From positions 62,001 through 126,000 of the forward strand of contig NZ_PYHR01000002.1 in assembly GCF_003121705.1 (NCBI RefSeq): DNA of 64,000 nucleotides. Direction: 5' to 3'. Source of the DNA: Serinibacter arcticus (GTDB lineage Bacteria; Actinomycetota; Actinomycetes; Actinomycetales; Beutenbergiaceae). Positions within the stretch are counted from its first letter, which is position 1. Each line of letters starts with the position of its first letter. The translations under genes were made by a program, and so were the position numbers. Shown here one piece after another: positions 1-64,000 of the stretch. The notes under the pieces were generated by a model. That model ran no database searches. It was not told where the DNA came from and was given only the letters and a program-made list of their open reading frames with translations.

Positions 1-203
1 ACCCGCGCTGGTCGGCGATCCTGAACGCGGCCGAGGCCCTGACCGTCACGCCGCCGCGGTTCGGCACGGAGCACGTGGCCTCGCTGCGCTCCGTCGGGCT
101 CAGCGACGAGGCGATCGGCGACCTCGTCTCCTCGGCCGGGTTCTTCTCCTGGGCCAACCGTCTGATGCTGTCGCTGGGCGAGCCCGAGAACCCGGCGAGC
201 TGA
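1..203 (+). CDS. C-terminal end of a carboxymuconolactone decarboxylase / AhpD-like peroxidase-related protein (5' end outside window)
   Basis: Reading from base 3, the frame encodes about 66 residues ending in a TGA at 201-203. The tail contains FFSWANRLMLSLGEP, which I recognise as the usual C-terminal end of uncharacterised peroxidase-related (AhpD/CMD-fold) proteins. The catalytic CxxC-type motif of that family would lie upstream of the window and cannot be checked. The next gene starts about 70 bases later with its own -10 box, so this is probably the last gene of its transcript. The assignment rests only on the C-terminus. Confidence 0.6.
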   Translation, partial: PRWSAILNAAEALTVTPPRFGTEHVASLRSVGLSDEAIGDLVSSAGFFSWANRLMLSLGEPENPAS

Positions 204-271
204 GGATCCCCGCCCGACGCCCGGAGGGGCCACGGTCGCCGTCGCGGGCATCCGCACTAGGATCGGCGACC

Positions 272-985
272 GTGGCCTCAACGACTCGGACGACCTCCGC
301 CAGCTACCGCTTCATCGCCGGGCTGATCAGACCCTTCCTCCGGCTGATCTCGAAGCGCACCTGGTACGGCGTCGAGAACCTGGACCGCAGCGAGGGGTTC
401 ATCGTCGCCGCGAACCACGTCTCGACGCTCGACCCGCTGACCACTGCGCACGTGCTCTACAACAACGGCGCCCCGCCGCGCATCATGGCCAAGGCCGAGC
501 TGTTCAAGGTCCCGATCTTCGGCGCCCTGCTGCGCTCCTCGGGCCAGATCCCCGTGCACCGCAACAGCCGGAACGCGGCCGAGTCGCTCGACGGCGCCCG
601 CGCGGCGCTGGCCGCGGGCGAGTGCGTGATGATCTTCCCGGAGGGCACCCTGACGCTCGACCCCGAGGGCTGGCCGATGGTCGCGCGCACCGGAGTCGCG
701 CGCCTCGCGCTCAGCACCCGGGCGCCCGTGCTCCCGCTCGCGCAGTGGGGCGCGAGCGCGATCCTGCCGCGCCAGTCCTTCGTCCTGCGGCTGTTCCCGC
801 GCAAGCGGGTGCTCGCGATCGTCGGCCCCCCGGTCGAGCTGAGCGACCTGCACGGCCGCCAGGACTCCGCCGCGCTGGTCGAGGCGACGGCGCGGATCAT
901 GGCCGCCATCACCTCGCAGCTCGCGGAGCTGCGGGGCGAAGAGCCCCCGACCGAGCCGTTCGACCGCCGTCGGGCGGGCGTGTAG
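272..985 (+). CDS. plsC: 1-acyl-sn-glycerol-3-phosphate acyltransferase
   Basis: This 237-residue protein acylates lysophosphatidic acid to phosphatidic acid at the inner face of the membrane. The family motifs are visible: NHVSTLD (H49-x4-D54) and FPEGT near residue 122. A short hydrophobic/basic N-terminus (IAGLIRPFLRLISKR) probably associates with membrane. The GTG start has no Shine-Dalgarno sequence, but a TAGGAT -10 box at 258-263 sits 8 nt before it, which suggests a leaderless mRNA. The stop codon touches the start of gpsA, so glycerol-phosphate synthesis and its acylation are co-transcribed. Confidence 0.92.
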   Translation: MASTTRTTSASYRFIAGLIRPFLRLISKRTWYGVENLDRSEGFIVAANHVSTLDPLTTAHVLYNNGAPPRIMAKAELFKVPIFGALLRSSGQIPVHRNSRNAAESLDGARAALAAGECVMIFPEGTLTLDPEGWPMVARTGVARLALSTRAPVLPLAQWGASAILPRQSFVLRLFPRKRVLAIVGPPVELSDLHGRQDSAALVEATARIMAAITSQLAELRGEEPPTEPFDRRRAGV

Positions 986-987
986 TG

Positions 988-1983
988 GTGCGCTGCACCG
1001 TCGTCGGTTCCGGCAGCTGGGGGACGACGTTCGCCCAGGTGCTCGCCGACGCCGGCAACGAGGTCGTCGTGTGGACGGCGCGCGAGGCCACGGCCCGCTC
1101 GATCACGGACGACCACGCCAACCCGACCTACCTGCCCGGCATCGCGCTCTCCGACGCGATCTCCGCCACCACGGACCTGACCGCCGCGCTCGCGGGGGCC
1201 GAGGTCGTCGTCGTCGCGCTCCCGTCGCAGATCGTGCGCGAGGTGCTGGCCCCGTACGCCGCGGCCGTGCCCGGCGACGCCGTCGTGGTCAGCCTGATGA
1301 AGGGCGTCGAGCTCGGGACCGACGAGCGCATGAGCCAGGTGCTCGGGGAGATCTGGGACCTGCCGACCGAGCGGATCGCCGTCGTGTCGGGGCCGAACCT
1401 CGCCGGTGAGATCGCCCTCCAGCAGCCGACCACCACGGTCGTCGCCTGCGAGGACGAGGACGTCGCGCTGCGGATCGCCCGGACCTGCGCGACGCCGTAC
1501 TTCCGCACGTTCACCACGACCGACGTCATCGGCGTCGAGATCGGCGGCGCGGTCAAGAACGTCATCGCGCTCGCCGTCGGCATCGCCCAGGGCCTGGGGT
1601 ACGGCGACAACACGATGGCCTCGATCATGACGCGCGGCCTGTCCGAGGCCGCCCGGATCGGCGCGGCGGTGGGCGCGCAGCCCGCGACGTTCGCCGGCCT
1701 GGCCGGGATGGGCGACCTCATCGCCACGTGCTCCTCGCCGCTCTCGCGCAACCACCGTCTCGGCTCGCTGCTCGGCCAGGGCCGCTCGCTCGAGGAGGCC
1801 GTGGTGGAGATCGGGTCGACGGCGGAGGGCGCGAAGTCCTGCCGCTCGATCCTCGACCTCGCCCACCAGCACGGCGTGAAGACGTCGATCATCGCGGCCG
1901 TCGTCGCGGTGCTGTACGAGGGCATGACGGTGCCCGAGATGGTCGCGAGGCTGGTCGACCGGCCGCCGCGGCCCGAGGACTGA
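988..1983 (+). CDS. gpsA: NAD(P)H-dependent glycerol-3-phosphate dehydrogenase
   Basis: GpsA reduces dihydroxyacetone phosphate to sn-glycerol-3-phosphate for phospholipid synthesis in the cytosol. The N-terminus carries the dinucleotide-binding loop GSGSWGTTFA, followed by SLMKGVE and GGAVKNVIALA, which holds the catalytic lysine; the C-terminal substrate domain runs to GSTAEGAKSC. The 331-residue length is normal. The start is either GTG 988 or the adjacent GTG 985, which overlaps the plsC stop; both imply translational coupling with plsC. Confidence 0.95.
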   Translation: MRCTVVGSGSWGTTFAQVLADAGNEVVVWTAREATARSITDDHANPTYLPGIALSDAISATTDLTAALAGAEVVVVALPSQIVREVLAPYAAAVPGDAVVVSLMKGVELGTDERMSQVLGEIWDLPTERIAVVSGPNLAGEIALQQPTTTVVACEDEDVALRIARTCATPYFRTFTTTDVIGVEIGGAVKNVIALAVGIAQGLGYGDNTMASIMTRGLSEAARIGAAVGAQPATFAGLAGMGDLIATCSSPLSRNHRLGSLLGQGRSLEEAVVEIGSTAEGAKSCRSILDLAHQHGVKTSIIAAVVAVLYEGMTVPEMVARLVDRPPRPED

Positions 1984-1987
1984 GCTG

Positions 1988-2584
1988 GTGACGACGTCGC
2001 CGCTCCCGACGCGGGCGACCGGGACCGCCGCGCTGCTGCGGGCCTGGACCGCGCCCGACGCCGGTCAGGAGGCACTGCGCCGGGAGTACGTCGGGTTCGT
2101 CGAGGAGCGCGGCGCGAGCGCGCTCGAGCGCGACGGCGGGCCGCACCACCTGACGGCGTCGACCTTCGTGCTCACGCGCAAGCTCGACCACGTCCTGCTG
2201 GCGTTCCACCGCAAGGCGCAGCTGTGGTTGCAGATGGGTGGTCACATCGAGCCCGGGGATCCCTCGGTCGCCGACGCGGCGGCACGCGAGGCCCGCGAGG
2301 AGAGCGGGCTGGCGACGGTGGCGCTCTGGCCAGGCGGGCTGGCCGACCTCGACCGCCACGTGCTCGTGGGGTCGTTCGGACGCTGCCACACGCACTGGGA
2401 CCTGGGGTTCGTGGCGCTGGCGGGCCGCGGCGAGCCGATCGCGGTCAGCGACGAGAGCGAGCGGGTCGCCTGGTTCCCGGTGGACGCGCTGCCGGAGGCC
2501 ACGTCGCCCGACCTGCCCGGGCGGCTGGCGCACGTGAGCGCGGCGGTGCGGGCGGGGTCGTCGGGGTCGGTGCGGCAGGGCTGA
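1988..2584 (+). CDS. NUDIX hydrolase
   Basis: This 198-residue protein has a complete Nudix box: GHIEPGD, then seven residues, then REAREESGL, the Mg2+-binding helix used to hydrolyse nucleoside diphosphates linked to another moiety. The substrate cannot be told from sequence. The GTG start lies 4 nt after gpsA, so it is probably the third gene of the plsC-gpsA transcript. The N-terminus (LLRAWTAPDAGQEALRREYV) resembles Nudix proteins of other actinobacteria that carry an alpha-helical extension before the fold. Confidence 0.85.
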   Translation: MTTSPLPTRATGTAALLRAWTAPDAGQEALRREYVGFVEERGASALERDGGPHHLTASTFVLTRKLDHVLLAFHRKAQLWLQMGGHIEPGDPSVADAAAREAREESGLATVALWPGGLADLDRHVLVGSFGRCHTHWDLGFVALAGRGEPIAVSDESERVAWFPVDALPEATSPDLPGRLAHVSAAVRAGSSGSVRQG

Positions 2585-2633
2585 GGCGTTCCCGGCCGGT
2601 GAGGGCTCCCGGCCGGTCAGCCTCCTCGGCCGG

Positions 2634-3814
2634 TCAGCCCTCCTGCGATGCGCGCAGCGCCCGGTCGAGGTCGTCCCAGAGGTCCTCGACGTCCTCGATG
2701 CCGACGCTCACGCGCATCAGGTCCTCGGGGACCGTGGGGGCCTCGTTCGGCCAGCGACGGCGTCGCTCCAGCATCGACTCGACCCCACCCAGCGAGGTCG
2801 CGGGCAGCCACAGGTGCACCTCGCCGGTGAGGCGGGCCGCCGCCGCGGCGCCACCGCGGACGCGCAGGGTGAGGATCGAGCCGTAGCCGTCCATCTGGCG
2901 CGTGGCGAGCTCGTGCTGCGGGTGCTCGGGCAGTCCGGGATAGGCGACGGCGAGCACGGCGGGGTGCTCCTGCAGCCGCCGGGCGAGCTCGGCGGCGTTG
3001 GCCTGGGCCCGCTCGACGCGCAGCGCCAGCGTGCGCAGACCGCGCAGCGCGAGCCAGGCCTCGAACGGCCCGGCGACGCCGCCCGCGGTGATGCGGCGCT
3101 GACGGACCTTGGCGAACAGCTCCTCGTCGCGGGTGACGACGGCGCCGAGGATGACGTCGGAGTGGCCCGCCAGGTACTTCGTCACCGAGTGGACGACGAC
3201 GTCGGCGCCGAGCTCGAGCGGTCGCTGGAGCAGCGGGGTCGCGAACGTGTTGTCCACGACGACGATCGCCCCGACGGCGTGGGCCGCCTCCGCGATCGCG
3301 GGGATGTCGGCGATCTCCAGCATCGGGTTGGTCGGCGTCTCGAGCCAGACCAGAGCGGCGGGGCCGGTGTCGTCAGCGGTGGCGTCGTCGCCGCTGGCGT
3401 CCCCCGTGATCGCGGCGATCACGGCGTCGGTGTCGGCGATGTCGACCAGGCGGGGCCGGACGCCCGCGCGCTCGGCCTGGTGCTTCAGCGCGACGAGGGA
3501 CTCGTGGTAGGCGTGGCGCGGGGCGACGACGGCGCCGCCGACGGGGTGAGGTCGAGGGCGGCGGAGATCGCCGCCATGCCCGAGGCGAAGAGGAGTCCGG
3601 GACGGCCGGCGTTCTCGAGGTGGCCGAGCGCCTCCTCGAGCGGCTCCCACGACTCCGTGCCGATGCGCGCGTAGACGAGCTCACCCGGCCCCGGCTGCTC
3701 GTGCCCGACGTACGTGCTCGACATGACGATCGGGGAGTTCACGGGGGCGCCGGGCGTGCGCACGGGGCGCCCCGCCTCGACGACGACCGTGGCGGGGTGC
3801 AGGCGTCGCTTCAT
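2634..3814 (-). pseudogene. metB: Cystathionine gamma-synthase / trans-sulfuration PLP enzyme, frameshifted
   Basis: The gene is read in two frames: residues 1-93 from the ATG at 3814, then the rest in the neighbouring frame. The parts join as AALDLTP then VGGAVVAPRHAYHES if one C is added to the CCCC run at 3543-3546 (GGGG on the + strand). With that base it encodes a normal 393-residue PLP enzyme, with SVTKYLAGHSD holding the PLP lysine and the C-terminal PATSLGGVES. It would join O-acyl-homoserine and cysteine (or cleave cystathionine). A TAGCCT box at 3821-3826 lies 6 nt before the start, back-to-back with the ddl promoter. As written the product is truncated; a homopolymer sequencing error is a serious alternative. 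Confidence 0.85.
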
Positions 3815-3820
3815 GCCTCC

Positions 3821-3868
3821 AGGCTACGCGTGCCGGTCCCCGGAGCCCGGGTCGGTCACGCGTAGTCT
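3821..3868. promoter_or_regulatory. Divergent leaderless promoters of metB and ddl
   Basis: The 60-bp gap between metB and ddl holds two outward -10 boxes: TAGCCT (3821-3826, minus strand) 6 nt before the metB ATG, and TAGTCT (3863-3868, plus strand) 6 nt before the ddl GTG. Both spacings put transcription start at or next to the start codon, so both mRNAs are probably leaderless. No clear -35 hexamers are visible. Confidence 0.6.
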
Positions 3869-3874
3869 CGACGC

Positions 3875-4990
3875 GTGACCAGGACCCGCGTGGCGATCAT
3901 CTTCGGCGGCCGCAGCAGCGAGCACGCCATCTCGTGCGCGACGGCGGCCGGTGTGCTCTCGGCGATCGACCGGCAGCGCTTCGACGTCGTCCCGATCGGC
4001 ATCGCCCGGGACGGGTCGTGGCTGCTGCTGCCCGACGATCCGGCCCCGTTGCGGATCGAGGGCACCCGCCTCCCGGAGGTCGTGGTGGGCGAGCACCCCG
4101 CCGTCGTCATCCCGTTCGGGGCCGAGCGCGGCCGGATGCTCGTGGCCCCGGCGACGGAGGCCGCCCGCGTGCTCGGCGGCGTCGACGTCGTCATGCCGCT
4201 GCTGCACGGCCCGTTCGGCGAGGACGGCACGCTCCAGGGCCTGCTCGAGCTCGCGGACCTGCCCTACGTCGGCTCGGGCGTGCTCGCCTCGGCGGCCGGC
4301 ATGGACAAGCAGGTCATGAAGGTCCAGCTCGCGGGCTCCGGCATCCCGGTCGGCCCGTACACGCTGATCACGCGGACCGCCTGGGAGCGGGACCGGGCCG
4401 TGTGCCTCGACGCCGTCGCCTCGCTGTCGGACGTCGTCTTCGTCAAGCCGGCGCGCGCCGGTTCGAGCATGGGCATCACGCGCGTCGTGCGGAGCCAGGG
4501 CGTCGACGCGCTGGTCGCCGCCATCGAGGAGGCCCGCCGTCACGACCCCAAGGTCATCGTCGAGTCGGCGATCGACGGGCGCGAGATCGAGGTTGCCGTG
4601 CTCCAGGGCCGAGGGCTCAACCCGCCGCGCACGACGACGCCGGGCGAGATCGTCGTCGGCGGCGACCACGACTTCTACGACTTCGAGGCCAAGTACACCG
4701 GCACCGAGACCACCCAGCTGGACGTCCCCGCGAGCGTCCCGGCCGAGGTGGCCGACGCCGCGCGCGTCATGGCTGCCGAGGCCTTCGAGGCGCTCGGGTG
4801 CGAGGGTCTGGCGCGGGTCGACCTGTTCTACACGGGCACGGGGCTGGTGGTGAACGAGGTGAACACCATGCCGGGGTTCACACCGTTCTCGATGTTCCCG
4901 AGCCTGTGGCAGCACGAGGGGCTGGCCTACCCGGAGCTCATCACCGAGCTGATCGAGCTGGCGCTGGAGCGGCCGGTGGGGCTGCGCTGA
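3875..4990 (+). CDS. ddl: D-alanine--D-alanine ligase
   Basis: Ddl joins two D-alanines with ATP for peptidoglycan synthesis. The 371-residue protein begins with IIFGGRSSEHAIS, contains PLLHGPFGEDGTLQG and the ATP-grasp signature KPARAGSSMGI, and ends with EVNTMPGFTPFSMFP, which carries metal-binding and substrate-binding residues. Its place between gpsA and DUF3515/thiL matches the usual actinobacterial order. It is probably translated from a leaderless mRNA (GTG start, TAGTCT 6 nt upstream) and ends at the strong hairpin at 5058-5100. Confidence 0.97.
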   Translation: MTRTRVAIIFGGRSSEHAISCATAAGVLSAIDRQRFDVVPIGIARDGSWLLLPDDPAPLRIEGTRLPEVVVGEHPAVVIPFGAERGRMLVAPATEAARVLGGVDVVMPLLHGPFGEDGTLQGLLELADLPYVGSGVLASAAGMDKQVMKVQLAGSGIPVGPYTLITRTAWERDRAVCLDAVASLSDVVFVKPARAGSSMGITRVVRSQGVDALVAAIEEARRHDPKVIVESAIDGREIEVAVLQGRGLNPPRTTTPGEIVVGGDHDFYDFEAKYTGTETTQLDVPASVPAEVADAARVMAAEAFEALGCEGLARVDLFYTGTGLVVNEVNTMPGFTPFSMFPSLWQHEGLAYPELITELIELALERPVGLR

Positions 4991-5057
4991 GACCCGAGCC
5001 GGGCCGTTGCCGCTGACGACATGGTCGTCGGGCGGGCCAGGCCGGCCCCGGACGTCC

Positions 5058-5100
5058 GAGAGGCGCTGCCGCTCCCGATCGGGGAGCTGCAGCGCCTCTC
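5058..5100 (+). terminator. Terminator-like hairpin after ddl
   Basis: The left arm GAGAGGCGCTGC (5058-5069) pairs perfectly with GCAGCGCCTCTC (5089-5100), and the intervening bases can extend the stem through GCTCCC/GGGAGC. No U-tract follows, as is common in high-GC actinobacteria. Confidence 0.75.
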
Positions 5101-5149
5101 GTGTGTCCCGGCGGGGTTGCCGCCGGAGCGTGGGGTGAGGTGACGAACC

Positions 5150-5317
5150 TCAGCTGGTGTGCGCGACGACGTCGCGCACCTCGTCGACGACCTGCGACCA
5201 GGTCCGGGTGTCCATCTCGACCCGGCGCGCACGGGCGACGGGGAGGTAGGCGGAGACGGCCTCGCGAACGAGCGCGACGGCCTCGTCGTGAACGTCGGTG
5301 GCAGTGAGGGTGCTCAT
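5150..5317 (-). CDS. Small hypothetical protein (55 aa)
   Basis: This short acidic-helical protein begins MSTLTATDVHDEAVALVRE and ends TWSQVVDEVRDVVAHTS. I do not recognise the family. The ATG at 5317 was chosen because the upstream extension is low-complexity and proline-rich. It is convergent with ddl, whose terminator lies just beyond its stop. Upstream it has a TGTTAC-N6-GTAACA inverted repeat at 5368-5385 that could be its operator. The codon choice (G/C third positions) supports real coding. Confidence 0.55.
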   Translation of the reverse strand: MSTLTATDVHDEAVALVREAVSAYLPVARARRVEMDTRTWSQVVDEVRDVVAHTS

Positions 5318-5367
5318 CAGTGGTGTCTTTCGTCGGGGTGTGCCTCGTGGGCCTTGTCCGATCTCGA

Positions 5368-5385
5368 TGTTACGCGGATGTAACA
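5368..5385. promoter_or_regulatory. Inverted repeat TGTTAC-N6-GTAACA
   Basis: This is a perfect 6-bp dyad with a 6-nt spacer in an AT-richer spot of a 250-bp non-coding stretch (5318-5568), about 50 nt upstream of the small minus-strand gene. On the minus strand GTAACAT could serve as a -10 element, so a bound protein would block transcription. The binding protein is not known. Nothing else recognisable is seen in the rest of this gap. Confidence 0.4.
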
Positions 5386-5568
5386 CGACGGAGCAGGGGC
5401 TTGCGAGGTGACCTGGGACTCATTTCCCGCAGAGTTGCAACGATTGCGGGGGAGTTGAGGGACGCCGTTGGGGTGGTGGTGACGTGGAGGAGGGGATCGG
5501 GGCGGATCCCGGTCCGGCAGGTCGGAGCCGGTTGGTCGGTCGGTCGCATCAGGACCGGGCCGGTCGGA

Positions 5569-6159
5569 TCAGGAGACGTCGCTGAGATCCAGGCAGGTGC
5601 GGGGTGCGTCCGTCAGGGCGACCGCCGGACCGAGGTCCACGAGGAGAGCCGTGGCTTCCGTGCCGGCGTACTCGACGGGGACGATGACCTCGATCGCCGG
5701 CTCCCGGCCGTAGGTGGTGAATCGGAAGCGACCGCGCTCGGTGTCGGCGTCGGGGCCCGTGCCGACCACGTCGTCGTTCTCCGCGACGATCCAGTCGATC
5801 GAGGTCCCGTCCGCGGCGGTGACGGCGATGCACCGTTCGTCGGTGGGCGGGGGCGGGGTCACACCGCATCGCAGGGTGATGGCGGGGTCTCCCCAGGCGA
5901 GCGAGGCCTGGGAGTTGGTCGCCCGTCGCTCGGCCCCCGCGAGCACGATCGGCGCGGATCGCATGACCTCCGCGCACACTGGATCGGATGCCGACGGCGC
6001 CGGCTCGAGCGGGACGTCGCGCGCGCAGCCCCCGAGGACCACGGTGGCGGCGACGACCAGGAGGAGGCCCGCCGACCGGTGGGCGCGGGCACCCGTCGCG
6101 GGACGGACCGGGACGGGCGGGACGCGTCGGAGCACGGCGGGAGGGAGGAGCTTCGGCAC
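5569..6159 (-). CDS. DUF3515 lipoprotein
   Basis: The GTG start at 6159 gives a 196-residue protein with a basic N-region, a hydrophobic stretch (SAGLLLVVAATVVL) and lipobox LGGC, so it is an exported lipoprotein. The mature part contains PVCAEVMRSAPIVLAG and SLAWGDPAITLRCGV, which I recognise as the DUF3515 family that sits between ddl and thiL in most actinobacteria. Its role is unknown. TACGGT 7 nt before the GTG suggests leaderless transcription. Conserved cysteines (PVCAE, LRCGV, ERCIA, RTCLD) could form disulfides outside the cell. Confidence 0.85.
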   Translation of the reverse strand: MPKLLPPAVLRRVPPVPVRPATGARAHRSAGLLLVVAATVVLGGCARDVPLEPAPSASDPVCAEVMRSAPIVLAGAERRATNSQASLAWGDPAITLRCGVTPPPPTDERCIAVTAADGTSIDWIVAENDDVVGTGPDADTERGRFRFTTYGREPAIEVIVPVEYAGTEATALLVDLGPAVALTDAPRTCLDLSDVS

Positions 6160-6245
6160 GTCCACCACCGTATCCCCGGGAGGCCGATCAGCCGGACGGC
6201 AGGCGGTCGGCGAGGGACGGTGGTCTCGCGGCGTCGGCGGCCCGG

Positions 6246-6503
6246 GCACAGGAGGACGCAGTTGTCGGGACTCGTCTCGCCGCCGTCCTGCCAGCTGGCG
6301 ATGTGGTGGGCCTCGCACCAGGTCGCCGGGATGGCGCAGCCGGGGAAGGCGCAGCCGTGGTCGCGGGCGATCAGTGCGTGCCGCAACCACTCCGGCACGA
6401 GGCGGTGCTTTCGCCCGATGTCGAGGATGCGACCGGCCGTCCCCAGGACGACCGGGATGAGGTCGGCGTCGCACGCCAGCCGCCCCGACGACTCCCGCCA
6501 CCC
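6246..6503 (-). pseudogene. Remnant of a DUF222/HNH endonuclease (13E12-repeat type)
   Basis: The minus frame reads SSGRLACDADLIPVVLG, then RDHGCAFPGCAIPATWCEAHHI, then TSPDNCVLLC: the zinc-binding and catalytic HNH core of the DUF222-HNH family common in actinobacteria. The N-terminal DUF222 domain is absent because the thiL promoter begins there, and the reading frame loses similarity straight after LLC, where CxxHHRxxH would be expected. With both ends missing, it is a decayed fragment between DUF3515 and thiL. This spot also carries a mobile-element relic in M. tuberculosis, as I recall. Confidence 0.75.
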
Positions 6504-6520
6504 CGGCCTAGGCTGCACAC

Positions 6521-7480
6521 GTGCCCGAAACCGTCGCCGACCTGTCCGAGAGCGAGCTGCTCGCCCGTTTCGTCCCCCGCCTGAGCGCCGGGCGCCAGAC
6601 GCTCCACGGTCCCGGGGACGACGCCGCCGTCGTCGCCGTCCCGAGCGGCAGCATCGTCGTGACCTCCGACGTGCTCGTCGAGGACCGCCACTTCCGACGC
6701 GACTGGAGCACCGGCGTCGACGTCGGGTGGCGGGCGGCCGCCCAGAACCTCGCCGACGTCGCCGCGATGGGTGCGCGCCCGACGTCGATCGTCGTCGCGC
6801 TCGTGATGCCCCGTGACCTCGCCGTGGCGTGGGTCGTGGAGCTGGCCGAGGGGCTCGCTGCGGCGTGCGCCCCGCACGACGTCGGGATCGTCGGGGGCGA
6901 CCTGTCCTCCGGACGCGAGATCTCGGTGGCCGTCGCGGCGTTCGGCGAGCTCGACGGCGCTGCTCCCGTGCTGCGCTCGGGTGCGCGTCCCGGCGACCGG
7001 GTCGCGCTCGCGGGGACGCTCGGTCGCTCCGCGGCGGGTCTCACCGCGCTCACCGCGGGCGGTGAGGTCGTGGTCGAGGGGGCGGAGGTCGCCGTCGCCA
7101 CCTATCGCCGGCCCGAACCCCCGCTGCTGGCCGGACCCGAGGCGGCGAGGGCGGGGGCCACCGCGATGCTCGACGTGAGCGACGGTCTGCTGCGCGACGC
7201 CGGGCGGATCGCCTCGGCGAGCGGCGTCGCGATCGACCTCGACCCGCGGCTGCTCGCCCCGGACGTCGAGGCGCTCGCCGAGCTGGCCGAGGAGCTGGGC
7301 GCCGACGCCGCGAGCTGGGTGCTCACGGGTGGCGAGGACCACGGGCTCCTCGCGACCTTCCCGGCCGGTCATCCGCTGCCGCCGTCGTTCCGACGGATCG
7401 GGGTGGTCGGTGCGGGCTGCGGGGTGACGGTCGACGGCGTGGCGCCCGATCTCGTCGGGTGGGACCACTTCGGAGGCTGA
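6521..7480 (+). CDS. thiL: Thiamine-monophosphate kinase
   Basis: ThiL phosphorylates thiamine monophosphate to the cofactor thiamine diphosphate. The 319-residue protein has the N-terminal GPGDDAAVV metal-binding loop, VLVEDRHFRRDW, and AAQNLADVAAMGARP, all typical of the PurM/ThiL fold, plus MLDVSDGLLRDA and the late GGEDHGLL motif. TAGGCT at 6509-6514, 6 nt before the GTG, indicates a leaderless mRNA. The gene ends at a strong hairpin shared with rpmB on the other strand. Confidence 0.95.
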   Translation: MPETVADLSESELLARFVPRLSAGRQTLHGPGDDAAVVAVPSGSIVVTSDVLVEDRHFRRDWSTGVDVGWRAAAQNLADVAAMGARPTSIVVALVMPRDLAVAWVVELAEGLAAACAPHDVGIVGGDLSSGREISVAVAAFGELDGAAPVLRSGARPGDRVALAGTLGRSAAGLTALTAGGEVVVEGAEVAVATYRRPEPPLLAGPEAARAGATAMLDVSDGLLRDAGRIASASGVAIDLDPRLLAPDVEALAELAEELGADAASWVLTGGEDHGLLATFPAGHPLPPSFRRIGVVGAGCGVTVDGVAPDLVGWDHFGG

Positions 7481-7536
7481 CGGCCGCCGTCGAGCTCACG
7501 CGCTCAGCCGAAGCTCCCGGAAGCCTCGGGTACGAC

Positions 7537-7568
7537 GAAGGCCGCCACCCCGAGGGGTGGCGGCCTTC
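7537..7568. terminator. Bidirectional terminator between thiL and rpmB
   Basis: GAAGGCCGCCACCC (7537-7550) pairs perfectly with GGGTGGCGGCCTTC (7555-7568) over a 4-nt loop. It lies between the convergent thiL and rpmB genes and can serve both. Confidence 0.85.
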
Positions 7569-7585
7569 GCGAAGCGTCGGCGGGC

Positions 7586-7777
7586 TCAGAGAGCGCGCGT
7601 CACCTTGCCGGCCTTGAGGCAGGAGGTGCAGACGTTCAGACGGGTGGGCGTGCCGTTGATCACGGTGCGCACCTTCTGGATGTTCGGGTTCCAACGGCGC
7701 GAGGTCCGCACGTGCGAGTGCGAGACGCTCTTGCCGAAGCTCGGGTGCTTCGCGCACACGTCGCAGGTCGAAGCCAC
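7586..7777 (-). CDS. rpmB: 50S ribosomal protein L28, zinc-ribbon form
   Basis: This 63-residue L28 has CDVC near the N-terminus and CTSC near the C-terminus, the C+ form that binds zinc, as well as the family core [16 protein letters not shown]. The GTG start at 7777 follows GAGGAG at a 7-nt distance. Actinobacteria often keep a second, cysteine-free, Zur-controlled L28 elsewhere; none is in this window. Confidence 0.96.
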
Positions 7778-7882
7778 GGTCGTTCTCCTCGTTGTGGGCC
7801 GCCGGGAAGGCCGGCGGCGAAATCAGATGGGCGTCGCGCACTGGGTCGACCGGGGGTCGATCCGTCACAACGCAACCGAAGA

Positions 7883-7911
7883 AGCGTACCCCAGGGCTGC
7901 GCGGCGACCAA
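7883..7911 (-). promoter_or_regulatory. Promoter of rpmB
   Basis: On the minus strand a TTGGTC -35 hexamer (7906-7911) and TACGCT -10 hexamer (7883-7888) are separated by 17 bp. Transcription would start about 100 nt before the rpmB GTG, leaving a sizeable leader. Confidence 0.6.
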
Positions 7912-8054
7912 CTCGCGGCGGGCGCGCGGCCCGCCGTCGTGCTCCGCCACCGCACCCCGGCGCCGGATCCGCGGCCTCGGGGGCAGGGGACCGCACCGTC
8001 CACAATCCTCGCGCACCCCGGCGATCGCGGGCCCCGCGCGACTACGCTCGCCGG

Positions 8055-10379
8055 GTGAGCACGTCCGGTCCGAAGCCGCCCCACCACCCGCCGCCCGTGG
8101 TCGACGGCATCGTGCAGCTCAACCCGCTGGACCGGCGTGTGTCCAAGGTCATCTCCGCCCGACCCGCGAAGGCGCTGGAGAAGATAGGTATCCACACCGT
8201 CAGGGATCTGCTCGGCCACTACCCCCGCCGGTACAGCGATCCGGGCCGGCTCACCGACCTGAGCGACCTCGTGGTGGGGGAGCCGGTCGTCCTCGTGGTC
8301 GACATCGCCTCGTTCACCTCGCGTCGCACCCAGAAGGGCGGGTACCTCATCACCGTCGAGGTGACCGACGGCGTGCGGCGCCTCCCGACCGTCTTCTTCC
8401 CGCGGCACCGCGGGAGCGTGCAGTACTACGAGCGGATCCTGCGGGTCGGTCAGCGCGTCACGGTCGAGGGCACCATCGGGCTCAACCGCGGCGTCCGCCA
8501 GATCACGCACCCCGACATCGAGGGCATCGACGAGGAGATGAGCGAGGAGGAGATCGCCGAGCGCGCCTCCCGACCTCGCCCCGTCTACCCCCTGACCGGG
8601 TCCCTCAACCAGAAGCAGCTGCGCGCCGTCATCCGAGCCCAGCTCCTGACGCTCGACGACCGGTTCCTCGCCGACCCCGTGCCGGCCGAGGTCAGGGCCG
8701 AGCACGGGCTCCTCTCGCACGCCGAGGCGATCCGGCTGCTCCACGACCCCGAGACGGCCGAGGACCACGGACGTGCGCGGGAGGCGCTGCGGTTCGAGGA
8801 GGCCTTCGTGCTCCAGTCGGCGATGGCGCGCCGTCGGGCCGAGGCGGCCGCCGTCCCGGCCACCGCGCGGCCGCCGCGGTCGGGCGGCATCGCCGACGCC
8901 TTCGACGCGCGGCTCCCGTTCGAGCTCACCCCGGGGCAGCGCGAGGTGGGGGACACGATCGCCGCCGAGATCGCCGGCACCGTGCCCATGCAGCGGCTGC
9001 TCCAGGGCGAGGTCGGTTCCGGCAAGACGGTGGTGGCGCTGCGCGCCATGCTGCAGGTGGTCGACGGCGGAGGTCAGGCCGCGCTGCTGGCCCCCACCGA
9101 GGTGCTCGCGGCCCAGCACGAACGCTCGATCCGCGCGCTGCTGGGCGAGCTCGGCGAGGCCGGCATGCTCGGCGGCGCCGACGCCGCCACGCGGGTCGTC
9201 CTCCTCACGGGGTCGCAGACGGCGGCCCAACGACGCCGCGCGCTCGGGGAGGCCGCCGGCGGCAGCGCCGGCATCGTCATCGGCACCCACGCGCTGCTGC
9301 AGGAGCACGTGCAGTTCGCCGATCTCGGGCTGGTCGTGGTGGACGAGCAGCACCGGTTCGGGGTCGAGCAGCGCGACGCGCTCCGCGCCAAGGGCCGTGC
9401 AGCCCCGCACCTGCTCGTGATGACGGCGACGCCGATCCCGCGCACCGTCGCCATGACGATCTTCGGCGACCTCGAGATCTCCACCCTGCGCGACCTTCCC
9501 TCGGGCCGCGCCGAGGTGACGACGGTGGTCGTCCCGGCCGAGAACGAGGCCTGGATGGCGCGGACCTGGGCCCGGGTGGCCGAGGAGGTGCGGCAGGGGC
9601 GTCGCGCGTTCGTGGTCTGCCCGCGGATCAGCGCGACGCAGGTCGAGCCGGGGACGCCGCCGCTGGTGCTCCTGCCCGAGGGAGCGGGGGCGGACGACGT
9701 CGAGGACCTGTTCGTCGCCGCGGCGGCAGCGGCCGAGGCGGACGCACCGGCGCCCGCGCCGCGCGAGCTCGCCGCCGTCGAGGACGTGCTCGAGGAGCTC
9801 CGTGGCAACCCCGACCTCGCCGGGATCACGATCGAGGCCCTCCACGGCAGGCTCGCGGCCGAGGAGAAGGAGGCCGCCATGGCGGCCTTCTCCTCGGGGG
9901 AGACGGGTGTGCTCGTGGCCACGACCGTCATCGAGGTGGGCGTCGACGTCCCGGAGGCGAGCGCGATGGTGGTGCTCGACGCCGACCGGTTCGGCCTGTC
10001 CCAGCTCCACCAGCTCCGCGGCCGCATCGGCCGGGGCAGCCTGCCGGGGATCTGCCTCGCGGTGACTGCCGCGACGCCGCTGTCCGCCGCCGGCGAGCGC
10101 CTCGCCGTCTTCGCCTCGACCCGCGACGGGTTCGTGCTGGCCGAGGCCGACCTCGGACAGCGCCGGGAGGGCGACGTCCTGGGGGCGGCCCAGTCCGGCG
10201 GGTCCAGCTCGCTGCGGCTCCTGCGGGTGGTGTCCGACGCCGACGTGATCGAGCAGGCGCGGGGGTCGGCGCGCGCCGTCGTCGAGCAGGATCCTGACCT
10301 GGCCGCCCACCCGGCCCTCGCCGAGGCGATCGCCCGGGCGCTCGACCCGGAGGCCGAGGAGTTCCTCGAGCGGAGCTGA
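8055..10379 (+). CDS. recG: ATP-dependent DNA helicase RecG
   Basis: RecG remodels stalled replication forks and Holliday junctions. The 774-residue protein has an N-terminal wedge/OB region (IGIHTVRDLLGHYPRRYSD), Walker A GEVGSGKT near residue 319, the DEQH box VVDEQHRFG near 430, TATPIPRT (motif III), and the C-terminal helicase motifs HGRLAAEEK and QLRGRIGRG. The GTG at 8055 was chosen because TACGCT lies 6 nt before it (leaderless) and upstream codons are not family-like. Two acidic/alanine-rich inserts (AAAAAAEADAPAPAP at about 560) are longer than in E. coli RecG. Confidence 0.96.
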   Translation: MSTSGPKPPHHPPPVVDGIVQLNPLDRRVSKVISARPAKALEKIGIHTVRDLLGHYPRRYSDPGRLTDLSDLVVGEPVVLVVDIASFTSRRTQKGGYLITVEVTDGVRRLPTVFFPRHRGSVQYYERILRVGQRVTVEGTIGLNRGVRQITHPDIEGIDEEMSEEEIAERASRPRPVYPLTGSLNQKQLRAVIRAQLLTLDDRFLADPVPAEVRAEHGLLSHAEAIRLLHDPETAEDHGRAREALRFEEAFVLQSAMARRRAEAAAVPATARPPRSGGIADAFDARLPFELTPGQREVGDTIAAEIAGTVPMQRLLQGEVGSGKTVVALRAMLQVVDGGGQAALLAPTEVLAAQHERSIRALLGELGEAGMLGGADAATRVVLLTGSQTAAQRRRALGEAAGGSAGIVIGTHALLQEHVQFADLGLVVVDEQHRFGVEQRDALRAKGRAAPHLLVMTATPIPRTVAMTIFGDLEISTLRDLPSGRAEVTTVVVPAENEAWMARTWARVAEEVRQGRRAFVVCPRISATQVEPGTPPLVLLPEGAGADDVEDLFVAAAAAAEADAPAPAPRELAAVEDVLEELRGNPDLAGITIEALHGRLAAEEKEAAMAAFSSGETGVLVATTVIEVGVDVPEASAMVVLDADRFGLSQLHQLRGRIGRGSLPGICLAVTAATPLSAAGERLAVFASTRDGFVLAEADLGQRREGDVLGAAQSGGSSSLRLLRVVSDADVIEQARGSARAVVEQDPDLAAHPALAEAIARALDPEAEEFLERS

Positions 10380-10388
10380 GCCGTCTGG

Positions 10389-10496
10389 GCAGAAGCCCCT
10401 CGCGGGTGGTGCGCAAGCCCCTCGCCGATGTGCGCAAGCCCCTCGCCGATGTGCGCAAGCCCCTCGCGGGTGGTGCGCAAGCCCCTCGCGGACGGG
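10389..10496 (+). repeat. Five tandem copies of a 21-22 bp repeat
   Basis: The unit GCGCAAGCCCCTCGCcgatgt is repeated head-to-tail at 10389-10410, 10411-10431, 10432-10452, 10453-10474 and 10475-10496. The first 15 bases are nearly constant (unit 1 begins GCAGAAG); the last 6-7 alternate between cgatgt and gggtggt. The array fills the gap between recG and the ABC ATPase and ends just before the TAGGCT -10 box at 10512-10517. There are no unique spacers, so it is not CRISPR. Confidence 0.9.
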
Positions 10497-10524
10497 GGAC
10501 GGGGGCCGCCGTAGGCTGGCCCCC

Positions 10525-11232
10525 GTGCCTCCCGCCTCCCGCGCCGTGCCCGCCGTGCGCGCCACGTCCCTGCTCGTCGGCTACGGGGAGTCCGCTGACT
10601 CCGCCGTCTGCCCGCCCGTGACGATCGACGTCGCCGCCGGCCGCGCCCTCGCCATCGTCGGTGCCAACGGCACCGGGAAGTCGACGCTGCTGCGCGCGAT
10701 CGTCGGCCTCCTCGCGCCCGTCGGCGGGAAGATCGAGGTCCTCGGCCGCGAGGTCGACGAGCGCGAGGCCCACTTCCGCGCCGCCGTCAGCACCGTCATG
10801 GACGAGGACGCCAGCTTCCCCTCGCTCACCGTCCGCGAGCACCTCCTGCTCCTGGCCCGCGGCCACGGCGTCGCGCAGGCCAGCGCCCTGGTCACCGAGC
10901 TCATCGCCGAGTTCGGTCTCACCGAGCGGGCCAGGGCGATGCCGACGGCCCTGTCCTCGGGGCAGCGCCGACGGATGCTCCTGGCCTCGGCCTTCGTGCG
11001 CCCGCGCCGACTGCTCGTGCTCGACGAGCCCGAGCAGCGCCTGGACGCCGGCATGCGCGACCGCCTCGCCCAGCGGCTGATCGCCGAGCGGGCCGACGGC
11101 GTCACGGTCGTCATGGCCACGCACGACCCCGCGCTCGTGGCGACGGTCGCCACCGAGGCCCTCCTCATCTCCGAGCAGTCCGCCCGCCGGACCTCGCCGA
11201 AGGACGCCGTCGCCGCCATCGAGGCGCTGTGA
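10525..11232 (+). CDS. ABC transporter ATP-binding protein
   Basis: This 235-residue ATPase has Walker A GANGTGKST, signature LSSGQRRRMLL, Walker B LLVLDEP, and the H-loop MATHD. It overlaps the following membrane protein by 4 bp, so the two should form an exporter. The substrate is unknown. The GTG start follows TAGGCT by 7 nt (leaderless), directly after the tandem-repeat array. The signature loop is SSGQ rather than the usual SGGQ, a common variant. Confidence 0.9.
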   Translation: MPPASRAVPAVRATSLLVGYGESADSAVCPPVTIDVAAGRALAIVGANGTGKSTLLRAIVGLLAPVGGKIEVLGREVDEREAHFRAAVSTVMDEDASFPSLTVREHLLLLARGHGVAQASALVTELIAEFGLTERARAMPTALSSGQRRRMLLASAFVRPRRLLVLDEPEQRLDAGMRDRLAQRLIAERADGVTVVMATHDPALVATVATEALLISEQSARRTSPKDAVAAIEAL

Positions 11233-12758
11233 GCACCGACGCCCGGCCCGACGGCGTCGAGCCGCCCCGGCTCGACCTCGCGGCCGTCCCGTCCGGCGCC
11301 GAGCTCCGCTCGCTGACCCGAGCGGCCCGTCGCGGCCACGGCGGCGCGCCGGTCTCGCAGCTCGTCGGCGACATCTACACCTACTTCTTCACGTTCGTGG
11401 TCACGGTGGCGATCGCCATCAGCTCCGCCCACGTGCTCGGGGCCGACTTCTCCAGCGCCTCCGGCACCGCGACCCTCGACGGACGCTGGCTCTGGGTCGT
11501 CGCCTCGCTCGCCGTCCTCGGGCTGATGCTGGGGCTGCTGGCCCGGCTCGGACCGATCGGTGTCGGCGGCCCCGGGGCCCTGTGGTGGCTCCCGACGCCG
11601 GTGGACCGGCTCTCCCTCCTGCGCCCGACGGCGGTCGGCTGGGTCGCCGTGACGGCGTTCGCGGGTGCGCTGGCCGCCGGCGGCATCGGCTCGCTCACGC
11701 ACGCCGACGCCCCGACGCTGCTGTGGGCGATCCCCGCGGGGGCGGGGCTCGGGGCGGCGCTCGCCTCCGCCGTCGCCCTCACCCAGACCGTCCGCTCGAC
11801 GCGCGCGGGCGTGCGACGCCTGGCGCTCGCCGGCGACCTCATCGTCGCCCTCGCCGTCGCGCTGTGGATCGGCGTGGCCGTCGCGGGTGTCGCGGCGATC
11901 ACGCTGCCGGCCGTGGCCCTCGCCGTCGTCGGGCTCGCCCTCGGCGTCGCCGTCACCGTCATCCTGCTGCGCCGGCTCGAGCAGATCCCCGGGGCGGCCC
12001 TGCGCGACCGCGGCGCCCGCACGGGGATGGCGTCGTCCGCCGTCATGACGCTGGACTTCCGCGAGCTCGGGCGCGTGCTCACCGACCCGGGCAAGGACCA
12101 GCGCCGTCGGATCAGCTCGCTGGCGTGGGTCAGGGGAGCCGCCAGCGCGATGGTCACCGCCGACGCGCTGCTGCTCGTGCGCGCACCGCGCCAGCTGGTG
12201 GTGCTCGTCGCGAGCCTCGGCCTGCCGGTCGCGGTCGCGGGCTCCGGCGCCTCGGACGTGCTGGCGGCGCTCGCGTTCGTCGTCGGCGTCTACCTCGCGG
12301 CGAACGCCGTCTCGGTCGGCGCGCGCGAGGCCGAGCACGCCCCGGCGCTCGACCGCGTGCTCGGGGTCTCCGCCCGTGCCGCCCGGCTGATCCGGCACGT
12401 CGTCCCGACCGTCGCGTGCCTGGTGTGGTCGGTCGCGGCGATCGCCTTCCTGCGCGACCTGGACACCGCGTGGATCGCGCTCCTGGTGATCTTCGCGCCC
12501 GCCATCGCCGCCGCCTCGATCAAGGCCGCCTACCGCAACCCGCCGAACTGGGGCGCGCCGCTCGTCGTCTCGCCGATGGGCGCCTACCCGCCCGGGGTCG
12601 TCAACTCGCTGGCGACCGGACCGATCCTCGCCGTCATCGCCTGCCTGCCGGTCGCCGTCGCCCTGTTCGTCGGACCGCTGCCGATCCTGGGGCTCGCCCA
12701 GGTCCTCATCACCGGCATCCTCGTGCTGGTCGCGAGCCACACCAAGCGTCGCAAGTAG
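11229..12758 (+). CDS. Multi-span membrane protein, probable permease partner (DUF6297-like)
   Basis: This 509-residue protein has about 12 hydrophobic segments, from YTYFFTFVVTVAIAISSAHVLG to LAQVLITGILVLVASH, after a short cytoplasmic N-terminus. Its overlap with the ATPase gene and its size fit an ABC-2-type permease. I place it tentatively in the actinobacterial DUF6297 group, which is typically found beside an ABC ATPase; that is memory of genomic context, not a search. The Arg-rich loop LTDPGKDQRRRISSLAW lies mid-protein, as a cytoplasmic coupling loop might. Confidence 0.7.
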   Translation: MSTDARPDGVEPPRLDLAAVPSGAELRSLTRAARRGHGGAPVSQLVGDIYTYFFTFVVTVAIAISSAHVLGADFSSASGTATLDGRWLWVVASLAVLGLMLGLLARLGPIGVGGPGALWWLPTPVDRLSLLRPTAVGWVAVTAFAGALAAGGIGSLTHADAPTLLWAIPAGAGLGAALASAVALTQTVRSTRAGVRRLALAGDLIVALAVALWIGVAVAGVAAITLPAVALAVVGLALGVAVTVILLRRLEQIPGAALRDRGARTGMASSAVMTLDFRELGRVLTDPGKDQRRRISSLAWVRGAASAMVTADALLLVRAPRQLVVLVASLGLPVAVAGSGASDVLAALAFVVGVYLAANAVSVGAREAEHAPALDRVLGVSARAARLIRHVVPTVACLVWSVAAIAFLRDLDTAWIALLVIFAPAIAAASIKAAYRNPPNWGAPLVVSPMGAYPPGVVNSLATGPILAVIACLPVAVALFVGPLPILGLAQVLITGILVLVASHTKRRK

Positions 12759-12767
12759 GCTCACCGG

Positions 12768-13349
12768 GTGGCACGGATCATCGCTGGCTCGCACGGCGGG
12801 CGCACCATCGCCGTCCCGGCCAAGGGCACCCGGCCGACCACGGACCGCGTCCGCGAGGCGCTGTTCGGACGGCTCGACCACCACGACCTGCTCGACGGCG
12901 CGCACGTGCTCGACCTGTACGCGGGCTCGGGGGCGCTCGGCCTCGAGGCGGCCAGTCGCGGCGCCGAGCGCGTCGTCCTGGTCGAGGCGGCCCGCACGGC
13001 GGCCCAGGTCTGCCGCGACAACGTGGCCTCGCTCGGGCTGCGCGACGTCGTGACGGTGGTCGACCGGAAGGCCGAGTCCTACCTCGCCCACCCCGCCGCC
13101 CCGTCGGCGCCGTTCACCCTCGCGTTCGTCGACCCGCCCTACGACCTGGGGGAGAGCGAGCTCGCGGCCGTCCTCGAGGCCCTGGTCGACCATCTCTCCT
13201 CCGACGACGCCGTCGTCGTGGTCGAGCGGTCCTCGCGGAGCCCCGAGCCCGTGCTGCCGCCGGGCCTGGCCCTGTGGGAGACCCGGAAGTACGGCGAGAC
13301 GGCGCTGCACCTGCTCGAGGTCCCCGCCCACGACCACCCGCAGGCATAG
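12768..13349 (+). CDS. rsmD: 16S rRNA (guanine(966)-N2)-methyltransferase
   Basis: RsmD methylates G966 of 16S rRNA. The 193-residue protein begins MARIIAGSHGGRTIAVP and contains TRPTTDRVREALF, the SAM-binding loop LDLYAGSGALGLEA, and the catalytic DPPY motif, all typical. TAGGCT lies 6 nt before the GTG (leaderless). It is followed 9 nt later by coaD, the usual pairing. Confidence 0.95.
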   Translation: MARIIAGSHGGRTIAVPAKGTRPTTDRVREALFGRLDHHDLLDGAHVLDLYAGSGALGLEAASRGAERVVLVEAARTAAQVCRDNVASLGLRDVVTVVDRKAESYLAHPAAPSAPFTLAFVDPPYDLGESELAAVLEALVDHLSSDDAVVVVERSSRSPEPVLPPGLALWETRKYGETALHLLEVPAHDHPQA

Positions 13350-13358
13350 GCTGACCGG

Positions 13359-13847
13359 GTGCGTACCGCCGTCGTCCCGGGCAGCTTCGACCCGGTCACC
13401 CTGGGTCACGTCGACATCGTGCGACGCGCCCTGACGATCGCCGACGAGGTGGTCGTCGCCGTCGGCCGCAACGCCGGCAAGCAGCCGCTCCTGACCGCAG
13501 ACGAGCGCCGCGACGCGTTCGCCGCCGCCGTGGCACACCTGGACGGCGTCCGGGTCGAGATCATGCCGGGCCTGCTGGTCGACTTCTGCCGCGAGGTCGG
13601 CGCCGCGATCGTGGTCAAGGGCCTGCGCGGCGGGGGAGACCTCGACGCCGAGGCCCCGATGGCCGCGATGAACCGCCACCTGTCCGGCGTCGAGACGGTC
13701 TTCCTCGTCGGCTCCGGCCACCTCAACCACATCTCGAGCTCGATGGTGCGCGACGTCGCACGCTACGGCGGACCGATCGACGACCTCGTTCCACCGGGCA
13801 CGGGTGACCTGGTGCGGGCACGACTTCACCCTGGAGGATCCTCATGA
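13359..13847 (+). CDS. coaD: Phosphopantetheine adenylyltransferase
   Basis: CoaD makes dephospho-CoA from 4'-phosphopantetheine and ATP. The 162-residue protein carries the nucleotidyltransferase motif GSFDPVTLGH and the C-terminal ISSSMVRDVARYGG that closes over ATP. A second TAGGCT box sits 6 nt before its GTG, so coaD probably has its own leaderless promoter inside the rsmD-coaD pair. It overlaps the next gene by 4 bp. Confidence 0.96.
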   Translation: MRTAVVPGSFDPVTLGHVDIVRRALTIADEVVVAVGRNAGKQPLLTADERRDAFAAAVAHLDGVRVEIMPGLLVDFCREVGAAIVVKGLRGGGDLDAEAPMAAMNRHLSGVETVFLVGSGHLNHISSSMVRDVARYGGPIDDLVPPGTGDLVRARLHPGGSS

Positions 13848-14335
13848 GCAACGATTCCGACCGTTCCGCGCCGCTGCTGGCGATCCTCGACGACGTGGCG
13901 CTGGCGGTGCAGAGCGCCCGAGCGATGCCGATGAGCGCGTCCGTCATCGTCAACCGCGCCGAGGTGCTCGACCTCGTCGCGGCGGCCCGGGAGTCCGTGC
14001 CGGACCAGGTCGCGGCCGCCGACCAGATCGTCGCCGACGCCGAGTCCGTGCTCTCGCGCGCCAAGGACGAGGCGGCTCAGATCCTCGCCGACGCCCGGTC
14101 CGACGCCGAGACGGCCGTCTCGGAGCACGAGATCACCCAGGCGGCGCACGTCCGGGCCGCCGAGATCGTCGCGGCGGCTGAGGCGAAGGCCGAGGAGCTC
14201 GAGGCCGGCGCCGACCGCTACTGCGACTCGCGCCTGGCCCAGTTCGAGACGGACCTCGATGCCGTCAGGCAGCAGGTCCTCGCCGGTCGCGCCCGGCTGG
14301 CCGCGCGCCAGGGTGGGCGGCTCGGCGAGGACTGA
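13844..14335 (+). CDS. Coiled-coil protein, SepIVA/DivIVA-like by position
   Basis: The 163-residue protein is almost entirely alpha-helical, with Ala/Glu-rich heptads (ADAESVLSRAKDEAAQILAD; AAEIVAAAEAKAEELEA). It overlaps coaD by 4 bp and precedes the yceD-rpmF-rnc-mutM cluster. In mycobacteria this position is held by the DivIVA-like septation factor SepIVA (Rv2927c), so a division or wall-synthesis role is inferred from synteny and coiled-coil content only. It is shorter than the mycobacterial protein (about 245 aa by memory). An F0F1 b-subunit-like match would also be expected from the composition. Confidence 0.6.
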   Translation: MSNDSDRSAPLLAILDDVALAVQSARAMPMSASVIVNRAEVLDLVAAARESVPDQVAAADQIVADAESVLSRAKDEAAQILADARSDAETAVSEHEITQAAHVRAAEIVAAAEAKAEELEAGADRYCDSRLAQFETDLDAVRQQVLAGRARLAARQGGRLGED

Positions 14336-14432
14336 GGAGTTCCTCCACGCCCTCGCCCTGCGCTAGGATCGTCCGTTGGTCCTCGAGGCAGCTGCCCGTC
14401 GATCCCTCCCACCACCTGTCAGGAGCCGTTGC

Positions 14433-15008
14433 GTGCACTCACGCTCACCGCTGATCATCGGGACGCACGACCTCGCGCGTCGTCCCGGGGCGATGCGCAC
14501 CCTCGAGCTCGAGGTCCCGGCACCCGCCGATCTCGCGATCGAGGTCATCGGCGTGCCCGAGGGCGCCCCGGTCGAGCTGGACCTGCGGCTGGAGTCGGTT
14601 CTCGAGGGAGTCCTCGTGACCGCGAGCGCGCACGCCCCGCTCGTGGGGGAGTGCGTCCGCTGCCTCGGTGAGGTGACCGACACCGTCGACGTGTCCTTCT
14701 CCGAGCTCTACGCCTACCCGGGCGCGATCGAGAAGCACCCGGACGACGAGGAGGCGGAGTTCATCGCGGAGATGACCGGTGACGCCGTCGACCTGGAGCA
14801 GTCGCTCCGGGACGCCGTCGTGCTCGCGCTCCCGTTCCAGCCGTACTGCCGGCCCGACTGCGCCGGCCTCTGCGCCCAGTGCGGCAAGAACCTCAACGAG
14901 GATCCGCACGACCACGACCTGATCGACATCCGTTGGGCCTCCCTCAAGGAGTCCCTCGAGGCGGGCGACGACGACGGCGACGAGGCTCCGGCCTCACCCC
15001 CGGCCTGA
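14433..15008 (+). CDS. yceD: YceD/DUF177 family 23S rRNA accumulation protein
   Basis: The 191-residue protein has the family core: CVRCLGEVTDTVDVSFSELY, a long acidic middle, then CRPDCAGLCAQCGKNLNED with cysteines that may bind zinc. It lies directly before rpmF and rnc, as in most bacteria, and is thought to support 23S rRNA/ribosome assembly. The GTG at 14433 was chosen for its AGGAG at a 7-8 nt distance; TAGGAT at 14364-14369 would start the mRNA about 60 nt earlier. Confidence 0.88.
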   Translation: MHSRSPLIIGTHDLARRPGAMRTLELEVPAPADLAIEVIGVPEGAPVELDLRLESVLEGVLVTASAHAPLVGECVRCLGEVTDTVDVSFSELYAYPGAIEKHPDDEEAEFIAEMTGDAVDLEQSLRDAVVLALPFQPYCRPDCAGLCAQCGKNLNEDPHDHDLIDIRWASLKESLEAGDDDGDEAPASPPA

Positions 15009-15091
15009 CGGGTTCCACCCGGCAGGATCCGCACCCCCGATGCCGTAGACTCGTCTGCGGCTTTGACTCTGAGATGGAATGAGGAATTCCC

Positions 15092-15280
15092 GTGGCTGTT
15101 CCCAAGCGCAAGATGTCGCGCAGCAACACCCGTGCGCGCCGTTCGCAGTGGAAGGCGACTCCGGCGACGCTCAGCACCTGCCAGAAGTGCAAGGCCCCGC
15201 GCCTCTCGCACCAGGCGTGCCCGTCCTGCGGCGCCTACGGTGAGCGCACCTACGCCGAGGCGATCCGCTCCGACGCCTGA
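15092..15280 (+). CDS. rpmF: 50S ribosomal protein L32, zinc-ribbon form
   Basis: The 62-residue L32 begins [20 protein letters not shown] and has two CxxC pairs (CQKC and CPSC) that bind zinc. The GTG follows GAGGAA with good spacing. TAGACT at 15046-15051 may be a -10 box for an rpmF-rnc-mutM transcript. rnc begins 5 nt after its stop. Confidence 0.96.
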
Positions 15281-15285
15281 GCGTC

Positions 15286-16023
15286 ATGACGAGATCCTCT
15301 GCCCCCCGAGGGGGTCGATCAGCGCCTCAAGCCAGTCTTGAGGCGCTGATCGCGTCTCTCGGCGAGCAGATCGACCCCGAGCTCCTCGTGCTCGCGCTGA
15401 CCCACCGGTCGTTCGCGCACGAGGCCGGTGGTGTCCCCACGAACGAGCGGCTCGAGTTCCTCGGGGACTCGGTGCTCGGCGTCGTGGTGACGGAGTACCT
15501 CTTCACGAACCACCCCGACGTTCCCGAGGGCGACCTCGCGAAGATGCGCGCCGCCTGCGTGTCGCAGCGCGCGCTGGCCTCCGTCGCCGGCCCGCTCGGC
15601 CTCGGCTCCGTCCTGCTCCTGGGGCGCGGTGAGGCCAACTCCGGCGGCGGCGAGAAGGACTCGATCCTCTCCGACACCCTCGAGGCCGTCATCGGCGCGA
15701 CCTTCCTGTCCGTCGGTCTCGAGCGCACCCGCGTGATGGTGCTGCGGCTGCTGGCGGACCTGCTCGCCTCCGCCGCGCGTGCCGGCGCCGGCCTGGACTG
15801 GAAGACCAGCCTCCAGGAACGCTCCGCCTCGCTCGGACTCGGTGTGCCCGTCTACCAGGTCGAGCACACCGGCCCCGACCACGCCCGTGTCTTCACGGCC
15901 ACGGTCATGCTCTCCGGCGTCGAGCGCGGTCACGGCACCGGGACCGCCAAGAAGCACGCGGAGCAGGGAGCGGCCGAGATGGCGTTCGGCTCGCTCGCCG
16001 ACCCGGAGACCCTCGCGGACTGA
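15286..16023 (+). CDS. rnc: Ribonuclease III
   Basis: RNase III cuts double-stranded RNA in rRNA processing and mRNA decay. The 245-residue protein has the signature NERLEFLGDSVLG (catalytic E and D), DTLEAVIGATF with the second catalytic glutamate, and a C-terminal dsRNA-binding domain (DWKTSLQERSASLGLG to KKHAEQGAAEMA). Codons 11-22 form a perfect 16-bp hairpin (15316-15352), a plausible site for self-cleavage. It is coupled to rpmF upstream and is 1 nt from mutM. Confidence 0.97.
   Translation: MTRSSAPRGGRSAPQASLEALIASLGEQIDPELLVLALTHRSFAHEAGGVPTNERLEFLGDSVLGVVVTEYLFTNHPDVPEGDLAKMRAACVSQRALASVAGPLGLGSVLLLGRGEANSGGGEKDSILSDTLEAVIGATFLSVGLERTRVMVLRLLADLLASAARAGAGLDWKTSLQERSASLGLGVPVYQVEHTGPDHARVFTATVMLSGVERGHGTGTAKKHAEQGAAEMAFGSLADPETLAD
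15316..15352 (+). promoter_or_regulatory. Perfect 16-bp hairpin inside the rnc coding start
   Basis: CGATCAGCGCCTCAAG (15316-15331), loop CCAGT, CTTGAGGCGCTGATCG (15337-15352). It lies in the poorly conserved N-terminal codons of RNase III. S. coelicolor RNase III (AbsB) is reported to cleave its own operon transcripts at a hairpin; this one could serve the same autoregulation here. Confidence 0.7.
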
Positions 16024-16024
16024 C

Positions 16025-16939
16025 GTGCCCGAGCTGCCCGAGGTCGAGACCGTCCGCGCCGGGCTGGAGTCCCACGTCGTGGGCCGCCGGATCGTCGCCG
16101 TCGAGGCACCGTCCGGCCGCGCCGTCCGCCGCAGCTTCGGCGGCGCCCCGCACCTGACCGGCTCGCTGCCCGGCGCCGTCGCCACCGCCGCGGTCCGTCG
16201 CGGCAAGTTCGCCTGGCTCGTGCTCGAACGGCCCGACCAGATCGACCACGCCCACCGCTCCGCGCTCCTCTTCCACCTCGGCATGAGCGGCCAGCTCCTC
16301 GTGCGCTCCGAGCCGCCACCGCAGACGCCGCGCCACCTCGCCGCGCGGCTGACATTCGAGGACGACGGCGTGCTCGACTTCGTCGACCAGCGCACCTTCG
16401 GCTACCTCGCGCTGGACGCGCTCGTCCCGACGGCGGACGGAGGCCCCGGCGGCGACGCGGGGGCGGGCACGGCGGGCGCCGAGCTCCCCGTGCAGGTCGC
16501 CCACATCGCACGCGACCTCCTCGACCCGACCCTCGACGTTCCCGCGCTCGTGCGGCGCCTGCGCACACGCCGGACGACGATCAAACGTGCGCTGCTGGAC
16601 CAGACCCTGGTCTCCGGCGTCGGGAACATCTACGCGGACGAGGCCCTCTGGCGCGCCCGGGTGCACCCCGAGCGCGCGCTGAACGAGATGGCCGCCGTCA
16701 CCGTGCGCCGCGTGCTGGACAGCGCGGCCGAGGTGATGCGGTCGGCGCTCGTGCAGGGTGGGACGTCGTTCGACGCGCTGTACGTGAACGTCAACGGAGC
16801 GTCGGGCTACTTCGACCGCTCGCTGGCCGTCTACGGCCAGGAGGGGCGGGACTGCCCGCGCTGCGGCGCCCGCATCGTCCGCCTCGCGTTCGCGAACCGC
16901 TCCTCGCACCTCTGCCCGCGCTGCCAGCGCGTGCGCTGA
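16025..16939 (+). CDS. mutM: Formamidopyrimidine-DNA glycosylase
   Basis: MutM/Fpg excises 8-oxoguanine and opened purines. The 304-residue protein starts with PELPEVETV after the initiator, giving the catalytic Pro and Glu. It has the RRGKFAWL lysine loop, the H2TH region LDQTLVSGVGNIYADEALW, and a C-terminal zinc finger CPRC-x16-CPRC. An alanine/glycine-rich insert (TADGGPGGDAGAGTAG) near residue 145 is longer than in E. coli. GTG starts 1 nt after the rnc stop. Confidence 0.96.
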   Translation: MPELPEVETVRAGLESHVVGRRIVAVEAPSGRAVRRSFGGAPHLTGSLPGAVATAAVRRGKFAWLVLERPDQIDHAHRSALLFHLGMSGQLLVRSEPPPQTPRHLAARLTFEDDGVLDFVDQRTFGYLALDALVPTADGGPGGDAGAGTAGAELPVQVAHIARDLLDPTLDVPALVRRLRTRRTTIKRALLDQTLVSGVGNIYADEALWRARVHPERALNEMAAVTVRRVLDSAAEVMRSALVQGGTSFDALYVNVNGASGYFDRSLAVYGQEGRDCPRCGARIVRLAFANRSSHLCPRCQRVR

Positions 16940-17011
16940 GGCCCGAGCACGCGCCAGGGTCGGCCGCCGATCCGGCTGACCACGAATCGCTCGACCGGTA
17001 CTGTCGCAGGC

Positions 17012-17647
17012 GTGAGCCAACCGACATCCGTCATGATCGTCGACGACCACGAGGTCGTCCGTCGGGGCATCGCCGACGTCGTCGCCGCCGCCGAGGGGCT
17101 CGAGGTCGTCGCCGAGGCCGGGACGGTCGCCGACGCCGGTCGTCGGGGTGGTCTGCTCAAGCCCGCCGTCGCACTCGTGGACCTCCAGCTCCCCGACGGG
17201 ACCGGCATCGACGTCATCCGCGCGCTGGCGACGTCCTCGCCCGAGACCCGCTGCATCGTGCTGACCTCGTTCGACGACGACGACGCCGTCGCGATGGCCG
17301 TCGAGGCGGGCGCCAGGGCGTTCGTGCTCAAGACGGTGCGCGGCGCGGAGATCGTCGACGTCGTGCGGGCCGTCGCCGCCGGCCGGGTCCTGCTGGACGA
17401 GCGCACCCTCACGCGGCGTCGGCAGGCGCACCCCGACCCGACGGCGTCGCTGACGGCCAGCGAGACGAAGGTGCTCGACCTGGTCGCCACGGGGATGACG
17501 AACCGCGACATCGCCGACCAGCTCGGGCTCGCCGAGAAGACGGTGAAGAACCACGTCACCTCGATGCTCGCCAAGCTCGGCCTCTCGCGCCGCACCCAGG
17601 TCATCGCCTGGGTCGCGAGCCAGCACACGACGACCTGGCGCTCCTGA
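17012..17647 (+). CDS. NarL/LuxR-family response regulator, DosR-like
   Basis: The 211-residue protein has an N-terminal receiver (VDDHEVVRRGI; phosphoryl-acceptor D57 in VDLQLPDG; LTSF; LKT) and a C-terminal LuxR-type helix-turn-helix (LTASETKVLDLVATGMTNRD, KTVKNHVTSMLAKLGLSRRT). It is similar in layout to M. tuberculosis DosR/DevR. The partner kinase is encoded convergently 33 bp downstream. TACTGT 7 nt before the GTG suggests leaderless, possibly independent, expression. Confidence 0.88.
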   Translation: MSQPTSVMIVDDHEVVRRGIADVVAAAEGLEVVAEAGTVADAGRRGGLLKPAVALVDLQLPDGTGIDVIRALATSSPETRCIVLTSFDDDDAVAMAVEAGARAFVLKTVRGAEIVDVVRAVAAGRVLLDERTLTRRRQAHPDPTASLTASETKVLDLVATGMTNRDIADQLGLAEKTVKNHVTSMLAKLGLSRRTQVIAWVASQHTTTWRS

Positions 17648-17680
17648 CCCCGGCGGCGTCACCCGACCCCTGCGCCGGCG

Positions 17681-19351
17681 TCAGCCGATCCACGCCTCCC
17701 ACACCAGCACCGAGCCGCCGTCGGGCCCGGGGGAGAGCTTCGCGTTCCCGGCGTGGTCCTCGGCGCGACCGGTGAGGTTGGCCAGCCCGCTGCGGCGGTG
17801 CGAGGCAGGGTCGGGCCCGCGACCGTCGTCGACGACCGCCACCCGGACGGTGCGCGCGGCGACCTCGATCTCGACCCGGGCGCCGGTCGCCTGGGCGTGA
17901 CGCGCCACGTTGGACAGGCCCTCGCGGACCACGGCGACGACGTCGTCGCCCAGCCGCACGCCGAGCCGGGCGTCGAGCTCGACGGACTCCTCACCCGCCG
18001 GGTCCACCGCCTCCAGCAGCACGCCGTCCAGGCGCAGGAGCACGGACGGCGCGAAGCCGAGGCTCGCGCGGGCCAGCGACGTCTCGCGCACGAGGCGCTC
18101 CAGGACCGGCAGCTGCTCGTCCCGGTCGCGCAGCGAGCGCACGATGCCGCGGATCTGACGGACCCCCTCGTCGACGCCGTCGATCGCGTCCTCGAGCTCG
18201 CCGCGGAGCTCCTCCTGCCGGGGCGACCCGGCCAGCAGCCCCTTGGCGTGCTCGAGCCGCATGCCCGTGGCGAACAGCTGCTGGATGGCGAGGTCGTGCA
18301 GGTCGCGCGCGATCCGGTTGCGCTCCGTGAGCAGGGAGGAGACGTCCTCGGCGTGGCGGGCGGCGGCCAGCTTGAGGGCGAGGGCGGCCTGCGCGCCGAA
18401 GTCGTGCGCGACGGCGAGGTCCGCCTCGGTGAACGGCACCCGGCCCGGCAGCCGGAACAGGATGAGCACGCCGCCGACCGCCGCGCTCTCCTCCGACTCC
18501 GCGGCGCCGGCGAGCAGCGGGGCGTACAGCGCCCGCTCGAAGATCCGTGCGGGCTCGGCGAAGCGGTGGGCCTCGCGCGAGATCGAGTCGATCAGCAGGC
18601 CGGTCCCCGACGCCACGGTCTGCGCCGCGGGTCCGCCCGCGGGCAGGACCGCGCCGATGAGCCGCTGCGTGCCGGGCCCGTCGACGATCTCCACCACCCA
18701 GGCGTCGTCGAGGGAGGGGAGGACGATGGCGGCGCCGTCGGCGTCCGCGACCTCGCGGATGCGGTGCGCGACGAGCTGGAGCACGTCCTCCTCGTCCGAG
18801 CCCTCCAGGAGCTGCGTGGTGATCTCCTGCGAGACGGCGAGCCAGCGCTCGCGCACCTGGGACTGGCGGTACAGGTGGGCGTTGTTGATGGCGACGGCGG
18901 CCGCGGCCGCCAGCAGCTGGACCGTCTCGACGTCCTCGCGGGTGAAACCCCCGGCCTTCTCGGTGAGGTAGAGCCGCCCCAGCAGCGTGCTGCCCGCGAC
19001 GACCGGCACCCCGAGGAACGTGCGCATCATGGGGTGGCCGGGCGGGAAGCCGCCGAACGCGGGGTGCGTCGTGAGGTCGTCCAGGAGCAGGACGCCCTCG
19101 TCGGGCAGCGCGCCGAGCACGCCGGTGCCGCGGGGCGGGTGCCCGAGCGCCTGCTCGGTCTCGGCCGGCATGCCCTGCTGGACGAACGTCGTCGTCTCCC
19201 CGTAGGCGTCGAGCTCGCCGAGCGCCGCGTACGTGGCGCCCGTGTGCTCGGCGGCGTCGACGACGAGCTGCGCCAGCACGCGTTCGGCGTCGAGCTGGCC
19301 GGCGAGCCCGAGCAGCGTGGTGAGCAGGGCCGGGGTGACGGGGGTGCTCAT
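17681..19351 (-). CDS. GAF-GAF sensor histidine kinase, DosS/DevS-like
   Basis: The 556-residue kinase has two GAF domains (about residues 15-160 and 180-330), a HisKA_3 dimerisation motif RNRIARDLHDLAIQQLFATG near 350, and an HATPase (VVREGLSNVARHA; VVDDGRGPDP). GAF-A contains GFPPGHPMMRTFLGVPV; from my recall of M. tuberculosis DosS, whose H149 sits in FPPYHPPMRTFLGVPV, H106 here is the equivalent heme ligand. It is therefore a likely cytoplasmic heme O2/NO/CO or redox sensor acting on the convergent DosR-like regulator. The upstream start at 19411 was rejected as an arginine-rich artefact. Confidence 0.87.
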   Translation of the reverse strand: MSTPVTPALLTTLLGLAGQLDAERVLAQLVVDAAEHTGATYAALGELDAYGETTTFVQQGMPAETEQALGHPPRGTGVLGALPDEGVLLLDDLTTHPAFGGFPPGHPMMRTFLGVPVVAGSTLLGRLYLTEKAGGFTREDVETVQLLAAAAAVAINNAHLYRQSQVRERWLAVSQEITTQLLEGSDEEDVLQLVAHRIREVADADGAAIVLPSLDDAWVVEIVDGPGTQRLIGAVLPAGGPAAQTVASGTGLLIDSISREAHRFAEPARIFERALYAPLLAGAAESEESAAVGGVLILFRLPGRVPFTEADLAVAHDFGAQAALALKLAAARHAEDVSSLLTERNRIARDLHDLAIQQLFATGMRLEHAKGLLAGSPRQEELRGELEDAIDGVDEGVRQIRGIVRSLRDRDEQLPVLERLVRETSLARASLGFAPSVLLRLDGVLLEAVDPAGEESVELDARLGVRLGDDVVAVVREGLSNVARHAQATGARVEIEVAARTVRVAVVDDGRGPDPASHRRSGLANLTGRAEDHAGNAKLSPGPDGGSVLVWEAWIG

Positions 19352-19744
19352 GCGGATCCGATCTCGAGGACGGCGTCGGCGGCGGCCGCGACGGCGTGGC
19401 GCAGCGGGCACGGATCGAGCGGCGTCACGAGTTCAGGGTGCCACGACGGCTCCCCGCCCCGGCGCGCCGCAGCGGGGGTCGCCACCCGGGGCGGGGCTCC
19501 TGTGCGATACTGGCCGAGGCCGGTTGGGGCACACCTCCCACCGGTCCGACGACGGCTCCGTCCCACCTCGGCCGCCTCGCACCGCCACGTCGGCGTCGTG
19601 CGGCGACGCTGGTGACGTGCAGACGACGTCGGTCCCACCTGGGGCGACACAAGACTTCCGGTGCCGGGCTGCTCGCCCGGTTCCGATCAACACGTGCACG
19701 GGTCACCGACTGGTGTGGCGGTCCTCGTGGGCATGGAGCCTCAC
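19352..19744. other. Non-coding gap between sensor kinase and rne, probably the rne leader
   Basis: This 390-bp stretch separates the divergent kinase and rne genes. It should contain both promoters. A GATACT box at 19506-19511 could be the rne -10, giving a 5' leader of over 200 nt. RNase E leaders are often long and used for autoregulation, but I see no recognised RNA motif and no convincing small ORF here. Confidence 0.4.
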
Positions 19745-22700
19745 ATGGCACTCGACAACGACAGCAACGCCACCTCCGTGAGCGGGGAGACCCCCGCCGC
19801 CGAGAAGCCCAAGCGCCGCGCACCGCGCCGCGCCACCCGCGGCGTCGTCACCCCCGACGAGAAGGCCGCGGCGGCGGAGACCGCTCCGGCCGCGCCGCCC
19901 GCCCCCGCGGCGGAGCCCGCCCCCGCGCAGGCCCCCGCCGAGACCTCGGCTCCGGCCGACGTCCCGCCGGCGGCCCCGACCACCCGCAAGCGCGCCCCGC
20001 GTCGGGCGAGCACGGCCTCCGTCGTCACGCCCGCCGAGGCGCCCGCCGAGCCGGTCGTGGCGGCTGAGCCCGCCGCTCCCGCGGTCGAGGAGCCCGCCGC
20101 CGAGCCGGCGCCGAAGACCCGCACCCGCAAGTCCCGCGCGAAGGCCCCCGTCGAGCCGACCGCCGAGGTCGCGACCGAGGCCGCCCCGGAGCCGACCCCG
20201 GCCGACGCCGAGCCCGCGGCCCCCGTCAAGAAGCCCCGCAAGTCCCGCGCGAAGAAGGTCGTCGCCGAGGAGGCGCCCGCCGAGACCGCCCAGGCCACCG
20301 AGACCGTCCAGGCCGACGAGCCCGCCCCGGCCGACGAGCCGGCCGAGTCCACCTCGTTCAGCCCGGTCTCCCCGTTCTCCGCCACCCGCGTGGCACCGGC
20401 CCCCGAGCGCGACCCCGAGCAGCGCATCGACGTCCTCGCCGCCTTCGGGCTCGGCACGGCCCCCGCTGCGCCGGCCGCGCCGGCCGCCGTGGACGCCGAC
20501 GACGAGCTCGACGAGGACGAGGACGCCGCGAGCGACGAGGAGGCGACCGAGGAGGTCGCCCCGCGTCTGCCCGCCACCGCGTTGCTGTTCCAGCCCCCGG
20601 CCCCGGCCCGCCGTCGTCGCCGTCGCACGGAGGACGCCGAGGAGACCACCGAGGCGAGCGTCGAGGCGCCGGCCGTCGACGCCGAGCCCGAGCCCGAGTC
20701 CGACGCTCCCGCCTCCGCCCGCGGTCGTGGCCGCCGCAGCGGCCGTCGTGGCGGTCGCCGCACGGACGCCGTCGAGCAGGCCGAGCCCGAGGAGGAGACC
20801 GAGGTCGCCGAGCCGGTCGAGGACGGCGCCGAGGACCAGGAGTCCGACGAGAACGAGGGTGCCGAGGGCACCGACGGCGAGCGCGACCAGGCCCGTCGCC
20901 GTCGCCGTCGTGGTGGTCGCGGCCGCAAGCGCCCCGCGACCGAGGACGCCGACGGCGAGACCGACGGCGCCGAGCGCGAGAGCGCCGGCGAGGCCGAGTC
21001 CGACGACGATGACGACACCGAGCAGCCCGAGGGCACGGACGGGGGCGAGGACGGCAGCGGCTCGTCGCGCCGCCGCCGTCGTCGTCGTGGACGCCGCGGC
21101 GACAGCGCGTCCGACGGTGCCGCCCCGGCGCCGGCCCGGGCCCGCGACGAGGTCACCGCGCTCAAGGGTTCGACGCGGCTGGAGGCCAAGCGCCTGCGCC
21201 GCCGCGAGGGCCGCGACGCCGGTCGTCGTCGCCAGATCATCACCGAGGCCGAGTTCCTCGCGCGCCGCGAGAGCGTCCAGCGCGACATGGTGGTGCGCGA
21301 GCGCGCCGGCATGATGCAGATCGCGGTCATGGAGGACGGGGTGCTCGTGGAGCACTACGTCGCCCAGGAGAAGCAGACCTCGATGGTCGGCAACGTCTAC
21401 CTCGGCCGCGTGCAGAACGTGCTCCCGAGCATGGAGGCCGCCTTCGTCGACCTCGGCAAGGGGCGGAACGCCGTCCTGTACGCCGGCGAGGTCAACTGGG
21501 AGGCCGCCGGCCTCGACGGTCAGCCGCGCCGCATCGAGCAGGCCCTGAAGTCGGGCGACCAGATCCTGGTCCAGGTGACCAAGGACCCGATCGGTCACAA
21601 GGGTGCCCGCCTGACGTCGCAGATCACGCTCGCCGGCCGCTACCTCGTCCTCGTGCCGAGCGGCGCGATGACCGGCATCTCGCGCAAGCTGCCCGAGAAC
21701 GAGCGCGCCCGACTCAAGAAGCTCCTCAAGGAGATCGTGCCCGCCGGCCAGGGCGTCATCGTGCGCACCGCCGCCGAGGGTGCCAGCGAGGAGGAGCTGC
21801 GTCGCGACGTCGAGCGCCTCACCGGCGAGTGGGCGGACATCTCCGCGCGCACCGCCGGCAAGAAGGTCTCGGCGCCCGCCCTCCTCAAGGGCGAGCCGGA
21901 GCTCGCGCTCCGCGTCGTCCGCGACGTCTTCAACGAGGACTTCAGCTCCCTCACGGTCGCCGGCAACGGCGCGTGGGAGACGATCTCCGGCTACGTCGCC
22001 GCCGTCGCCCCCGACCTCGCCGAGCGCCTGCACCACTGGGCCGGCCCCGAGGACGTCTTCGCGTCCAAGCGGATCGACGAGCAGCTGGCCAAGGGCATGG
22101 ACCGCAAGGTCTGGCTGCCGTCCGGCGGCTCGCTCGTCATCGACCGCACCGAGGCCATGACGGTCGTCGACGTCAACACCGGCAAGTTCACGGGCTCGGG
22201 TGGCACGCTCGAGGAGACCGTGACGCGGAACAACATCGAGGCGGCCGAGGAGATCGTGCGCCAGCTCCGGCTGCGCGACATCGGCGGCATCATCGTCGTC
22301 GACTTCATCGACATGGTGCTCGAGTCCAACCGCGACCTCGTGCTCCGTCGCCTCATCGAGTGCCTCGGTCGTGACCGCACGCGCCACCAGGTCGCCGAGG
22401 TCACGTCGCTCGGGCTCGTGCAGATGACGCGCAAGCGCGTCGGCCAGGGCCTGGTCGAGGCGTTCTCCACGCCGTGCGAGCACTGCCACGGGCGGGGCTT
22501 CATGGTCTCCTCCCAGCCGCACGCGCACGTCGAGGACGAGGTCGAGGTCGAGGAGACCGAGGCACCGCGCGGTCGTGGTCGGGGTCGTGGTCGCAGCGCG
22601 AGCCGTCCCACCGTCACGACGCCTGCCCCGGTCACCCCGCCCGTCGAGGTGGACCCGGCGGCCCGCGAGGCCGTGAAGGCCACGCTGGCCCAGATCGCCG

Positions 22701-22942
22701 CCGCGGCGCAGCACGCTCACGACCACGACCACGAGCACGACGCCGCCGAGGCCGGGTCGGAGCCGTCGGCCGACGTGGCCGAGGCCGTGGCGGTCGCCGA
22801 GGCCGAGGTCGAGACGGTCGAGGACGACGCGACCCTCGACGAGGCGCCGGTCGAGGTGGCCGACGCTGCCGATGTCGACGCCACCGAGAACGACTCCGCC
22901 GAGGATGAGCAGGCGACCACCGAGGACACCCCCTCCGCCTGA
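19745..22942 (+). CDS. rne: Ribonuclease E/G with long disordered arms
   Basis: The 1065-residue protein has a conserved core (about residues 500-920): an S1 RNA-binding domain (TSMVGNVYLGRVQNVLPSME), the DNase-I-like catalytic region (TVVDVNTGKFTG; GGIIVVDFIDM with catalytic Asp), and the zinc-link cysteines CEHCHGRG. The first 500 residues are Pro/Ala/Glu-rich with Arg patches ([16 protein letters not shown]), and the C-terminus has an RGRGRGR patch and a His-rich HAHDHDHEHD. These arms bind RNA and degradosome partners in relatives. ATG 19745 was chosen for its GGAG at 6 nt. It ends at a strong terminator. Confidence 0.95.
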   Translation: MALDNDSNATSVSGETPAAEKPKRRAPRRATRGVVTPDEKAAAAETAPAAPPAPAAEPAPAQAPAETSAPADVPPAAPTTRKRAPRRASTASVVTPAEAPAEPVVAAEPAAPAVEEPAAEPAPKTRTRKSRAKAPVEPTAEVATEAAPEPTPADAEPAAPVKKPRKSRAKKVVAEEAPAETAQATETVQADEPAPADEPAESTSFSPVSPFSATRVAPAPERDPEQRIDVLAAFGLGTAPAAPAAPAAVDADDELDEDEDAASDEEATEEVAPRLPATALLFQPPAPARRRRRRTEDAEETTEASVEAPAVDAEPEPESDAPASARGRGRRSGRRGGRRTDAVEQAEPEEETEVAEPVEDGAEDQESDENEGAEGTDGERDQARRRRRRGGRGRKRPATEDADGETDGAERESAGEAESDDDDDTEQPEGTDGGEDGSGSSRRRRRRRGRRGDSASDGAAPAPARARDEVTALKGSTRLEAKRLRRREGRDAGRRRQIITEAEFLARRESVQRDMVVRERAGMMQIAVMEDGVLVEHYVAQEKQTSMVGNVYLGRVQNVLPSMEAAFVDLGKGRNAVLYAGEVNWEAAGLDGQPRRIEQALKSGDQILVQVTKDPIGHKGARLTSQITLAGRYLVLVPSGAMTGISRKLPENERARLKKLLKEIVPAGQGVIVRTAAEGASEEELRRDVERLTGEWADISARTAGKKVSAPALLKGEPELALRVVRDVFNEDFSSLTVAGNGAWETISGYVAAVAPDLAERLHHWAGPEDVFASKRIDEQLAKGMDRKVWLPSGGSLVIDRTEAMTVVDVNTGKFTGSGGTLEETVTRNNIEAAEEIVRQLRLRDIGGIIVVDFIDMVLESNRDLVLRRLIECLGRDRTRHQVAEVTSLGLVQMTRKRVGQGLVEAFSTPCEHCHGRGFMVSSQPHAHVEDEVEVEETEAPRGRGRGRGRSASRPTVTTPAPVTPPVEVDPAAREAVKATLAQIAAAAQHAHDHDHEHDAAEAGSEPSADVAEAVAVAEAEVETVEDDATLDEAPVEVADAADVDATENDSAEDEQATTEDTPSA

Positions 22943-22959
22943 CGCCCGCGCACGAACGT

Positions 22960-22995
22960 CGACGCCCCCGGCACCTTCTGGTGCCGGGGGCGTCG
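22960..22995 (+). terminator. Terminator after rne
   Basis: CGACGCCCCCGGCACC (22960-22975) pairs perfectly over 16 bp with GGTGCCGGGGGCGTCG (22980-22995) across a TTCT loop. It lies between convergent rne and the 660-aa membrane protein gene. Confidence 0.9.
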
Positions 22996-23014
22996 CGCAT
23001 CTGCGGCGGGCCCG

Positions 23015-24997
23015 CTACGGCGTCGTGCGGCCCAGGCGTCGGTGCGTGAGCACGCTGATGACGGCGGCGCCGCCGTAGGTGAGCAGGAGCGTCGTCAGCG
23101 CCAGCCACTGCGAGCGGGCGGGGCCGGCGAGCGTGAGCAGCGCCGCGGGGGTGGAGACGAGCCCGAGGATGACCAGCGCCCGCGGACGAGGGCCGAAGGT
23201 CCTGTCGGCGGCGCCGCGCGATCCGCGCACGGCGTTCTCCTGCGCCAGCCGGGGGAGCGGCGGCGCCTCCTGCTCGGCGAGCTCGAGCCGGGCCGTCCGG
23301 GCGAACGCCTCGAGCTCCTCGTACCGCCCCGTGGGCGCCCACTCGGCGGCGGGCAGGACGGCGCGCCACCGGCCGCGGGCGTCCGAGAGCGCGAACCCCC
23401 AGGCGACGTCCGAGCTGAGCAGCCGGACCAGTCGGGTCACCCCGAGGTCGGCGTCCTGCGGGCCGGGCACCCACGTCTCGTGCCCCGAGGCCGAGCGGAC
23501 GACCAGGAAGCGCTCCGTCAGGGACAGCCGCGGTCGCCCCGGGGCGGCGGGGGAGTAGACGGCGAGACGGGTCGGTCGCGGGACGGCGTCGCGCAGCAGC
23601 GCCAGCAGCCAGGAGAGCCACGGCTCCGCCACGACGACGAGCGCGAGCAGCATGACGCCGACCTGGAACGCGTTGCGGCCACCGCCCGGCCAGATGACCA
23701 GCGGGGCGACGGCGAGCAGCCACGGCGCGGCGGGGCGCAGCCAGCCCGAGACGGCCGTCCCCGGACCGAGGTCGGTGTTCCACCAGCGGCGGCGCTGACG
23801 GCGTCGGATCGCCACGCGGGGGGCGAGCAGGTCGCGTCCGCGGTAGGGCTGGCGGTCCTCACCGGCGCGGACGCTCCCGTGGCCGTCGGCCGCGGCGGGC
23901 GGGTGGGCGACGCCGCGCAGCAGCGGGACGCCGATCGTCGTCGCGCCTCGGGTGAAGCCGAGCGACTGCAGTGCGTAGACGCCGCGTGCGGCGCCGAGCG
24001 GGAGGTCGCCCGCCGTGGAGTCGACCAGCGCCTGGTCGACGACGGTCGTGGCCTGGCTGGCCCAGTCCGAGACGGTGAGCGCGACCAGGCTGCGTCCGGC
24101 GGAGTCGAGCACGTGCACGGTGCCGAGCGGATCCTGCTCGAGATTCGCGGCCCAGCCCTCCTCGGGGGCCGAGACGGACTCGACCTCGCCCGTCACGGGC
24201 GGCGCGACCCAGAGGAGCGAGCCGATCGGGCTGCCCTGGCCGACGGAGATCCGACCGGCGGCCGAGACGATCTCGACGCGGCCGGGCGTGAAGCGCACCC
24301 GGGAGCGCAGGGCCCAGCGCCGCTGCGGCGCCGCGCGGCCCCCGGGGTAGAGCTCGACGTCGCCGCCGACCCCCGGCAGCTCGGGGGTGCCGGGGTGGCG
24401 CGTGGCGTGCAGGTGGGCGACGACGACGTCCGCGAGGCGTTCGACGCGCGCCGCGGCCAGGGCGACCTCCGCGAGCCACGGCACGACGGCGACGGCCGGG
24501 ACGCCGCGGCGCGGGACGGACCCCAGGGTGCGCACCGCCGTCGCGAGGCCGCCCAGCGTGGCGCGCATCGACTCCCGCAGGCCGTAGACGACCTCCGTGG
24601 AGGACGCGAGCGGCACGTCCAGGACCGCGGCCCCGAGCGGGGTGCGCGGCTCGAACGGGAAGGGCTGGGCGACGGTGGCGAAGGTGGGGAGGTCGGAGAT
24701 CACGGTGTCGGCGACCATCCGGGCCGCGAGCTCCAGCTGCTCGTTCGCGTAGACGAAGGCCTCGTTGAGGTCGGCGTCCACGCCGGCCGTGATCTCGACG
24801 GCGTCCGCGCCGGCGAGCAGGGCCGTCCGCACGGCCTCGACGGCGGCCGTGATGGGGTCGCCCCCGAGGGCGAGGAGACGGGTCGCGGGTCCGGCGACCG
24901 TGCCGCGGGGCTCGACGGGGGGCAGCGGTGCCGTCGCCGGCCGGGTGACCCTGGCGGCGAACCGGCGCGCGGTCGAGGTGGGGGCGGTGGCAGTCAT
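23015..24997 (-). CDS. Unknown 660-residue membrane protein
   Basis: I do not recognise the family. The first 420 residues look soluble and domain-like (LLALGGDPITAAVEAVRTAL; EITAGVDADLNEAFVYANEQ). Two hydrophobic spans follow near 430-480 (PWLLAVAPLVIWP; FQVGVMLLALVVV), then a roughly 130-residue soluble stretch, and two more spans at the C-terminus. The ATG at 24997 gives the domain start after a low-complexity upstream extension; TACTGT lies about 8 nt before it, suggesting a leaderless mRNA. It is divergent from rplU, and convergent with rne across the terminator. No catalytic motif is obvious. Confidence 0.75.
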   Translation of the reverse strand: MTATAPTSTARRFAARVTRPATAPLPPVEPRGTVAGPATRLLALGGDPITAAVEAVRTALLAGADAVEITAGVDADLNEAFVYANEQLELAARMVADTVISDLPTFATVAQPFPFEPRTPLGAAVLDVPLASSTEVVYGLRESMRATLGGLATAVRTLGSVPRRGVPAVAVVPWLAEVALAAARVERLADVVVAHLHATRHPGTPELPGVGGDVELYPGGRAAPQRRWALRSRVRFTPGRVEIVSAAGRISVGQGSPIGSLLWVAPPVTGEVESVSAPEEGWAANLEQDPLGTVHVLDSAGRSLVALTVSDWASQATTVVDQALVDSTAGDLPLGAARGVYALQSLGFTRGATTIGVPLLRGVAHPPAAADGHGSVRAGEDRQPYRGRDLLAPRVAIRRRQRRRWWNTDLGPGTAVSGWLRPAAPWLLAVAPLVIWPGGGRNAFQVGVMLLALVVVAEPWLSWLLALLRDAVPRPTRLAVYSPAAPGRPRLSLTERFLVVRSASGHETWVPGPQDADLGVTRLVRLLSSDVAWGFALSDARGRWRAVLPAAEWAPTGRYEELEAFARTARLELAEQEAPPLPRLAQENAVRGSRGAADRTFGPRPRALVILGLVSTPAALLTLAGPARSQWLALTTLLLTYGGAAVISVLTHRRLGRTTP

Positions 24998-25077
24998 CCC
25001 TGGCACAGTACCCAAGGGGGCGACGACCGAGCGGGCCGGTCGTGCGGCGGGTCCGGCAGGCACGGTGCGTGGTGCAT

Positions 25078-25106
25078 TTGACCCGTGGCGTCGGCGTGCG
25101 TAATCT
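25078..25106 (+). promoter_or_regulatory. Promoter of rplU-rpmA
   Basis: TTGACC (25078-25083) and TAATCT (25101-25106) with exactly 17 bp between form a strong housekeeping promoter. The transcript would start near 25113, giving an L21 leader of about 110 nt, which contains GC-rich stem-forming sequence and may hold ribosomal-protein feedback control. Confidence 0.75.
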
Positions 25107-25223
25107 TGACTGTCGGCGTGTGCGGGACTGCGCGCGCCTGAAGGCCCAAGCTGCTGCTTTCCCCTCGGGTGGTCCGTCCGCCCGCTGGTTGACGTGCAGC
25201 AGTCCGATGAGGAGAGATGCAAC

Positions 25224-25532
25224 GTGGTTTACGCGATCGTCAAGATGAGCGGCCGTCAGGAGAAGGTGGCCGTCGGTGACATCGTCGTCGGCAACCGGGT
25301 TCAGGGAGGTGTCGGCGACACCATCGAGCTGACCCCGATCCTCCTTGTCGACGGCGAGAAGGTGACCTCGGCGGCCAAGGAGCTGGCCAAGGTCAAGGTC
25401 TCCGCCGAGATCGTTCGGGACGAGAAGGGCCCGAAGATCGTCATCATGAAGTACAAGAACAAGACCGGCTACCGCAAGCGCCAGGGACACCGTCAGCCCC
25501 TGACCCGCTTCAAGGTCACCTCGATCGCCTGA
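25224..25532 (+). CDS. rplU: 50S ribosomal protein L21
   Basis: The 102-residue L21 begins [19 protein letters not shown] and ends with [19 protein letters not shown], the normal length. The GTG start at 25224 follows GAGGAGA. It is the first gene of rplU-rpmA; rpmA begins 35 nt later. Confidence 0.97.
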
Positions 25533-25567
25533 GCCTTCAGGCTCCCTATCTGAAAGGAGTGTGCGTC

Positions 25568-25816
25568 ATGGCACACAAGAAGGGCGCAAGCTCCTCCCGC
25601 AACGGTCGCGACTCCAACGCTCAGCGTCTGGGTGTCAAGCGGTTCGGTGGCCAGGTCGTCAAGGCCGGCGAGATCATCGTCCGCCAGCGCGGCACGCACT
25701 TCCACCCGGGTGAGGGCGTGGGTCGCGGTGGCGACGACACGCTGTTCGCTCTCCAGCCCGGTGCTGTCCAGTTCGGTCAGCGCCGCGGTCGTCGCGTCAT
25801 CGACATCGTCGCCTGA
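25568..25816 (+). CDS. rpmA: 50S ribosomal protein L27
   Basis: The 82-residue L27 begins [20 protein letters not shown] and includes [17 protein letters not shown]. It has the short unprocessed N-terminus of actinobacteria, without the Firmicutes-type extension cleaved by Prp. The start follows AAGGAG. The N-terminal tail reaches the peptidyl-transferase centre. Confidence 0.97.
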
Positions 25817-25840
25817 GCCAGTCCGGCGAACCTGTCTTCC

Positions 25841-25880
25841 CGCGAGGGGGCGTACCGCACAGGCGGTACGCCCCCTCGCG
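25841..25880 (+). terminator. Terminator after rpmA
   Basis: CGCGAGGGGGCGTACCGC (25841-25858) pairs over 18 bp with GCGGTACGCCCCCTCGCG (25863-25880) across an ACAG loop, followed by a short T-rich stretch (GCGTTTCATTT). It separates rplU-rpmA from obg, though some read-through to obg is likely because no obvious obg promoter remains in the 30-bp gap. Confidence 0.88.
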
Positions 25881-25911
25881 GCGTTTCATTTGCATGTCTT
25901 GAGGAGTAGTC

Positions 25912-27426
25912 GTGGTCTCGTTCGTCGATCGGGTAGTGCTGCACGTCAGCGGCGGTGACGGCGGGAACGGTTGCGCCTCCGTCCGTCGCGAGAAGTTCAA
26001 GCCGCTGGGTGGTCCCGACGGGGCCAACGGTGGCAACGGCGGCGACGTGATCCTCGCCGTCGACCCGCAGATCACGACGCTGCTGGACTACCACCACCGC
26101 CCGCACCGGCACGCCGAGTCCGGCGGCCAGGGCAAGGGCGACATGCGCCACGGCAAGAACGGCACCGACATCGTGCTCGGCGTGCCCGACGGAACGGTCG
26201 TGCGCGACCCCGACGGCTCCGTGCTCGTCGACCTCGTCGGCGCCGGCGCGACCTACACCATCGCCCGCGGCGGCCAGGGCGGGCTGGGCAACGCCGCCCT
26301 CGCCTCGCCCAAGCGCAAGGCCCCCGGCTTCGCGCTGCTCGGAGAGCCCGGCGACGAGGCCGAGATCGTCCTCGAGCTGAAGTCCGTGGCCGACGTCGCC
26401 CTCGTCGGCTTCCCGAGCGCCGGCAAGTCCTCGCTCATCGCCGCGATGAGCGCGGCCCGGCCGAAGATCGCCGACTACCCGTTCACGACCCTGGTGCCGA
26501 ACCTCGGCGTCGTGCAGGCCGGCGAGGAGCGCTACACCGTCGCCGACGTGCCCGGTCTGATCCCCGGCGCGAGCGAGGGCAAGGGCCTCGGCCTGGAGTT
26601 CCTGCGCCACATCGAGCGCTGCGCCGTGCTCGTGCACGTGCTCGACTGCGCCACCCTCGAGCAGCGCCGCGACCCCGTCACCGACCTCGACGTCATCCTC
26701 GGCGAGCTCGCCGCCTACGCCCCCGACCTCGAGATCGCCGGCGGCCGGGTGCCGATCCTCGACCGCCCGCAGCTCGTCGTCCTGCACAAGGTCGACGTGC
26801 CCGAGGCACGCGAGCTCGCTGACTTCGTGCGGCCCGACCTCGAGGCGCGCGGGTTCCGCGTGTTCGAGGTCTCCAGCGCCTCGCACGAGGGTCTGCGCGA
26901 GCTCACGTTCGCGCTCGGCGCCATCGTGCGCGAGGCGCGGGCCGCCGAGCCCGAGCCCGCCCCGGCCCCCGTCGTGCTGCGGCCCCGGGCCCACGGCGAC
27001 GCCGGCTTCACCGTCGAGAAGGTCAACACGCCCGACGGCGAGGTCTTCCAGATCCGCGGCGACAAGCCCGAGCGCTGGGTGCGCCAGACGTCGTTCACCA
27101 ACGACGAGGCCGTCGGCTACCTCGCCGACCGGCTCAACCGCATCGGCATCGAGCAGGCGCTGGCCAAGGCCGGCGCCGTGCCGGGGAGCACGGTCGTCAT
27201 CGGCAAGATCGACGGCGGCGTGATCTTCGACTGGGAGCCCACCGCCATGACCGGCGCCGAGCTCCTGGCACCGCGCGGGTTCGACCCGCGGCTGGAGGGC
27301 GACCGCCGTCGCACCACGCCCGAGCGTCTCGAGCAGTACAAGGCGCGCATGGATGGCAAGACCGCCGCGCGCGAGCAGCTGCGCCGCGACCGCGACGAGG
27401 GTCTCTGGACCAGCTCGGGGGAGTGA
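25912..27426 (+). CDS. obg: GTPase Obg
   Basis: Obg acts in 50S subunit assembly and stress control. The 504-residue protein has the glycine-rich Obg fold ([18 protein letters not shown]), G1 [10 protein letters not shown] near residue 165, G3 [13 protein letters not shown]4 HKVD, and a C-terminal OCT domain ([19 protein letters not shown]) with a further tail of about 80 residues. The GTG follows GAGGAG. It overlaps proB by 4 bp. Confidence 0.97.
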
Positions 27427-28562
27427 GCACGGTGAGTCTGCCGCTGGGACGCGGTGCGCTGCAGGTCGCGCGCCGGATCGTGGTGAAGATCGGGTCGTCG
27501 TCGCTGACCGACGGCGGGGGAGCGCTGAACCCGGCGGCCGTGACCGCGGTGGCCGACGCGCTCGCCGCCCGGCGCGCGGACGGCACCCAGGTGGTGCTGG
27601 TCTCCTCCGGTGCGATCGCCGCCGGCATCACCCCGCTCGGGCTGGCGTCCCGCCCGCGTGACCTCGCGACGCAGCAGGCGGCCGCCAGCGTGGGCCAGGG
27701 GCTGCTCGTCGCCCACTACACGCGGGCCTTCGCGGCCCACGGGCTGACGGTCGCGCAGGTGCTCCTGACGGCCGAGGACGTCATCCGACGCGGCCAGTAC
27801 AAGAACGCGCAGCGCGCGCTCGAGCGCCTCCTCGCGCTCGGCACCGTCCCCGTCGTCAACGAGAACGACGCCGTCGCGACGGACGAGATCCGGTTCGGCG
27901 ACAACGACCGGCTCGCGGCGCTCGTGGCGCACGTGGTGCAGGCCGACGCGCTCGTGCTGCTGACCGACGTCGACGGCCTCTACGACGGCCACCCGAAGCT
28001 CCCGACGTCGCGCCGGATCGCCCGCGTGACCTCGCCCGCCGACCTCGAGGGCGTCGTGGTGACCGGTCGCGGGAGCGGCGTGGGCACCGGCGGCATGACG
28101 ACGAAGGTCGACGCCGCGCTCACCGCCACCGGCGCGGGGATCCCGACGCTCGTCGCGGCCGCCCACGACGTCGGCCGGGCCCTGTCCGGGCAGGACGTCG
28201 GCACGTGGTTCGAGGCGACGCACGCGCGCCCGCGCACCCGCCGGCTGTGGCTGGCCCACGCCGCCCACACGCGGGGGCGACTGGTGCTGGACGACGGTGC
28301 CGTCCGCGCCATCACGCACGGCAAGCGGTCGCTGCTCGCGGCCGGGGTGGTCGGGGTCGAGGGTGCCTTCGAGGCCGGGGACCCCGTGGAGCTGGCGAGC
28401 ACCGACGGCGTGGTCGTGGCCCGCGGTCTCGTGGCCTACTCGAGCGAGGAGCTGCCCGAGCGGTTCGGTCTCACGTCCTCCCAGCAGCGCGAGGAGTTCG
28501 GCGACGGCCGGGACCGCGCCGTCGTGCACCGCGACGACCTGGTCGTGGTGGCCCGGCGCTGA
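27423..28562 (+). CDS. proB: Glutamate 5-kinase
   Basis: ProB phosphorylates glutamate in the first step of proline synthesis. The 379-residue protein has an N-terminal kinase domain ([48 protein letters not shown]) and a C-terminal PUA domain ([20 protein letters not shown]). The GTG start overlaps the obg stop. Its partner proA lies 2.2 kb away, separated by the sulfur-regulated monooxygenase locus. Confidence 0.96.
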
Positions 28563-28582
28563 GGCCTCGGCCCGCGCGCGGG

Positions 28583-29128
28583 TCAGCCGACCTGCGAGTG
28601 ACCGCCCGTGCGGTGGTAGGTGCGGTCGACGTAGACCAGGCGCGGCTGCTCGACCTGGGCGTGCGGCGTCTCCTCGTGCACGTGCGTCACGTCCGCCGTC
28701 ACCAGGAAGCTGGAGCCGGCGGGGATCCGCTCGGCGATCTCCACGCGGGCCCACGACGTCACCTGCGCCAGCCGCGGCTCACCGGTCGGCAGCCACTCCA
28801 GCGGCGTGTCGGTGAACCGGTCGATCCCCGGGGTGGCGAACCGGACCGAGAGGTCGGCCTGGTCGTGGGCGAGGAAGCTCACGACGGCGGAGTGCGCCTC
28901 GCGCAGGGCCGGCCAGGAGGAGGACACCCCGGTGATCGAGAAGGCGAGCACCGCCGGCGAGGCCGAGACCGAGATCACGGAGGTCGCCGTGAAGCCGACC
29001 GGGGCGCCGTCGGGACCGACCAGCGTGACGATCGCGACGCCCGCCGGGTGGTGGCGGAACAGGTCCTTGAACGCCCGCGGGGACGGGACGGCGGCGGCGT
29101 CGAGGGAGGTGGGGTGCGGTGCGGTCAC
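28583..29128 (-). CDS. Flavin reductase-like FMN-binding protein
   Basis: The 181-residue protein is a flavin reductase-like domain protein: FRHHPAGVAIVTLVGPDG, GFTATSVISVSASPAVLAFS, and YVDRTYHRTGG are typical of the HpaC/SsuE-like FMN reductases that feed reduced flavin to a partner monooxygenase. It is divergent from a luciferase-like monooxygenase gene across a regulated 640-bp region, so the two probably make a two-component system. TAGGTT at 29135-29140, 6 nt before the GTG, gives a leaderless mRNA. It is convergent with proB. Confidence 0.85.
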   Translation of the reverse strand: MTAPHPTSLDAAAVPSPRAFKDLFRHHPAGVAIVTLVGPDGAPVGFTATSVISVSASPAVLAFSITGVSSSWPALREAHSAVVSFLAHDQADLSVRFATPGIDRFTDTPLEWLPTGEPRLAQVTSWARVEIAERIPAGSSFLVTADVTHVHEETPHAQVEQPRLVYVDRTYHRTGGHSQVG

Positions 29129-29246
29129 GCTCCGAACCTACGTCCGTCACCGGCCGAGCGTCGGGGTGCGTCCCGTCCGTCCATCATGCGGACCGCGTCG
29201 AACGGATGCGGGTGACCGCTCACATCGCGTCAGCACCGCGTCGACG

Positions 29247-29269
29247 ATTGAGTTGACACATCAACCAAT
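29247..29269. promoter_or_regulatory. Inverted repeat overlapping the -35 of the sulfur-regulated promoter
   Basis: ATTGAGTTGA (29247-29256), spacer CACA, TCAACCAAT (29261-29269): the arms match except for one extra base in the left arm. It covers the TTGACA -35 hexamer, so a bound regulator would block the monooxygenase promoter. The AT content stands out from the surroundings. The regulator is unknown. Confidence 0.5.
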
Positions 29270-29282
29270 GTGGTCGTAGCGT
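29253..29282 (+). promoter_or_regulatory. Promoter of the SAM-IV/monooxygenase transcript
   Basis: TTGACA (29253-29258), a perfect -35, and TAGCGT (29277-29282) are 18 bp apart. Transcription would start near 29289, immediately before the riboswitch P1 strand at 29292. Confidence 0.7.
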
Positions 29283-29291
29283 CGTGTCCAC

Positions 29292-29405
29292 GGTCTTGAG
29301 TACCAGCGCGTAAGCCCCGGCTTGCTGGTCGGCAACCCTCCTCCTGCGGTGGGGTGCCCCGGGTGACGACCAGGCCCTGGCTACCTGCCAGGGCAAGCGC
29401 TCGTC
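29292..29405 (+). ncRNA. SAM-IV riboswitch
   Basis: The conserved core is present in order: GGTCTTGAGTACCAGCGCG, AAGCCCCGGCTTGCTGG, TCGGCAACCCTCC, GCGGTGGGGTGCCCCGGGTG, ACGACCAGGCC, then a CCCTGGC/GCCAGGG stem and GGCAAGCGC, matching the actinobacterial SAM-IV aptamer as I recall it, including both strands of the pseudoknot. It senses S-adenosylmethionine and normally lowers expression of sulfur genes when SAM is plentiful. Here it precedes a cysteine-rich leader peptide and a flavin monooxygenase. SAM-I was excluded because the K-turn/P2 sequence of that class is absent. Confidence 0.92.
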
Positions 29406-29438
29406 CGCACCACGCGGAGATACGAGGAACAGAACACG

Positions 29439-29528
29439 ATGGTCACGGAACGGCAGATGAAGTCCCTGCGACGCTCCACCACGTCCCTCATGTGTTGCAC
29501 GCCGTCGGCGTGCACGTGTATGCGCTGA
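29439..29528 (+). CDS. Cysteine-rich leader peptide (29 aa), probable attenuator
   Basis: The small ORF encodes MVTERQMKSLRRSTTSL followed by MCCTPSACTCMR, with four Cys codons near its end. Poly-Cys leader ORFs upstream of sulfur genes act as cysteine-responsive attenuators in mycobacteria, and related putative leader peptides occur before sulfur genes in many actinobacteria. The Cys codons lie within a perfect TGCACGCC/GGCGTGCA hairpin (29497-29515), so ribosome stalling at low Cys-tRNA would change downstream folding. It starts about 35 nt after the SAM-IV aptamer. Confidence 0.8.
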   Translation: MVTERQMKSLRRSTTSLMCCTPSACTCMR

Positions 29529-29595
29529 CGGCGGCCGGACGAACTCCCCGCGGGCTCCCCGCCCGCTGAGCTCAGCCGCTGGTGAGAACCACCAG
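29497..29595 (+). promoter_or_regulatory. Series of hairpins overlapping and following the leader peptide
   Basis: Three perfect stems follow each other: TGCACGCC/GGCGTGCA over the Cys codons (29497-29515), GCGGGC/GCCCGC (29550-29566), and CTGGTG/CACCAG (29579-29595). The last two lie between the leader stop codon and the monooxygenase gene and could act as an attenuator or sequester downstream sequence. The rest of the gap to 29766 has no further feature I recognise apart from a GGAAAGGA ribosome site. Confidence 0.5.
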
Positions 29596-29766
29596 TCTCC
29601 TGCCGTCGTGCCCCGGCTCCTGCTGCCCCGCAGCGGAGCGATCCCGCCCGCACGCCCGACCCACCGCCCTGCCCCAGCCCCGTGCTGCCGGTCGCGGAGC
29701 GGGTCGCGAGCCCGGACGGTCCCCATACACGCATGAACCCTGCCCTGCAGGGAAAGGACCCCTCAC

Positions 29767-30717
29767 ATGTCTCAGCAGCACCCCTCCTCGTCCCCCGCCC
29801 GCACCGGTCTGACGCTCGGTCTCGACCTCACGACGCTCGGCGCGAAGGCCTCGTCCTTCCGCCGCCCGGGCGCCGGTGGCAACGAGCGCGTCTCGCTGTC
29901 CGACGTCGCCGAGCACGTCGCGCTGGCGGCCGCCGCCGGCGTCGACCTCATCACCTTCGGCGAGTCCTTCCGGCTCGACACGACCGCCCGCGCCGACGCC
30001 TGGCTCGACCCGGCCGTCATCGCCTCCCGCCTGGCCGCCAGCGGCGCGCTCACCGGTGGCCCGACGGTCGTGCCGGCCCTGCCGGCCGGTTTCCTCGACC
30101 CGGTCCGCCTGGCCCGCGCCGTCGCCGGCATCCACGCCCGCTCGGGCGGTCGCGCCGGCTGGCAGCTGCCCATCAGCGCCACCGCGGGCGGCGTGCACGC
30201 CGAGGTCCGCCGCGTCTGGGAGGCGACGCCGGACGCGCAGACCGGCGGTCACAGCCCGCTCGTGGTGACGGCGCCGCAGGAGGCGACGACCGCCGTCGTC
30301 GCCGGCCGGTTCTCCGACGTCGTCCGCCTGCAGGTCTCCGACCTCGCCGAGGCGAAGCGCCGCCGGACGGCCATCCGCACCGCCGCCGAGCAGGCGGGCC
30401 GCAACCCCGACGACGTGCGCGTGCTCGTCGACGCGGTCACGGTCATCGGCCAGGACGCGGCCAGCGCACTGTTCCGTGCCGACCTGCTGCGCGACCTCGG
30501 GACGCACACCGACCACGACGAGCTCACCGTGGCCGGCACGGCGCGCGGCGTCGCGGACGTCTTCGAGGACTGGTACACCCAGGGCGCCGTCGACGGCTTC
30601 GTCGTCCTCCCCGGGTCGCTGCCGGCGGACGTCCAGGCGCTCGCCCACGAGCTCGCCCCGGCCCTCGCCGAGCGCGGTCTGCTCGCGGGCGTCGCCGCCT
30701 CCGCCGTCGTGCGCTGA
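29767..30717 (+). CDS. Luciferase-like (LLM) flavin-dependent monooxygenase, sulfur-regulated
   Basis: The 316-residue protein starts [14 protein letters not shown] and has the TIM-barrel pattern of LLM enzymes ([35 protein letters not shown]). Its C-terminal [20 protein letters not shown] resembles the NtaA/SnaA/DszA/DmoA branch, which uses FMNH2 from a reductase to split C-S or C-N bonds; it is shorter than the roughly 450 aa of those enzymes. Control by a SAM-IV riboswitch and a Cys leader, and a divergent flavin reductase, point to sulfur scavenging from an organosulfur compound. The exact substrate is unknown. The ATG follows GGAAAGGA. Confidence 0.82.
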
Positions 30718-30734
30718 GGCCTACCCTGGTGGGC

Positions 30735-32072
30735 ATGGCTCTCGAGACCCCCACCATCCCCGTCGTCGGAGGCGGCCCCGCGGGGCCGCCTCCGACCACG
30801 AGCGAGCAGGACGTCACCGCCGGGGTGCACGCGGCCGCGCGTCGCGCCAAGGTCGCCTCCCGCGTGCTGGCCCGCTCGACGCGCGCCACGAAGGACGCCG
30901 CCCTGCACGCCATGGCCGACGCGCTCGTCGCGCGCGCGGACGAGGTCGTGGCGGCCAACTCCGTCGACGTCGATCGGGAGCGCGCCCGCGGCATGAGCGA
31001 GGGGCTGCTCGACCGCCTCACGCTGACGCCCGAGCGCCTGGGGGGCATCGCGGAGGCGCTCCGCGAGGTCGCCGGCCTGCCGGACCCGGTCGGCGAGGTG
31101 GTGCGCGGCTCGACCCTGCCCAACGGCCTGCGGGTGCGGCAGACGCGGGTGCCGCTCGGCGTCGTCGGCGTCATCTACGAGGCTCGCCCCAACGTGACGG
31201 TCGACGTCGTGGGGCTCGGGCTGAAGTCCGGCAACGCCGTCGTGCTGCGTGGTGGCTCGGCCGCCGCCGCGTCCAACACCGCGATCGTGGCCGTGCTGCA
31301 GGACGCCCTGGAGCAGCAGGGGCTGCCGCGCGAGGCCGTCGGGAGCATCGACGAGTTCGGGCGGCCCGGGGGAGTGGCGCTGATGCGCGCCCGCGGGCTC
31401 GTGGACGTCGTCGTCCCGCGTGGCGGGGCCGACCTCATCGCCACCGTGGTGCGCGAGTCCACCGTCCCGGTCATCGAGACCGGGGTGGGCAACTGCCACC
31501 TGTACGTCGACGCCGGGGCCGACGTCGCCCAGGCCGTGGCGATCCTCCTCAACGGCAAGACCCAGCGGGTCGGCGTCTGCAACGCCCTCGAGACCCTGCT
31601 GGTGCACGCCGACGCCGCCGAGGCCTTCCTTCCCGCGGCGCTGGCCGCGCTCACCGACGCCGGCGTCCGGCTGCACGCCGACGAGGCGGCGTCGGCCCAC
31701 GCGCCCGCGGGCGCCGACGTGGTGCCGGCGACCACGCAGGACTGGGAGACGGAGTACCTCAGCCTCGACCTGGCGGTGAAGGTCGTCGCCGACCTCGACG
31801 AGGCGCTGGAGCACATCCGGACCTACACCTCGGGCCACACCGAGGTCATCTGCACGCCGTCGCTGGCCGCGGCGCACCGGTTCAGCACCGAGCTCGACTC
31901 GGCCGCGATCATGGTCAACGCGTCCAGCCGGTTCACCGACGGCGGGCAGCTCGGCCTCGGCGCCGAGCTCGGCATCTCCACCCAGAAGCTGCACGCCCGC
32001 GGCCCCATGGGGCTCGCGGAGCTCACGACCACGACGTGGATCGTCCAGGGCGACGGGCACGTGCGTCCCTGA
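30735..32072 (+). CDS. proA: Glutamate-5-semialdehyde dehydrogenase (gamma-glutamyl phosphate reductase)
   Basis: ProA reduces gamma-glutamyl phosphate in proline synthesis. The 445-residue protein carries [20 protein letters not shown], the catalytic cysteine region [20 protein letters not shown], and [16 protein letters not shown] at 30722-30727 lies 7 nt before the ATG, so it has its own leaderless start after the sulfur locus. Residues 10-21, in a non-conserved N-terminal extension, are encoded by a perfect 32-bp palindrome. It ends before a strong terminator. Confidence 0.96.
30765..30796 (+). repeat. Perfect 32-bp palindrome inside the proA coding start
   Basis: GTCGGAGGCGGCCCCG is followed directly by its exact reverse complement CGGGGCCGCCTCCGAC with no loop bases. 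In RNA the stem would be about 14 bp with a small loop. It encodes VGGGPAGPP in a variable N-terminal tail, 30 nt into the gene, and resembles the strong terminator stems elsewhere in the window, but without a U-tract. Confidence 0.9.
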
Positions 32073-32122
32073 GGGCGGTTGCGCTGCCCGACGCGCCCTC
32101 CGCCGCACTCCCCGGGAGTGAC

Positions 32123-32153
32123 GAACGGCCCCGTCCGAGGGACGGGGCCGTTC
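32123..32153 (+). terminator. Terminator after proA
   Basis: GAACGGCCCCGTCC (32123-32136) pairs with GGACGGGGCCGTTC (32140-32153) across a GAG loop. It lies 50 nt after the proA stop, facing the convergent 178-aa membrane protein gene. Confidence 0.88.
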
Positions 32154-32308
32154 GGGGAGGCCTGCTCCGGCGCCAGCCGGCCTCACCGTCCGCCGCGGTC
32201 CGTTGCCGGTCCTGCGGCGGGGCTTGTCGCGGCCGGGGCCGCTGGGTCAATTCTTCGCCCTGCGCCGGGGTGGATCCAGGGCCGAAGGTCCCGGGTCCAC
32301 GAGGACGG

Positions 32309-32845
32309 TCAGTCCCGGGTGGGAGGGCCCGCCGGGCCGGCGGGGGCCGCCGACGCCTCGGGCGAGCTGGTGACGGCCACCTTCCGCAGGCCGAGCCCGA
32401 CGAGGGCGAACATCACGCCCAGCCCCATCACGAGGGCGGCGACGCCGAACGCGACGACCGAGGTGAACAGCGAGGCCCGCAGGAACGAGGCGTTCATGAC
32501 CGTGGTGCGCTGACCCTGCAGGGCGAGCACCTCCTCGGAGTCGTCCGCCGCGCCGTCCGCCTTGAGGGTGCTGATCTCTGACCCCAGCTCGGCGTAGGTC
32601 TTCCCGTCCGTGGCCGCGAGGGCGTGGTGGTTGATGATGTCGGCCTGCGCGAACGCGGTGAACGGGTCCTGGACGGTCTGCCCGCCGAACATCGCCGCGT
32701 CCTCGGAGACGGTGATCTCCTCGGCCCGCAGGTTGCTGGAGACGAGACCCCAGGTGACCGCGCCGGCGACGAGGAAGATCGCGCCGGCGACGATGCTGAC
32801 GAGGCCGATGACCGCGGGGGCCCGGGAGGTGGTGGTGGTCGCCAT
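32309..32845 (-). CDS. Two-span membrane protein of the family often misnamed LigA
   Basis: The 178-residue protein has two membrane spans (IGLVSIVAGAIFLVAGAVTW and FTSVVAFGVAALVMGLGVMF) around an exported loop containing TVSEDAAMFGGQTVQDPF and NHHALAATDGKTYAELG. I recognise it as the Micrococcales protein commonly annotated as aromatic ring-opening dioxygenase LigA, but nothing in it resembles LigA. Its role is unknown. It is convergent with proA. The 222-bp gap upstream (32846-33067) shows no clear promoter motif or other gene. Confidence 0.75.
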   Translation of the reverse strand: MATTTTSRAPAVIGLVSIVAGAIFLVAGAVTWGLVSSNLRAEEITVSEDAAMFGGQTVQDPFTAFAQADIINHHALAATDGKTYAELGSEISTLKADGAADDSEEVLALQGQRTTVMNASFLRASLFTSVVAFGVAALVMGLGVMFALVGLGLRKVAVTSSPEASAAPAGPAGPPTRD

Positions 32846-33067
32846 GGGATGGCCTGCTCTCTGTGGTGCGCCGGTGGGGACGTCGCCCAGTCTTCCGGCG
32901 GCGTCCCACCCGTGGCTGGGCAGGAGGTCCCGGTCCGGGTGTGAGCACCGTCACGGGGCACGACATGCCGTTCCGCGCGCCGCGACGGGCACGTCTGCAC
33001 CGGGTCGGCGCGACGTGCGAGACTGGGCGGTGGTTCGGCACGATGCCGCGCGCGAAGGGAGATATTG

Positions 33068-33217
33068 ATGGCGAACACTCTGGTCGTCCTGGCCGAGGTT
33101 GCTCACGAGGTGACCCGCCCCAACCCGTGGCTGTACGGGGGCATCACGCTCGCGTCCCTGCTCCTCCTGCTCCTCGCGACGTACGCGTTCCGCAGCGTCG
33201 GCACGCGCCGCCGCTGA
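33068..33217 (+). CDS. Small single-span membrane protein upstream of nadD
   Basis: The frame encodes 49 residues: [20 protein letters not shown], then a hydrophobic span [21 protein letters not shown], then the basic tail RSVGTRRR, so the N-terminus is probably outside. The ATG follows AAGGGAG by 7-8 nt. Small proteins of this shape commonly lie just before nadD in actinobacteria. It precedes nadD by 4 nt. Its role is unknown. Confidence 0.8.
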
Positions 33218-33221
33218 CGCG

Positions 33222-33866
33222 GTGACCCTCCCCTCGCCCGGTGGTGACGCCGGCGCGCCGGCCCGGCGACGCCGGACCGGGATCATGGGCGGCACCTTCG
33301 ACCCCGTCCACCACGGCCACCTCGTGGCCGCGAGCGAGGCGGCGTCGGAGTTCGACCTCGACGAGGTCGTGTTCGTCCCGACCGGGACGCAGCCGTTCAA
33401 GGCCACCCGCAAGGTCGCCCCGGCGGAGCACCGCTACCTGATGACCGTGATCGCGACGGCGTCGAACCCGGACTTCACCGTCTCGCGGGTCGACATCGAT
33501 CGGCCTGGCATCACGTTCACGGTCGACACGCTCGGCGACCTGACGCGGCAGCGTCCGGACGAGGACCTGTTCTTCATCACCGGTGCCGACGCCCTGAACC
33601 AGATCCTGACGTGGAAGAGCTCGAGCGAGCTGTTCGAGCTGGCACACTTCATCGGCGTCACACGCCCCGGCCACGTGCTGGACGTGGCGCACCTGCCGGG
33701 GGAGCGGGTCTCGCTCCTGGAGGTGCCCGCCATGGCGATCTCCTCCACCGCGTGCCGCGAGCGGGTGGAGACCGGGAGACCGGTCTGGTACCTCGTGCCC
33801 GACGGCGTCGTGCAGTACATCAACAAGCACCAGCTCTACCGTCAGCCCCTGGGAGGTGCCGAGTGA
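33222..33866 (+). CDS. nadD: Nicotinate-nucleotide adenylyltransferase
   Basis: NadD makes nicotinic acid adenine dinucleotide in NAD synthesis. The 214-residue protein has [12 protein letters not shown] (nucleotidyltransferase HxGH type), [10 protein letters not shown], and the C-terminal [10 protein letters not shown] that closes on ATP. The GTG at 33222 gives a 21-residue non-conserved N-terminus; a later internal start is possible. It overlaps the next gene by 4 bp, and the rsfS-phosphatase genes follow. Confidence 0.95.
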
Positions 33867-35034
33867 GCGCCGAGGATCCGCTCCACCCGATCGGCGAGCG
33901 TCGTCGTCGACGTCGCGAGCAGCCGACGCAGGCGCCCTCCGCCGAGGTCGGCCGGGTCGGCGACCCCGACGCGACCGGCGAGACCGGCGTCGTCGAGGCA
34001 CCCGCCGCCACCCCCGCCCGCGGGGTCGCCGGTCCGACGGTGACCGGCACCGGTCCGACGACGGTGCCGTCGCGACGCCAGCTGCGCGAGGCGCGGGCGG
34101 CCGAGGAGGCGGCCAGGCAGCGGGCCGAGCGCGAGGTGATCAGCGCCGAGGCGACCCAGGCGCACCAGGTGGTGCCGGAGGAGTCCGAGCCGGCCGCTCC
34201 GGCGACCCCGGCCGCTCCGACTGCTTCGGCGCCCCCAGGCCCCCGGTGCGGGTCGCGCGGGCCGAGCGCACGGCGTCCTCGCCCGCGCTGCCCGCCGCCC
34301 CCGCAGCACCGCCGGCCGAACCGCCGGCGCCCGCGGCCACGCCGGGGAGCGCCCCGAACCGCCGATCGATGCGTGAGCGCCGGGTCGAGGGTCCCGCCGG
34401 GCCCGCGGGCCGGGGCGAGCGCGTGCCGCCGCAGCGGCCCGTCGTCCGCACCCCCGCCGCCGCGCAGGGGATCCGCAGCGTCGACGAGACGGGTGCCCTC
34501 ACCGGCGTCACGTCGACCCGCGCGTCGGAGGACTCGCCAGTCGAGGTCACGGGTCCGATCGACTGGTCCTCCTCCGTCCTGCCCGCCGTCACCGGTGAGA
34601 CGCCCGCGCCCGCCGGCGTGAGCGGCGAGACCGGCGCGGTCGCTCCGGCACCGGCCCGGCCCGGGACGGCGACCGACCCCGCGGGGACTCCTGCCGCACG
34701 AGTGGTGCCAGCGGCCCCCGAGACGCCGGCCCCGGTCGCCCCCGCCACCCCGGCGCGGCGCTCGGTGCTGTCCGCCGGACGCGCGCCCGTCCACGCCTGG
34801 GAGGCCGTGTCCGGCGAGGGCCGCGGCGCCACCGTGCCCGATCCGGGTCTCACGGAGGTCCCCGACGTCGAGGGTGTCTTCGACGTGGCGGCCCCGGACG
34901 TCGAGGTGGCCGAGGGCATCGACGTCTCCGGGGAGGCGAGCGGACAGCACGACTGGGCCACGTGGCTGAGGCGCGGGCTGCTGGCACTGGTCGGCGTCGG
35001 GATCGGGATCGCCATCTTCCTGATCGTCCGGTAG
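33863..35034 (+). pseudogene. Proline/alanine-rich protein with a C-terminal membrane anchor, frameshifted
   Basis: The start ([20 protein letters not shown]) and the end (DWATWLRRGLLALVGVGIGIAIFLIVR) are in different frames. Adding one C to the CCCCC run at 34232-34236 joins APTASAPP to RPPVRVARAERTASS and yields about 390 residues. The protein is mostly disordered Pro/Ala/Thr-rich sequence with one terminal membrane span, so a cytoplasmic linker with a tail anchor is likely. It sits between nadD and rsfS and overlaps nadD by 4 bp. Function unknown. The second frame starts straight after the C-run, so a sequencing indel is plausible. Confidence 0.8.
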
Positions 35035-35102
35035 GTCGGGGTCGAGCCCGGGGCAGCCCGTAGACTGGGGCGTCCCGTCACCGAACGCCCCTGGAGCCCC
35101 GC

Positions 35103-35492
35103 GTGCCCGCATCTGCCAACGCCGTCGAGCTGACCATCGCTGCGGCTCTCGCCGCCGCGGACAAGAAGGCCGAGGAGATCATCGCGCTCGACGTCTCCGA
35201 GCGCCTCGTCCTCACCGACGCCTTCCTCGTCGCCTCCGGCACGAGCGAGCGTCAGGTCTCCGGCATCGTCGACGGCATCGAGGACGCGCTGCACGCACGC
35301 GGCGTCAAGGCGATCCGCAAGGAGGGCGTCTCGCAGGGTCGCTGGGTGCTGCTCGACTACGGCGACATCATCGTCCACGTCCAGCACTCCGAGGACCGCG
35401 AGTTCTACGCCCTCGAGCGCCTGTGGCGGGACTGCCCGGTCATCGAGCTCCCGGCGGAGGTCCGCGAGGCCCCGCAGGACGCCGCGGAGTGA
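35103..35492 (+). CDS. rsfS: Ribosomal silencing factor RsfS
   Basis: RsfS binds L14 and blocks subunit joining when nutrients are short. The 129-residue protein shows AAADKKAEEIIALDVSERL, DAFLVASGTSERQVSGIVDG, and GRWVLLDYGDIIVHVQ, all typical. TAGACT at 35061-35066 would start the mRNA about 30 nt upstream. It overlaps the phosphatase gene by 4 bp. Confidence 0.96.
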   Translation: MPASANAVELTIAAALAAADKKAEEIIALDVSERLVLTDAFLVASGTSERQVSGIVDGIEDALHARGVKAIRKEGVSQGRWVLLDYGDIIVHVQHSEDREFYALERLWRDCPVIELPAEVREAPQDAAE

Positions 35493-36100
35493 CCGCCGGC
35501 ACCATCGTGCTCTGGCGGCACGGTCAGACCGACTACAACGTGGCCATGCGGCTGCAGGGTCAGACCGACATCCCGCTGAACGAGACCGGGCGGGCGCAGG
35601 CCGAGACGGCCGCCGCCGTCCTGGCCGAGCTGCGGCCCGACGCGATCGTCGCCTCCGACCTGTCGCGCGCCGTCGCCACCGCCTCGGCTCTCGCGTCGCG
35701 CCTCGATCTCCCCGTCGTCACCGACCCCCGCCTGCGGGAGCGGGACTTCGGCGACTGGGAGGGGCTGCACGGCGACGTCATCGCCGAGCGCTGGCCCGAC
35801 GCGCACGAGGTCTGGCGCGCCGGTGGCCACCCCGAGGGCGTGCGCGCCGAGCGGCGGGGCGACGTCGGAACCCGCTTCGCCGCCGGCGTGACCGACGCCG
35901 CGTCCCGGCTCGAGCCGAGCCAGACCCTCGTGGTCGTCGCGCACGGCGCCTGCATCACCGCGGGCATCACCACGCTGCTGGGCCTGGACGCCGAGACCTG
36001 GGGCGGCCTCCAGGGGCTGAACAACTGCCACTGGTCGGTGCTCGGAGCCTCCAGCCGGACGCCGCACCGGCGGCTGCTGTCGCACAACGTGCGGGCCTGA
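35489..36100 (+). CDS. Histidine phosphatase, possible glucosyl-3-phosphoglycerate phosphatase
   Basis: The 203-residue protein has the RHG signature LWRHGQTDYN and the second catalytic histidine in VVVAHGACITAG. In M. tuberculosis the same position after nadD-rsfS encodes GpgP (Rv2419c), which dephosphorylates glucosyl-3-phosphoglycerate; the assignment here is by synteny only. It may equally be a broad phosphoglycerate-mutase-like phosphatase. GTG 35489 overlaps the rsfS stop. Confidence 0.85.
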   Translation: MTAGTIVLWRHGQTDYNVAMRLQGQTDIPLNETGRAQAETAAAVLAELRPDAIVASDLSRAVATASALASRLDLPVVTDPRLRERDFGDWEGLHGDVIAERWPDAHEVWRAGGHPEGVRAERRGDVGTRFAAGVTDAASRLEPSQTLVVVAHGACITAGITTLLGLDAETWGGLQGLNNCHWSVLGASSRTPHRRLLSHNVRA

Positions 36101-36155
36101 CCGCGTGGGCCCGGTCGGGGCGCCGAGACCGCGCGATCGGCACCAGGAGGCCGAT

Positions 36156-36184
36156 TTGGTCGAATCGCCCGGGCCACGTAAGAT
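36156..36184 (+). promoter_or_regulatory. Promoter of tRNA-Ala
   Basis: TTGGTC (36156-36161) and TAAGAT (36179-36184) are 17 bp apart, placing the transcript start about 75 nt before the mature tRNA. Confidence 0.65.
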
Positions 36185-36265
36185 AGTCAAGCCCTGCGGG
36201 GCACGGCACGAAGCAGCAGGACAGCACGGCGGAAACACAGCAAGACCCAGTCGGTCAGCCGACAC

Positions 36266-36338
36266 GGGGCATTGGCGCAGTTGGTAGCGCGCTTCCATGG
36301 CATGGAAGAGGTCAGGGGTTCGAATCCCCTATGCTCCA
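36266..36338 (+). tRNA. tRNA-Ala (anticodon GGC)
   Basis: The acceptor GGGGCAT pairs with ATGCTCC, including the G3-U70 wobble that marks alanine tRNAs; the D arm GCGC/GCGC, anticodon arm CTTCC-ATGGCAT-GGAAG with anticodon GGC, and T arm AGGGG-TTCGAAT-CCCCT are all complete. The discriminator is A, and CCA is not encoded (CACAG follows). Confidence 0.98.
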
Positions 36339-36345
36339 CAGCTCG

Positions 36346-36374
36346 AGAAGCCCGGGACGGTGTCCCGGGCTTCT
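36346..36374 (+). terminator. Terminator after tRNA-Ala
   Basis: AGAAGCCCGGGAC (36346-36358) pairs over 13 bp with GTCCCGGGCTTCT (36362-36374) around a GGT loop, 8 nt after the tRNA. Confidence 0.9.
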
Positions 36375-36420
36375 TGCATTCCCGGTTGATGGTGCGGGGC
36401 CGCGGCCGGCCTCGCGCGTG

Positions 36421-36642
36421 TCAGTTCCGACGCGTGACGACGTACCAGGAGCCGTCGGCCCGCTGCACGCGCTCGAGCGTCTCGTGGAGCTGGGTCTCGC
36501 GGGCCTCGTCCGCCTCCGTGACCGGGGTGACGTCGCCGTGGGGGCGCAGCTGGGCCGGTCCGAAGACCCGCAGCGCGAACCGGTAGGTGCCGCTGCGACC
36601 GCTCCAGCGGCCCCCGCCGCCCCGTCGGCCGGCGCGAGTCAC
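36421..36642 (-). CDS. Small hypothetical protein (up to 73 aa)
   Basis: The C-terminal half (YRFALRVFGPAQLRPHGDVT, then a charged helix, ending GSWYVVTRRN) has regular coding character, while the first 17 residues are Arg/Gly-rich, so the real start may be internal. No family recognised. There is no clear ribosome site. It lies between the tRNA terminator and a lipoprotein gene on the same strand. Confidence 0.5.
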   Translation of the reverse strand: MTRAGRRGGGGRWSGRSGTYRFALRVFGPAQLRPHGDVTPVTEADEARETQLHETLERVQRADGSWYVVTRRN

Positions 36643-36741
36643 GGGCGCACCCGTCCGGCCCGAACGGCGAGCACGGGTGCGACGACGGGCTGCACCGACC
36701 CGAGGACGACGGCGGTGGCGTGGGTGATCACGAGGTCGAGC

Positions 36742-37482
36742 CTAGGCGGAGTGCGCCTCGACCAGATCGACCAGGGCCCGGGCGGCACCCTCGGGGCCGA
36801 GCGCGTCGAAGTCCTCCCGGCTGAGCGAGTTCACCTCGAGCACGACCCCGGCGAGCTGGTCCTCGCTCGGGAGGAACACCTCGTACTTCCCCTGCGGGTT
36901 CGTCGGGTACCAGGTGGCGAGGACGTCCAGCGTGGTGCCGTCGACGGTCTCGCGGCTCGCCGTCACCTCCTGCACGTCGCTGCTCGGACGGGTGACGAAG
37001 AGGTCGAGGGTCTCGGCGAGGTCGTCCGCCGAGGTCGCCTGCAGGAGCTGGACCTCGCCGGCGTAGCGTCCGCTGGCCCCGTACCGGCAGAGGTAGCGAT
37101 AGCTCTCCTGGTCCGCGGGGTCGCTCCCGTAGGCGCCCCACCCCGCGCCCCTGCCTTCCGACTCCTCCCCGAGCAGGCCCGGGGCGGCGTCGAACAGGAG
37201 GCAGTCCGTACGGAGGTCCAGCACCGGGGCGGCGGCACCGAAGCCGTCCGAGTCCGGCCAGCCGGCGGCCGTCTGGCTCAGCCAGTCCTCCGGGATCGTG
37301 AGGGCGGCCCCCGTCGACTCCGGGGACGACGAGGAGGAGGACGTCGACGTCGCTGAGGGCGAGGCCGAGGTCGTCGACCCGTCGTCGGGCGGTCCCGAGA
37401 GCTGCTCGCCACCGCAGGCGGTGAGGGACGCCGTCGCGACGGCGGCGACGAGCAGGGCGAGAGCGGGGATCTGTCGGGTCAC
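36742..37482 (-). CDS. Hypothetical lipoprotein
   Basis: The 246-residue protein has a signal peptide with lipobox LTAC (MTRQIPALALLVAAVATASL then TACGG) and a Ser/Thr-rich linker (residues 32-60), followed by a domain with PEDWLSQTAAGWPD and TTLDVLATWYPTNPQGKYEV. Cysteines TDCLL and YLCRY may form a disulfide. It is a surface-anchored protein of unknown role. The upstream gap (37483-37663) holds the promoter of the divergent alcohol dehydrogenase (TAGGCT at 37652-37657). Confidence 0.8.
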   Translation of the reverse strand: MTRQIPALALLVAAVATASLTACGGEQLSGPPDDGSTTSASPSATSTSSSSSSPESTGAALTIPEDWLSQTAAGWPDSDGFGAAAPVLDLRTDCLLFDAAPGLLGEESEGRGAGWGAYGSDPADQESYRYLCRYGASGRYAGEVQLLQATSADDLAETLDLFVTRPSSDVQEVTASRETVDGTTLDVLATWYPTNPQGKYEVFLPSEDQLAGVVLEVNSLSREDFDALGPEGAARALVDLVEAHSA

Positions 37483-37663
37483 GGGACGCTCCGGGGGGTG
37501 GACGACGTGGGGAAGGCGAGGTGGGCGGGGTCGGGGACGACCACGAGGTCGGGACCGGCCCGGCCGCCGAACCTAGCAGCGCCTCCCGGCGCGCCGGGGA
37601 TCGGGGATCAATCCCCGGGAGCCGGCGATCGGGACCCGGCGGTCTCGCCCGTAGGCTCGTGCC

Positions 37664-38725
37664 ATGCGCGCCACCCTCATCCACGCCCCCGGTGACATCC
37701 GGTCCGAGATCGTTCCCGACCCCGTGCTCTCCACCGGCGGCGACGCCGTCGTGCGCGTCACCGCGAGCTGCGTCTGCGGCTCCGACCTGTGGCCCTACCG
37801 CGGCGTGACGCCGACGAAGGAGCCGAAGCGGATCGGGCACGAGTTCGTCGGCGTCGTCGAGCAGGTCGGCGCCGACGTGACCTCCGTCGCCGTCGGCGAC
37901 TTCGTCATCGCCCCGTTCTACGTCTGCTGCGGCGAGTGCGTGAACTGCCGCAACGGCGTCAGCACCTCGTGCCTGAACGGCGGCTGGTGGGGCTCGGACG
38001 TGCGCGACCTCGGATTCGCCGACGGCGCCCAGGGCGAGCTCGTGCGCGTCCCGCTGGCGGACGGCACGCTCGTCAACGTCTCCGCCGTGATCGGCGGTCA
38101 GCCCGACCCGGCGCTCATCCCCAGCCTCCTCACCCTGGCGGACGTCATGGGCACCGGGCACCACGCCGCGATCTCGGCCGGCGTCGTGCCGGGCGCGACG
38201 GTCGCCGTCGTGGGCGACGGTGCGGTGGGCCTGTGCGGCGTGCTCGCCGCCCGCCGCCTCGGCGCGGGCCGCATCATCGCGATGTCGCGGCACTCCGACC
38301 GCGCGGCCATCGCGCGGGAGTTCGGTGCCACGGACGTCCTGCCCGAGCGGGGCGACGCCGGCGTCGAGGCGGTCCGCGCCCTCACCGGCGGGATCGGCGC
38401 GGACGCCGTGCTCGAGTGCGTGGGCACCGAGGAGTCGATGGACCAGGCCCTGCGCTCGGCCCGACCCGGCGGCCGCGTCGGCTTCGTCGGGGTGCCCAAC
38501 GGCGGCCCCGAGCTGCCGGTGCGCACGATGTTCGCCACGAACGTCGGCGTCGTCGGGGGAGTGGCGCCCGTCCGCGGCTACATCGCCGAGCTGCTCACCG
38601 ACGTCCTGAGCGGCGCCATCGACCCCGGTCGGGTGTTCGACCTGGAGCTGCCGCTGGCCGAGGCCGCCCGCGCGTACCGGGCGATGGACGGGCGAACCGC
38701 CACGAAGGTGCTGCTGCGGTCCTGA
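37664..38725 (+). CDS. Zinc-dependent alcohol dehydrogenase
   Basis: The 353-residue medium-chain dehydrogenase has the catalytic zinc ligands C36 region (CVCGSDLWPYRG), GHEFVG, and the structural zinc loop (CCGECVNCRNGVSTSC), plus the Rossmann motif VVGDGAVGLCGV. The last (GDGAVG) is the NAD(P)-binding turn. The substrate is not evident. TAGGCT 6 nt before the ATG suggests leaderless expression. Confidence 0.9.
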   Translation: MRATLIHAPGDIRSEIVPDPVLSTGGDAVVRVTASCVCGSDLWPYRGVTPTKEPKRIGHEFVGVVEQVGADVTSVAVGDFVIAPFYVCCGECVNCRNGVSTSCLNGGWWGSDVRDLGFADGAQGELVRVPLADGTLVNVSAVIGGQPDPALIPSLLTLADVMGTGHHAAISAGVVPGATVAVVGDGAVGLCGVLAARRLGAGRIIAMSRHSDRAAIAREFGATDVLPERGDAGVEAVRALTGGIGADAVLECVGTEESMDQALRSARPGGRVGFVGVPNGGPELPVRTMFATNVGVVGGVAPVRGYIAELLTDVLSGAIDPGRVFDLELPLAEAARAYRAMDGRTATKVLLRS

Positions 38726-38781
38726 CCCGTTCAGCCGACGCGTCCTCCCACCGCGCCGGTGGCGGCCGTTACGGTGGAGCG

Positions 38782-39465
38782 ATGGACATGCTCATCGCCG
38801 AGGACGTCATGCTGCTCCTGCTCGACGACGCGACCGGCTCGGTCGCCGGCTCGTCCGCCGTGCACTACACGCTCGGGGGCGCCGTGCTGGTCGAGCTCGC
38901 GCTCGCGGAGCGCGTCTGGATCGAGCCGTCGGGCAGCGCGTGGCGCACCGCCAGGGTCCACCCCGTGCCCGGGGCACCGCCACTGGCCGATCCGCTCCTG
39001 CAGGGGGCGCTGGGGATCGTCGCCGAGAAGCCGCGGAGCGCCCAGGACCTCGTGAACCGGCTCGGGAAGGGCCTGCGCGAGCACGTCGCCGAGCGCCTGG
39101 TCAATCGCGGCCTCGTGCGCCGCGAGACCACGAACGTGCTCGGCCTCTTCCCCTCGACGCGCTGGCCGGCGCAGGACGCGCGCCACGAGCAGGAGCTGCG
39201 CGGGACGCTCGAGCTGGTGCTCGCGCGCGGCGCGGTGCCCGACGCGCGGACGGGCGCTGTCGTGGCCCTCCTGTCGGCCGCCGACCAGGCCCACCGGGTG
39301 CTCGGCTACCCGGGGATCGCCCCGCGCGACGTCAAGGCGCGCGCGAAGGTGATCGCTGAGGGCGACTGGGCGGCCAAGGCCGTCAAGGACGCCGTCGCGG
39401 CGATGAACGCGGCCGTGATCGGCGCCATCGTGGCGACGACGGTCGTCACCGGCAGCAGCAGCTGA
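38782..39465 (+). CDS. GPP34 (GOLPH3-like) family protein
   Basis: The 227-residue protein matches the GOLPH3/GPP34 pattern: MLIAEDVMLLLLDDATGS, YTLGGAVLVELALAERVWIE, EHVAERLVNRGLVRRE, and WPAQDARHEQELRGTLELVL. Eukaryotic GOLPH3 binds phosphatidylinositol-4-phosphate on Golgi; bacterial members are widespread in actinobacteria with unknown role, probably at the membrane. TACGGT lies 6 nt before the ATG (leaderless). It stands alone between an alcohol dehydrogenase and a convergent PfpI gene. Confidence 0.85.
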   Translation: MDMLIAEDVMLLLLDDATGSVAGSSAVHYTLGGAVLVELALAERVWIEPSGSAWRTARVHPVPGAPPLADPLLQGALGIVAEKPRSAQDLVNRLGKGLREHVAERLVNRGLVRRETTNVLGLFPSTRWPAQDARHEQELRGTLELVLARGAVPDARTGAVVALLSAADQAHRVLGYPGIAPRDVKARAKVIAEGDWAAKAVKDAVAAMNAAVIGAIVATTVVTGSSS

Positions 39466-39492
39466 GGACCGGCGGCAGCGGGGAGGACGGCG

Positions 39493-40101
39493 TCAGCGCC
39501 GCCAGGCGTAGTCCATCTGCCGCGCCGTCCGCTCGGCGTGGACGACGTCGGACAGCACTCCGACCAGGTGAAGGCTGAGGTCGAGTCCGGCCGAGATACC
39601 GGCCGAGGTGTACAGGCCGTCGCCGCCGATCCAGCGCGCGCGGTCCGTCACCCTCAGTCCGGGGAAGCGCTGCGCGAGGTCGCCCTGGTCCTCCCAGTGC
39701 GTCGTGACCTCCTGGTCGGTGAGCACGCCGGCCTCGGCCAGCAGGAACGCGCCGGTGCAGACCGATGCGAGCGTCGGCGTGCCGCCACGGGCGGCGATCC
39801 AGTCGACGACGACCCGGTCGCGCTCCACCTCGGTCGTCACCCCGCCCGGCACGATCAGCAGGTCGAGCTCGGGGGCGTCGAGCAGGGTGCTGTCGGCCGT
39901 GAGGACGAGCCCGCCGCGGGCCCGGACCCGGTGGTCGGTCGTCGAGGCCGCGATCAGCGTGACGGTGAAGCCGCGCCAGCCGGGCTCGGCACCCGCGAAC
40001 CGGGAGGCGACGGAGAAGACCTCGAACGGGCCGCAGGCGTCGAGCACCTCGACCTCGTCGAACACCAGGATGCCCACGCGCAGGGGCGAGGAGGTCGTCA
40101 C
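39493..40101 (-). CDS. DJ-1/PfpI family protein (glutamine amidotransferase-like)
   Basis: The 202-residue protein begins RVGILVFDEVEVLDACGPFEV and has the nucleophile elbow LASVCTGAFLLAEAG with the reactive cysteine, and VTDRARWIGGDGLYTSAG. This pattern is that of the isonitrile-hydratase/ThiJ branch of PfpI proteins. Substrate unknown. It overlaps the DUF1801 gene by 4 bp and is the last gene of the minus-strand purine-salvage transcript. Confidence 0.87.
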   Translation of the reverse strand: MTTSSPLRVGILVFDEVEVLDACGPFEVFSVASRFAGAEPGWRGFTVTLIAASTTDHRVRARGGLVLTADSTLLDAPELDLLIVPGGVTTEVERDRVVVDWIAARGGTPTLASVCTGAFLLAEAGVLTDQEVTTHWEDQGDLAQRFPGLRVTDRARWIGGDGLYTSAGISAGLDLSLHLVGVLSDVVHAERTARQMDYAWRR

Positions 40102-40505
40102 GACTCGTGCACCACCCAGCGCGTGAGGAGATCGGAGAGCGCGGGTGCCGCCGTCGTGATCTGCTCGAGGTCGCCGAGCTCGATCGTGCCGCGGACGTCC
40201 GAGACCCAGGTGACCAGGCCGTCGGGGTCGGGCAGGTCGGGGCGTCGGCCGCGCCGCTCGGACTGGCCGGTGCCGCGGTGCAGGACGAGCAGCACGCGCT
40301 CGCCGCGGACGTTGAAGGTGAGGCGGTCGGCGTCGCCCAGCCGATAGCTCGGGGCGTTCCAGCGGATCGCCTCGCTCAGCGCCGGCCGGACCCCCAGCAC
40401 CACCGCCCGGGTGGCCTCCACCCTGGCGCGGGTACCGCCGTCGAGCTCGGCGAGGTAGTGCTCGACGTCCGCGTGCTTGAGGGTGGCCACGGGGCGATTG
40501 TGCAC
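40098..40505 (-). CDS. DUF1801 (YdhG-like) domain protein
   Basis: The 135-residue protein has the DUF1801 pattern: HADVEHYLAELDGGTRARVE, IRWNAPSYRLG, and LLVLHRGTG. The family forms a small alpha-beta fold of unknown role. The GTG start at 40505 lies 22 nt after the purine nucleoside phosphorylase gene, and it overlaps the PfpI gene by ATGA. Confidence 0.82.
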   Translation of the reverse strand: MHNRPVATLKHADVEHYLAELDGGTRARVEATRAVVLGVRPALSEAIRWNAPSYRLGDADRLTFNVRGERVLLVLHRGTGQSERRGRRPDLPDPDGLVTWVSDVRGTIELGDLEQITTAAPALSDLLTRWVVHES

Positions 40506-40527
40506 CTCGTGGAGCTCCCGCGGGAGG

Positions 40528-41349
40528 TCAGTCCGCCGTCAGGGCGCCTCGCACCGCCGTCGCGAGCGTCTCCCGCGAGCGGGCCGCGGCGTCGAGCACG
40601 GCCTGCGGGTCGGTCGTCGCGGCGTCGAAGGACAGGTCCGACACCACGCTCAGGCCGGCTGCCCGCAGGCCGAGCGCCGCCGCCGTCAGCGCCTCGTGGA
40701 CGGTGGACATGCCGACGACGTCGGCGCCGGACGCCGCGAGCAGGCGGCTCTCCGCGTCCGTCTGGTACTCGGGGCCACGCAGCGCCGCATAGGTGCCGGA
40801 CCGGGGGCAGACCGCCGTCGTCGCGGCCGCGAGCGTCCGGTCCCAGACGGTGCGGGGGTCGAGGAACACGCCGCCGTCGAACGGCGAGGAGCCCGTGAGG
40901 TTGAGGTGGTCGGTGATCGCGACGACGTCGCCGAGCTTCCAGGGCCGCAGGCAGCCGTTCGCGTTGGTGAGCACGGTCCGGCGCGCCCCGGCGGCCGCGG
41001 CGATGCGGACCAGGGCGGTCACGCGACGGCGGTCGACGCCCTCGTACAGGTGCGTGCGTCCGAGCGCGACGAGCACTCGGGTCCCGGGGGAGCCGTCGGG
41101 GGAGTCGGGCAGCACGCAGCTGCGCAGCTCGTCGAGGTGTCCGTCGGCGGTCGGGGCGAGCACGCCGGGCAGCTCCGACAACCGGAGCGTCGCCGTCGCG
41201 GTGCCGAGCGTGTCCGCGACGTCGGTCAGTCCCGAGCCGAGCACGACGAGGGCGTCGTGCCGCTCGTGGCCGGTGACGGCCGCGAGGTGGGCGGCGGCCG
41301 CGGCGTCGTCGGCGTCGAGCAGGTGGGCGCGAAAGTCCTCGGGGCTCAT
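40528..41349 (-). CDS. Purine-nucleoside phosphorylase
   Basis: The 273-residue protein has VVLGSGLTDVAD (phosphate loop), VLTNANGCLRPWKLGDVVAI, LRGPEYQTDAE, and GADVVGMSTVHEALTA, the class II trimeric PNP pattern for splitting inosine/guanosine to base and ribose-1-phosphate. It starts 10 nt after the purine-cytosine permease gene, so uptake and cleavage of purines are co-expressed. Confidence 0.93.
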   Translation of the reverse strand: MSPEDFRAHLLDADDAAAAAHLAAVTGHERHDALVVLGSGLTDVADTLGTATATLRLSELPGVLAPTADGHLDELRSCVLPDSPDGSPGTRVLVALGRTHLYEGVDRRRVTALVRIAAAAGARRTVLTNANGCLRPWKLGDVVAITDHLNLTGSSPFDGGVFLDPRTVWDRTLAAATTAVCPRSGTYAALRGPEYQTDAESRLLAASGADVVGMSTVHEALTAAALGLRAAGLSVVSDLSFDAATTDPQAVLDAAARSRETLATAVRGALTAD

Positions 41350-41359
41350 GTCGCCGGTC

Positions 41360-42856
41360 TCAGCGCACGACGCCGGCGACGCCGGTGACGTCTCCGACGA
41401 GCGAGCCCGTCCGCTCCTGGTCGGCCACCCGGCCGCGGCACAGGAGGAGGTAGCCGCCGAAACCGATCACGAGCGCGAGCAGGACTCCGAGGTTCGCCCA
41501 GGCCCAGTCGCCCTCCCTGCCCCCGACGAGTCCGAGCAGGTAGCCCTGCCACGACAGCCAGGAGGCGGAGGTGTTCTGCACGAAGCCGAACCCGACGACG
41601 GCGGCGAGCGCCAGGATGCCCAGCGCCGCGCGGTTGACCGAGCCGTACACGCCCTTCGCGGTGAAGAGGTCGGCCTCGGCGTAGTCGCGACGACGCAGCA
41701 GGATGTCGGCCAGCATGATCCCGGCCCAGCCGGCGATCACGACGCCGAGCGTGGTGAGGAAGCCGGTGAACGGCCCGAGGAAGTCGGCGGAGAAGAAGAC
41801 CACGACGATCGTGCCGAGCGTCATGATCGTGCCGTCGATCCCGGTGGCGACCGGGCGGGTGACGGGCAGGCCGGTGGCCAGCAGCGACAGCCCCGAGGAG
41901 TAGATGTCCATCGTGATGCCGCCGATCAGCCCGAGGATCGCGACGACCGCGAACGGCACGAGGAACCACGTCGGGAGCACGGTGGTCAGCGCCCCGATCG
42001 GGTCGGCGGCGATGGCGTCGGTGAGCGAGGGGTCGGAGCCCACGAGCAGGAGGCCGAACACCACCAGGGCGACGCAGGGGAGCGCGGAACCGACCGTCGT
42101 CCAGCCCACGACCCCGCGGGTGCTGGCCGAGCGGGGCAGGTAGCGCGAGTAGTCGGCCGCGGCGTTGACCCAGCCGAGCCCGAAGCCGGTCAGCACCATC
42201 ACCAGGGCGCCGATCACGGCGGCGAGCGAGCCGGCCGGCAGCGCCATCACGGCACCGAGATCGATCCGCGGGATGACGAGGGCGAGATAGACGATCGTCA
42301 GGGCCGCGGTGATCCAGGTGATCCACGTGGTGGCCTTCATCAGCGTGTCGAAGCCGAGCACGCCGGCGCCGCCCGCGATGAGCACGACGGCGACGAGCGC
42401 GACGATCTGAGCGACCGTCGTGCCCTCGAAGCCGAGCGCGGTCATCACGGTCGCCGCCGCGAGCGTGGCCATGACGCACAGGAACGTCTCCCAGCCGACC
42501 GTGAGGATCCAGGAGATGACGGCGGAGACCCGGTTGCCGTGGTACCCGAACGCCGCCCGGGAGAGGACCAGCGTCGGGGCCGAGCCGCGCTTCCCTGCGA
42601 TGGCGATCAGGCCGCACAGGCCGAAGCTCGCCACGACACCGATCACCGACGCGGCGACCGCCTGCCAGAACGAGATCCCGAACCCGAGGACGAACGAGCC
42701 CCACGAGATCCCGAACACGGAGATGTTCGCGGCGAACCAGGGCATGAAGAGGTCGCGGGGCCGGCCCTTGCGATCGCCCTCGGGGATGACGTCGGTGCCC
42801 GCCATCTCCACGGTGACGGTTCTGGTCCCGGCTCCGGCCGTCGGGGTCGTGCTCAT
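41360..42856 (-). CDS. NCS1-family purine-cytosine permease
   Basis: The 498-residue protein has 12 membrane spans, starting after GRPRDLFMPWFAANISVFGI, a signature of the cytosine/purine NCS1 group, with SRAAFGYHGNRVSAVISW in span 3. The ATG at 42856 was chosen for the family-like start. It is the first gene of the operon with PNP, DUF1801 and PfpI, so it probably imports nucleobases or related compounds. TACGGT about 45 nt upstream may be its -10. Confidence 0.9.
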   Translation of the reverse strand: MSTTPTAGAGTRTVTVEMAGTDVIPEGDRKGRPRDLFMPWFAANISVFGISWGSFVLGFGISFWQAVAASVIGVVASFGLCGLIAIAGKRGSAPTLVLSRAAFGYHGNRVSAVISWILTVGWETFLCVMATLAAATVMTALGFEGTTVAQIVALVAVVLIAGGAGVLGFDTLMKATTWITWITAALTIVYLALVIPRIDLGAVMALPAGSLAAVIGALVMVLTGFGLGWVNAAADYSRYLPRSASTRGVVGWTTVGSALPCVALVVFGLLLVGSDPSLTDAIAADPIGALTTVLPTWFLVPFAVVAILGLIGGITMDIYSSGLSLLATGLPVTRPVATGIDGTIMTLGTIVVVFFSADFLGPFTGFLTTLGVVIAGWAGIMLADILLRRRDYAEADLFTAKGVYGSVNRAALGILALAAVVGFGFVQNTSASWLSWQGYLLGLVGGREGDWAWANLGVLLALVIGFGGYLLLCRGRVADQERTGSLVGDVTGVAGVVR

Positions 42857-42964
42857 GGCCCGTTCCTCACTGCGGAGCCCGACGGCCCCAGCGTCGCCAC
42901 CGTAGGGACCTCGGGCGTCCGTGTCCACGAACGACGCCGTGCCGCCTCGCCGCCCGGGCGGGAC

Positions 42965-44251
42965 TCAGCGCCGCGTGACGCTCCGCCGCCCGGCCGTGAG
43001 GTCGAGCAGGCGCGGCAGGATGACGTCCCCGCTCACCCGCAGCCCGTCGTGGAGGAACTCGTTGGTCACCCACACGTGGCTGTTCCCGACGGCGTCGGCC
43101 GTGTCGAGCGCGAGGTCGAGGTCGACGTAGGGGTCGTGCACGTACTGGACCGCCGCGAGCGGTACCTCGTTGCGGGCCAGGGCGTCGGCGTCGTACAGCG
43201 CCGGCCACGACGGTCGGGCGGCCAGCTCGTGCGCCACCGCCTCGAACGGCCGCAGGCTCGGGATCTCCGCGAACATCCACGGGAACATCGCCTCGCCGGT
43301 GAGCTGCAGCGGACGGGCCGAGGTGGCGAACGCCGGGCGCCGCTGGAGCTCCGAGGCCGCCGCCCAGCCGGGGGCGCGCTCGCCCTGGTGGTAGATCGCC
43401 TCCTGCAGCACGGCGTAGAGCGGGTTCGCGGCGAAGCCGGTCTCCTGGGCGATGAACGCCCGCAGCGACGGCGTCGGGCTGCCGTCGGGCTCGACCCCCG
43501 TCTCCAGCACCCAGTGCAGCGCCTCGACGCCGGTGCTGACGCCGAACGGCATCCCCAGCAGCTGCAGACGCCGCGCGCTGAGCGTCTCGCCCGTGGGGAG
43601 GACGACCTCGCCCGCCTCCGCCCGGTCGGCCAGCGCCCCGAGGGTGGTGACGTCGTCGGGGAACCGGCGGGCGAGCTCGCGGTTGCGGGCGAGCTGGAGG
43701 TCGAACGTGCGCCGGTAGACCTCCTCGGCGTCGGCCGCGATGCCGGGCAGTCCGCCGGTGACGTGGGCCGCGGTGATCGCGTCCGGGTGGCGCGAGAGGT
43801 AGACGAGGGTGAGGAAGCCGCCGTAGGACTGGCCGAGGGTCGCCCAGCGGCGGCCGCCGTACACCTGCTGCCGCACGTCCTCGGCGTCGGCGACGATCGC
43901 GTCGCCGCGGAAGCAGGCGAGGTAGTCGGCGGCGGTGGCGGCGTCGGGGAAGCGGGCGATGCTCGTGGCGGTGACGGCCCCGGAGCGGCCGGTGCCTAGC
44001 TGGTCGAGCAGCACGACCCGGTGCGTGCGCGTCGCCGTCGCGAGCCAGCCGCCGGCGGCGGGGCGCGGGCCCTGGCCGCCCGGACCGCCCTGGAGGAACA
44101 GCAGCAGGGGGAGGTCCTCGCCGTCGCGCGCCGGGTCGACGACCTCGCGGGCCAGCACGTCGATCGAGCCGAACCGGGTGGGGTCGGCGCGGTCGACGGG
44201 GACGGTGACGAGGTGGTCGCGGTGCAGGAGGCCGCCGGTGAGGGTGCTCAT
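42965..44251 (-). CDS. Alpha/beta hydrolase, proline iminopeptidase-like (S33)
   Basis: The 428-residue hydrolase has the oxyanion loop [22 protein letters not shown], and the nucleophile elbow [10 protein letters not shown], typical of S33 prolyl aminopeptidases. The C-terminus carries the expected acid and histidine ([11 protein letters not shown]). No signal peptide, so it is cytosolic, releasing N-terminal proline from peptides. It lies upstream of the permease on the same strand, with a gap of 108 bp. Confidence 0.88.
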
Positions 44252-44295
44252 GCCTCCATCATCGGCCCGGTCCGTCGGGCCGGTCGTTCGTCAGC

Positions 44296-44922
44296 TCACC
44301 GGCCGCCGCGTCGGCGGTGCCGGCCGGCGGCGGCCACCGTCGTCGTCACCCGGGTGATCCCGGGGGCCGCGGGCGTGGAGCTGAAACCGAAGGTGACCGG
44401 GGGATCGACGCGGGAGAGCGCCCCGAGGTCGGTGCCGTGCCACGACCCCGTCAGCCCGGTGGCGTGCCTGCGGTCCGTCGCGCCGTAGGCCTCGGTGCGG
44501 TCGTGACCGGCGGTGCCCCACGTGCGCACACCGGCCAGCACGTCGGCCGCGGGGGAGATCACCCGGGCGAGCGCGGGGCTCGTCGCGAGCGCCGGTGGCA
44601 GCAGCCGCAGCGCCCGCCCCAGCACGTCGCGCCCGCCGAGCCGGACGGCCAGGTCGAGGCCGCCGCCGGCGAACGTCACCGCCTCGCGCGTCAGGCTCGC
44701 CCGCACCGGGGCGACGACGACCTCGTCGAAGGAGTACGTGTCCGCGATGAACGTGGCGACGTCGGACCGCGGAGCCACGAGCGTGCGGTGCCCCGAGGCG
44801 TCGGCCACCATCGCGTCGGCGAACGCGCCGAACGGGGTGGTGCGCCAGAGCCCGACGACGACGCGCACGCCGCTCGTGCTGCCGACCCCGAGGATCGCGC
44901 CGTCGAAGCGCCAGGTGCTCAC
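44296..44922 (-). CDS. Hypothetical protein (208 aa)
   Basis: I do not recognise the family. The GTG at 44922 ([20 protein letters not shown]) begins the regular coding part; upstream codons overlap the pntA start region and are low-complexity. The protein is rich in beta-strand-like segments ([39 protein letters not shown]) and has no signal or membrane span. It is divergent from pntA across about 125 bp. Confidence 0.65.
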
Positions 44923-45046
44923 CCCTCCATCCTGCGGCCGGTGGAGGGGCAGGTCCACGACGGCGTCGCGAGCCCACCGCCCCGGACGCGCCGCCTGGGC
45001 CCATGGTCCGCCGTCGGGGGAGGGCGCACCCACCATGATGGGGAGC

Positions 45047-46615
45047 ATGATCCTCGGAGTCCCTCGCGCGACGGCCCCCGGCGCGACCGCCGTCGCCGCG
45101 ACCCCCGCCACCGTGGTGGCCCTGCGCCGGCTCGGCTACGACGTGCTGGTCGAGGCCGGGGCGGGCGCAGCGGCCCACCTCACCGACGACGCCTACCGCG
45201 AGGCCGGCGCCACGGTCGGGACGACGGAGCAGGCCTGGGGCGCCGACGTCGTCGCCCTCGTCTCCGCGCCCGCCCCGGCCGACGTCGAGCGCCTCACCCC
45301 GGGGGCGACGTTCGCGGCGATGCTCGCCCCGGCGCAGCGGCCGGACCTCCTCGAGGCCCTCGCGCGACGGCGAGTCACCGCGCTGGCGCTCGACGCCGTG
45401 CCGCGGATCTCGCGCGCGCAGGCGTTCGACACGCTCTCGACGCAGTCGAACATCGCCGGCTACCGCGCCGTCGTCGAGGCGGCGCAGGCCTACGGCGGCA
45501 TGCTCGCCGGCCAGGTGACGGCCGCGGGCAAGACCGACCCGGCGACCGTCTTCGTCATCGGCGCCGGCGTCGCGGGCCTGGCGGCCATCGGCGCCGCCGG
45601 CAGCCTCGGCGCCCGGGTCCGGGCCTTCGACGTCCGTCCCGAGGTCGCCGAGCAGATCGAGTCCCTCGGCGGGGAGTTCGTGCGCGCCCCGCAGGCGCAG
45701 CAGGAGGTCGCGGCCGACGGCTACGCGACACCGCTGACGCCGGAGCAGCAGGCGGCGGCCATGGACGTCTACGCCGTCGAGACCGCGCGAGCGGACATCG
45801 TCATCACGACGGCGCTCGTGCGCGGCACCGCCCCGACCACGATCACGGCCGCGATGGTGGCGGCGATGCGGCCGGGCAGCATCGTGGTGGACCTGGCGGC
45901 CTCGGGCGGCGGCAACTGCGAGGTCACCGTGCCCGGCAGCACGGTCGTCACCCCCGGCGGCGTCACCGTGATCGGCGAGACCGACCTGACCGCGCGGATG
46001 CCGCGTCACACCTCGCAGCTGCTGGGGACCAACGTCGTCAACCTGCTGACGCTGATGACGCCGGGCCGGGACGGCGTGCTCGTGCTCGACCTGGACGACG
46101 TCGTCGTGCGAGGCCTGACGGTGACCGGCCCCGACGGCGTGCTCTGGCCGCCGCCGCCCGTGCAGGTCTCCGCCGCACCCGCAGCTCCGCCGTCGCCACC
46201 ACCGCTTACCCCGGCCGAGGTCGCCGCGCGCGAGACGGCCGAGCGGGACGAGCGCCGCCGTCGTGGTCAGCGACGCACCGTGGCCATCGCGCTCGGCGCC
46301 GTGCTGGTCGCGTTCGCGCTGACCTCCGCGCCGGCGAGCGTGCTGCCGCACCTCATGGTCTTCGCGCTCGCGGTCGTGGTGGGGTTCTACGTCATCTCGC
46401 AGGTCAGCCACTCGCTCCACACCCCGCTGATGGCCCAGACGAACGCCATCTCCGGGATCATCCTGGTCGGCGCGCTCCTGCAGCTGGGCAACGAGAGCCT
46501 GCTCGTCACCGTCCTGGCCTTCCTGGCCGCGTCCGTGGCCAGCATCAACATCTTCGGAGGGTTCCTCGTGACCTCGCGCATGATCGGGATGTTCGCGCAG
46601 GGGGTCCGGCGATGA
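45047..46615 (+). CDS. pntA: NAD(P) transhydrogenase subunit alpha
   Basis: The 522-residue protein has the NAD(H)-binding domain I ([60 protein letters not shown]), a Pro/Ala linker (residues 370-405), and four membrane spans at the C-terminus, the E. coli-type fused PntA1+A2. With PntB it couples proton entry to NADPH formation. The start ATG 45047 lies 8 nt after a CATGAT box and probably has no leader. It overlaps pntB by ATGA. Confidence 0.94.
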
Positions 46616-48024
46616 GCCTCTCCCTCACGACCCTCGCGCAGGTGGTCTACCTCGCGGCCGCCCTCCTGTTCATCCTCTCCCTCGCCGGACTGTCGAAGCA
46701 GACGACGGCGCGGCGCGGCAACGTGCTCGGCATGCTCGGGATGGGACTGGCGCTCGCGGCCACGATCACGCTGGCGCTCGAGACCAGCGAGCGGTCCGCG
46801 CTCGTCACCGCGATCCTCATCGCGGCCGTCCTGCTGATCGGGATCAGCGTGGGGACCTGGCGCGCCCGCACCGTCGAGATGACGCAGATGCCCGAGCTCA
46901 TCGCCGTGCTGCACTCGTTCGTAGGACTGGCGGCCGTGCTGGTCGGGTTCAACTCCTACCTCACCGAGACCGCCGACGCCGTGCACCTGGTCGAGGTCTT
47001 CCTGGGCGTTCTCATCGGGGCGCTGACGTTCACCGGCTCGATCGTCGCCTACCTCAAGCTCTCGGCGCGGATCAGCTCCGCGCCGCTCCAGCTGCCGGGC
47101 AAGCACGCGATCAACGCGGCGATCGCGGTGGCGAGCGTCGCGCTCGGGGTCTGGTTCGTCGGGAGCCACTCCGTCGTCCCGCTCCTGCTCGTCACGGTGC
47201 TGGCCCTCGCGCTCGGCTGGCACCTGGTGGCCTCGATCGGTGGCGGCGACATGCCCGTCGTCGTCTCGATGCTCAACTCCTACTCCGGCTGGGCGGCGGC
47301 CGCCGCCGGCTTCATGCTCGGCAACGACCTGCTCATCGTCACCGGCGCCCTCGTCGGCTCCTCCGGTGCGATTCTCAGCTACATCATGTGCAGGGCGATG
47401 AACCGGTCGTTCATCTCCGTCATCCTCGGCGGGTTCGGCGGCGACGCCGGTCCTGCCGCCGGGGCGGCGGCGTCCGGACCCGCCGGCGAGCACCACGAGA
47501 CCACGGCGGCGCAGGTCGCCGAGCAGCTGCTCGCGGCGCGGAGCGTCGTCATCACGCCCGGCTACGGTATGGCCGTCGCCAAGGCGCAGTACCCCGTCGC
47601 CGAGCTCGTGTCGCGGCTGCGCGCCGCGGGCGTGCAGGTGCGCTTCGGCGTCCACCCGGTCGCGGGCCGCCTGCCCGGCCACATGAACGTGCTGCTCGCC
47701 GAGGCCAAGGTGCCCTACGACATCGTGCTCGAGATGGACGAGATCAACGACGACCTCCCCGGTACCGACGTCGTCCTGGTCATCGGCGCCAACGACACCG
47801 TCAACCCCGCCGCCGAGGACGATCCGACCTCGCCCATCGCGGGGATGCCGGTGCTGCAGGTGTGGAACGCGGGTCACGTGGTGGTCTTCAAGCGCTCGAT
47901 GGCGGCCGGGTACGCCGGGGTGCAGAACCCGCTGTTCTTCCGGGAGAACACCTCGATGCTGTTCGGGGACGCCAAGGACCAGGTCGAGGCGATCGCGGCC
48001 GCCCTCGCGTCCGTCGCGGTCTAG
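46612..48024 (+). CDS. pntB: NAD(P) transhydrogenase subunit beta
   Basis: The 470-residue protein has nine membrane spans ([20 protein letters not shown] in span 13-14 of the complex, lining the proton path) and the soluble NADP(H)-binding domain III ([54 protein letters not shown]). All key family motifs are intact. It is translationally coupled to pntA. Confidence 0.95.
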
Positions 48025-48043
48025 CGGGACTCCGGGAGACCAC

Positions 48044-48988
48044 GTGCGCGCCGCCCTCCTCGTCCTGGCCGCAGCCGTCTGCTTCGGCACCACCGGCACC
48101 GCCCAGACCTTCGCGCCCGACGGCGCCGCTCCCGCCTCCGTGGGGGCCGCACGGCTGGTCGTCGGCGGCGCCGTGCTGGCGCTCGTCGGGCTCGCCACGT
48201 GGGGGCTGCGACGACGGCGCGACTCGACGCCGGTCGCCGCCCCGGGAAGCGCCGTCGCCACCTCGGGTGCCTCGCGCTCCCGGTTCACGGGCGCCGCCGT
48301 CGTCGCCGTCGCAGCGCTCGCGATGGTCGGCTACCAGCCGACGTTCTTCGCCGGCACGGCGGCCAACGGCGTGGCGGTCGGCACGATCGTCGCTCTCGGG
48401 TCGGCGCCGCTCTTCTCCGGCGTGCTGGAGTGGCTCGTCCTTCGCCGGCGGCCGACCCGGCGCTGGACGGCGGCGACGGCGCTGGCGGTGCTCGGCGTCA
48501 CCCTCCTGGCCGCGAGCCCCGGGTCCGGCACCGGTCTCGGTGGACTGCTCGCCTCGCTCGGCGCCGGTGCCTGCTACGCGGTCTACGCGGTGGCCACGAA
48601 GATGCTGCTGGAGCGGGGCTGGGGTGTCGTGCCGGTGGTGTCGTGGGTCTTCGGCGTCGGCGCGGTGCTCGCCCTGCCCCTCCTGCTCGGGACCTCGACG
48701 GCGTGGCTCACCCGGGGCGACGGTCCGCTCGTGGCGCTCTGGCTCGGCGTGGTTACCGTCGCGCTGGCCTACCTCCTGTTCGCCGCGGGGCTGCGGCACG
48801 TGCCGGCCGCGACCGCGGCCACGCTGACGCTGGCCGAACCCGTCACGGCCGGACTGCTCGGGGTGCTCCTCCTGCACGAGGTGCTGGGGCTGCAGGCGTG
48901 GCTCGGGGTCGCCGTCGTCATCGGCGCCGTGGTGCTGCTCACGCTGCCGCAGCGGACCCCGCTCGCCGCTCGCGCCCGGGCCGGGTGA
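48044..48988 (+). CDS. EamA/DMT-family transporter
   Basis: The 314-residue protein has about ten membrane spans in two EamA halves (ALLVLAAAVCFGTTGTAQTF; SLGAGACYAVYAVATKMLLE; LTLAEPVTAGLLGVLLLHEV). It probably exports small metabolites; the substrate is unknown. The GTG follows GGGAG and lies 20 nt after pntB. Its 3' end overlaps the convergent BenE-type gene by 50 nt. Confidence 0.88.
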   Translation: MRAALLVLAAAVCFGTTGTAQTFAPDGAAPASVGAARLVVGGAVLALVGLATWGLRRRRDSTPVAAPGSAVATSGASRSRFTGAAVVAVAALAMVGYQPTFFAGTAANGVAVGTIVALGSAPLFSGVLEWLVLRRRPTRRWTAATALAVLGVTLLAASPGSGTGLGGLLASLGAGACYAVYAVATKMLLERGWGVVPVVSWVFGVGAVLALPLLLGTSTAWLTRGDGPLVALWLGVVTVALAYLLFAAGLRHVPAATAATLTLAEPVTAGLLGVLLLHEVLGLQAWLGVAVVIGAVVLLTLPQRTPLAARARAG

Positions 48989-50147
48989 GCTCCACGGCGG
49001 CGTGCACGGCGAGACCGGCCAGCAGCGCCCAGAACGCGGCACCGATCCCGGCGAGGGTGACGCCGGAGACGGCGACGACGAACGTCACGACGGCGGCCTC
49101 GCGCCCCGTCGGAGACGACGCGGCGGCGCCGAGGCTCGCGCCCAGCGTGCCGACGAGGGCCAGGCCGGCGGCCGCGAGCAGCAGGTCGCCGGGGGCGTGC
49201 AGGACCAGGGCGGTCAGCGCCGTCGAGAACACCGCGATCACCAGGTAGGACAGCCCGGCGGTGCGCGCCGCGAGCCAGCGGCGGGTGGTGTCGGCGCCGC
49301 CCTCGGGACCCGCCGACAGCGCGGCCGTGATCGCCGCGAGGTTGAGGGCGTGACCGCCGAACGGGGCGCCGAGCACGGTCGCGACGCCGGTCACGGTCAG
49401 CGAGGATCGCCACGGCACGCGGTAGCCGAACGAGCCGAGCACGGCGGCGCCCGGAACGTTCTGGGCAGCCATCGTGACGATCCACAGCGGCAGCGCGATG
49501 CCGACGACGGCGGGCCAGCTGAGCCCCGGCGTCGTCCACTCCAGGTGGGGCAGCAGCTGCGGCAGGGTGCCGACGCCGTCGGCCGTCAGCAGCGCGACGA
49601 CGAGCGCGACGCCGATCGCGAGCGGGGCGGCCAGGCGCGGCCGGAGCGCGAGCGCCGCGACCCAGACGAGGACGACCGGTGCGACGAGCGCCGGCTCCGC
49701 CACGAGCGCCCGCACCGGTGCGAGGCACAGCGGGAGCAGCACGCCGGCGAGCATCGCCTGGGCGATCGCGGCAGGGATGCGGGCGACGGCACCGCCGAGG
49801 GCCGGGATCGCCCCGGTGGCGAGCAGGAGCAGGCCGGTGAGCGCGAAGGCCCCGACGGCGGCCGGCCAGCCGCCCGCGACCGTGCCGCCCGCGGCGAGCA
49901 GCGCCGCGCCGGGGGTGGACCACGCGAGGACCACCGGCAGCCGGTGGCGCTGAGCGAGGAAGGCCGTGCCCAGTCCCTGGAGCAGGCAGAGGATCGCGAG
50001 CCCGGAGGCGGCCTGGCCGGGCGAGGCACCGACGGCGGTCAGCCCGGCGAGCACGACGGCGAACGAGGACGTCGAGCCCACGACCGCCGTCATGACGCCG
50101 GCGACGTGGACGCGCGAGGGCGGGTCGACGGCGGTCGTTCTGTTCAT
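48939..50147 (-). CDS. BenE-type benzoate/aromatic acid transporter
   Basis: The 402-residue membrane protein has about 12 spans and the BenE/YdcO pattern: TAVVGSTSSFAVVLAGLTAVGA, PVVLAWSTPGAALLA, and WPAVVGIALPLWIVTMAAQNVPG. BenE proteins are proton-driven benzoate carriers; other aromatic acids or nucleobase-like compounds are possible. TATCCT 6 nt before the ATG suggests leaderless expression. It is divergent from an XRE-cupin regulator (58 bp gap), which is probably its regulator. Confidence 0.85.
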   Translation of the reverse strand: MNRTTAVDPPSRVHVAGVMTAVVGSTSSFAVVLAGLTAVGASPGQAASGLAILCLLQGLGTAFLAQRHRLPVVLAWSTPGAALLAAGGTVAGGWPAAVGAFALTGLLLLATGAIPALGGAVARIPAAIAQAMLAGVLLPLCLAPVRALVAEPALVAPVVLVWVAALALRPRLAAPLAIGVALVVALLTADGVGTLPQLLPHLEWTTPGLSWPAVVGIALPLWIVTMAAQNVPGAAVLGSFGYRVPWRSSLTVTGVATVLGAPFGGHALNLAAITAALSAGPEGGADTTRRWLAARTAGLSYLVIAVFSTALTALVLHAPGDLLLAAAGLALVGTLGASLGAAASSPTGREAAVVTFVVAVSGVTLAGIGAAFWALLAGLAVHAAVELTRPGRERRAGSAAAA

Positions 50148-50205
50148 GGAACGAGGATAGTGGGCAGGGCCCCGGCGCCGGCGACGCTGGTCGTAGGGTG
50201 TGCGC

Positions 50206-50724
50206 GTGAATCCTCTCGTCGCCCGCTCGGGCGCGCGTGTCCGCGAGGTCCGCACCTCGCGCGGTCTCAGCCTCAGTGCTCTCGCCGAGGCGGCCGGCAT
50301 CGGCAAGGGCTCGCTGTCCGAGCTCGAGAACGGTGTCCGCAACCCGACCCTCGCCACGCTGTACGCGCTCGCCGCGCCGCTGCAGGTTCCGCTGGCGACG
50401 CTGCTGGCAGACACCCCGGGCGCGACGCTCGACGGCGACGGCGTCGCGGTCCGCCTGCTCGACACGCGCCGCTCCGCCGTCGACGTCCGCGAGGTGTACC
50501 TGCTCGATCTCGCCCCCGACGCCGTCCGCGAGGCCACCGGGCACGGGGCCGGTGTCGTCGAGCACGTGCTCGTGACCGCCGGTGATCTCGAGGTCGGCCG
50601 GAGCGAGGCGACCGCGACGGTCACGTCCGGGGGCTCGCACTCCTGGACCAGCGACGCCGCGCACGTCTACCGCGCGGGCCCCGCCGGGGCGGCCGCCGTG
50701 CTCACGATCGTGACGCCGGCGTGA
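50206..50724 (+). CDS. XRE-family regulator with C-terminal cupin
   Basis: The 172-residue protein has an N-terminal helix-turn-helix (RVREVRTSRGLSLSALAEAA; KGSLSELENGVRNPTLATLY) and a C-terminal cupin-like domain that would bind a small ligand (GAGVVEHVLVTAGDLEVG). The start at GTG 50206 is preferred because TAGGGT (50194-50199) is then 6 nt upstream; the earlier GTG 50200 would be too close. It probably controls the divergent BenE transporter. It overlaps the EamA gene by 4 bp. Confidence 0.87.
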   Translation: MNPLVARSGARVREVRTSRGLSLSALAEAAGIGKGSLSELENGVRNPTLATLYALAAPLQVPLATLLADTPGATLDGDGVAVRLLDTRRSAVDVREVYLLDLAPDAVREATGHGAGVVEHVLVTAGDLEVGRSEATATVTSGGSHSWTSDAAHVYRAGPAGAAAVLTIVTPA

Positions 50725-51632
50725 GCCGCCGCGGCGCCGTCGTGCGCTTCGTGCTGCTCGCGCTCATCTGGGGCTCGAGCTTCCTGTTCATGAAGATCGC
50801 GATCGAGGGGCTCTCCCCGGTGCAGGTGACCGCGGGGCGGCTGACCTTCGGGGCGATCATGCTCGTGGCGCTGATGGCGATCGGCCGTCGCCGGTGGCCC
50901 ACCGACCCCCGCCTGCTCGGCAAGATCGCGGTGCTCTCGGTCCTGCTGTGCGTCGCGCCGTTCCTGCTGTTCGGCTGGGCGGCCCAGCACCTGCCGTCCG
51001 GCATCTCGAGCATCTTCAACGCCACGACGCCGATCATGACGCTGCTTGTCGGCGTCGTCGCCCTCCCCACCGAGCGCCTGACGCGCGACCGCGTCGCGGG
51101 GTTCGTGCTCGCCCTCCTCGGGGTCCTCGTGGTGGCCGGGCCGTGGCGGATCGAGCTCGACGGCGAGGGGTCGCGGTTCCTGCTGGCCCAGCTCGCGTGC
51201 CTGGGAGCCACGCTGTGCTACGGCCTGGGCGCGGTCTACAGCCGCCGGCTCCTGCGCGGCAGCACGATCGACTCCACGACGCTGGCCGCCACCCAGATCT
51301 CCCTGGCGGCGGTGCTCGCGCTCGTGCTCGTGGGCGCCGTGGGCCGGACGCCGATGACGATCACCGCACCCGTGCTGCTCTCGATCATCGCAGTCGGGGC
51401 GATCGGCACCGGCGTCGCCTACGTGTGGTTCAACGACATCATCCGGCTCTGGGGTGCGCCGCTCGCCGCGAGCGTGACGTACCTGACCCCCGTGGTCGGC
51501 GTCGTGCTGGGCGTGCTCGTGCTGAAGGAGGAGGTGCACTGGAACGAGGGCGTCGGGGCCCTCGTCGTCATCGCCGGCATCCTGCTGACGCAGGGCGTGC
51601 TCACCCGCCGCCGGGCGGTGCCCGCGCAGTAA
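50721..51632 (+). CDS. EamA/DMT-family transporter
   Basis: The 303-residue protein has ten spans in two EamA repeats (LALIWGSSFLFMKIAIEGLS; ITAPVLLSIIAVGAIGTGVA; YLTPVVGVVLGVLVLKEEV). Its GTG overlaps the regulator gene, so expression may follow the XRE-cupin protein. Substrate unknown. It is not closely similar to the EamA gene at 48044. Confidence 0.88.
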   Translation: MSRRGAVVRFVLLALIWGSSFLFMKIAIEGLSPVQVTAGRLTFGAIMLVALMAIGRRRWPTDPRLLGKIAVLSVLLCVAPFLLFGWAAQHLPSGISSIFNATTPIMTLLVGVVALPTERLTRDRVAGFVLALLGVLVVAGPWRIELDGEGSRFLLAQLACLGATLCYGLGAVYSRRLLRGSTIDSTTLAATQISLAAVLALVLVGAVGRTPMTITAPVLLSIIAVGAIGTGVAYVWFNDIIRLWGAPLAASVTYLTPVVGVVLGVLVLKEEVHWNEGVGALVVIAGILLTQGVLTRRRAVPAQ

Positions 51633-51689
51633 GGTCGGGGGCGGGTCGCGGCACGAGTCGCGACGATCGATCATCGCGTCAGGAGCACC

Positions 51690-52286
51690 ATGTCCCAGCC
51701 GTACGACCCCTCCGGACCCCAGCAGAGCCCGTGGGGCGCCTCGCCGGCCTCCCAGCAGCAGCAGGGTGCCGCCGGCGGCTACGGCCAGCAGCCCGGGTTC
51801 CCGCCGGGTGCCGGAGCTCCGGGGCAGCCGGGCCAGCACGGCCAGCCGGGGCAGCACGGCCAGCCCGGTCAGCAGGTGCCGCAGGGCTACGGAGCCCCCG
51901 GCGGTCAGCCCGTCCCGGGCTACGGCGGCCAGGGCCCGCAGCAGCAGTGGCAGGGGGCGCCCGCCGCTCCCGCCGAGCCCGGCGCGTTCGCCCGGCTCTT
52001 CGACGTCTCGGTCACCAAGCTGTTCAGCCCGGCGCACCTGCGGAGCGCCATGGTGCTCGTGATCGTCGTCGCCGGCGGGGTGACGCTCGCCAAGCTGATG
52101 GAGGCTCTGCTCTGGTTCGGCGAGTACGCGGGCGCCGCCGACGTGGCCCACGGCGTCTTCTCGATCCTCCTGGCCCCGGTCTGGGGCCTCGGCGTCCTCC
52201 TCGCCGGCCGGTTCGTGATCGAGATCCTCGTGCACCTCGCGGCTCTGCGCTCCGCCTCGTCCGCCAAGGCGGGGGAGAAGGAGTGA
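51690..52286 (+). CDS. DUF4282 membrane protein with Gly/Gln/Pro-rich head
   Basis: The first 95 residues are disordered and repeat-like (GQPGQHGQPGQHGQPGQQ; GGQPVPGYGGQGPQQQ). Two membrane spans follow (MVLVIVVAGGVTLAKLMEAL and FSILLAPVWGLGVLLAGRFV), in a DUF4282 pattern ending FVIEILVHLAALR. The role is unknown. The ATG follows AGGAG; the gene overlaps the HAD phosphatase gene by 4 bp. Confidence 0.82.
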   Translation: MSQPYDPSGPQQSPWGASPASQQQQGAAGGYGQQPGFPPGAGAPGQPGQHGQPGQHGQPGQQVPQGYGAPGGQPVPGYGGQGPQQQWQGAPAAPAEPGAFARLFDVSVTKLFSPAHLRSAMVLVIVVAGGVTLAKLMEALLWFGEYAGAADVAHGVFSILLAPVWGLGVLLAGRFVIEILVHLAALRSASSAKAGEKE

Positions 52287-53089
52287 ACGAGGCCACCATG
52301 ACGGCGGATCTCGACGCCGCCCCGGTGGCCCTGGTCGCCTTCGACCTGGACGACACGCTCGCGCCGTCGAAGTCGCCGCTGCCGCAGCCCGTGGCCGACC
52401 TGCTGACCGCGCTCCTTCAGCGCGTGCCGGTGTGCGTCATCTCGGGCGGCCAGTACGGCCAGTTCCAGCAGCAGCTCCTGGCCCGCCTCGATCTCACGCC
52501 CGAGCTCGCCGAGCGGCTCCACCTGATGCCCACCTGCGGGACGCAGTACTACCGGTGGGACGGCGAGGGGTTCGGTCAGGTCTACGCCCACACGCTGACC
52601 ACGGACGAGCGCGACCGCGCGCTCGCCTCGCTCCGCCGTCGCGCCGAGGAGCTCGGGCTCTGGGAGAGCGAGACCTGGGGCGACGTGCTGGAGGACCGCG
52701 GATCGCAGGTCACGTTCTCGGCGCTCGGCCAGCAGGCACCGGTCGACGCGAAGGCGGCCTGGGACCCGACCGGAGAGCGCAAGGAGCGGCTGCGCGCCGC
52801 CGTCGCCGCCGACCTGCCCGACCTGGAGGTCCGCTCCGGCGGGTCGACGTCCGTGGACATCACGCGTCGCGGGGTCGACAAGGCCACCGGCATGACGGCG
52901 CTCGTCGACCTCGCGGGCGTCCCGCTGAGCGACATGGTGTTCGTCGGTGACCGCCTCGACGTCGGCGGCAACGACCGTCCGGTCGCCGATCTCGGCGTGC
53001 GCAGCCAGGCCGTGCACGGCTGGGAGGACACGGCCATGTATCTCGCCGAGGTGCTGCTGCCCCACCTCGACGCCCGTCCGGCCGCCTGA
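52283..53089 (+). CDS. HAD-IIB family phosphatase (SPP/Cof-like)
   Basis: The 268-residue protein has motif I FDLDDTLAPSKSPLP (nucleophile and acid-base Asp), ISGGQYGQF (motif II), the C2-type cap with RLHLMPTCGTQYYRW, and motif IV FVGDRLDVGGNDRPV. This is close to the phosphomannomutase/sucrose-phosphatase-like HAD-IIB branch; the substrate is probably a sugar phosphate. The GTG overlaps the DUF4282 stop; an internal ATG at 52298 is possible. Confidence 0.87.
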   Translation: MNEATMTADLDAAPVALVAFDLDDTLAPSKSPLPQPVADLLTALLQRVPVCVISGGQYGQFQQQLLARLDLTPELAERLHLMPTCGTQYYRWDGEGFGQVYAHTLTTDERDRALASLRRRAEELGLWESETWGDVLEDRGSQVTFSALGQQAPVDAKAAWDPTGERKERLRAAVAADLPDLEVRSGGSTSVDITRRGVDKATGMTALVDLAGVPLSDMVFVGDRLDVGGNDRPVADLGVRSQAVHGWEDTAMYLAEVLLPHLDARPAA

Positions 53090-53141
53090 CCCGCCGCGCG
53101 GCGGGATGGTCAACTCCGTGATCGTGGGCGACAGTGGGGGG

Positions 53142-54911
53142 ATGGCCGGCCGTCAGCTCCGTGAGCCCCGTGGGCCCCGCGCGGCTCGCCGCGGTCCGCG
53201 CGCCTGGTGCCTGCTTCTCGTGGCGCTGCTCCTGACGGCGTGCACCGGCGCCGTCGACCTGGAGGCGGACCCGGCGACGGAGGTCGCGATCGGGGCCGCC
53301 ACGCAGGCGCCCGCCGACGAGGCCGTCCTGATCGAGGGATCGACGCCGGCCACGCTCGCGCTCGGTGCCAGCCGGACGTACTTCGCCAGGGCGGGGATCG
53401 TCGTGATCGCCCCGTCGGGCGACGACGCCGCCCAGCTGCGCGCGGCCTCCATCGCGATGGTGCTCGGGCTGCCCACGCTGGTGATGGGCGAGGAGGGCAC
53501 GCAGGACGCCGTCGTCGCCGAGCTCGAGCGCCTGGGCACGCACACCGTGCTCGTCCTCGCCGGCGCCGACGTGCCTGAGCTCTCGCCCGACCTCCCGTTC
53601 CTGCGGGCCGTGCCCGCCCCCGAGGACCCGGCGGCGCTCCAGGTCGTCATCGGTCGGGACATCGCCGGCGAGGTTCCGGTCCCGGCCGGCACGGAGGTCG
53701 CGGCCCTCGCCTCGGCCCAACCGCCGTTCGACTGGCTGCTCACGGCGGCGGGGACCGAGGCGTCGGACCCCACGAGTGACGCCTCGCCCACCGACCTCGC
53801 GGACCTGCCGGGGCTGCCGCCCTTCCGCACCCCGGTGCGGCTGACGAACAACGCCCTCGTCTCCGACGGCGGCGCCGGGCAGGTCGCCGCGCTCGGGACG
53901 GCGCGGGCCGCCGGAGCGTCCGTCGTCATCACGAGCGACCTGCGGGAGGACTCCGCGGCGATCGCGGCGCTCTTCGGCATCGCGCCCACCCACGTCGTCG
54001 GGATCGGGGCGTTCGGTGACCCGCAGGAGTTCTCCTACCGGGCGAGGGTCGCGGCCACCGGGGTCGAGCTGCCCGGGGGTGGACAGTCGCTGCTGGACGG
54101 GAAGGTGTACGTCGGGCTGCGGGGCTCCGCGGGGGCGCCGGAGCTGGGATCGCTGGGCGAGCAGGGTGTCGAGGAGACGATGGATCGACTCCTCGCCCTG
54201 GGATCGACGACGGCGAGCAGCTCGACCGTCGTGCCGACCGCGATGCTCCTGACGACGGTGGCGTCCGCCACGCCCGGCACCGACGGCTCCTACTCGGGCA
54301 AGCGCACCGTGGAGGACCTGCTGCCGTTCGTCGAGGCAGCCAGGGACTCGGGCGTGAGCGTGCTCCTGACCTTCCAGCCCGGGCGCCAGTCGATGCTCGA
54401 GCAGGTCGAGCTCTACGACGAGCTGCTGCGGTTCCCCAACGTCGGGGTCGCGCTCGAGCCCGGCTGGCGGCTCGCGCCCGGCGAGGTGCCAGGGACGCAG
54501 TCGGGCGTGGTCGCGGCGGACGAGATCAACGCCGTCGTCGAACGCCTCGCCACCCTCACGACGGAGGCGGCCCTGCCGCCCAAGATGCTCGCCGTCCGCC
54601 TCGCGACGACGTCGACCGTGAGCAACCCCCAGGACATCGACGCCACGCGGCCCCAGGTGCAGGTGGTGCTCGAGGTGAACGGCGGCGCCGTCACGGCGCC
54701 GGTCGAGGAGGCGGCGCCGCTGCCGGACGGGACGCTGCCGCCCGCCGCACCGGTGGTGACCGCGGCCGACATCTGGGCGCAGGCCACGGCCGTGCCGTGG
54801 GGCTCGGGCGAGGGCCTCGGCTGGTGGGGCTGGGCGCAGGGTCCGGTCCAGGTGTCGACGCCCGAGCTGTTCGGGCTCGACCCCTCGCCGGTGCTGGTCG
54901 TCTACCCCTGA
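53142..54911 (+). CDS. Large hypothetical lipoprotein
   Basis: The 589-residue protein has a signal peptide with lipobox (WCLLLVALLLTACTG), then two alpha/beta regions (LRAASIAMVLGLPTLVMGEE; RLGTHTVLVLAGADVPELSP) and a C-terminal region with VEDLLPFVEAARDSGVSVLL and LAVRLATTSTVSNPQD that looks barrel-like. No catalytic motif is recognised. It is exported and anchored. The ATG 53142 follows a GGGGGG run; the upstream ATG 53106 is an alternative. The gene ends in a 60-bp gap before a convergent small gene. Confidence 0.78.
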   Translation: MAGRQLREPRGPRAARRGPRAWCLLLVALLLTACTGAVDLEADPATEVAIGAATQAPADEAVLIEGSTPATLALGASRTYFARAGIVVIAPSGDDAAQLRAASIAMVLGLPTLVMGEEGTQDAVVAELERLGTHTVLVLAGADVPELSPDLPFLRAVPAPEDPAALQVVIGRDIAGEVPVPAGTEVAALASAQPPFDWLLTAAGTEASDPTSDASPTDLADLPGLPPFRTPVRLTNNALVSDGGAGQVAALGTARAAGASVVITSDLREDSAAIAALFGIAPTHVVGIGAFGDPQEFSYRARVAATGVELPGGGQSLLDGKVYVGLRGSAGAPELGSLGEQGVEETMDRLLALGSTTASSSTVVPTAMLLTTVASATPGTDGSYSGKRTVEDLLPFVEAARDSGVSVLLTFQPGRQSMLEQVELYDELLRFPNVGVALEPGWRLAPGEVPGTQSGVVAADEINAVVERLATLTTEAALPPKMLAVRLATTSTVSNPQDIDATRPQVQVVLEVNGGAVTAPVEEAAPLPDGTLPPAAPVVTAADIWAQATAVPWGSGEGLGWWGWAQGPVQVSTPELFGLDPSPVLVVYP

Positions 54912-54975
54912 CGCCGGCGCGGCGACAGCAACGAGAGTCGCGGCTGAGGACGGTCGTCTCCGAACGAAGGCGTCG

Positions 54976-55317
54976 CTACTGCGCGCGTCGCAGCAGCTCG
55001 ACGACGACGGCTTCCACCTCGTCCAGCACGACGGCGATGGAGCTCAGGTCGTGCCACTCGTGGTACTCGGAGCGTCGGCGATCGCCATAGATGGCCACGT
55101 CGAGATCGAGGCCGTCGAACCAGACCACGATCGGTCGTCGGTCGGATCCACGGTCGATGTGCGTGCCCCAGCCCACGATCACGCGGCGGCCGTCCGGCGA
55201 TGCCGAGTGCTGATCGACGTGCCGGTACGGAACGCCCCACTCGGCGAGCCTGCACTCCAGGCGCTCGCGTAGCAGCACCTGTTCGGACGGGGCAGACGGC
55301 ATGGGGGCTTCACGCAT
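54976..55317 (-). CDS. Hypothetical protein (113 aa)
   Basis: The protein contains LRERLECRLAEWGVPYRHVD and RPIVVWFDGLDLDVAIYGDR, ending with DEVEAVVVELLRRAQ. I do not recognise it. The start is either ATG 55317 or ATG 55302, as neither has a clear ribosome site. It lies at the edge of a lower-GC patch (55.0-57.3 kb) of small unknown genes and is divergent from the next gene. Confidence 0.55.
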   Translation of the reverse strand: MREAPMPSAPSEQVLLRERLECRLAEWGVPYRHVDQHSASPDGRRVIVGWGTHIDRGSDRRPIVVWFDGLDLDVAIYGDRRRSEYHEWHDLSSIAVVLDEVEAVVVELLRRAQ

Positions 55318-55397
55318 GCAACGACGGTCGCACACCGTCTCCGAGAACGATCGTTCGTGGCCAGTCAGGGAGCGGTCCGCGAGGGTAGGTTTCCCGC

Positions 55398-55907
55398 ATG
55401 ATCCTCGAGGAACCCAGCGGCCTAGTACCGGTCCTCGCTGCACGCGCCGAAGTGATCGTGGTCGCGCAACGAGTCATGCGCCAGATCGCCACCGCCATCG
55501 GTGCAACGGGCTCGTCCATCGAGGCTTCCCTGGAAGACCGTGACGGCTGGAACGACGACCCGCCGCGCACGATGCGGTGTGAGGTCGTCGGCCGCATCGA
55601 CGGACCGGCGGTCACCGCCGAACGGCTGGCCGCGACCATCACTCGGTGCGGCCTGCACCTGACCACCGTCGAACCGGCGGAACCAGACGACCCTTATGGA
55701 CGCATCACGATCATGGCGAGCGCGCCGGGATCCTCGGTCACGCTCCGCGTCTTCGGGTTTCACCCTCTGGAGTACATCCGACTGGAGAACCCTGACCACC
55801 GGTATGACGTGGCCGTCTCCTCCCCGTGGTTCCTGCTCTCCGAAGACGTCGAGTCCAAGTACGACGTGCTGATCGACTACGACGTATCGCTCGATTCATC
55901 GCCCTGA
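55398..55907 (+). CDS. Hypothetical protein (169 aa)
   Basis: The protein begins MILEEPSGLVPVLAARAEVI and ends with SPWFLLSEDVESKYDVLIDY. No family recognised. TAGGTT (55386-55391) is 6 nt before the ATG, so it is likely leaderless. Third-position GC is lower than in neighbouring housekeeping genes, which fits recent gain. No signal peptide or span. Confidence 0.65.
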   Translation: MILEEPSGLVPVLAARAEVIVVAQRVMRQIATAIGATGSSIEASLEDRDGWNDDPPRTMRCEVVGRIDGPAVTAERLAATITRCGLHLTTVEPAEPDDPYGRITIMASAPGSSVTLRVFGFHPLEYIRLENPDHRYDVAVSSPWFLLSEDVESKYDVLIDYDVSLDSSP

Positions 55908-55984
55908 ACCTGCTCTCCTTCCTCCCCGACCACCCCGCTGCTCCCACCCCTGGTTACGCGCCACCGGGTGCGTCCATGACCTCT

Positions 55985-56190
55985 CGACGAAGGAGGGCGT
56001 CGGTGCAGGTTGACGGAGGCGTCGTTGGTCGCGTTCACGACGTAGTACGTCTGCTCTGCGGGCTGTGCGATCCGTGCCGCGGGCGTCGGTGAGGGTGGTG
56101 GCGATGCCCTGTCGACGCCAGTCCTGGTCAACGGTGGGGCCACCGAGGAAGAGCCCTGCGGGGTCAGCGTCCACGACGGCGGACGAGGCG
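55985..56190 (-). pseudogene. Acetyltransferase (GNAT) remnant
   Basis: Two frames of the minus strand give parts of one GNAT C-terminus: GLFLGGPTVDQDWRRQGIAT (acetyl-CoA loop QxxRRxGIA) and then, one frame over, EQTYYVVNATNDASVNLHRR. A stop lies just upstream, and sequence past the second part is lost, so the gene is truncated at both ends and frameshifted. Confidence 0.7.
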
Positions 56191-56204
56191 GATGCGCCGA
56201 GCTG

Positions 56205-56492
56205 TCACCTCGTCTCGCGCCCGTCCTCGTTGCGTTCCGCCTGCTCGCGAGGAGCGTCCTCGTAGCTGCCGTCCATCCGTCGCTGGGGCGGTAGCTCAGC
56301 CTGCTGGCGTCTCCGCCGTGCCGCGCCGAGGAAGGAGAGGCCGATGCCTCCGAGGAAGATTGCCGGCACGGTGGAGAGTCCCGGCCAGTCGAACGCTTCG
56401 CTGGCGGTGAAGAACATCACGCCGGCGACGATGAACAGCGAGCCGATCACGAGCTCGGCGCGTCTGGACAGACGCGATGACCGCTTCCCCAT
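56205..56492 (-). CDS. Two-span small membrane protein
   Basis: The 95-residue protein has a basic N-terminus (MGKRSSRLSRRAEL), two spans (VIGSLFIVAGVMFFTASEAF and PAIFLGGIGLSFLGAA) and a long charged tail. Role unknown. Its ATG overlaps the end of the upstream gene, so the two are co-translated. Confidence 0.6.
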   Translation of the reverse strand: MGKRSSRLSRRAELVIGSLFIVAGVMFFTASEAFDWPGLSTVPAIFLGGIGLSFLGAARRRRQQAELPPQRRMDGSYEDAPREQAERNEDGRETR

Positions 56493-56734
56493 CAGCTGGA
56501 CACCACGATCGCGAGGACCACACCGAGCACGATCACCGCACCTGTCCCCAGGAGGTACCAGGTTCGCGCCCGGATCACGATCGAGCCGCCGTGCTGGGCC
56601 GGACCCGGTTCGTCCCCCTCGACCCGAGCATCGTCGCTCGAGTGGTCACCGAGCGCGTATCCGAGCATCGTCCTGCCCTGCCAGGAATGTGGCGTGATGT
56701 GGTGTCGGCCGTCGTCCTCGGAGTGGCTGGTCAT
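56492..56734 (-). CDS. Single-span small membrane protein
   Basis: The 80-residue protein (start MTSHSEDDGRHH) has a polar histidine- and aspartate-rich head and one C-terminal span (TWYLLGTGAVIVLGVVLAIV). It overlaps the start of the following small membrane protein gene. Role unknown. Confidence 0.55.
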   Translation of the reverse strand: MTSHSEDDGRHHITPHSWQGRTMLGYALGDHSSDDARVEGDEPGPAQHGGSIVIRARTWYLLGTGAVIVLGVVLAIVVSS

Positions 56735-56823
56735 CCTCCAAACTAACAACGAGCCGTCAGTCCGGACGCGAGAGGCGCCGGAGCGTGCGGAACCGTGTGC
56801 CCGGGCGTCGTTGGTGTGTGCTG

Positions 56824-57312
56824 ATGGGAGCTCGGACGATCGCCGCTCGTCGAGGTTGGGTCGTGCCTCTGGTACTGACGCTTGCGGCGTGCTCCACGCC
56901 TGAGCGCGCGACGCCCGAGGAGCTTCAGACCTGGCTCGACGATCGCGAGAGGCGACCGGCAGCCGCGAACTCCCTCGGTAGCGGTTCGGGACTGACGTCG
57001 CCCGTGGACGCCGGCGTCGGTCGTGGGTCCACCGTCAGTCTGACGTTCCTGTCACCGACAAGTGTCGACGGCGTCCGAGTCTCGTGCTTCGGTGAGGGCA
57101 CGCTGGACTTCGCCGTCCACGTCACGAGCGAGCCGGAGAGCGACACCGTGCAGACCGAGATCCAGACGTTCGAGGATCAACGGTGCGGTCAGGACAGCGA
57201 TCTGCCGGTCGCCGGCGACAACGTCACCGCCATCGGCTTCACCGCATCTGGAAGCAGTCGCGAGGGTGCCTGGTCCGCAGAAGCGCTCGGTGCCGCGAGC
57301 GCAATGTCCTGA
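56824..57312 (+). CDS. Hypothetical lipoprotein (162 aa)
   Basis: The protein has a signal with lipobox (ARRGWVVPLVLTLAACSTP) and a mature domain containing RVSCFGEGTLDFAVHVTSEP with two cysteines (VSCFG and QRCGQ) suited to a disulfide. I do not recognise the family. The start ATG 56824 gives a short signal; an earlier ATG (56785) would add a long charged stretch. It is convergent with the CNNM gene (8 bp gap). Confidence 0.68.
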   Translation: MGARTIAARRGWVVPLVLTLAACSTPERATPEELQTWLDDRERRPAAANSLGSGSGLTSPVDAGVGRGSTVSLTFLSPTSVDGVRVSCFGEGTLDFAVHVTSEPESDTVQTEIQTFEDQRCGQDSDLPVAGDNVTAIGFTASGSSREGAWSAEALGAASAMS

Positions 57313-57319
57313 ATCTGAA

Positions 57320-58381
57320 TCAGGCGCGGCTGGCCAGTCGACGGGAGTCGTCGCGGATCTCTCCGACGAGCTCCTCCAGCACGTCCTCCAGGGTCACGAT
57401 GCCGAGCGGCAGGTCCGGGGTCGGGCCGTCGGCGTCGTGCACGGCAGCCAGGTGGCTGCTCGTGCGCTGCATCGCGGCCATCACCTCGCGCAGCGAGTCG
57501 CTCGGGGCCACCCGGGGGAGGACCCGCACGAGCGACGCCGGGATCGGCTGGCGACGCTGGTGCTCGTCCGCCGTCAGGAGGTCCTTGATGTGGACGTAGC
57601 CGGTGAGCGTTCCGTCCGCGGCCTGCACGGGGAAGCGTGAGAAGCCCTGCACCGACGCCGCCTCGGCGGCCTCGAGCGTGACCTCGGGGGAGAGGGTGCG
57701 CACCTGGGTCATCGGGAGCAGGACCGACGTGACGTCGCGCTCGGCGAACTGGAGCGCACCCAGCAGGAGCTTCTCGTCGTTCAGCTCGATGAGCCCGCCC
57801 TCGTGCGACTCCTCGACCAGGCCGGCCACCTCGTCACGCGTGAACGCGCTGGTGACCTCGTTCTTCGGGGTCACGCGGATCAGGCGCAGGCAGATGTTCG
57901 CGATGCCGTTGAGCAGCCACAGCACCGGGTAGAGCACGAACACGATCGTGACCAGCAGCGGAGAGAGCGACTTGGCCATCCGGTCGGGGCCGGCGAGCGC
58001 GATGTTCTTCGGGACCATCTCGCCGAAGACGACGTGCAGGTAGGTCACCAGCGACAGCGCGATCACGAGCGCGACCGGGTGCAGCCACGCCTCGGGCACG
58101 CCGAGCGCGGCGGCCGGCACCTCGATGAGGTGCGCGATCGCGGGCTCGCTGATCGAGCCGAGCGCGAGCGAGCAGATCGTGATGCCGAGCTGGGCGCCCG
58201 CCATCATCAGCGAGACGTGCTCCATGGCGTAGAGGGTGATGCGGGCGACGATGCGGCCCTCGGCCGCCTCGGGCTCGATCTTGGTGCGGCGCGCCGAGAT
58301 CAGCGCGAACTCCGCGCCGACGAAGAACGCGTTGAGGATCAGCAGGACGACCGTGAGGCCGATGCCGGCGAGGTCGCTCAT
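57320..58381 (-). CDS. CNNM/CorC-family membrane protein (hemolysin-type)
   Basis: The 353-residue protein has an N-terminal CNNM domain with about four spans (VVLLILNAFFVGAEFALISA; GAQLGITICSLALG; LHVVFGEMVPKNIAL) and a CBS-pair domain (MTQVRTLSPEVTLEAAEAAS). It lacks the C-terminal CorC_HlyC transporter domain of its neighbour. CNNM proteins are involved in Mg2+ and other divalent cation export. It overlaps the longer paralogue by 4 bp. Confidence 0.88.
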   Translation of the reverse strand: MSDLAGIGLTVVLLILNAFFVGAEFALISARRTKIEPEAAEGRIVARITLYAMEHVSLMMAGAQLGITICSLALGSISEPAIAHLIEVPAAALGVPEAWLHPVALVIALSLVTYLHVVFGEMVPKNIALAGPDRMAKSLSPLLVTIVFVLYPVLWLLNGIANICLRLIRVTPKNEVTSAFTRDEVAGLVEESHEGGLIELNDEKLLLGALQFAERDVTSVLLPMTQVRTLSPEVTLEAAEAASVQGFSRFPVQAADGTLTGYVHIKDLLTADEHQRRQPIPASLVRVLPRVAPSDSLREVMAAMQRTSSHLAAVHDADGPTPDLPLGIVTLEDVLEELVGEIRDDSRRLASRA

Positions 58382-59823
58382 CGCTCGACCTCCTCGGTGT
58401 CGGAGCCGGTGTCAGCGGTCGGGGCGTCCGGATGGGCGCCGGCCGCTTCTCGGTTCTGGAGGGAGTCGGGGTCGTCCGCGTCCAGCACCGTGACCCTGAG
58501 CAGCTCGACGCGGCGCCCGTCCAGCTCGAGCACCTCGAGCCGGACCGTGCGCTCGTCGACGCCGGCGACGTGGTCGGTCTCCACGAGGGCGACGTCACCG
58601 ACGTCGGGGAAGCGCTCGAGCGTCGCGGTGACGAGACCGCCGAGCGTGTCCCACGCGTCGTCGTCGGGGACCGCGACGTCGAGGATCTCGCTCGCCTCGT
58701 CGGTGCGCATGAGCCCGGGGAGGGTCCAGGCGCCGTCGAGGTCCTCGACGGCCTCGTGCTCGTCCTCGTCGTGCTCGTCGCGGACCTCGCCGACGATCTC
58801 CTCGACCAGGTCCTCGAGCGTGACGAGACCGGCGATCGAGTCGAACTCGTCGATGAGGACGGCCATCTGCAGGCCGCCGGCCCGCAGGTCGTCCATCAGC
58901 TCGTCGAGCGGCATGGAGTCGGGACAGACGATCGCCGGCTGGAGGAAGTCGCCGATGAGCGTCGTGGGGCGCTCGGGGTAGGGGACCGCGAGGACGCTGC
59001 GGATGTGCGCGACGCCGCGGACGTGGGTCTCGTCGTGCCCCTCCTCGTCCTCGACCGTGTCCAGGACGGGGAAGCGCGAGTGGCCGCTGGTGCGGGCTCG
59101 CTCCACCAGCTCGGCGACCGTGTCGGTCGAGTCGAGCGCGATGACGCGCGAGCGCGGCGTCATCGCGTCGCGGGCGCGACGGTCGCCGAACGCGAGGGAG
59201 CGCTCGACGAGCTCGGCGGTGTCCAGCGCGAGCGTGCCGCGCTTGGCGGAGTGCTTGACGAGCGCGGAGAGCTCCTCGGCCGATCGGGCCGAGGCGAGCT
59301 CCTCCTGCGGCTCGATGCCCACCGAGCGCAGGATGGCGTTGGCCGTGCCGTTGAAGGCCCGGATCGGCCAGGCGACGGACTTGGTGAAGCCCCGCTGGAA
59401 GCCGGCGACGGCGCGGGCGGTGGCCAGCGGGCGGGCGATGGCGAGATTCTTCGGGACGAGCTCGCCGAACACCATCGTCACGACGGTGGCGATCACGAGG
59501 CCGATGGTGACCGACGTCGTCGTGACCGCCGACTCGGACAGGCCGAGGTCGACCAGACCGGGTCGGACGAGCGAGGAGATGGCGGGCTCGGCGAGGAAGC
59601 CGATCGCGAGATTGGTGACGGTGATCCCGACCTGGGCTCCGGAGAGCTGGGTCGAGAGCGTGCGCAGCGCCGCGAGGACGCCCTGCGAGCGCTTGTCACC
59701 GCCGGCCGCTGCGGCCTCGACCTGGGCGCGGCCTACGGTGATGAAGGCGAACTCGGCCGCCACGAAGCCGCCGCAGGCAGCCACCAGGATCATGGCGAGG
59801 ACGAGCAGGAGTATCTCGGTCAT
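58378..59823 (-). CDS. CNNM/CorC-family membrane protein with CorC_HlyC domain
   Basis: The 481-residue protein has the CNNM domain (AEFAFITVGRAQVEAAAAGG; GAQVGITVTNLAIGF; FGELVPKNLAI), a CBS pair with the sequence ALDSTDTVAELVERARTSGHS, and the C-terminal CorC_HlyC domain (WDTLGGLVTATLERFPDVGD). It pairs with the shorter paralogue, probably as a heteromer. A hairpin at 59827-59850 overlaps its ribosome site. Confidence 0.9.
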   Translation of the reverse strand: MTEILLLVLAMILVAACGGFVAAEFAFITVGRAQVEAAAAGGDKRSQGVLAALRTLSTQLSGAQVGITVTNLAIGFLAEPAISSLVRPGLVDLGLSESAVTTTSVTIGLVIATVVTMVFGELVPKNLAIARPLATARAVAGFQRGFTKSVAWPIRAFNGTANAILRSVGIEPQEELASARSAEELSALVKHSAKRGTLALDTAELVERSLAFGDRRARDAMTPRSRVIALDSTDTVAELVERARTSGHSRFPVLDTVEDEEGHDETHVRGVAHIRSVLAVPYPERPTTLIGDFLQPAIVCPDSMPLDELMDDLRAGGLQMAVLIDEFDSIAGLVTLEDLVEEIVGEVRDEHDEDEHEAVEDLDGAWTLPGLMRTDEASEILDVAVPDDDAWDTLGGLVTATLERFPDVGDVALVETDHVAGVDERTVRLEVLELDGRRVELLRVTVLDADDPDSLQNREAAGAHPDAPTADTGSDTEEVER

Positions 59824-59826
59824 GCT

Positions 59827-59850
59827 GCCTCACCCCTTCCAGGGTGAGGC
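59827..59850 (-). promoter_or_regulatory. Hairpin masking the ribosome site of the CNNM gene
   Basis: On the minus strand GCCTCACCC pairs perfectly with GGGTGAGGC across TGGAAG, only 3 nt before the ATG of the longer CNNM gene; the loop and right arm hold the purine-rich GGAAGGGGTGAGG ribosome site. A folded leader would hide the site. No known metal riboswitch motif is seen. Confidence 0.5.
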
Positions 59851-60087
59851 GACGGACTGTCGCCCTCCGTGTCGGTGTCGACGACGTGTAGAGCGGGGGC
59901 GGCGGTATGGTCGCCGGCGCTGGAAGCGCGCATTGTCTCCGTCCGGGTGGTGCGGGGTGTCGAGGGATCGCCGAGACGGCCGACCCGGCAGTCAGGATAC
60001 GGTACGGCCCCCGGCACGCCAGGGGGTGGTCGGAAGCCGTCCACGAGACGCGTGCCGGCGCGGGGGTCACGCGTCACAATGGAGGGG

Positions 60088-61941
60088 ATGTCGACCTCAG
60101 CGCAGCCCCGTCCCCGCCCGTTGACCCGCTGGTGGAACGGGTTGCGGCCGCTCACCCGCCGCACCGTGCGCCAGACCGTGGTCGTCCTGCTCACCGGGGT
60201 CGTCGCGCTCGTGATCGGCGTCTTCACGGCCAGCGCCGAGGGGTCGGTCGGTCCGCACGAGGCCGACCTGGAGATCACGCTCACCCACCAGGTCGCCGTC
60301 GACCTCGGACCGCTGGGCAAGCTGCTGGTGGACTCGCCCGCGCCGTGGCCCATCGGCGTGCAGGTGGACGTGGGCGAGATCCCGGCCAGCCTGACGGAGG
60401 TCGAGAACCCGCTCGACGCGCTCGGCGGCGACGTCGAGGCGTACGCGGCGTTCTTCTCCCAGCCCCAGACCGCCGTCGCGACGGCGGTGTGGGCGCTGGT
60501 GTCCGACGCCGTCGCCCGCACGATCCTGCTGTGGTCGATCGCGCTCGTGGTGATCGCCACCGGGCAGCTGGCCGCGGGCGGGCTGCTGCGCGCCGAGCTG
60601 CGGGACAAGCTGCGTCGCCGCGGTGTCGCGCCTCTGGTGGCCGTGACGGCGCTGGCGGTGATCGGCGTGCCGGTCGCCGGCGTCGTCGAGCGCCCGGAGG
60701 AGGAGGGGCGCCCCTCGCAGGTGCTCGCCGACCTCGGCGGGGTGATGGACGGGGCCCGGGTCACGGGCCGGCTGGCCGCGCTCGTGGACACCTACGGCGA
60801 GCGGGCGATCCAGACGGTGCGCAGCACGCAGAGCTACTACGACGTCGTCGCGCAGAACGTGCGGGACGCGTACGCCGCCGACGACGAGCCGCTCGAGCCG
60901 AACCGGCCGCTGCGACCCCTCGTCGTCGCGGTGCCGGAGGACGACACCGAGGTCGAGGAGGACGCGGCCGCCGGCGACGTGGACGGCGACGGCGACGCTG
61001 CGACGGGCGACGCGACCGACGAGCCCGGTGCGGACGCCGACGCCGAGAACGGCTCCGACTCCACCGACGAGCCGACCCGTGGGTCCGACCCGACCCGCAC
61101 CCCCACCCCGACCCGCACGCCCACCCGGGCGCCGGTGGACGAGCTCGACCCCGACGTCGTCACGGTGATGCTCATCTCGGACAACCACTGCAACACGGGC
61201 ATGGGTCGAGTGATGGGCGCGGTCGCGCAGCTGTCGGAGGCCGACCTCGTGCTCAACCTGGGGGACACCACGATGGGGGGTTCGGGCCCGGAGTCGATCT
61301 GCGTCGACGCGATCGCGAACGAGCTGACGGACTTCCCCGTCGTCGTCGCGGACGGCAACCACGACTCGATGCTCACCGGCGATCAGGAGCGCGGGCACGG
61401 CTGGACCGTCCTGGACGGCGGAGTCGTGGAGGTCGAGGGGCTGCGCATCGTGGGCGACCGCGACCCGCGCCTGACGTCCGTCACGCTCGGCAAGCGGGAG
61501 TTCCTGACGAAGGGCGAGGCGGCCGAGAAGGTGACGCAGGCGGCGTGCGCCGGCGTCGACCCCGACGACCCCGGCTCACGCGTCGACATCCTCGCGATCC
61601 ACGACCCCTACGTCGGGAATCGCATCATGCCCTCGGGCTGCATCGTGCTGGAGCTCTCCGGCCACCTGCACCGGCGCGTCGGGCCGTTCCAGCAGGGGCT
61701 GGGGCTGTTCTACGGGATGGCCTCGAGCGGCGGCGCGACGTCGGGGAACCTCACGCTGGGCGAGCTGCCGGCGACCGCGACGATCGCGGTGCTGCAGTAC
61801 GACCGGGCAAACAAGCGTCCGACGGCGCTGCGCGAGGTCCGCATCGCGACGGACCAGAGCGTGACGCTCACCCCGTGGGAGGCGTTCCCCGAGATGCCGC
61901 TCGAGAGCGTCGATGCGGACCTGTCGCCGGCGGGCTCCTGA
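60088..61941 (+). CDS. Membrane-anchored metallophosphoesterase
   Basis: The 617-residue protein has an N-terminal span (VRQTVVVLLTGVVALVIGVF), two more spans near residues 135-205, and a C-terminal metallophosphoesterase domain: SDNHCN, NLGDTTMGGSG, DGNHDS, DILAIHDPY, and LSGHLHRRVGP with the metal-binding His residues. A low-complexity stretch (acidic DGDGDAA, then TRTPTPTRTPTR) links the parts. The first motif is DNH rather than DxH, so metal binding may differ. The ATG follows GGAGGGG. It probably acts outside or at the membrane on a nucleotide or lipid phosphate. Confidence 0.85.
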   Translation: MSTSAQPRPRPLTRWWNGLRPLTRRTVRQTVVVLLTGVVALVIGVFTASAEGSVGPHEADLEITLTHQVAVDLGPLGKLLVDSPAPWPIGVQVDVGEIPASLTEVENPLDALGGDVEAYAAFFSQPQTAVATAVWALVSDAVARTILLWSIALVVIATGQLAAGGLLRAELRDKLRRRGVAPLVAVTALAVIGVPVAGVVERPEEEGRPSQVLADLGGVMDGARVTGRLAALVDTYGERAIQTVRSTQSYYDVVAQNVRDAYAADDEPLEPNRPLRPLVVAVPEDDTEVEEDAAAGDVDGDGDAATGDATDEPGADADAENGSDSTDEPTRGSDPTRTPTPTRTPTRAPVDELDPDVVTVMLISDNHCNTGMGRVMGAVAQLSEADLVLNLGDTTMGGSGPESICVDAIANELTDFPVVVADGNHDSMLTGDQERGHGWTVLDGGVVEVEGLRIVGDRDPRLTSVTLGKREFLTKGEAAEKVTQAACAGVDPDDPGSRVDILAIHDPYVGNRIMPSGCIVLELSGHLHRRVGPFQQGLGLFYGMASSGGATSGNLTLGELPATATIAVLQYDRANKRPTALREVRIATDQSVTLTPWEAFPEMPLESVDADLSPAGS

Positions 61942-61980
61942 GGAGACCGACCGGCGACCGGACCGGCGGGTGCTGGCGGG

Positions 61981-62427
61981 TCAGCGCGAGGCGCGGAACA
62001 TCCAGGCCTGCTTCTCCAGCTGGAACGCGATGCCCGTGAGCAGGTCCTGCGAGGGTAGGTCGCTCTCGAGCTCGGGCAGCTCGTCGCGGATGCGGGTGGC
62101 CGCGGCGGTCAGGCGCTCCTCGAACTGTGCGACGACCTTGTCGGTCGCGACGGCGCCGGCCTCGTAGCTCTCGACCGTCGAGGAGGCGACGACGGCGGAG
62201 GCGCGGCCGTCAGGCACGCCTCCGACGGCGACGAGCCGCTCGGCGACGTCGTCGGACGCGGTGCGCAGGATCGCGGTGACGTCGTCGAGCTGCAGGTGGA
62301 GGGCGCGGAACTGCGGGCCGTACACGTTCCAGTGCGCCTGCTTGGCCTGGAGCGAGAGGTCGATGAGGTCGACCAGGGCCTGCTGCAGGCTCGTGGTGAC
62401 GATCTCGGGGCTGGGCGTCGTCGACAT
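61981..62427 (-). CDS. dps: Dps-family DNA-protecting ferritin
   Basis: The 148-residue protein has the Dps dinuclear iron site: QAHWNVYGPQFRALHLQLDD (H32, H44, D48) and E63 in DDVAERL. It should assemble into a 12-mer that oxidises and stores iron and shields DNA. Its short N-terminus has few lysines, so direct DNA binding may be weak. The ATG follows AGGAGGA. Confidence 0.93.
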   Translation of the reverse strand: MSTTPSPEIVTTSLQQALVDLIDLSLQAKQAHWNVYGPQFRALHLQLDDVTAILRTASDDVAERLVAVGGVPDGRASAVVASSTVESYEAGAVATDKVVAQFEERLTAAATRIRDELPELESDLPSQDLLTGIAFQLEKQAWMFRASR

Positions 62428-62502
62428 GCTTCCTCCTGAGGGACGGGGACGGTACCTGGGTCAACCGTGCCGGGCCTCCGGGTGTTCCGGACGGGGAGGC
62501 GG

Positions 62503-63474
62503 CTACTCCCCGGCGCCGGTCAACCGGTCCGGGTCCACCCACACGCACAGGCGGTCGAGGTAGGACCCGTCGGGCGGCCACACCGCGACCAGCACCATCG
62601 GCTCCGTCCCCTCCGTCAGCGCGTGCGGGTGGGTCGCGGCGACGAACAGGTCCTCGCCGTCGATCGTGAGGCTCGCGCGGACGTCGGGCCCCGCGGCCGC
62701 CCAGACCGTCACGACGCCGGTCTCCGTGCGCGGCAGGCTCGGGCACACCCCGCCCCAGCCGCGGGGGTCGGCGAGGTCGACCGGGTAGGTCAGCTCGCCG
62801 TCGTGCGTGACGGCGACGCCCCGGTCGACGGCGAACGTGCCGGGGGTGGCGCAGTCCAGGTGGTCGTCGATGATCGGCTCCCGCAGGAGCTCTCGCACCG
62901 CGAAGCCGCCGGCGGTGGGCTCGACGGCGGTGATCGCGTCGCCGCACCGTGAGGTGGAGGCGATGGGGGCGATCACCTGGAGCGGCTCGCCGTCTGCCAC
63001 CGCGAGCCAGATGTGCCACTGCTCCCGGTAGCCGTTCCCGTCGGTCTGGGCGATCGGGACGGCGAGGTCCTCCAGCCCGTCACCGTCGGCGTCGGAGTAG
63101 ATCGGCTCGCCGACGGTGTAGGTGCGACCGACGTCGTCGGGCGCGCCCAGGTCGACGGGCTGCGTCGTGTGGTGGTTCTCGAACCACTGCCACGGCAGGG
63201 ACGTGACGTCGACCGTCCGGATCGCGGCGGGGTCGGGCGCCTCGGGCGTCGGCGTCGCGGGGGCGGAGGCGGGGGCGGGTGAGGCGGTGTCGGTGCTGGG
63301 CGACGGCGGATCCGGCGTTGCACCGGCGTCGACGGTGGCCGACCCCGTCCCGTCCGTCGGGTCCGGTGCGGCCGGAACGCCCGTGCAGGCGACCGTCAGC
63401 GCGAGGACCGCGAGGAGAAGGCCGACGGCGTGCGGCGCCGAGTGGGGACGGTGCCGGAGGGAAGAGGCGGGCAT
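62503..63474 (-). CDS. Hypothetical lipoprotein (323 aa)
   Basis: The protein has a signal with lipobox (AVGLLLAVLALTVACTG), a Pro/Ser/Thr linker (residues 33-85), and a domain with SDADGDGLEDLAVPIAQTDG, an FG-GAP/EF-hand-like calcium loop. Cysteines DCATP, SRCGD, GVCPS and RLCVW could pair outside the cell. The role is unknown. The ATG follows AGGAG. Confidence 0.75.
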   Translation of the reverse strand: MPASSLRHRPHSAPHAVGLLLAVLALTVACTGVPAAPDPTDGTGSATVDAGATPDPPSPSTDTASPAPASAPATPTPEAPDPAAIRTVDVTSLPWQWFENHHTTQPVDLGAPDDVGRTYTVGEPIYSDADGDGLEDLAVPIAQTDGNGYREQWHIWLAVADGEPLQVIAPIASTSRCGDAITAVEPTAGGFAVRELLREPIIDDHLDCATPGTFAVDRGVAVTHDGELTYPVDLADPRGWGGVCPSLPRTETGVVTVWAAAGPDVRASLTIDGEDLFVAATHPHALTEGTEPMVLVAVWPPDGSYLDRLCVWVDPDRLTGAGE

Positions 63475-63624
63475 GGCGCGCTCCTGGCGTGGGGAGTCGG
63501 ACGCTAGTCGCCTCGGGGGAGCCGCCGCAATCCCTCGAGCGGTGCGGGTCGGCGTGCCCCGACGAACTCGCTGTCGGGGGGCCCGGGAATAGTTCCTGCG
63601 ACGTGCCCGTTGTCCGCTACAGTC

Positions 63625-63638
63625 CATGCAGATGCATG
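63625..63638. promoter_or_regulatory. Palindrome CATGCA-GA-TGCATG upstream of the second monooxygenase gene
   Basis: This perfect 6-bp dyad with a 2-nt spacer lies 25 nt before the ATG, in an AT-richer stretch, just after a TACAGT -10-like box (63618-63623). It has the look of an operator for a dimeric repressor (MarR/TetR-like). Confidence 0.5.
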
Positions 63639-63663
63639 AATCTGAGCAGTCGAGGAGCAGACG

Positions 63664-64000
63664 ATGAGCGGGATGCAGTTCGGGATCTTCACGGTCGGCG
63701 ACGTCACCACCGACCCGACCACGGGACGCACGCCGACCGAGGGCGAGCGGATCAAGGCGATGATGACGATCGCCAAGCACGCCGAGGACGTCGGGCTCGA
63801 CGTCTTCGCCACGGGGGAGCACCACAACGAGCCTTTCGTGCCGAGCTCGCCCACCACCATGCTCGGCTACCTCGCGGCCCAGACGTCGCGGATCATCCTG
63901 TCGACCTCGACGACGCTCATCACCACGAACGACCCGGTGAAGATCGCCGAGGACTACGCGATGCTGCAACACCTGTCGGACGGTCGGATGGACCTCATGC
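63664..64000 (+). CDS. Luciferase-like monooxygenase, CE1758 group (3' end outside window)
   Basis: The frame encodes 112 residues: MSGMQFGIFTVGDVTTDPTT, then ATGEHHNEPFVPSSPTTMLG and STTLITTNDPVKIAEDYAML. I recognise the CE1758 branch of flavin-dependent LLM monooxygenases from the conserved start. It uses reduced flavin; the substrate is unknown. GAGGAG precedes the ATG, and the palindrome at 63625-63638 may control it. The gene is cut by the window end. Confidence 0.85.
   Translation, partial: MSGMQFGIFTVGDVTTDPTTGRTPTEGERIKAMMTIAKHAEDVGLDVFATGEHHNEPFVPSSPTTMLGYLAAQTSRIILSTSTTLITTNDPVKIAEDYAMLQHLSDGRMDLM

Follow-up and report, generated by a model that had tools for sequence, protein, structure and literature searches.

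A SAM-IV riboswitch and a cysteine/methionine-rich leader ORF precede a short LLM-fold gene in Serinibacter arcticus: a putative RNA switch for sulfur shortage

Introduction

How is the gene for a short LLM-fold protein of Serinibacter arcticus controlled, and what might its product do? The gene lies behind a leader that combines a riboswitch with a small upstream ORF, an arrangement that suggests an RNA switch opening at sulfur shortage. The explanation that we favor, and hold to be fairly probable, is a sulfur-starvation locus in which a nested two-input leader, responding to SAM and to charged Cys-tRNA (perhaps also Met-tRNA), controls organosulfur scavenging. Here we set out the computational evidence for this reading and weigh it against four alternatives.

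Results

Layout of the locus

The locus lies in a 64,000-nt stretch of contig NZ_PYHR01000002.1 (here referred to as the window) and comprises the following features (window coordinates, strand, description).

28583..29128, minus: flavin reductase gene (PF01613, 98.6 bits), divergent from the LLM gene
29252..29265, no strand: inverted repeat GTTGA-N4-TCAAC over the -35 element, read by eye; possible operator
29253..29282, plus: promoter TTGACA-N18-TAGCGT, read from the sequence (-35, 29253-29258; -10, 29277-29282)
29292..29405, plus: SAM-IV riboswitch aptamer (RF00634, 104.8 bits, cut-off 38)
29400..29426, plus: hairpin CUCGU-CCGC/GCGG-ACGAG between the aptamer and the leader Shine-Dalgarno (SD) sequence, extending into the latter
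29424..29429, plus: leader ORF SD sequence GAGGAA, 9 nt upstream of the leader ORF
29439..29528, plus: 29-codon Cys/Met-rich leader ORF, MVTERQMKSLRRSTTSLMCCTPSACTCMR, with 4 Cys
29496..29514, plus: hairpin spanning the Cys codons (both sides changed in 4 of 8 pairs, 6 sequences)
29529..29766, plus: C-rich, G-poor spacer (C 0.46, G 0.30), possible Rho-dependent termination region
29767..30717, plus: gene for the short LLM-fold protein, 316 aa (PF00296, 40.4 bits)

Both divergent genes are where a preliminary description of the locus had placed them, and its promoter and the inverted repeat said to cover it can be read there as well.

A conserved promoter and a SAM-IV aptamer

The SAM-IV riboswitch proposed for this leader was borne out by the Rfam covariance model, whose match at 29292-29405 (plus strand) is full-length (E = 3.2e-18, with 38 as the gathering score); by homology, the element is expected to sense SAM. 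The promoter is conserved: TTGACA-N17/18-TAnnnT stands directly before the aptamer in 15/15 loci inspected (the window plus 14 relatives, out of 22 loci), and transcription presumably starts just before the riboswitch. A generic promoter scan of the window did not list the promoter at 29253..29282, and a repeat search with 6-nt seeds did not list GTTGA-N4-TCAAC. Repeats resembling the one over the -35 element were seen by eye in several relatives.

By eye, PK-2 of SAM-IV (P3 loop/3' tail) reads UGCG/CGCA in many loci with leader and LLM gene (class A), CCGCG/CGCGG in loci where SAM-IV precedes a desulfurase-like gene (class B), and only GCG/CGC in the window's clade. The folding model lent no support to an effect of the hairpin at 29400..29426; between the aptamer and the leader SD sequence, relatives show hairpins of other sequence when inspected by eye.

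The architecture recurs in relatives

The preliminary description had proposed counting how often these elements occur together. SAM-IV was found in 24/24 genomes of the window's family and an LLM match in 23/24, and the order SAM-IV, Cys/Met-rich leader ORF, short LLM gene recurred in 22 of the 24 (one LLM gene being split). A Cys-rich leader lies between SAM-IV and the LLM gene in all 22 loci examined and also in a 23rd genome, where the LLM gene is in two pieces. Beyond the family, nine loci of Georgenia/Oceanitalea and locus L209 share the architecture, as do 5 of 20 further LLM loci picked by hand from a longer list. Besides Georgenia and its kin, it occurs in two further families. Many of the named loci come from the same genomes as the family survey, and the counts are not additive. 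The LLM matches L082 and L084-L089 are partial and were not used, and the LLM tree is a quick tree supported by SH-aLRT only.

A leader ORF with Cys codons, defined by a fixed rule, was detected in 20/23 homologous leaders (window included) versus 14/690 shuffled leaders; the three missed (L046, L048, and L049) do have the ORF, with the SD sequence at another spacing. As a control, the rule was applied to family SAM-IV loci of class B, with 0/13 positive (L001, L002, L005, and 15 LLM-type loci left out), and to other SAM-IV loci of the order, where 3/102 had such an ORF, none with 3 Cys (7/109 loci without a recognisable core had been dropped). A looser ORF rule gave candidates in 7 of the 102, two of which share sequence with a metY-like gene read in a different frame.

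The leaders are 12.7% Cys and 9.6% Met, and their Cys codons are 42 TGT and 36 TGC, against 1 TGT and 39 TGC in seven window genes. Sensing of charged Cys-tRNA, perhaps also Met-tRNA, is the best reading of such an ORF. The 29-codon Cys-rich leader of the preliminary description thus stands, with the amendment that it is Met-rich as well; its likening to mycobacterial Cys leaders holds for the Cys codons and fails for the position. Mycobacterial leaderless poly-Cys ORFs, reportedly the subject of Canestrari et al. 2020, sit right at the 5' end of their transcript. The window's leader ORF has its own SD sequence and a start codon ~148 nt downstream of the presumed transcription start site, so it is not of that leaderless type. 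None of seven leaders tested (the window's, those of four relatives, and two more) matched NCBIfam NF042934 (cis_reg_atten) or NF042936 (Ms4527A leader); NF042934 was matched by five RHVDL/RHIDL leaders behind other SAM-IV elements.

We then considered how the two elements relate. They could be independent layers in series, with SAM-IV acting alone (e.g., by Rho or early termination), the Cys leader serving as a separate downstream attenuator, and SAM not working through leader translation. We regard this as a serious alternative, though a doubtful one. Each element does occur alone before LLM genes: SAM-IV lies 28 and 32 nt from the gene start in L218 and L230 and ~41 nt from it in L169 and L183, and L223 has an RHVDLCR leader without SAM-IV (24.6 bits to NF042934, cut-off 27). 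Folding also gave no sign of the aptamer opening or closing the leader SD sequence; a SAM-IV pseudoknot that frees or hides it found no support, with leader-start openness of 0.58 versus 0.58 in 21 class A loci (L038 was skipped) and no support in 13 class B loci either. However, in family SAM-IV loci that lack a leader, the start of the directly controlled gene occupies the same place as the leader start does here, and the stretch between aptamer and leader shows no other evident expression platform. The position of SAM-IV would suit control of the leader ORF itself, and the two layers, instead of running in parallel, may be nested. In the order at large, SAM-IV lies at widely varying distances from the gene.

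A short, sulfur-free LLM protein with a putative reductase partner

The PF00296 match exceeds its cut-off of 27.9 and assigns the window protein to the LLM superfamily. Its score of 84.9 against TIGR03860 (NtaA/DmoA family) falls below the family cut-off of 279.7, in keeping with the earlier remark that it sits in no characterised subfamily; a full-length relative, L080, passes at 309.1. The predicted structure (pLDDT 80.9) is a complete TIM barrel, and its Foldseek matches are LLM enzymes. Among its neighbours by fold and by profile are the organosulfur oxygenases CmoJ/YtnJ, BdsA, and DmoA, as well as SfnG; the nearest folds also include non-sulfur enzymes, namely, NTA and EDTA monooxygenases, riboflavin lyase, RutA, and LadA.

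A His/Tyr segment is apparently deleted in the window protein, and the aligned phosphate (Ser) loop reads TAPQEATT, with no Ser. We take these positions, in part, to correspond to the FMN-phosphate contacts of MsuD, and the window protein appears to lack the usual ones. For group C FMN-dependent monooxygenases, these are His/Tyr/Ser contacts, given as H123, Y127, and S178 in MsuD (PMC8234197). From context and fold, the protein is probably an oxygenase that releases sulfur from an organic compound. Of the earlier claim of a sulfur-controlled desulfurising oxygenase, sulfur control is likely; the desulfurising role is putative, because the nearest folds include non-sulfur enzymes and the FMN-phosphate contacts are apparently missing.

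The protein might instead have kept the barrel, lost flavin binding, and taken on another role in sulfur starvation. This is unlikely, in our view, even though the segment between the beta4 and beta5 motifs measures 17-46 residues in 34 short-group rows and L215, versus 84-99 in 13 of 18 other rows, and the phosphate-loop Ser is gone from the window protein. Ser is retained in those eight columns by 25/53 LLM rows, so its loss is not general, and the barrel is predicted to be complete. Moreover, a divergent reductase lies near the LLM gene in 12/20 named loci (some have intervening genes), and SsuE-like FMN reductases lie beside it in L072 (below cut-off) and L080. With a PF01613 partner present, the LLM protein and the reductase are a putative pair in a two-component flavin system.

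Both window proteins are free of Cys and of internal Met. Among 46 called window genes they are the lowest in Cys plus Met, tied with one 135-aa call; these genes were called by a crude GC3 rule that put some of them in the wrong frame. The reductases of relatives are not sulfur-free (12 Cys and 8 Met in 1947 residues), and 6/53 LLM rows have no Cys and no internal Met yet neither SAM-IV nor leader nearby.

A covarying hairpin over the Cys codons

In six sequences of the window's clade, the hairpin at 29496-29514 has 91.7% of cells paired, and its count of doubly changed pairs was reached by 9/500 shuffles; the number of pair types in the same six sequences was not above shuffles. In another clade, a hairpin after the leader has 1 doubly changed pair, and 460/500 shuffles were equally high. 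No intrinsic terminator was found in the window leader region. Within the window's clade, 5/7 leaders are unusually C-rich; in other clades this is hardly the case.

Two further structural models found no support. Local masking of the LLM start site, relieved by a stalled ribosome, gave a mean openness of 0.47 untranslated versus 0.52 in three translated states (22-locus folding model). Base pairing between the leader stop region and CYGCCGUCGUGC, suggested by RNAalifold, exceeded shuffles in strength in none of 22 loci (lowest fraction, 0.07).

Translation of the leader could simply be required for oxygenase expression, by termination-reinitiation or Rho protection, with the Cys codons tuning little (compare the M. 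tuberculosis ppe2 uORF, which is under riboswitch control). Riboswitch-uORF pairs of this general kind have been described in actinobacteria (PMC12810186, PMC11260477). We consider this distinctly improbable here: Cys, Met, and TGT codons are strongly enriched near the stop codon of leaders that otherwise diverge, and the 140-273 nt that separate leader and LLM gene are a long way for reinitiation. That the ORF encodes a functional Cys-rich micropeptide (e.g., a metal-binding one) is very improbable: its C-terminal residues are conserved inside the window's clade, but what persists between clades is mainly Cys/Met density, L033 and L034 retain the stem despite lost Cys residues, and invariant bases continue 6 nt beyond the stop codon in 6/6 sequences.

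Discussion

We propose that the nested leader would work as follows. When SAM is plentiful, SAM-IV would hinder leader translation, and termination, probably by Rho, would follow in the untranslated C-rich spacer. Low SAM would allow leader translation; as long as charged Cys-tRNA (perhaps Met-tRNA) was plentiful, the ribosome would reach the stop codon and the downstream message would still be attenuated. Once charged Cys-tRNA became scarce, the ribosome would wait at the Cys codons, the hairpin there would be blocked, and the oxygenase message would be made. In its most specific form, this is a nested RNA AND-gate in which SAM-IV controls translation of a leader that measures charged Cys-tRNA (and Met-tRNA), placed before a pared-down, sulfur-free LLM oxygenase whose flavin site is non-classical; we advance it tentatively, at somewhat short of an even chance. 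Such a gate would let one transcript integrate two ends of sulfur metabolism.

If the nested reading is true, one leader holds in series an RNA that binds a metabolite and a ribosome-based sensor of an amino acid, which together form a natural two-input switch, and the short LLM family would likely consist of sulfur-starvation proteins, which would point to candidate substrates. Relatives with SAM-IV only, with the leader only, with both, and with neither offer material on how such leaders are assembled.

Each module (SAM-IV, Cys leader, LLM protein with reductase) is already known; our literature search found no report of SAM-IV, a Cys/Met leader ORF, and an LLM gene in combination. A cryo-EM structure of SAM-IV has been reported (PMC6890682); the window's element resembles published SAM-IV in its full-length match and in where its P3-loop and 3'-tail strands lie within the fold. 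In Streptomyces lividans, SAM-IV precedes a structural gene, that of a cysteine desulfurase (PMC8079986), whereas in the window it precedes the Cys/Met leader ORF. Cys-codon leader ORFs have been described before the cys operons of Mycobacterium and Propionibacterium acnes and before Bifidobacterium longum cbs (PMC1262725). They share with the window's leader a short ORF, Cys codons near the stop, and no intrinsic terminator; the window's differs in being SD led, lying behind a riboswitch, being Met-rich too, and matching neither NF042934 nor NF042936. The metL leader of S. lividans metNIQ, MSTTSDRTPATEATTTPGARCMCRRMCAF, also has 29 residues and a similar Cys/Met pattern at its end, but it belongs to a leaderless transcript of a transporter operon, and the cited text mentions no SAM-IV for it (PMC8079986). 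The M. tuberculosis Mbox-uORF, with Rho-dependent termination (PMC12810186), and the B12 riboswitch-uORF (PMC11260477) likewise join a riboswitch to a small upstream ORF; they respond to other ligands, and the cited accounts describe no amino-acid-sensing leader. For the protein, the closest solved folds and profiles are CmoJ/YtnJ, BdsA/DszA, DmoA, and NTA monooxygenase (NtaA/DmoA family, TIGR03860), with low identity in the fold matches; compared with CmoJ, the window protein is missing some 55-60 residues at each of two places.

The leader of the LLM gene

Along the plus strand, the locus consists of an Obg-like GTPase gene, a proB-like gene, a divergent pair (flavin reductase on the minus strand, LLM gene on the plus strand) and then proA. 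Among the named genomes scanned, 10 loci have proA on the downstream side of the LLM gene, and several have proB on the upstream side.

Features of the locus (window coordinates)
28583-29128, minus strand: flavin reductase gene (PF01613)
29247-29269: bulged, extended palindrome ATTGAGTTGACACATCAACCAAT, spanning the -35
29292-29405, plus strand: SAM-IV aptamer (cmscan, 104.8 bits), the only SAM-IV in the window
29439-29528, plus strand: leader ORF of 29 codons, preceded by GAGGAA with 9-nt spacing, 4 Cys codons within the final 11
29767-30717, plus strand: LLM gene (PF00296, 316 aa)
30735-32072, plus strand: proA (574 bits versus an NCBIfam model cut-off of 289)

The preliminary description had placed a SAM-IV riboswitch in the monooxygenase leader, and the Rfam covariance model bore this out at 104.8 bits. 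The genome holds a second SAM-IV (L002; 62.5 bits, G000:C2:2656954-2657068, minus strand), followed by a 320-aa ORF with no match in Pfam, NCBIfam or PDB sequences. The palindrome over the -35 is a candidate operator and possibly a third regulatory layer. Its arms vary yet still match, by eye, in several relatives (GAGTTG/CAACTC, GGTTG/CAACC). As proA starts 17 nt past the LLM stop codon (30717-30735), it may share a transcript with the LLM gene, itself probably under sulfur control.

Conservation within the family

The arrangement, a predicted two-sensor sulfur leader, is real and conserved. SAM-IV was present in all 24 family genomes searched, and an LLM match in 23. At 22 loci (L032 to L053), SAM-IV is followed by the LLM gene, and every one carries an ORF of 25 to 34 codons with 2 to 5 Cys between the two. 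The LLM match is split in G014 (L053, L061) and lies in two pieces in the 23rd genome, G002 (L016, L054, L055); both have SAM-IV and a leader, that of G002 being MSQVQVHTVASTRSSYCMHMCHMTVMAMGCPAR. The 24th, G003, gave no LLM match; in this 580-contig assembly, the SAM-IV contig stops just past the aptamer. Under a fixed rule (an SD, 15 to 45 codons, at least 2 Cys among the last 14 residues and a start between -15 and +165 relative to where the aptamer ends), a leader was found at 20 of the 23 family loci with SAM-IV and LLM (the misses being L046, L048 and L049), at 0 of 13 other family SAM-IV loci, at 3 of 102 SAM-IV loci from the rest of the order and in 14 of 690 shuffled leaders. Raising the rule to 3 Cys gave 17, 0, 0 and 0, respectively.

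Across the 22 leaders (616 residues, start Met excluded), Cys makes up 12.7% and Met 9.6%; since Met is also enriched, Met-tRNA may be a second input. Cys is encoded by 42 TGT and 36 TGC codons, compared to 1 and 39 in seven window genes (Fisher P = 3e-9, a value that ignores kinship among the leaders), and the window leader alone uses TGT for 2 of its 4 Cys codons (P = 0.018). A rare codon would slow the ribosome.

Position of the leader ORF relative to SAM-IV

The leader ORF sits at the SAM-IV target position, since its start distance is similar to that of directly controlled genes. Measured from one fixed point near the aptamer end, leader ORFs start at 45 to 56 nt, and at family SAM-IV loci without a leader, a desulfurase-like gene starts at 42 to 50 nt. 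The product of the latter belongs to PF00266 (in the one protein tested, the SufS family model scored 284.7 bits, below its cut-off of 475.1). At two loci, L218 and L230, the distance from the aptamer to the start of the LLM gene itself is 28 and 32 nt, respectively. This placement suits a reading in which SAM-IV would control translation of the leader ORF, which would in turn attenuate the LLM gene; against it, SAM-IV-to-gene distances in the wider order range from overlap to more than 200 nt. Precedents for a riboswitch with an upstream ORF are described in M. tuberculosis (accessible parts of PMC12810186 and PMC11260477).

The leaders that accompany SAM-IV are of at least two kinds, as pairs with NF042934-type leaders also occur. 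A leader of this type (RHVDL/RHIDL) follows SAM-IV in L184, L185, L191, L193 and L194 (5 of 5 tested above cut-off), and an SBP_bac_5 gene comes next in 4 of the 5; the L191 sequence ends too early to tell.

Two further observations concern SAM-IV alone. It lies directly ahead of a class V aminotransferase gene (SufS-like, below the model cut-off in the one protein tested) in 13 family loci, among them L003, L004 and L006, and three genomes of group f8 (G131, G118 and G105) carry 9 to 10 elements each.

RNA structure and possible termination

RNA structure around the leader is conserved. An 8-pair stem runs across the Cys codons in six genomes belonging to the window's clade. Paired cells make up 91.7% (a level reached by 1 of 500 shuffles), both sides have changed in 4 pairs (9 of 500) and the covariation score is 0.367 (1 of 500; slid versions scored much lower); the pair-type count, from six sequences, was not above shuffles. 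L033 and L034 keep the stem despite lost Cys residues, and the 6 bases immediately past the leader stop codon are invariant in 6 of 6 genomes. A second clade (L039 to L049 plus L053) has a different hairpin after the stop, with 96.4% pairing (equalled by 0 of 500 shuffles) and 1 pair doubly changed (460 of 500). Three folding tests, negative or inconclusive, yielded no complete switch.

Rho-dependent termination is at most plausible, given that the spacer is C-rich and no intrinsic terminator was found in the window leader region. C exceeds G in the leader-to-LLM spacer at all 22 loci; this richness is unusual in the window, where a fraction of 0.033 of random stretches is as C-rich, and in four of its clade, and not in most other loci of the 22. 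Rho has likewise been proposed, weakly, for mycobacterial Cys leaders (accessible part of PMC1262725).

Sulfur content of the encoded proteins

The window LLM protein and reductase contain no Cys and no internal Met, the lowest content among 46 called window genes (tied with one 135-aa call); the chance of this in 495 residues at pooled frequency is about 1e-4. Low-sulfur composition fits expression during sulfur starvation. This signal is solid for the LLM protein, whose stretches at 20 named loci hold 0.10% Cys and 0.22% Met, compared to 0.52% and 1.84% for NadD (11 loci). It is weaker for the reductase, given the percentages in relatives: 0.62% Cys and 0.41% Met for the reductase (12 loci), 0% and 0.69% for ProB (11 loci). 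None of the 13 SAM-IV-controlled desulfurase-like proteins (465 to 487 residues) has an internal Met.

Distribution beyond the family

Scanning named genomes yielded 28 loci, partly from the same genomes as the family set. A Cys-rich ORF precedes the short-LLM gene in 20 of 20 among L062 to L083 (L080 and L082 left out; for L063, only the C-terminal part of the ORF lay within the stretch searched), and cmscan confirmed SAM-IV in 11 of 12 sources tested, the exception being L080. When a profile was run against 198 genomes from the order, 61 matched at 1e-25. At 20 hand-picked places outside the family, we found SAM-IV with a Cys leader in 5 (L211, L213, L214, L215 and L216), SAM-IV directly ahead of the LLM gene in 2, an RHVDLCR leader without SAM-IV in 1 and neither element near the LLM start in 12. 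The leader starts 30 to 38 nt past the aptamer in 4 of the 5, compared to 33 nt in the window; for L211, the start was not located in this check. In a quick tree of 53 LLM rows, one branch (SH-aLRT 96) unites 34 rows, of which 32 have SAM-IV as well as a Cys leader; L220 and L221, on the same branch, lack both and have 4 Cys/2 Met and 1 Cys/4 Met, respectively.

Fold of the LLM protein and comparison with known systems

The flavin system behind the leader is probably two-component. The predicted LLM model (pLDDT 80.9, pTM 0.83) has eight-fold barrel order. Among the best five rows, the nearest solved folds are YtnJ/CmoJ, NTA monooxygenase and BdsA (TM 0.70 to 0.75 by query length, 15 to 21% identity), with riboflavin lyase, EDTA monooxygenase, RutA and LadA lower in the list. 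CmoJ/YtnJ also ranked first in a profile search (E about 4e-35); CmoJ acts on S-alkylcysteine sulfoxides (accessible part of PMC10863075). The beta4-beta5 motif gap measures 27 residues in the window protein and 84 to 99 in 13 of the 18 rows that do not belong to the short group. The contact residues of MsuD presumably match our alignment positions. On this alignment, the His/Tyr phosphate-contact segment appears to fall in the part missing from the window protein; in the second phosphate loop, the window protein lacks a Ser that is present in 25 of 53 rows (contacts from the accessible part of PMC8234197). The oxygenase role of the enzyme is putative.

The literature searched, partial and mainly outside subscription journals, covered SAM-IV with a leader peptide, Cys leaders, actinobacterial riboswitch-uORF pairs, tandem riboswitch and leader peptide, and SAM-IV with a monooxygenase; it contained no report of the present combination. 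The modules are each known, and their arrangement in this leader appears to be new.
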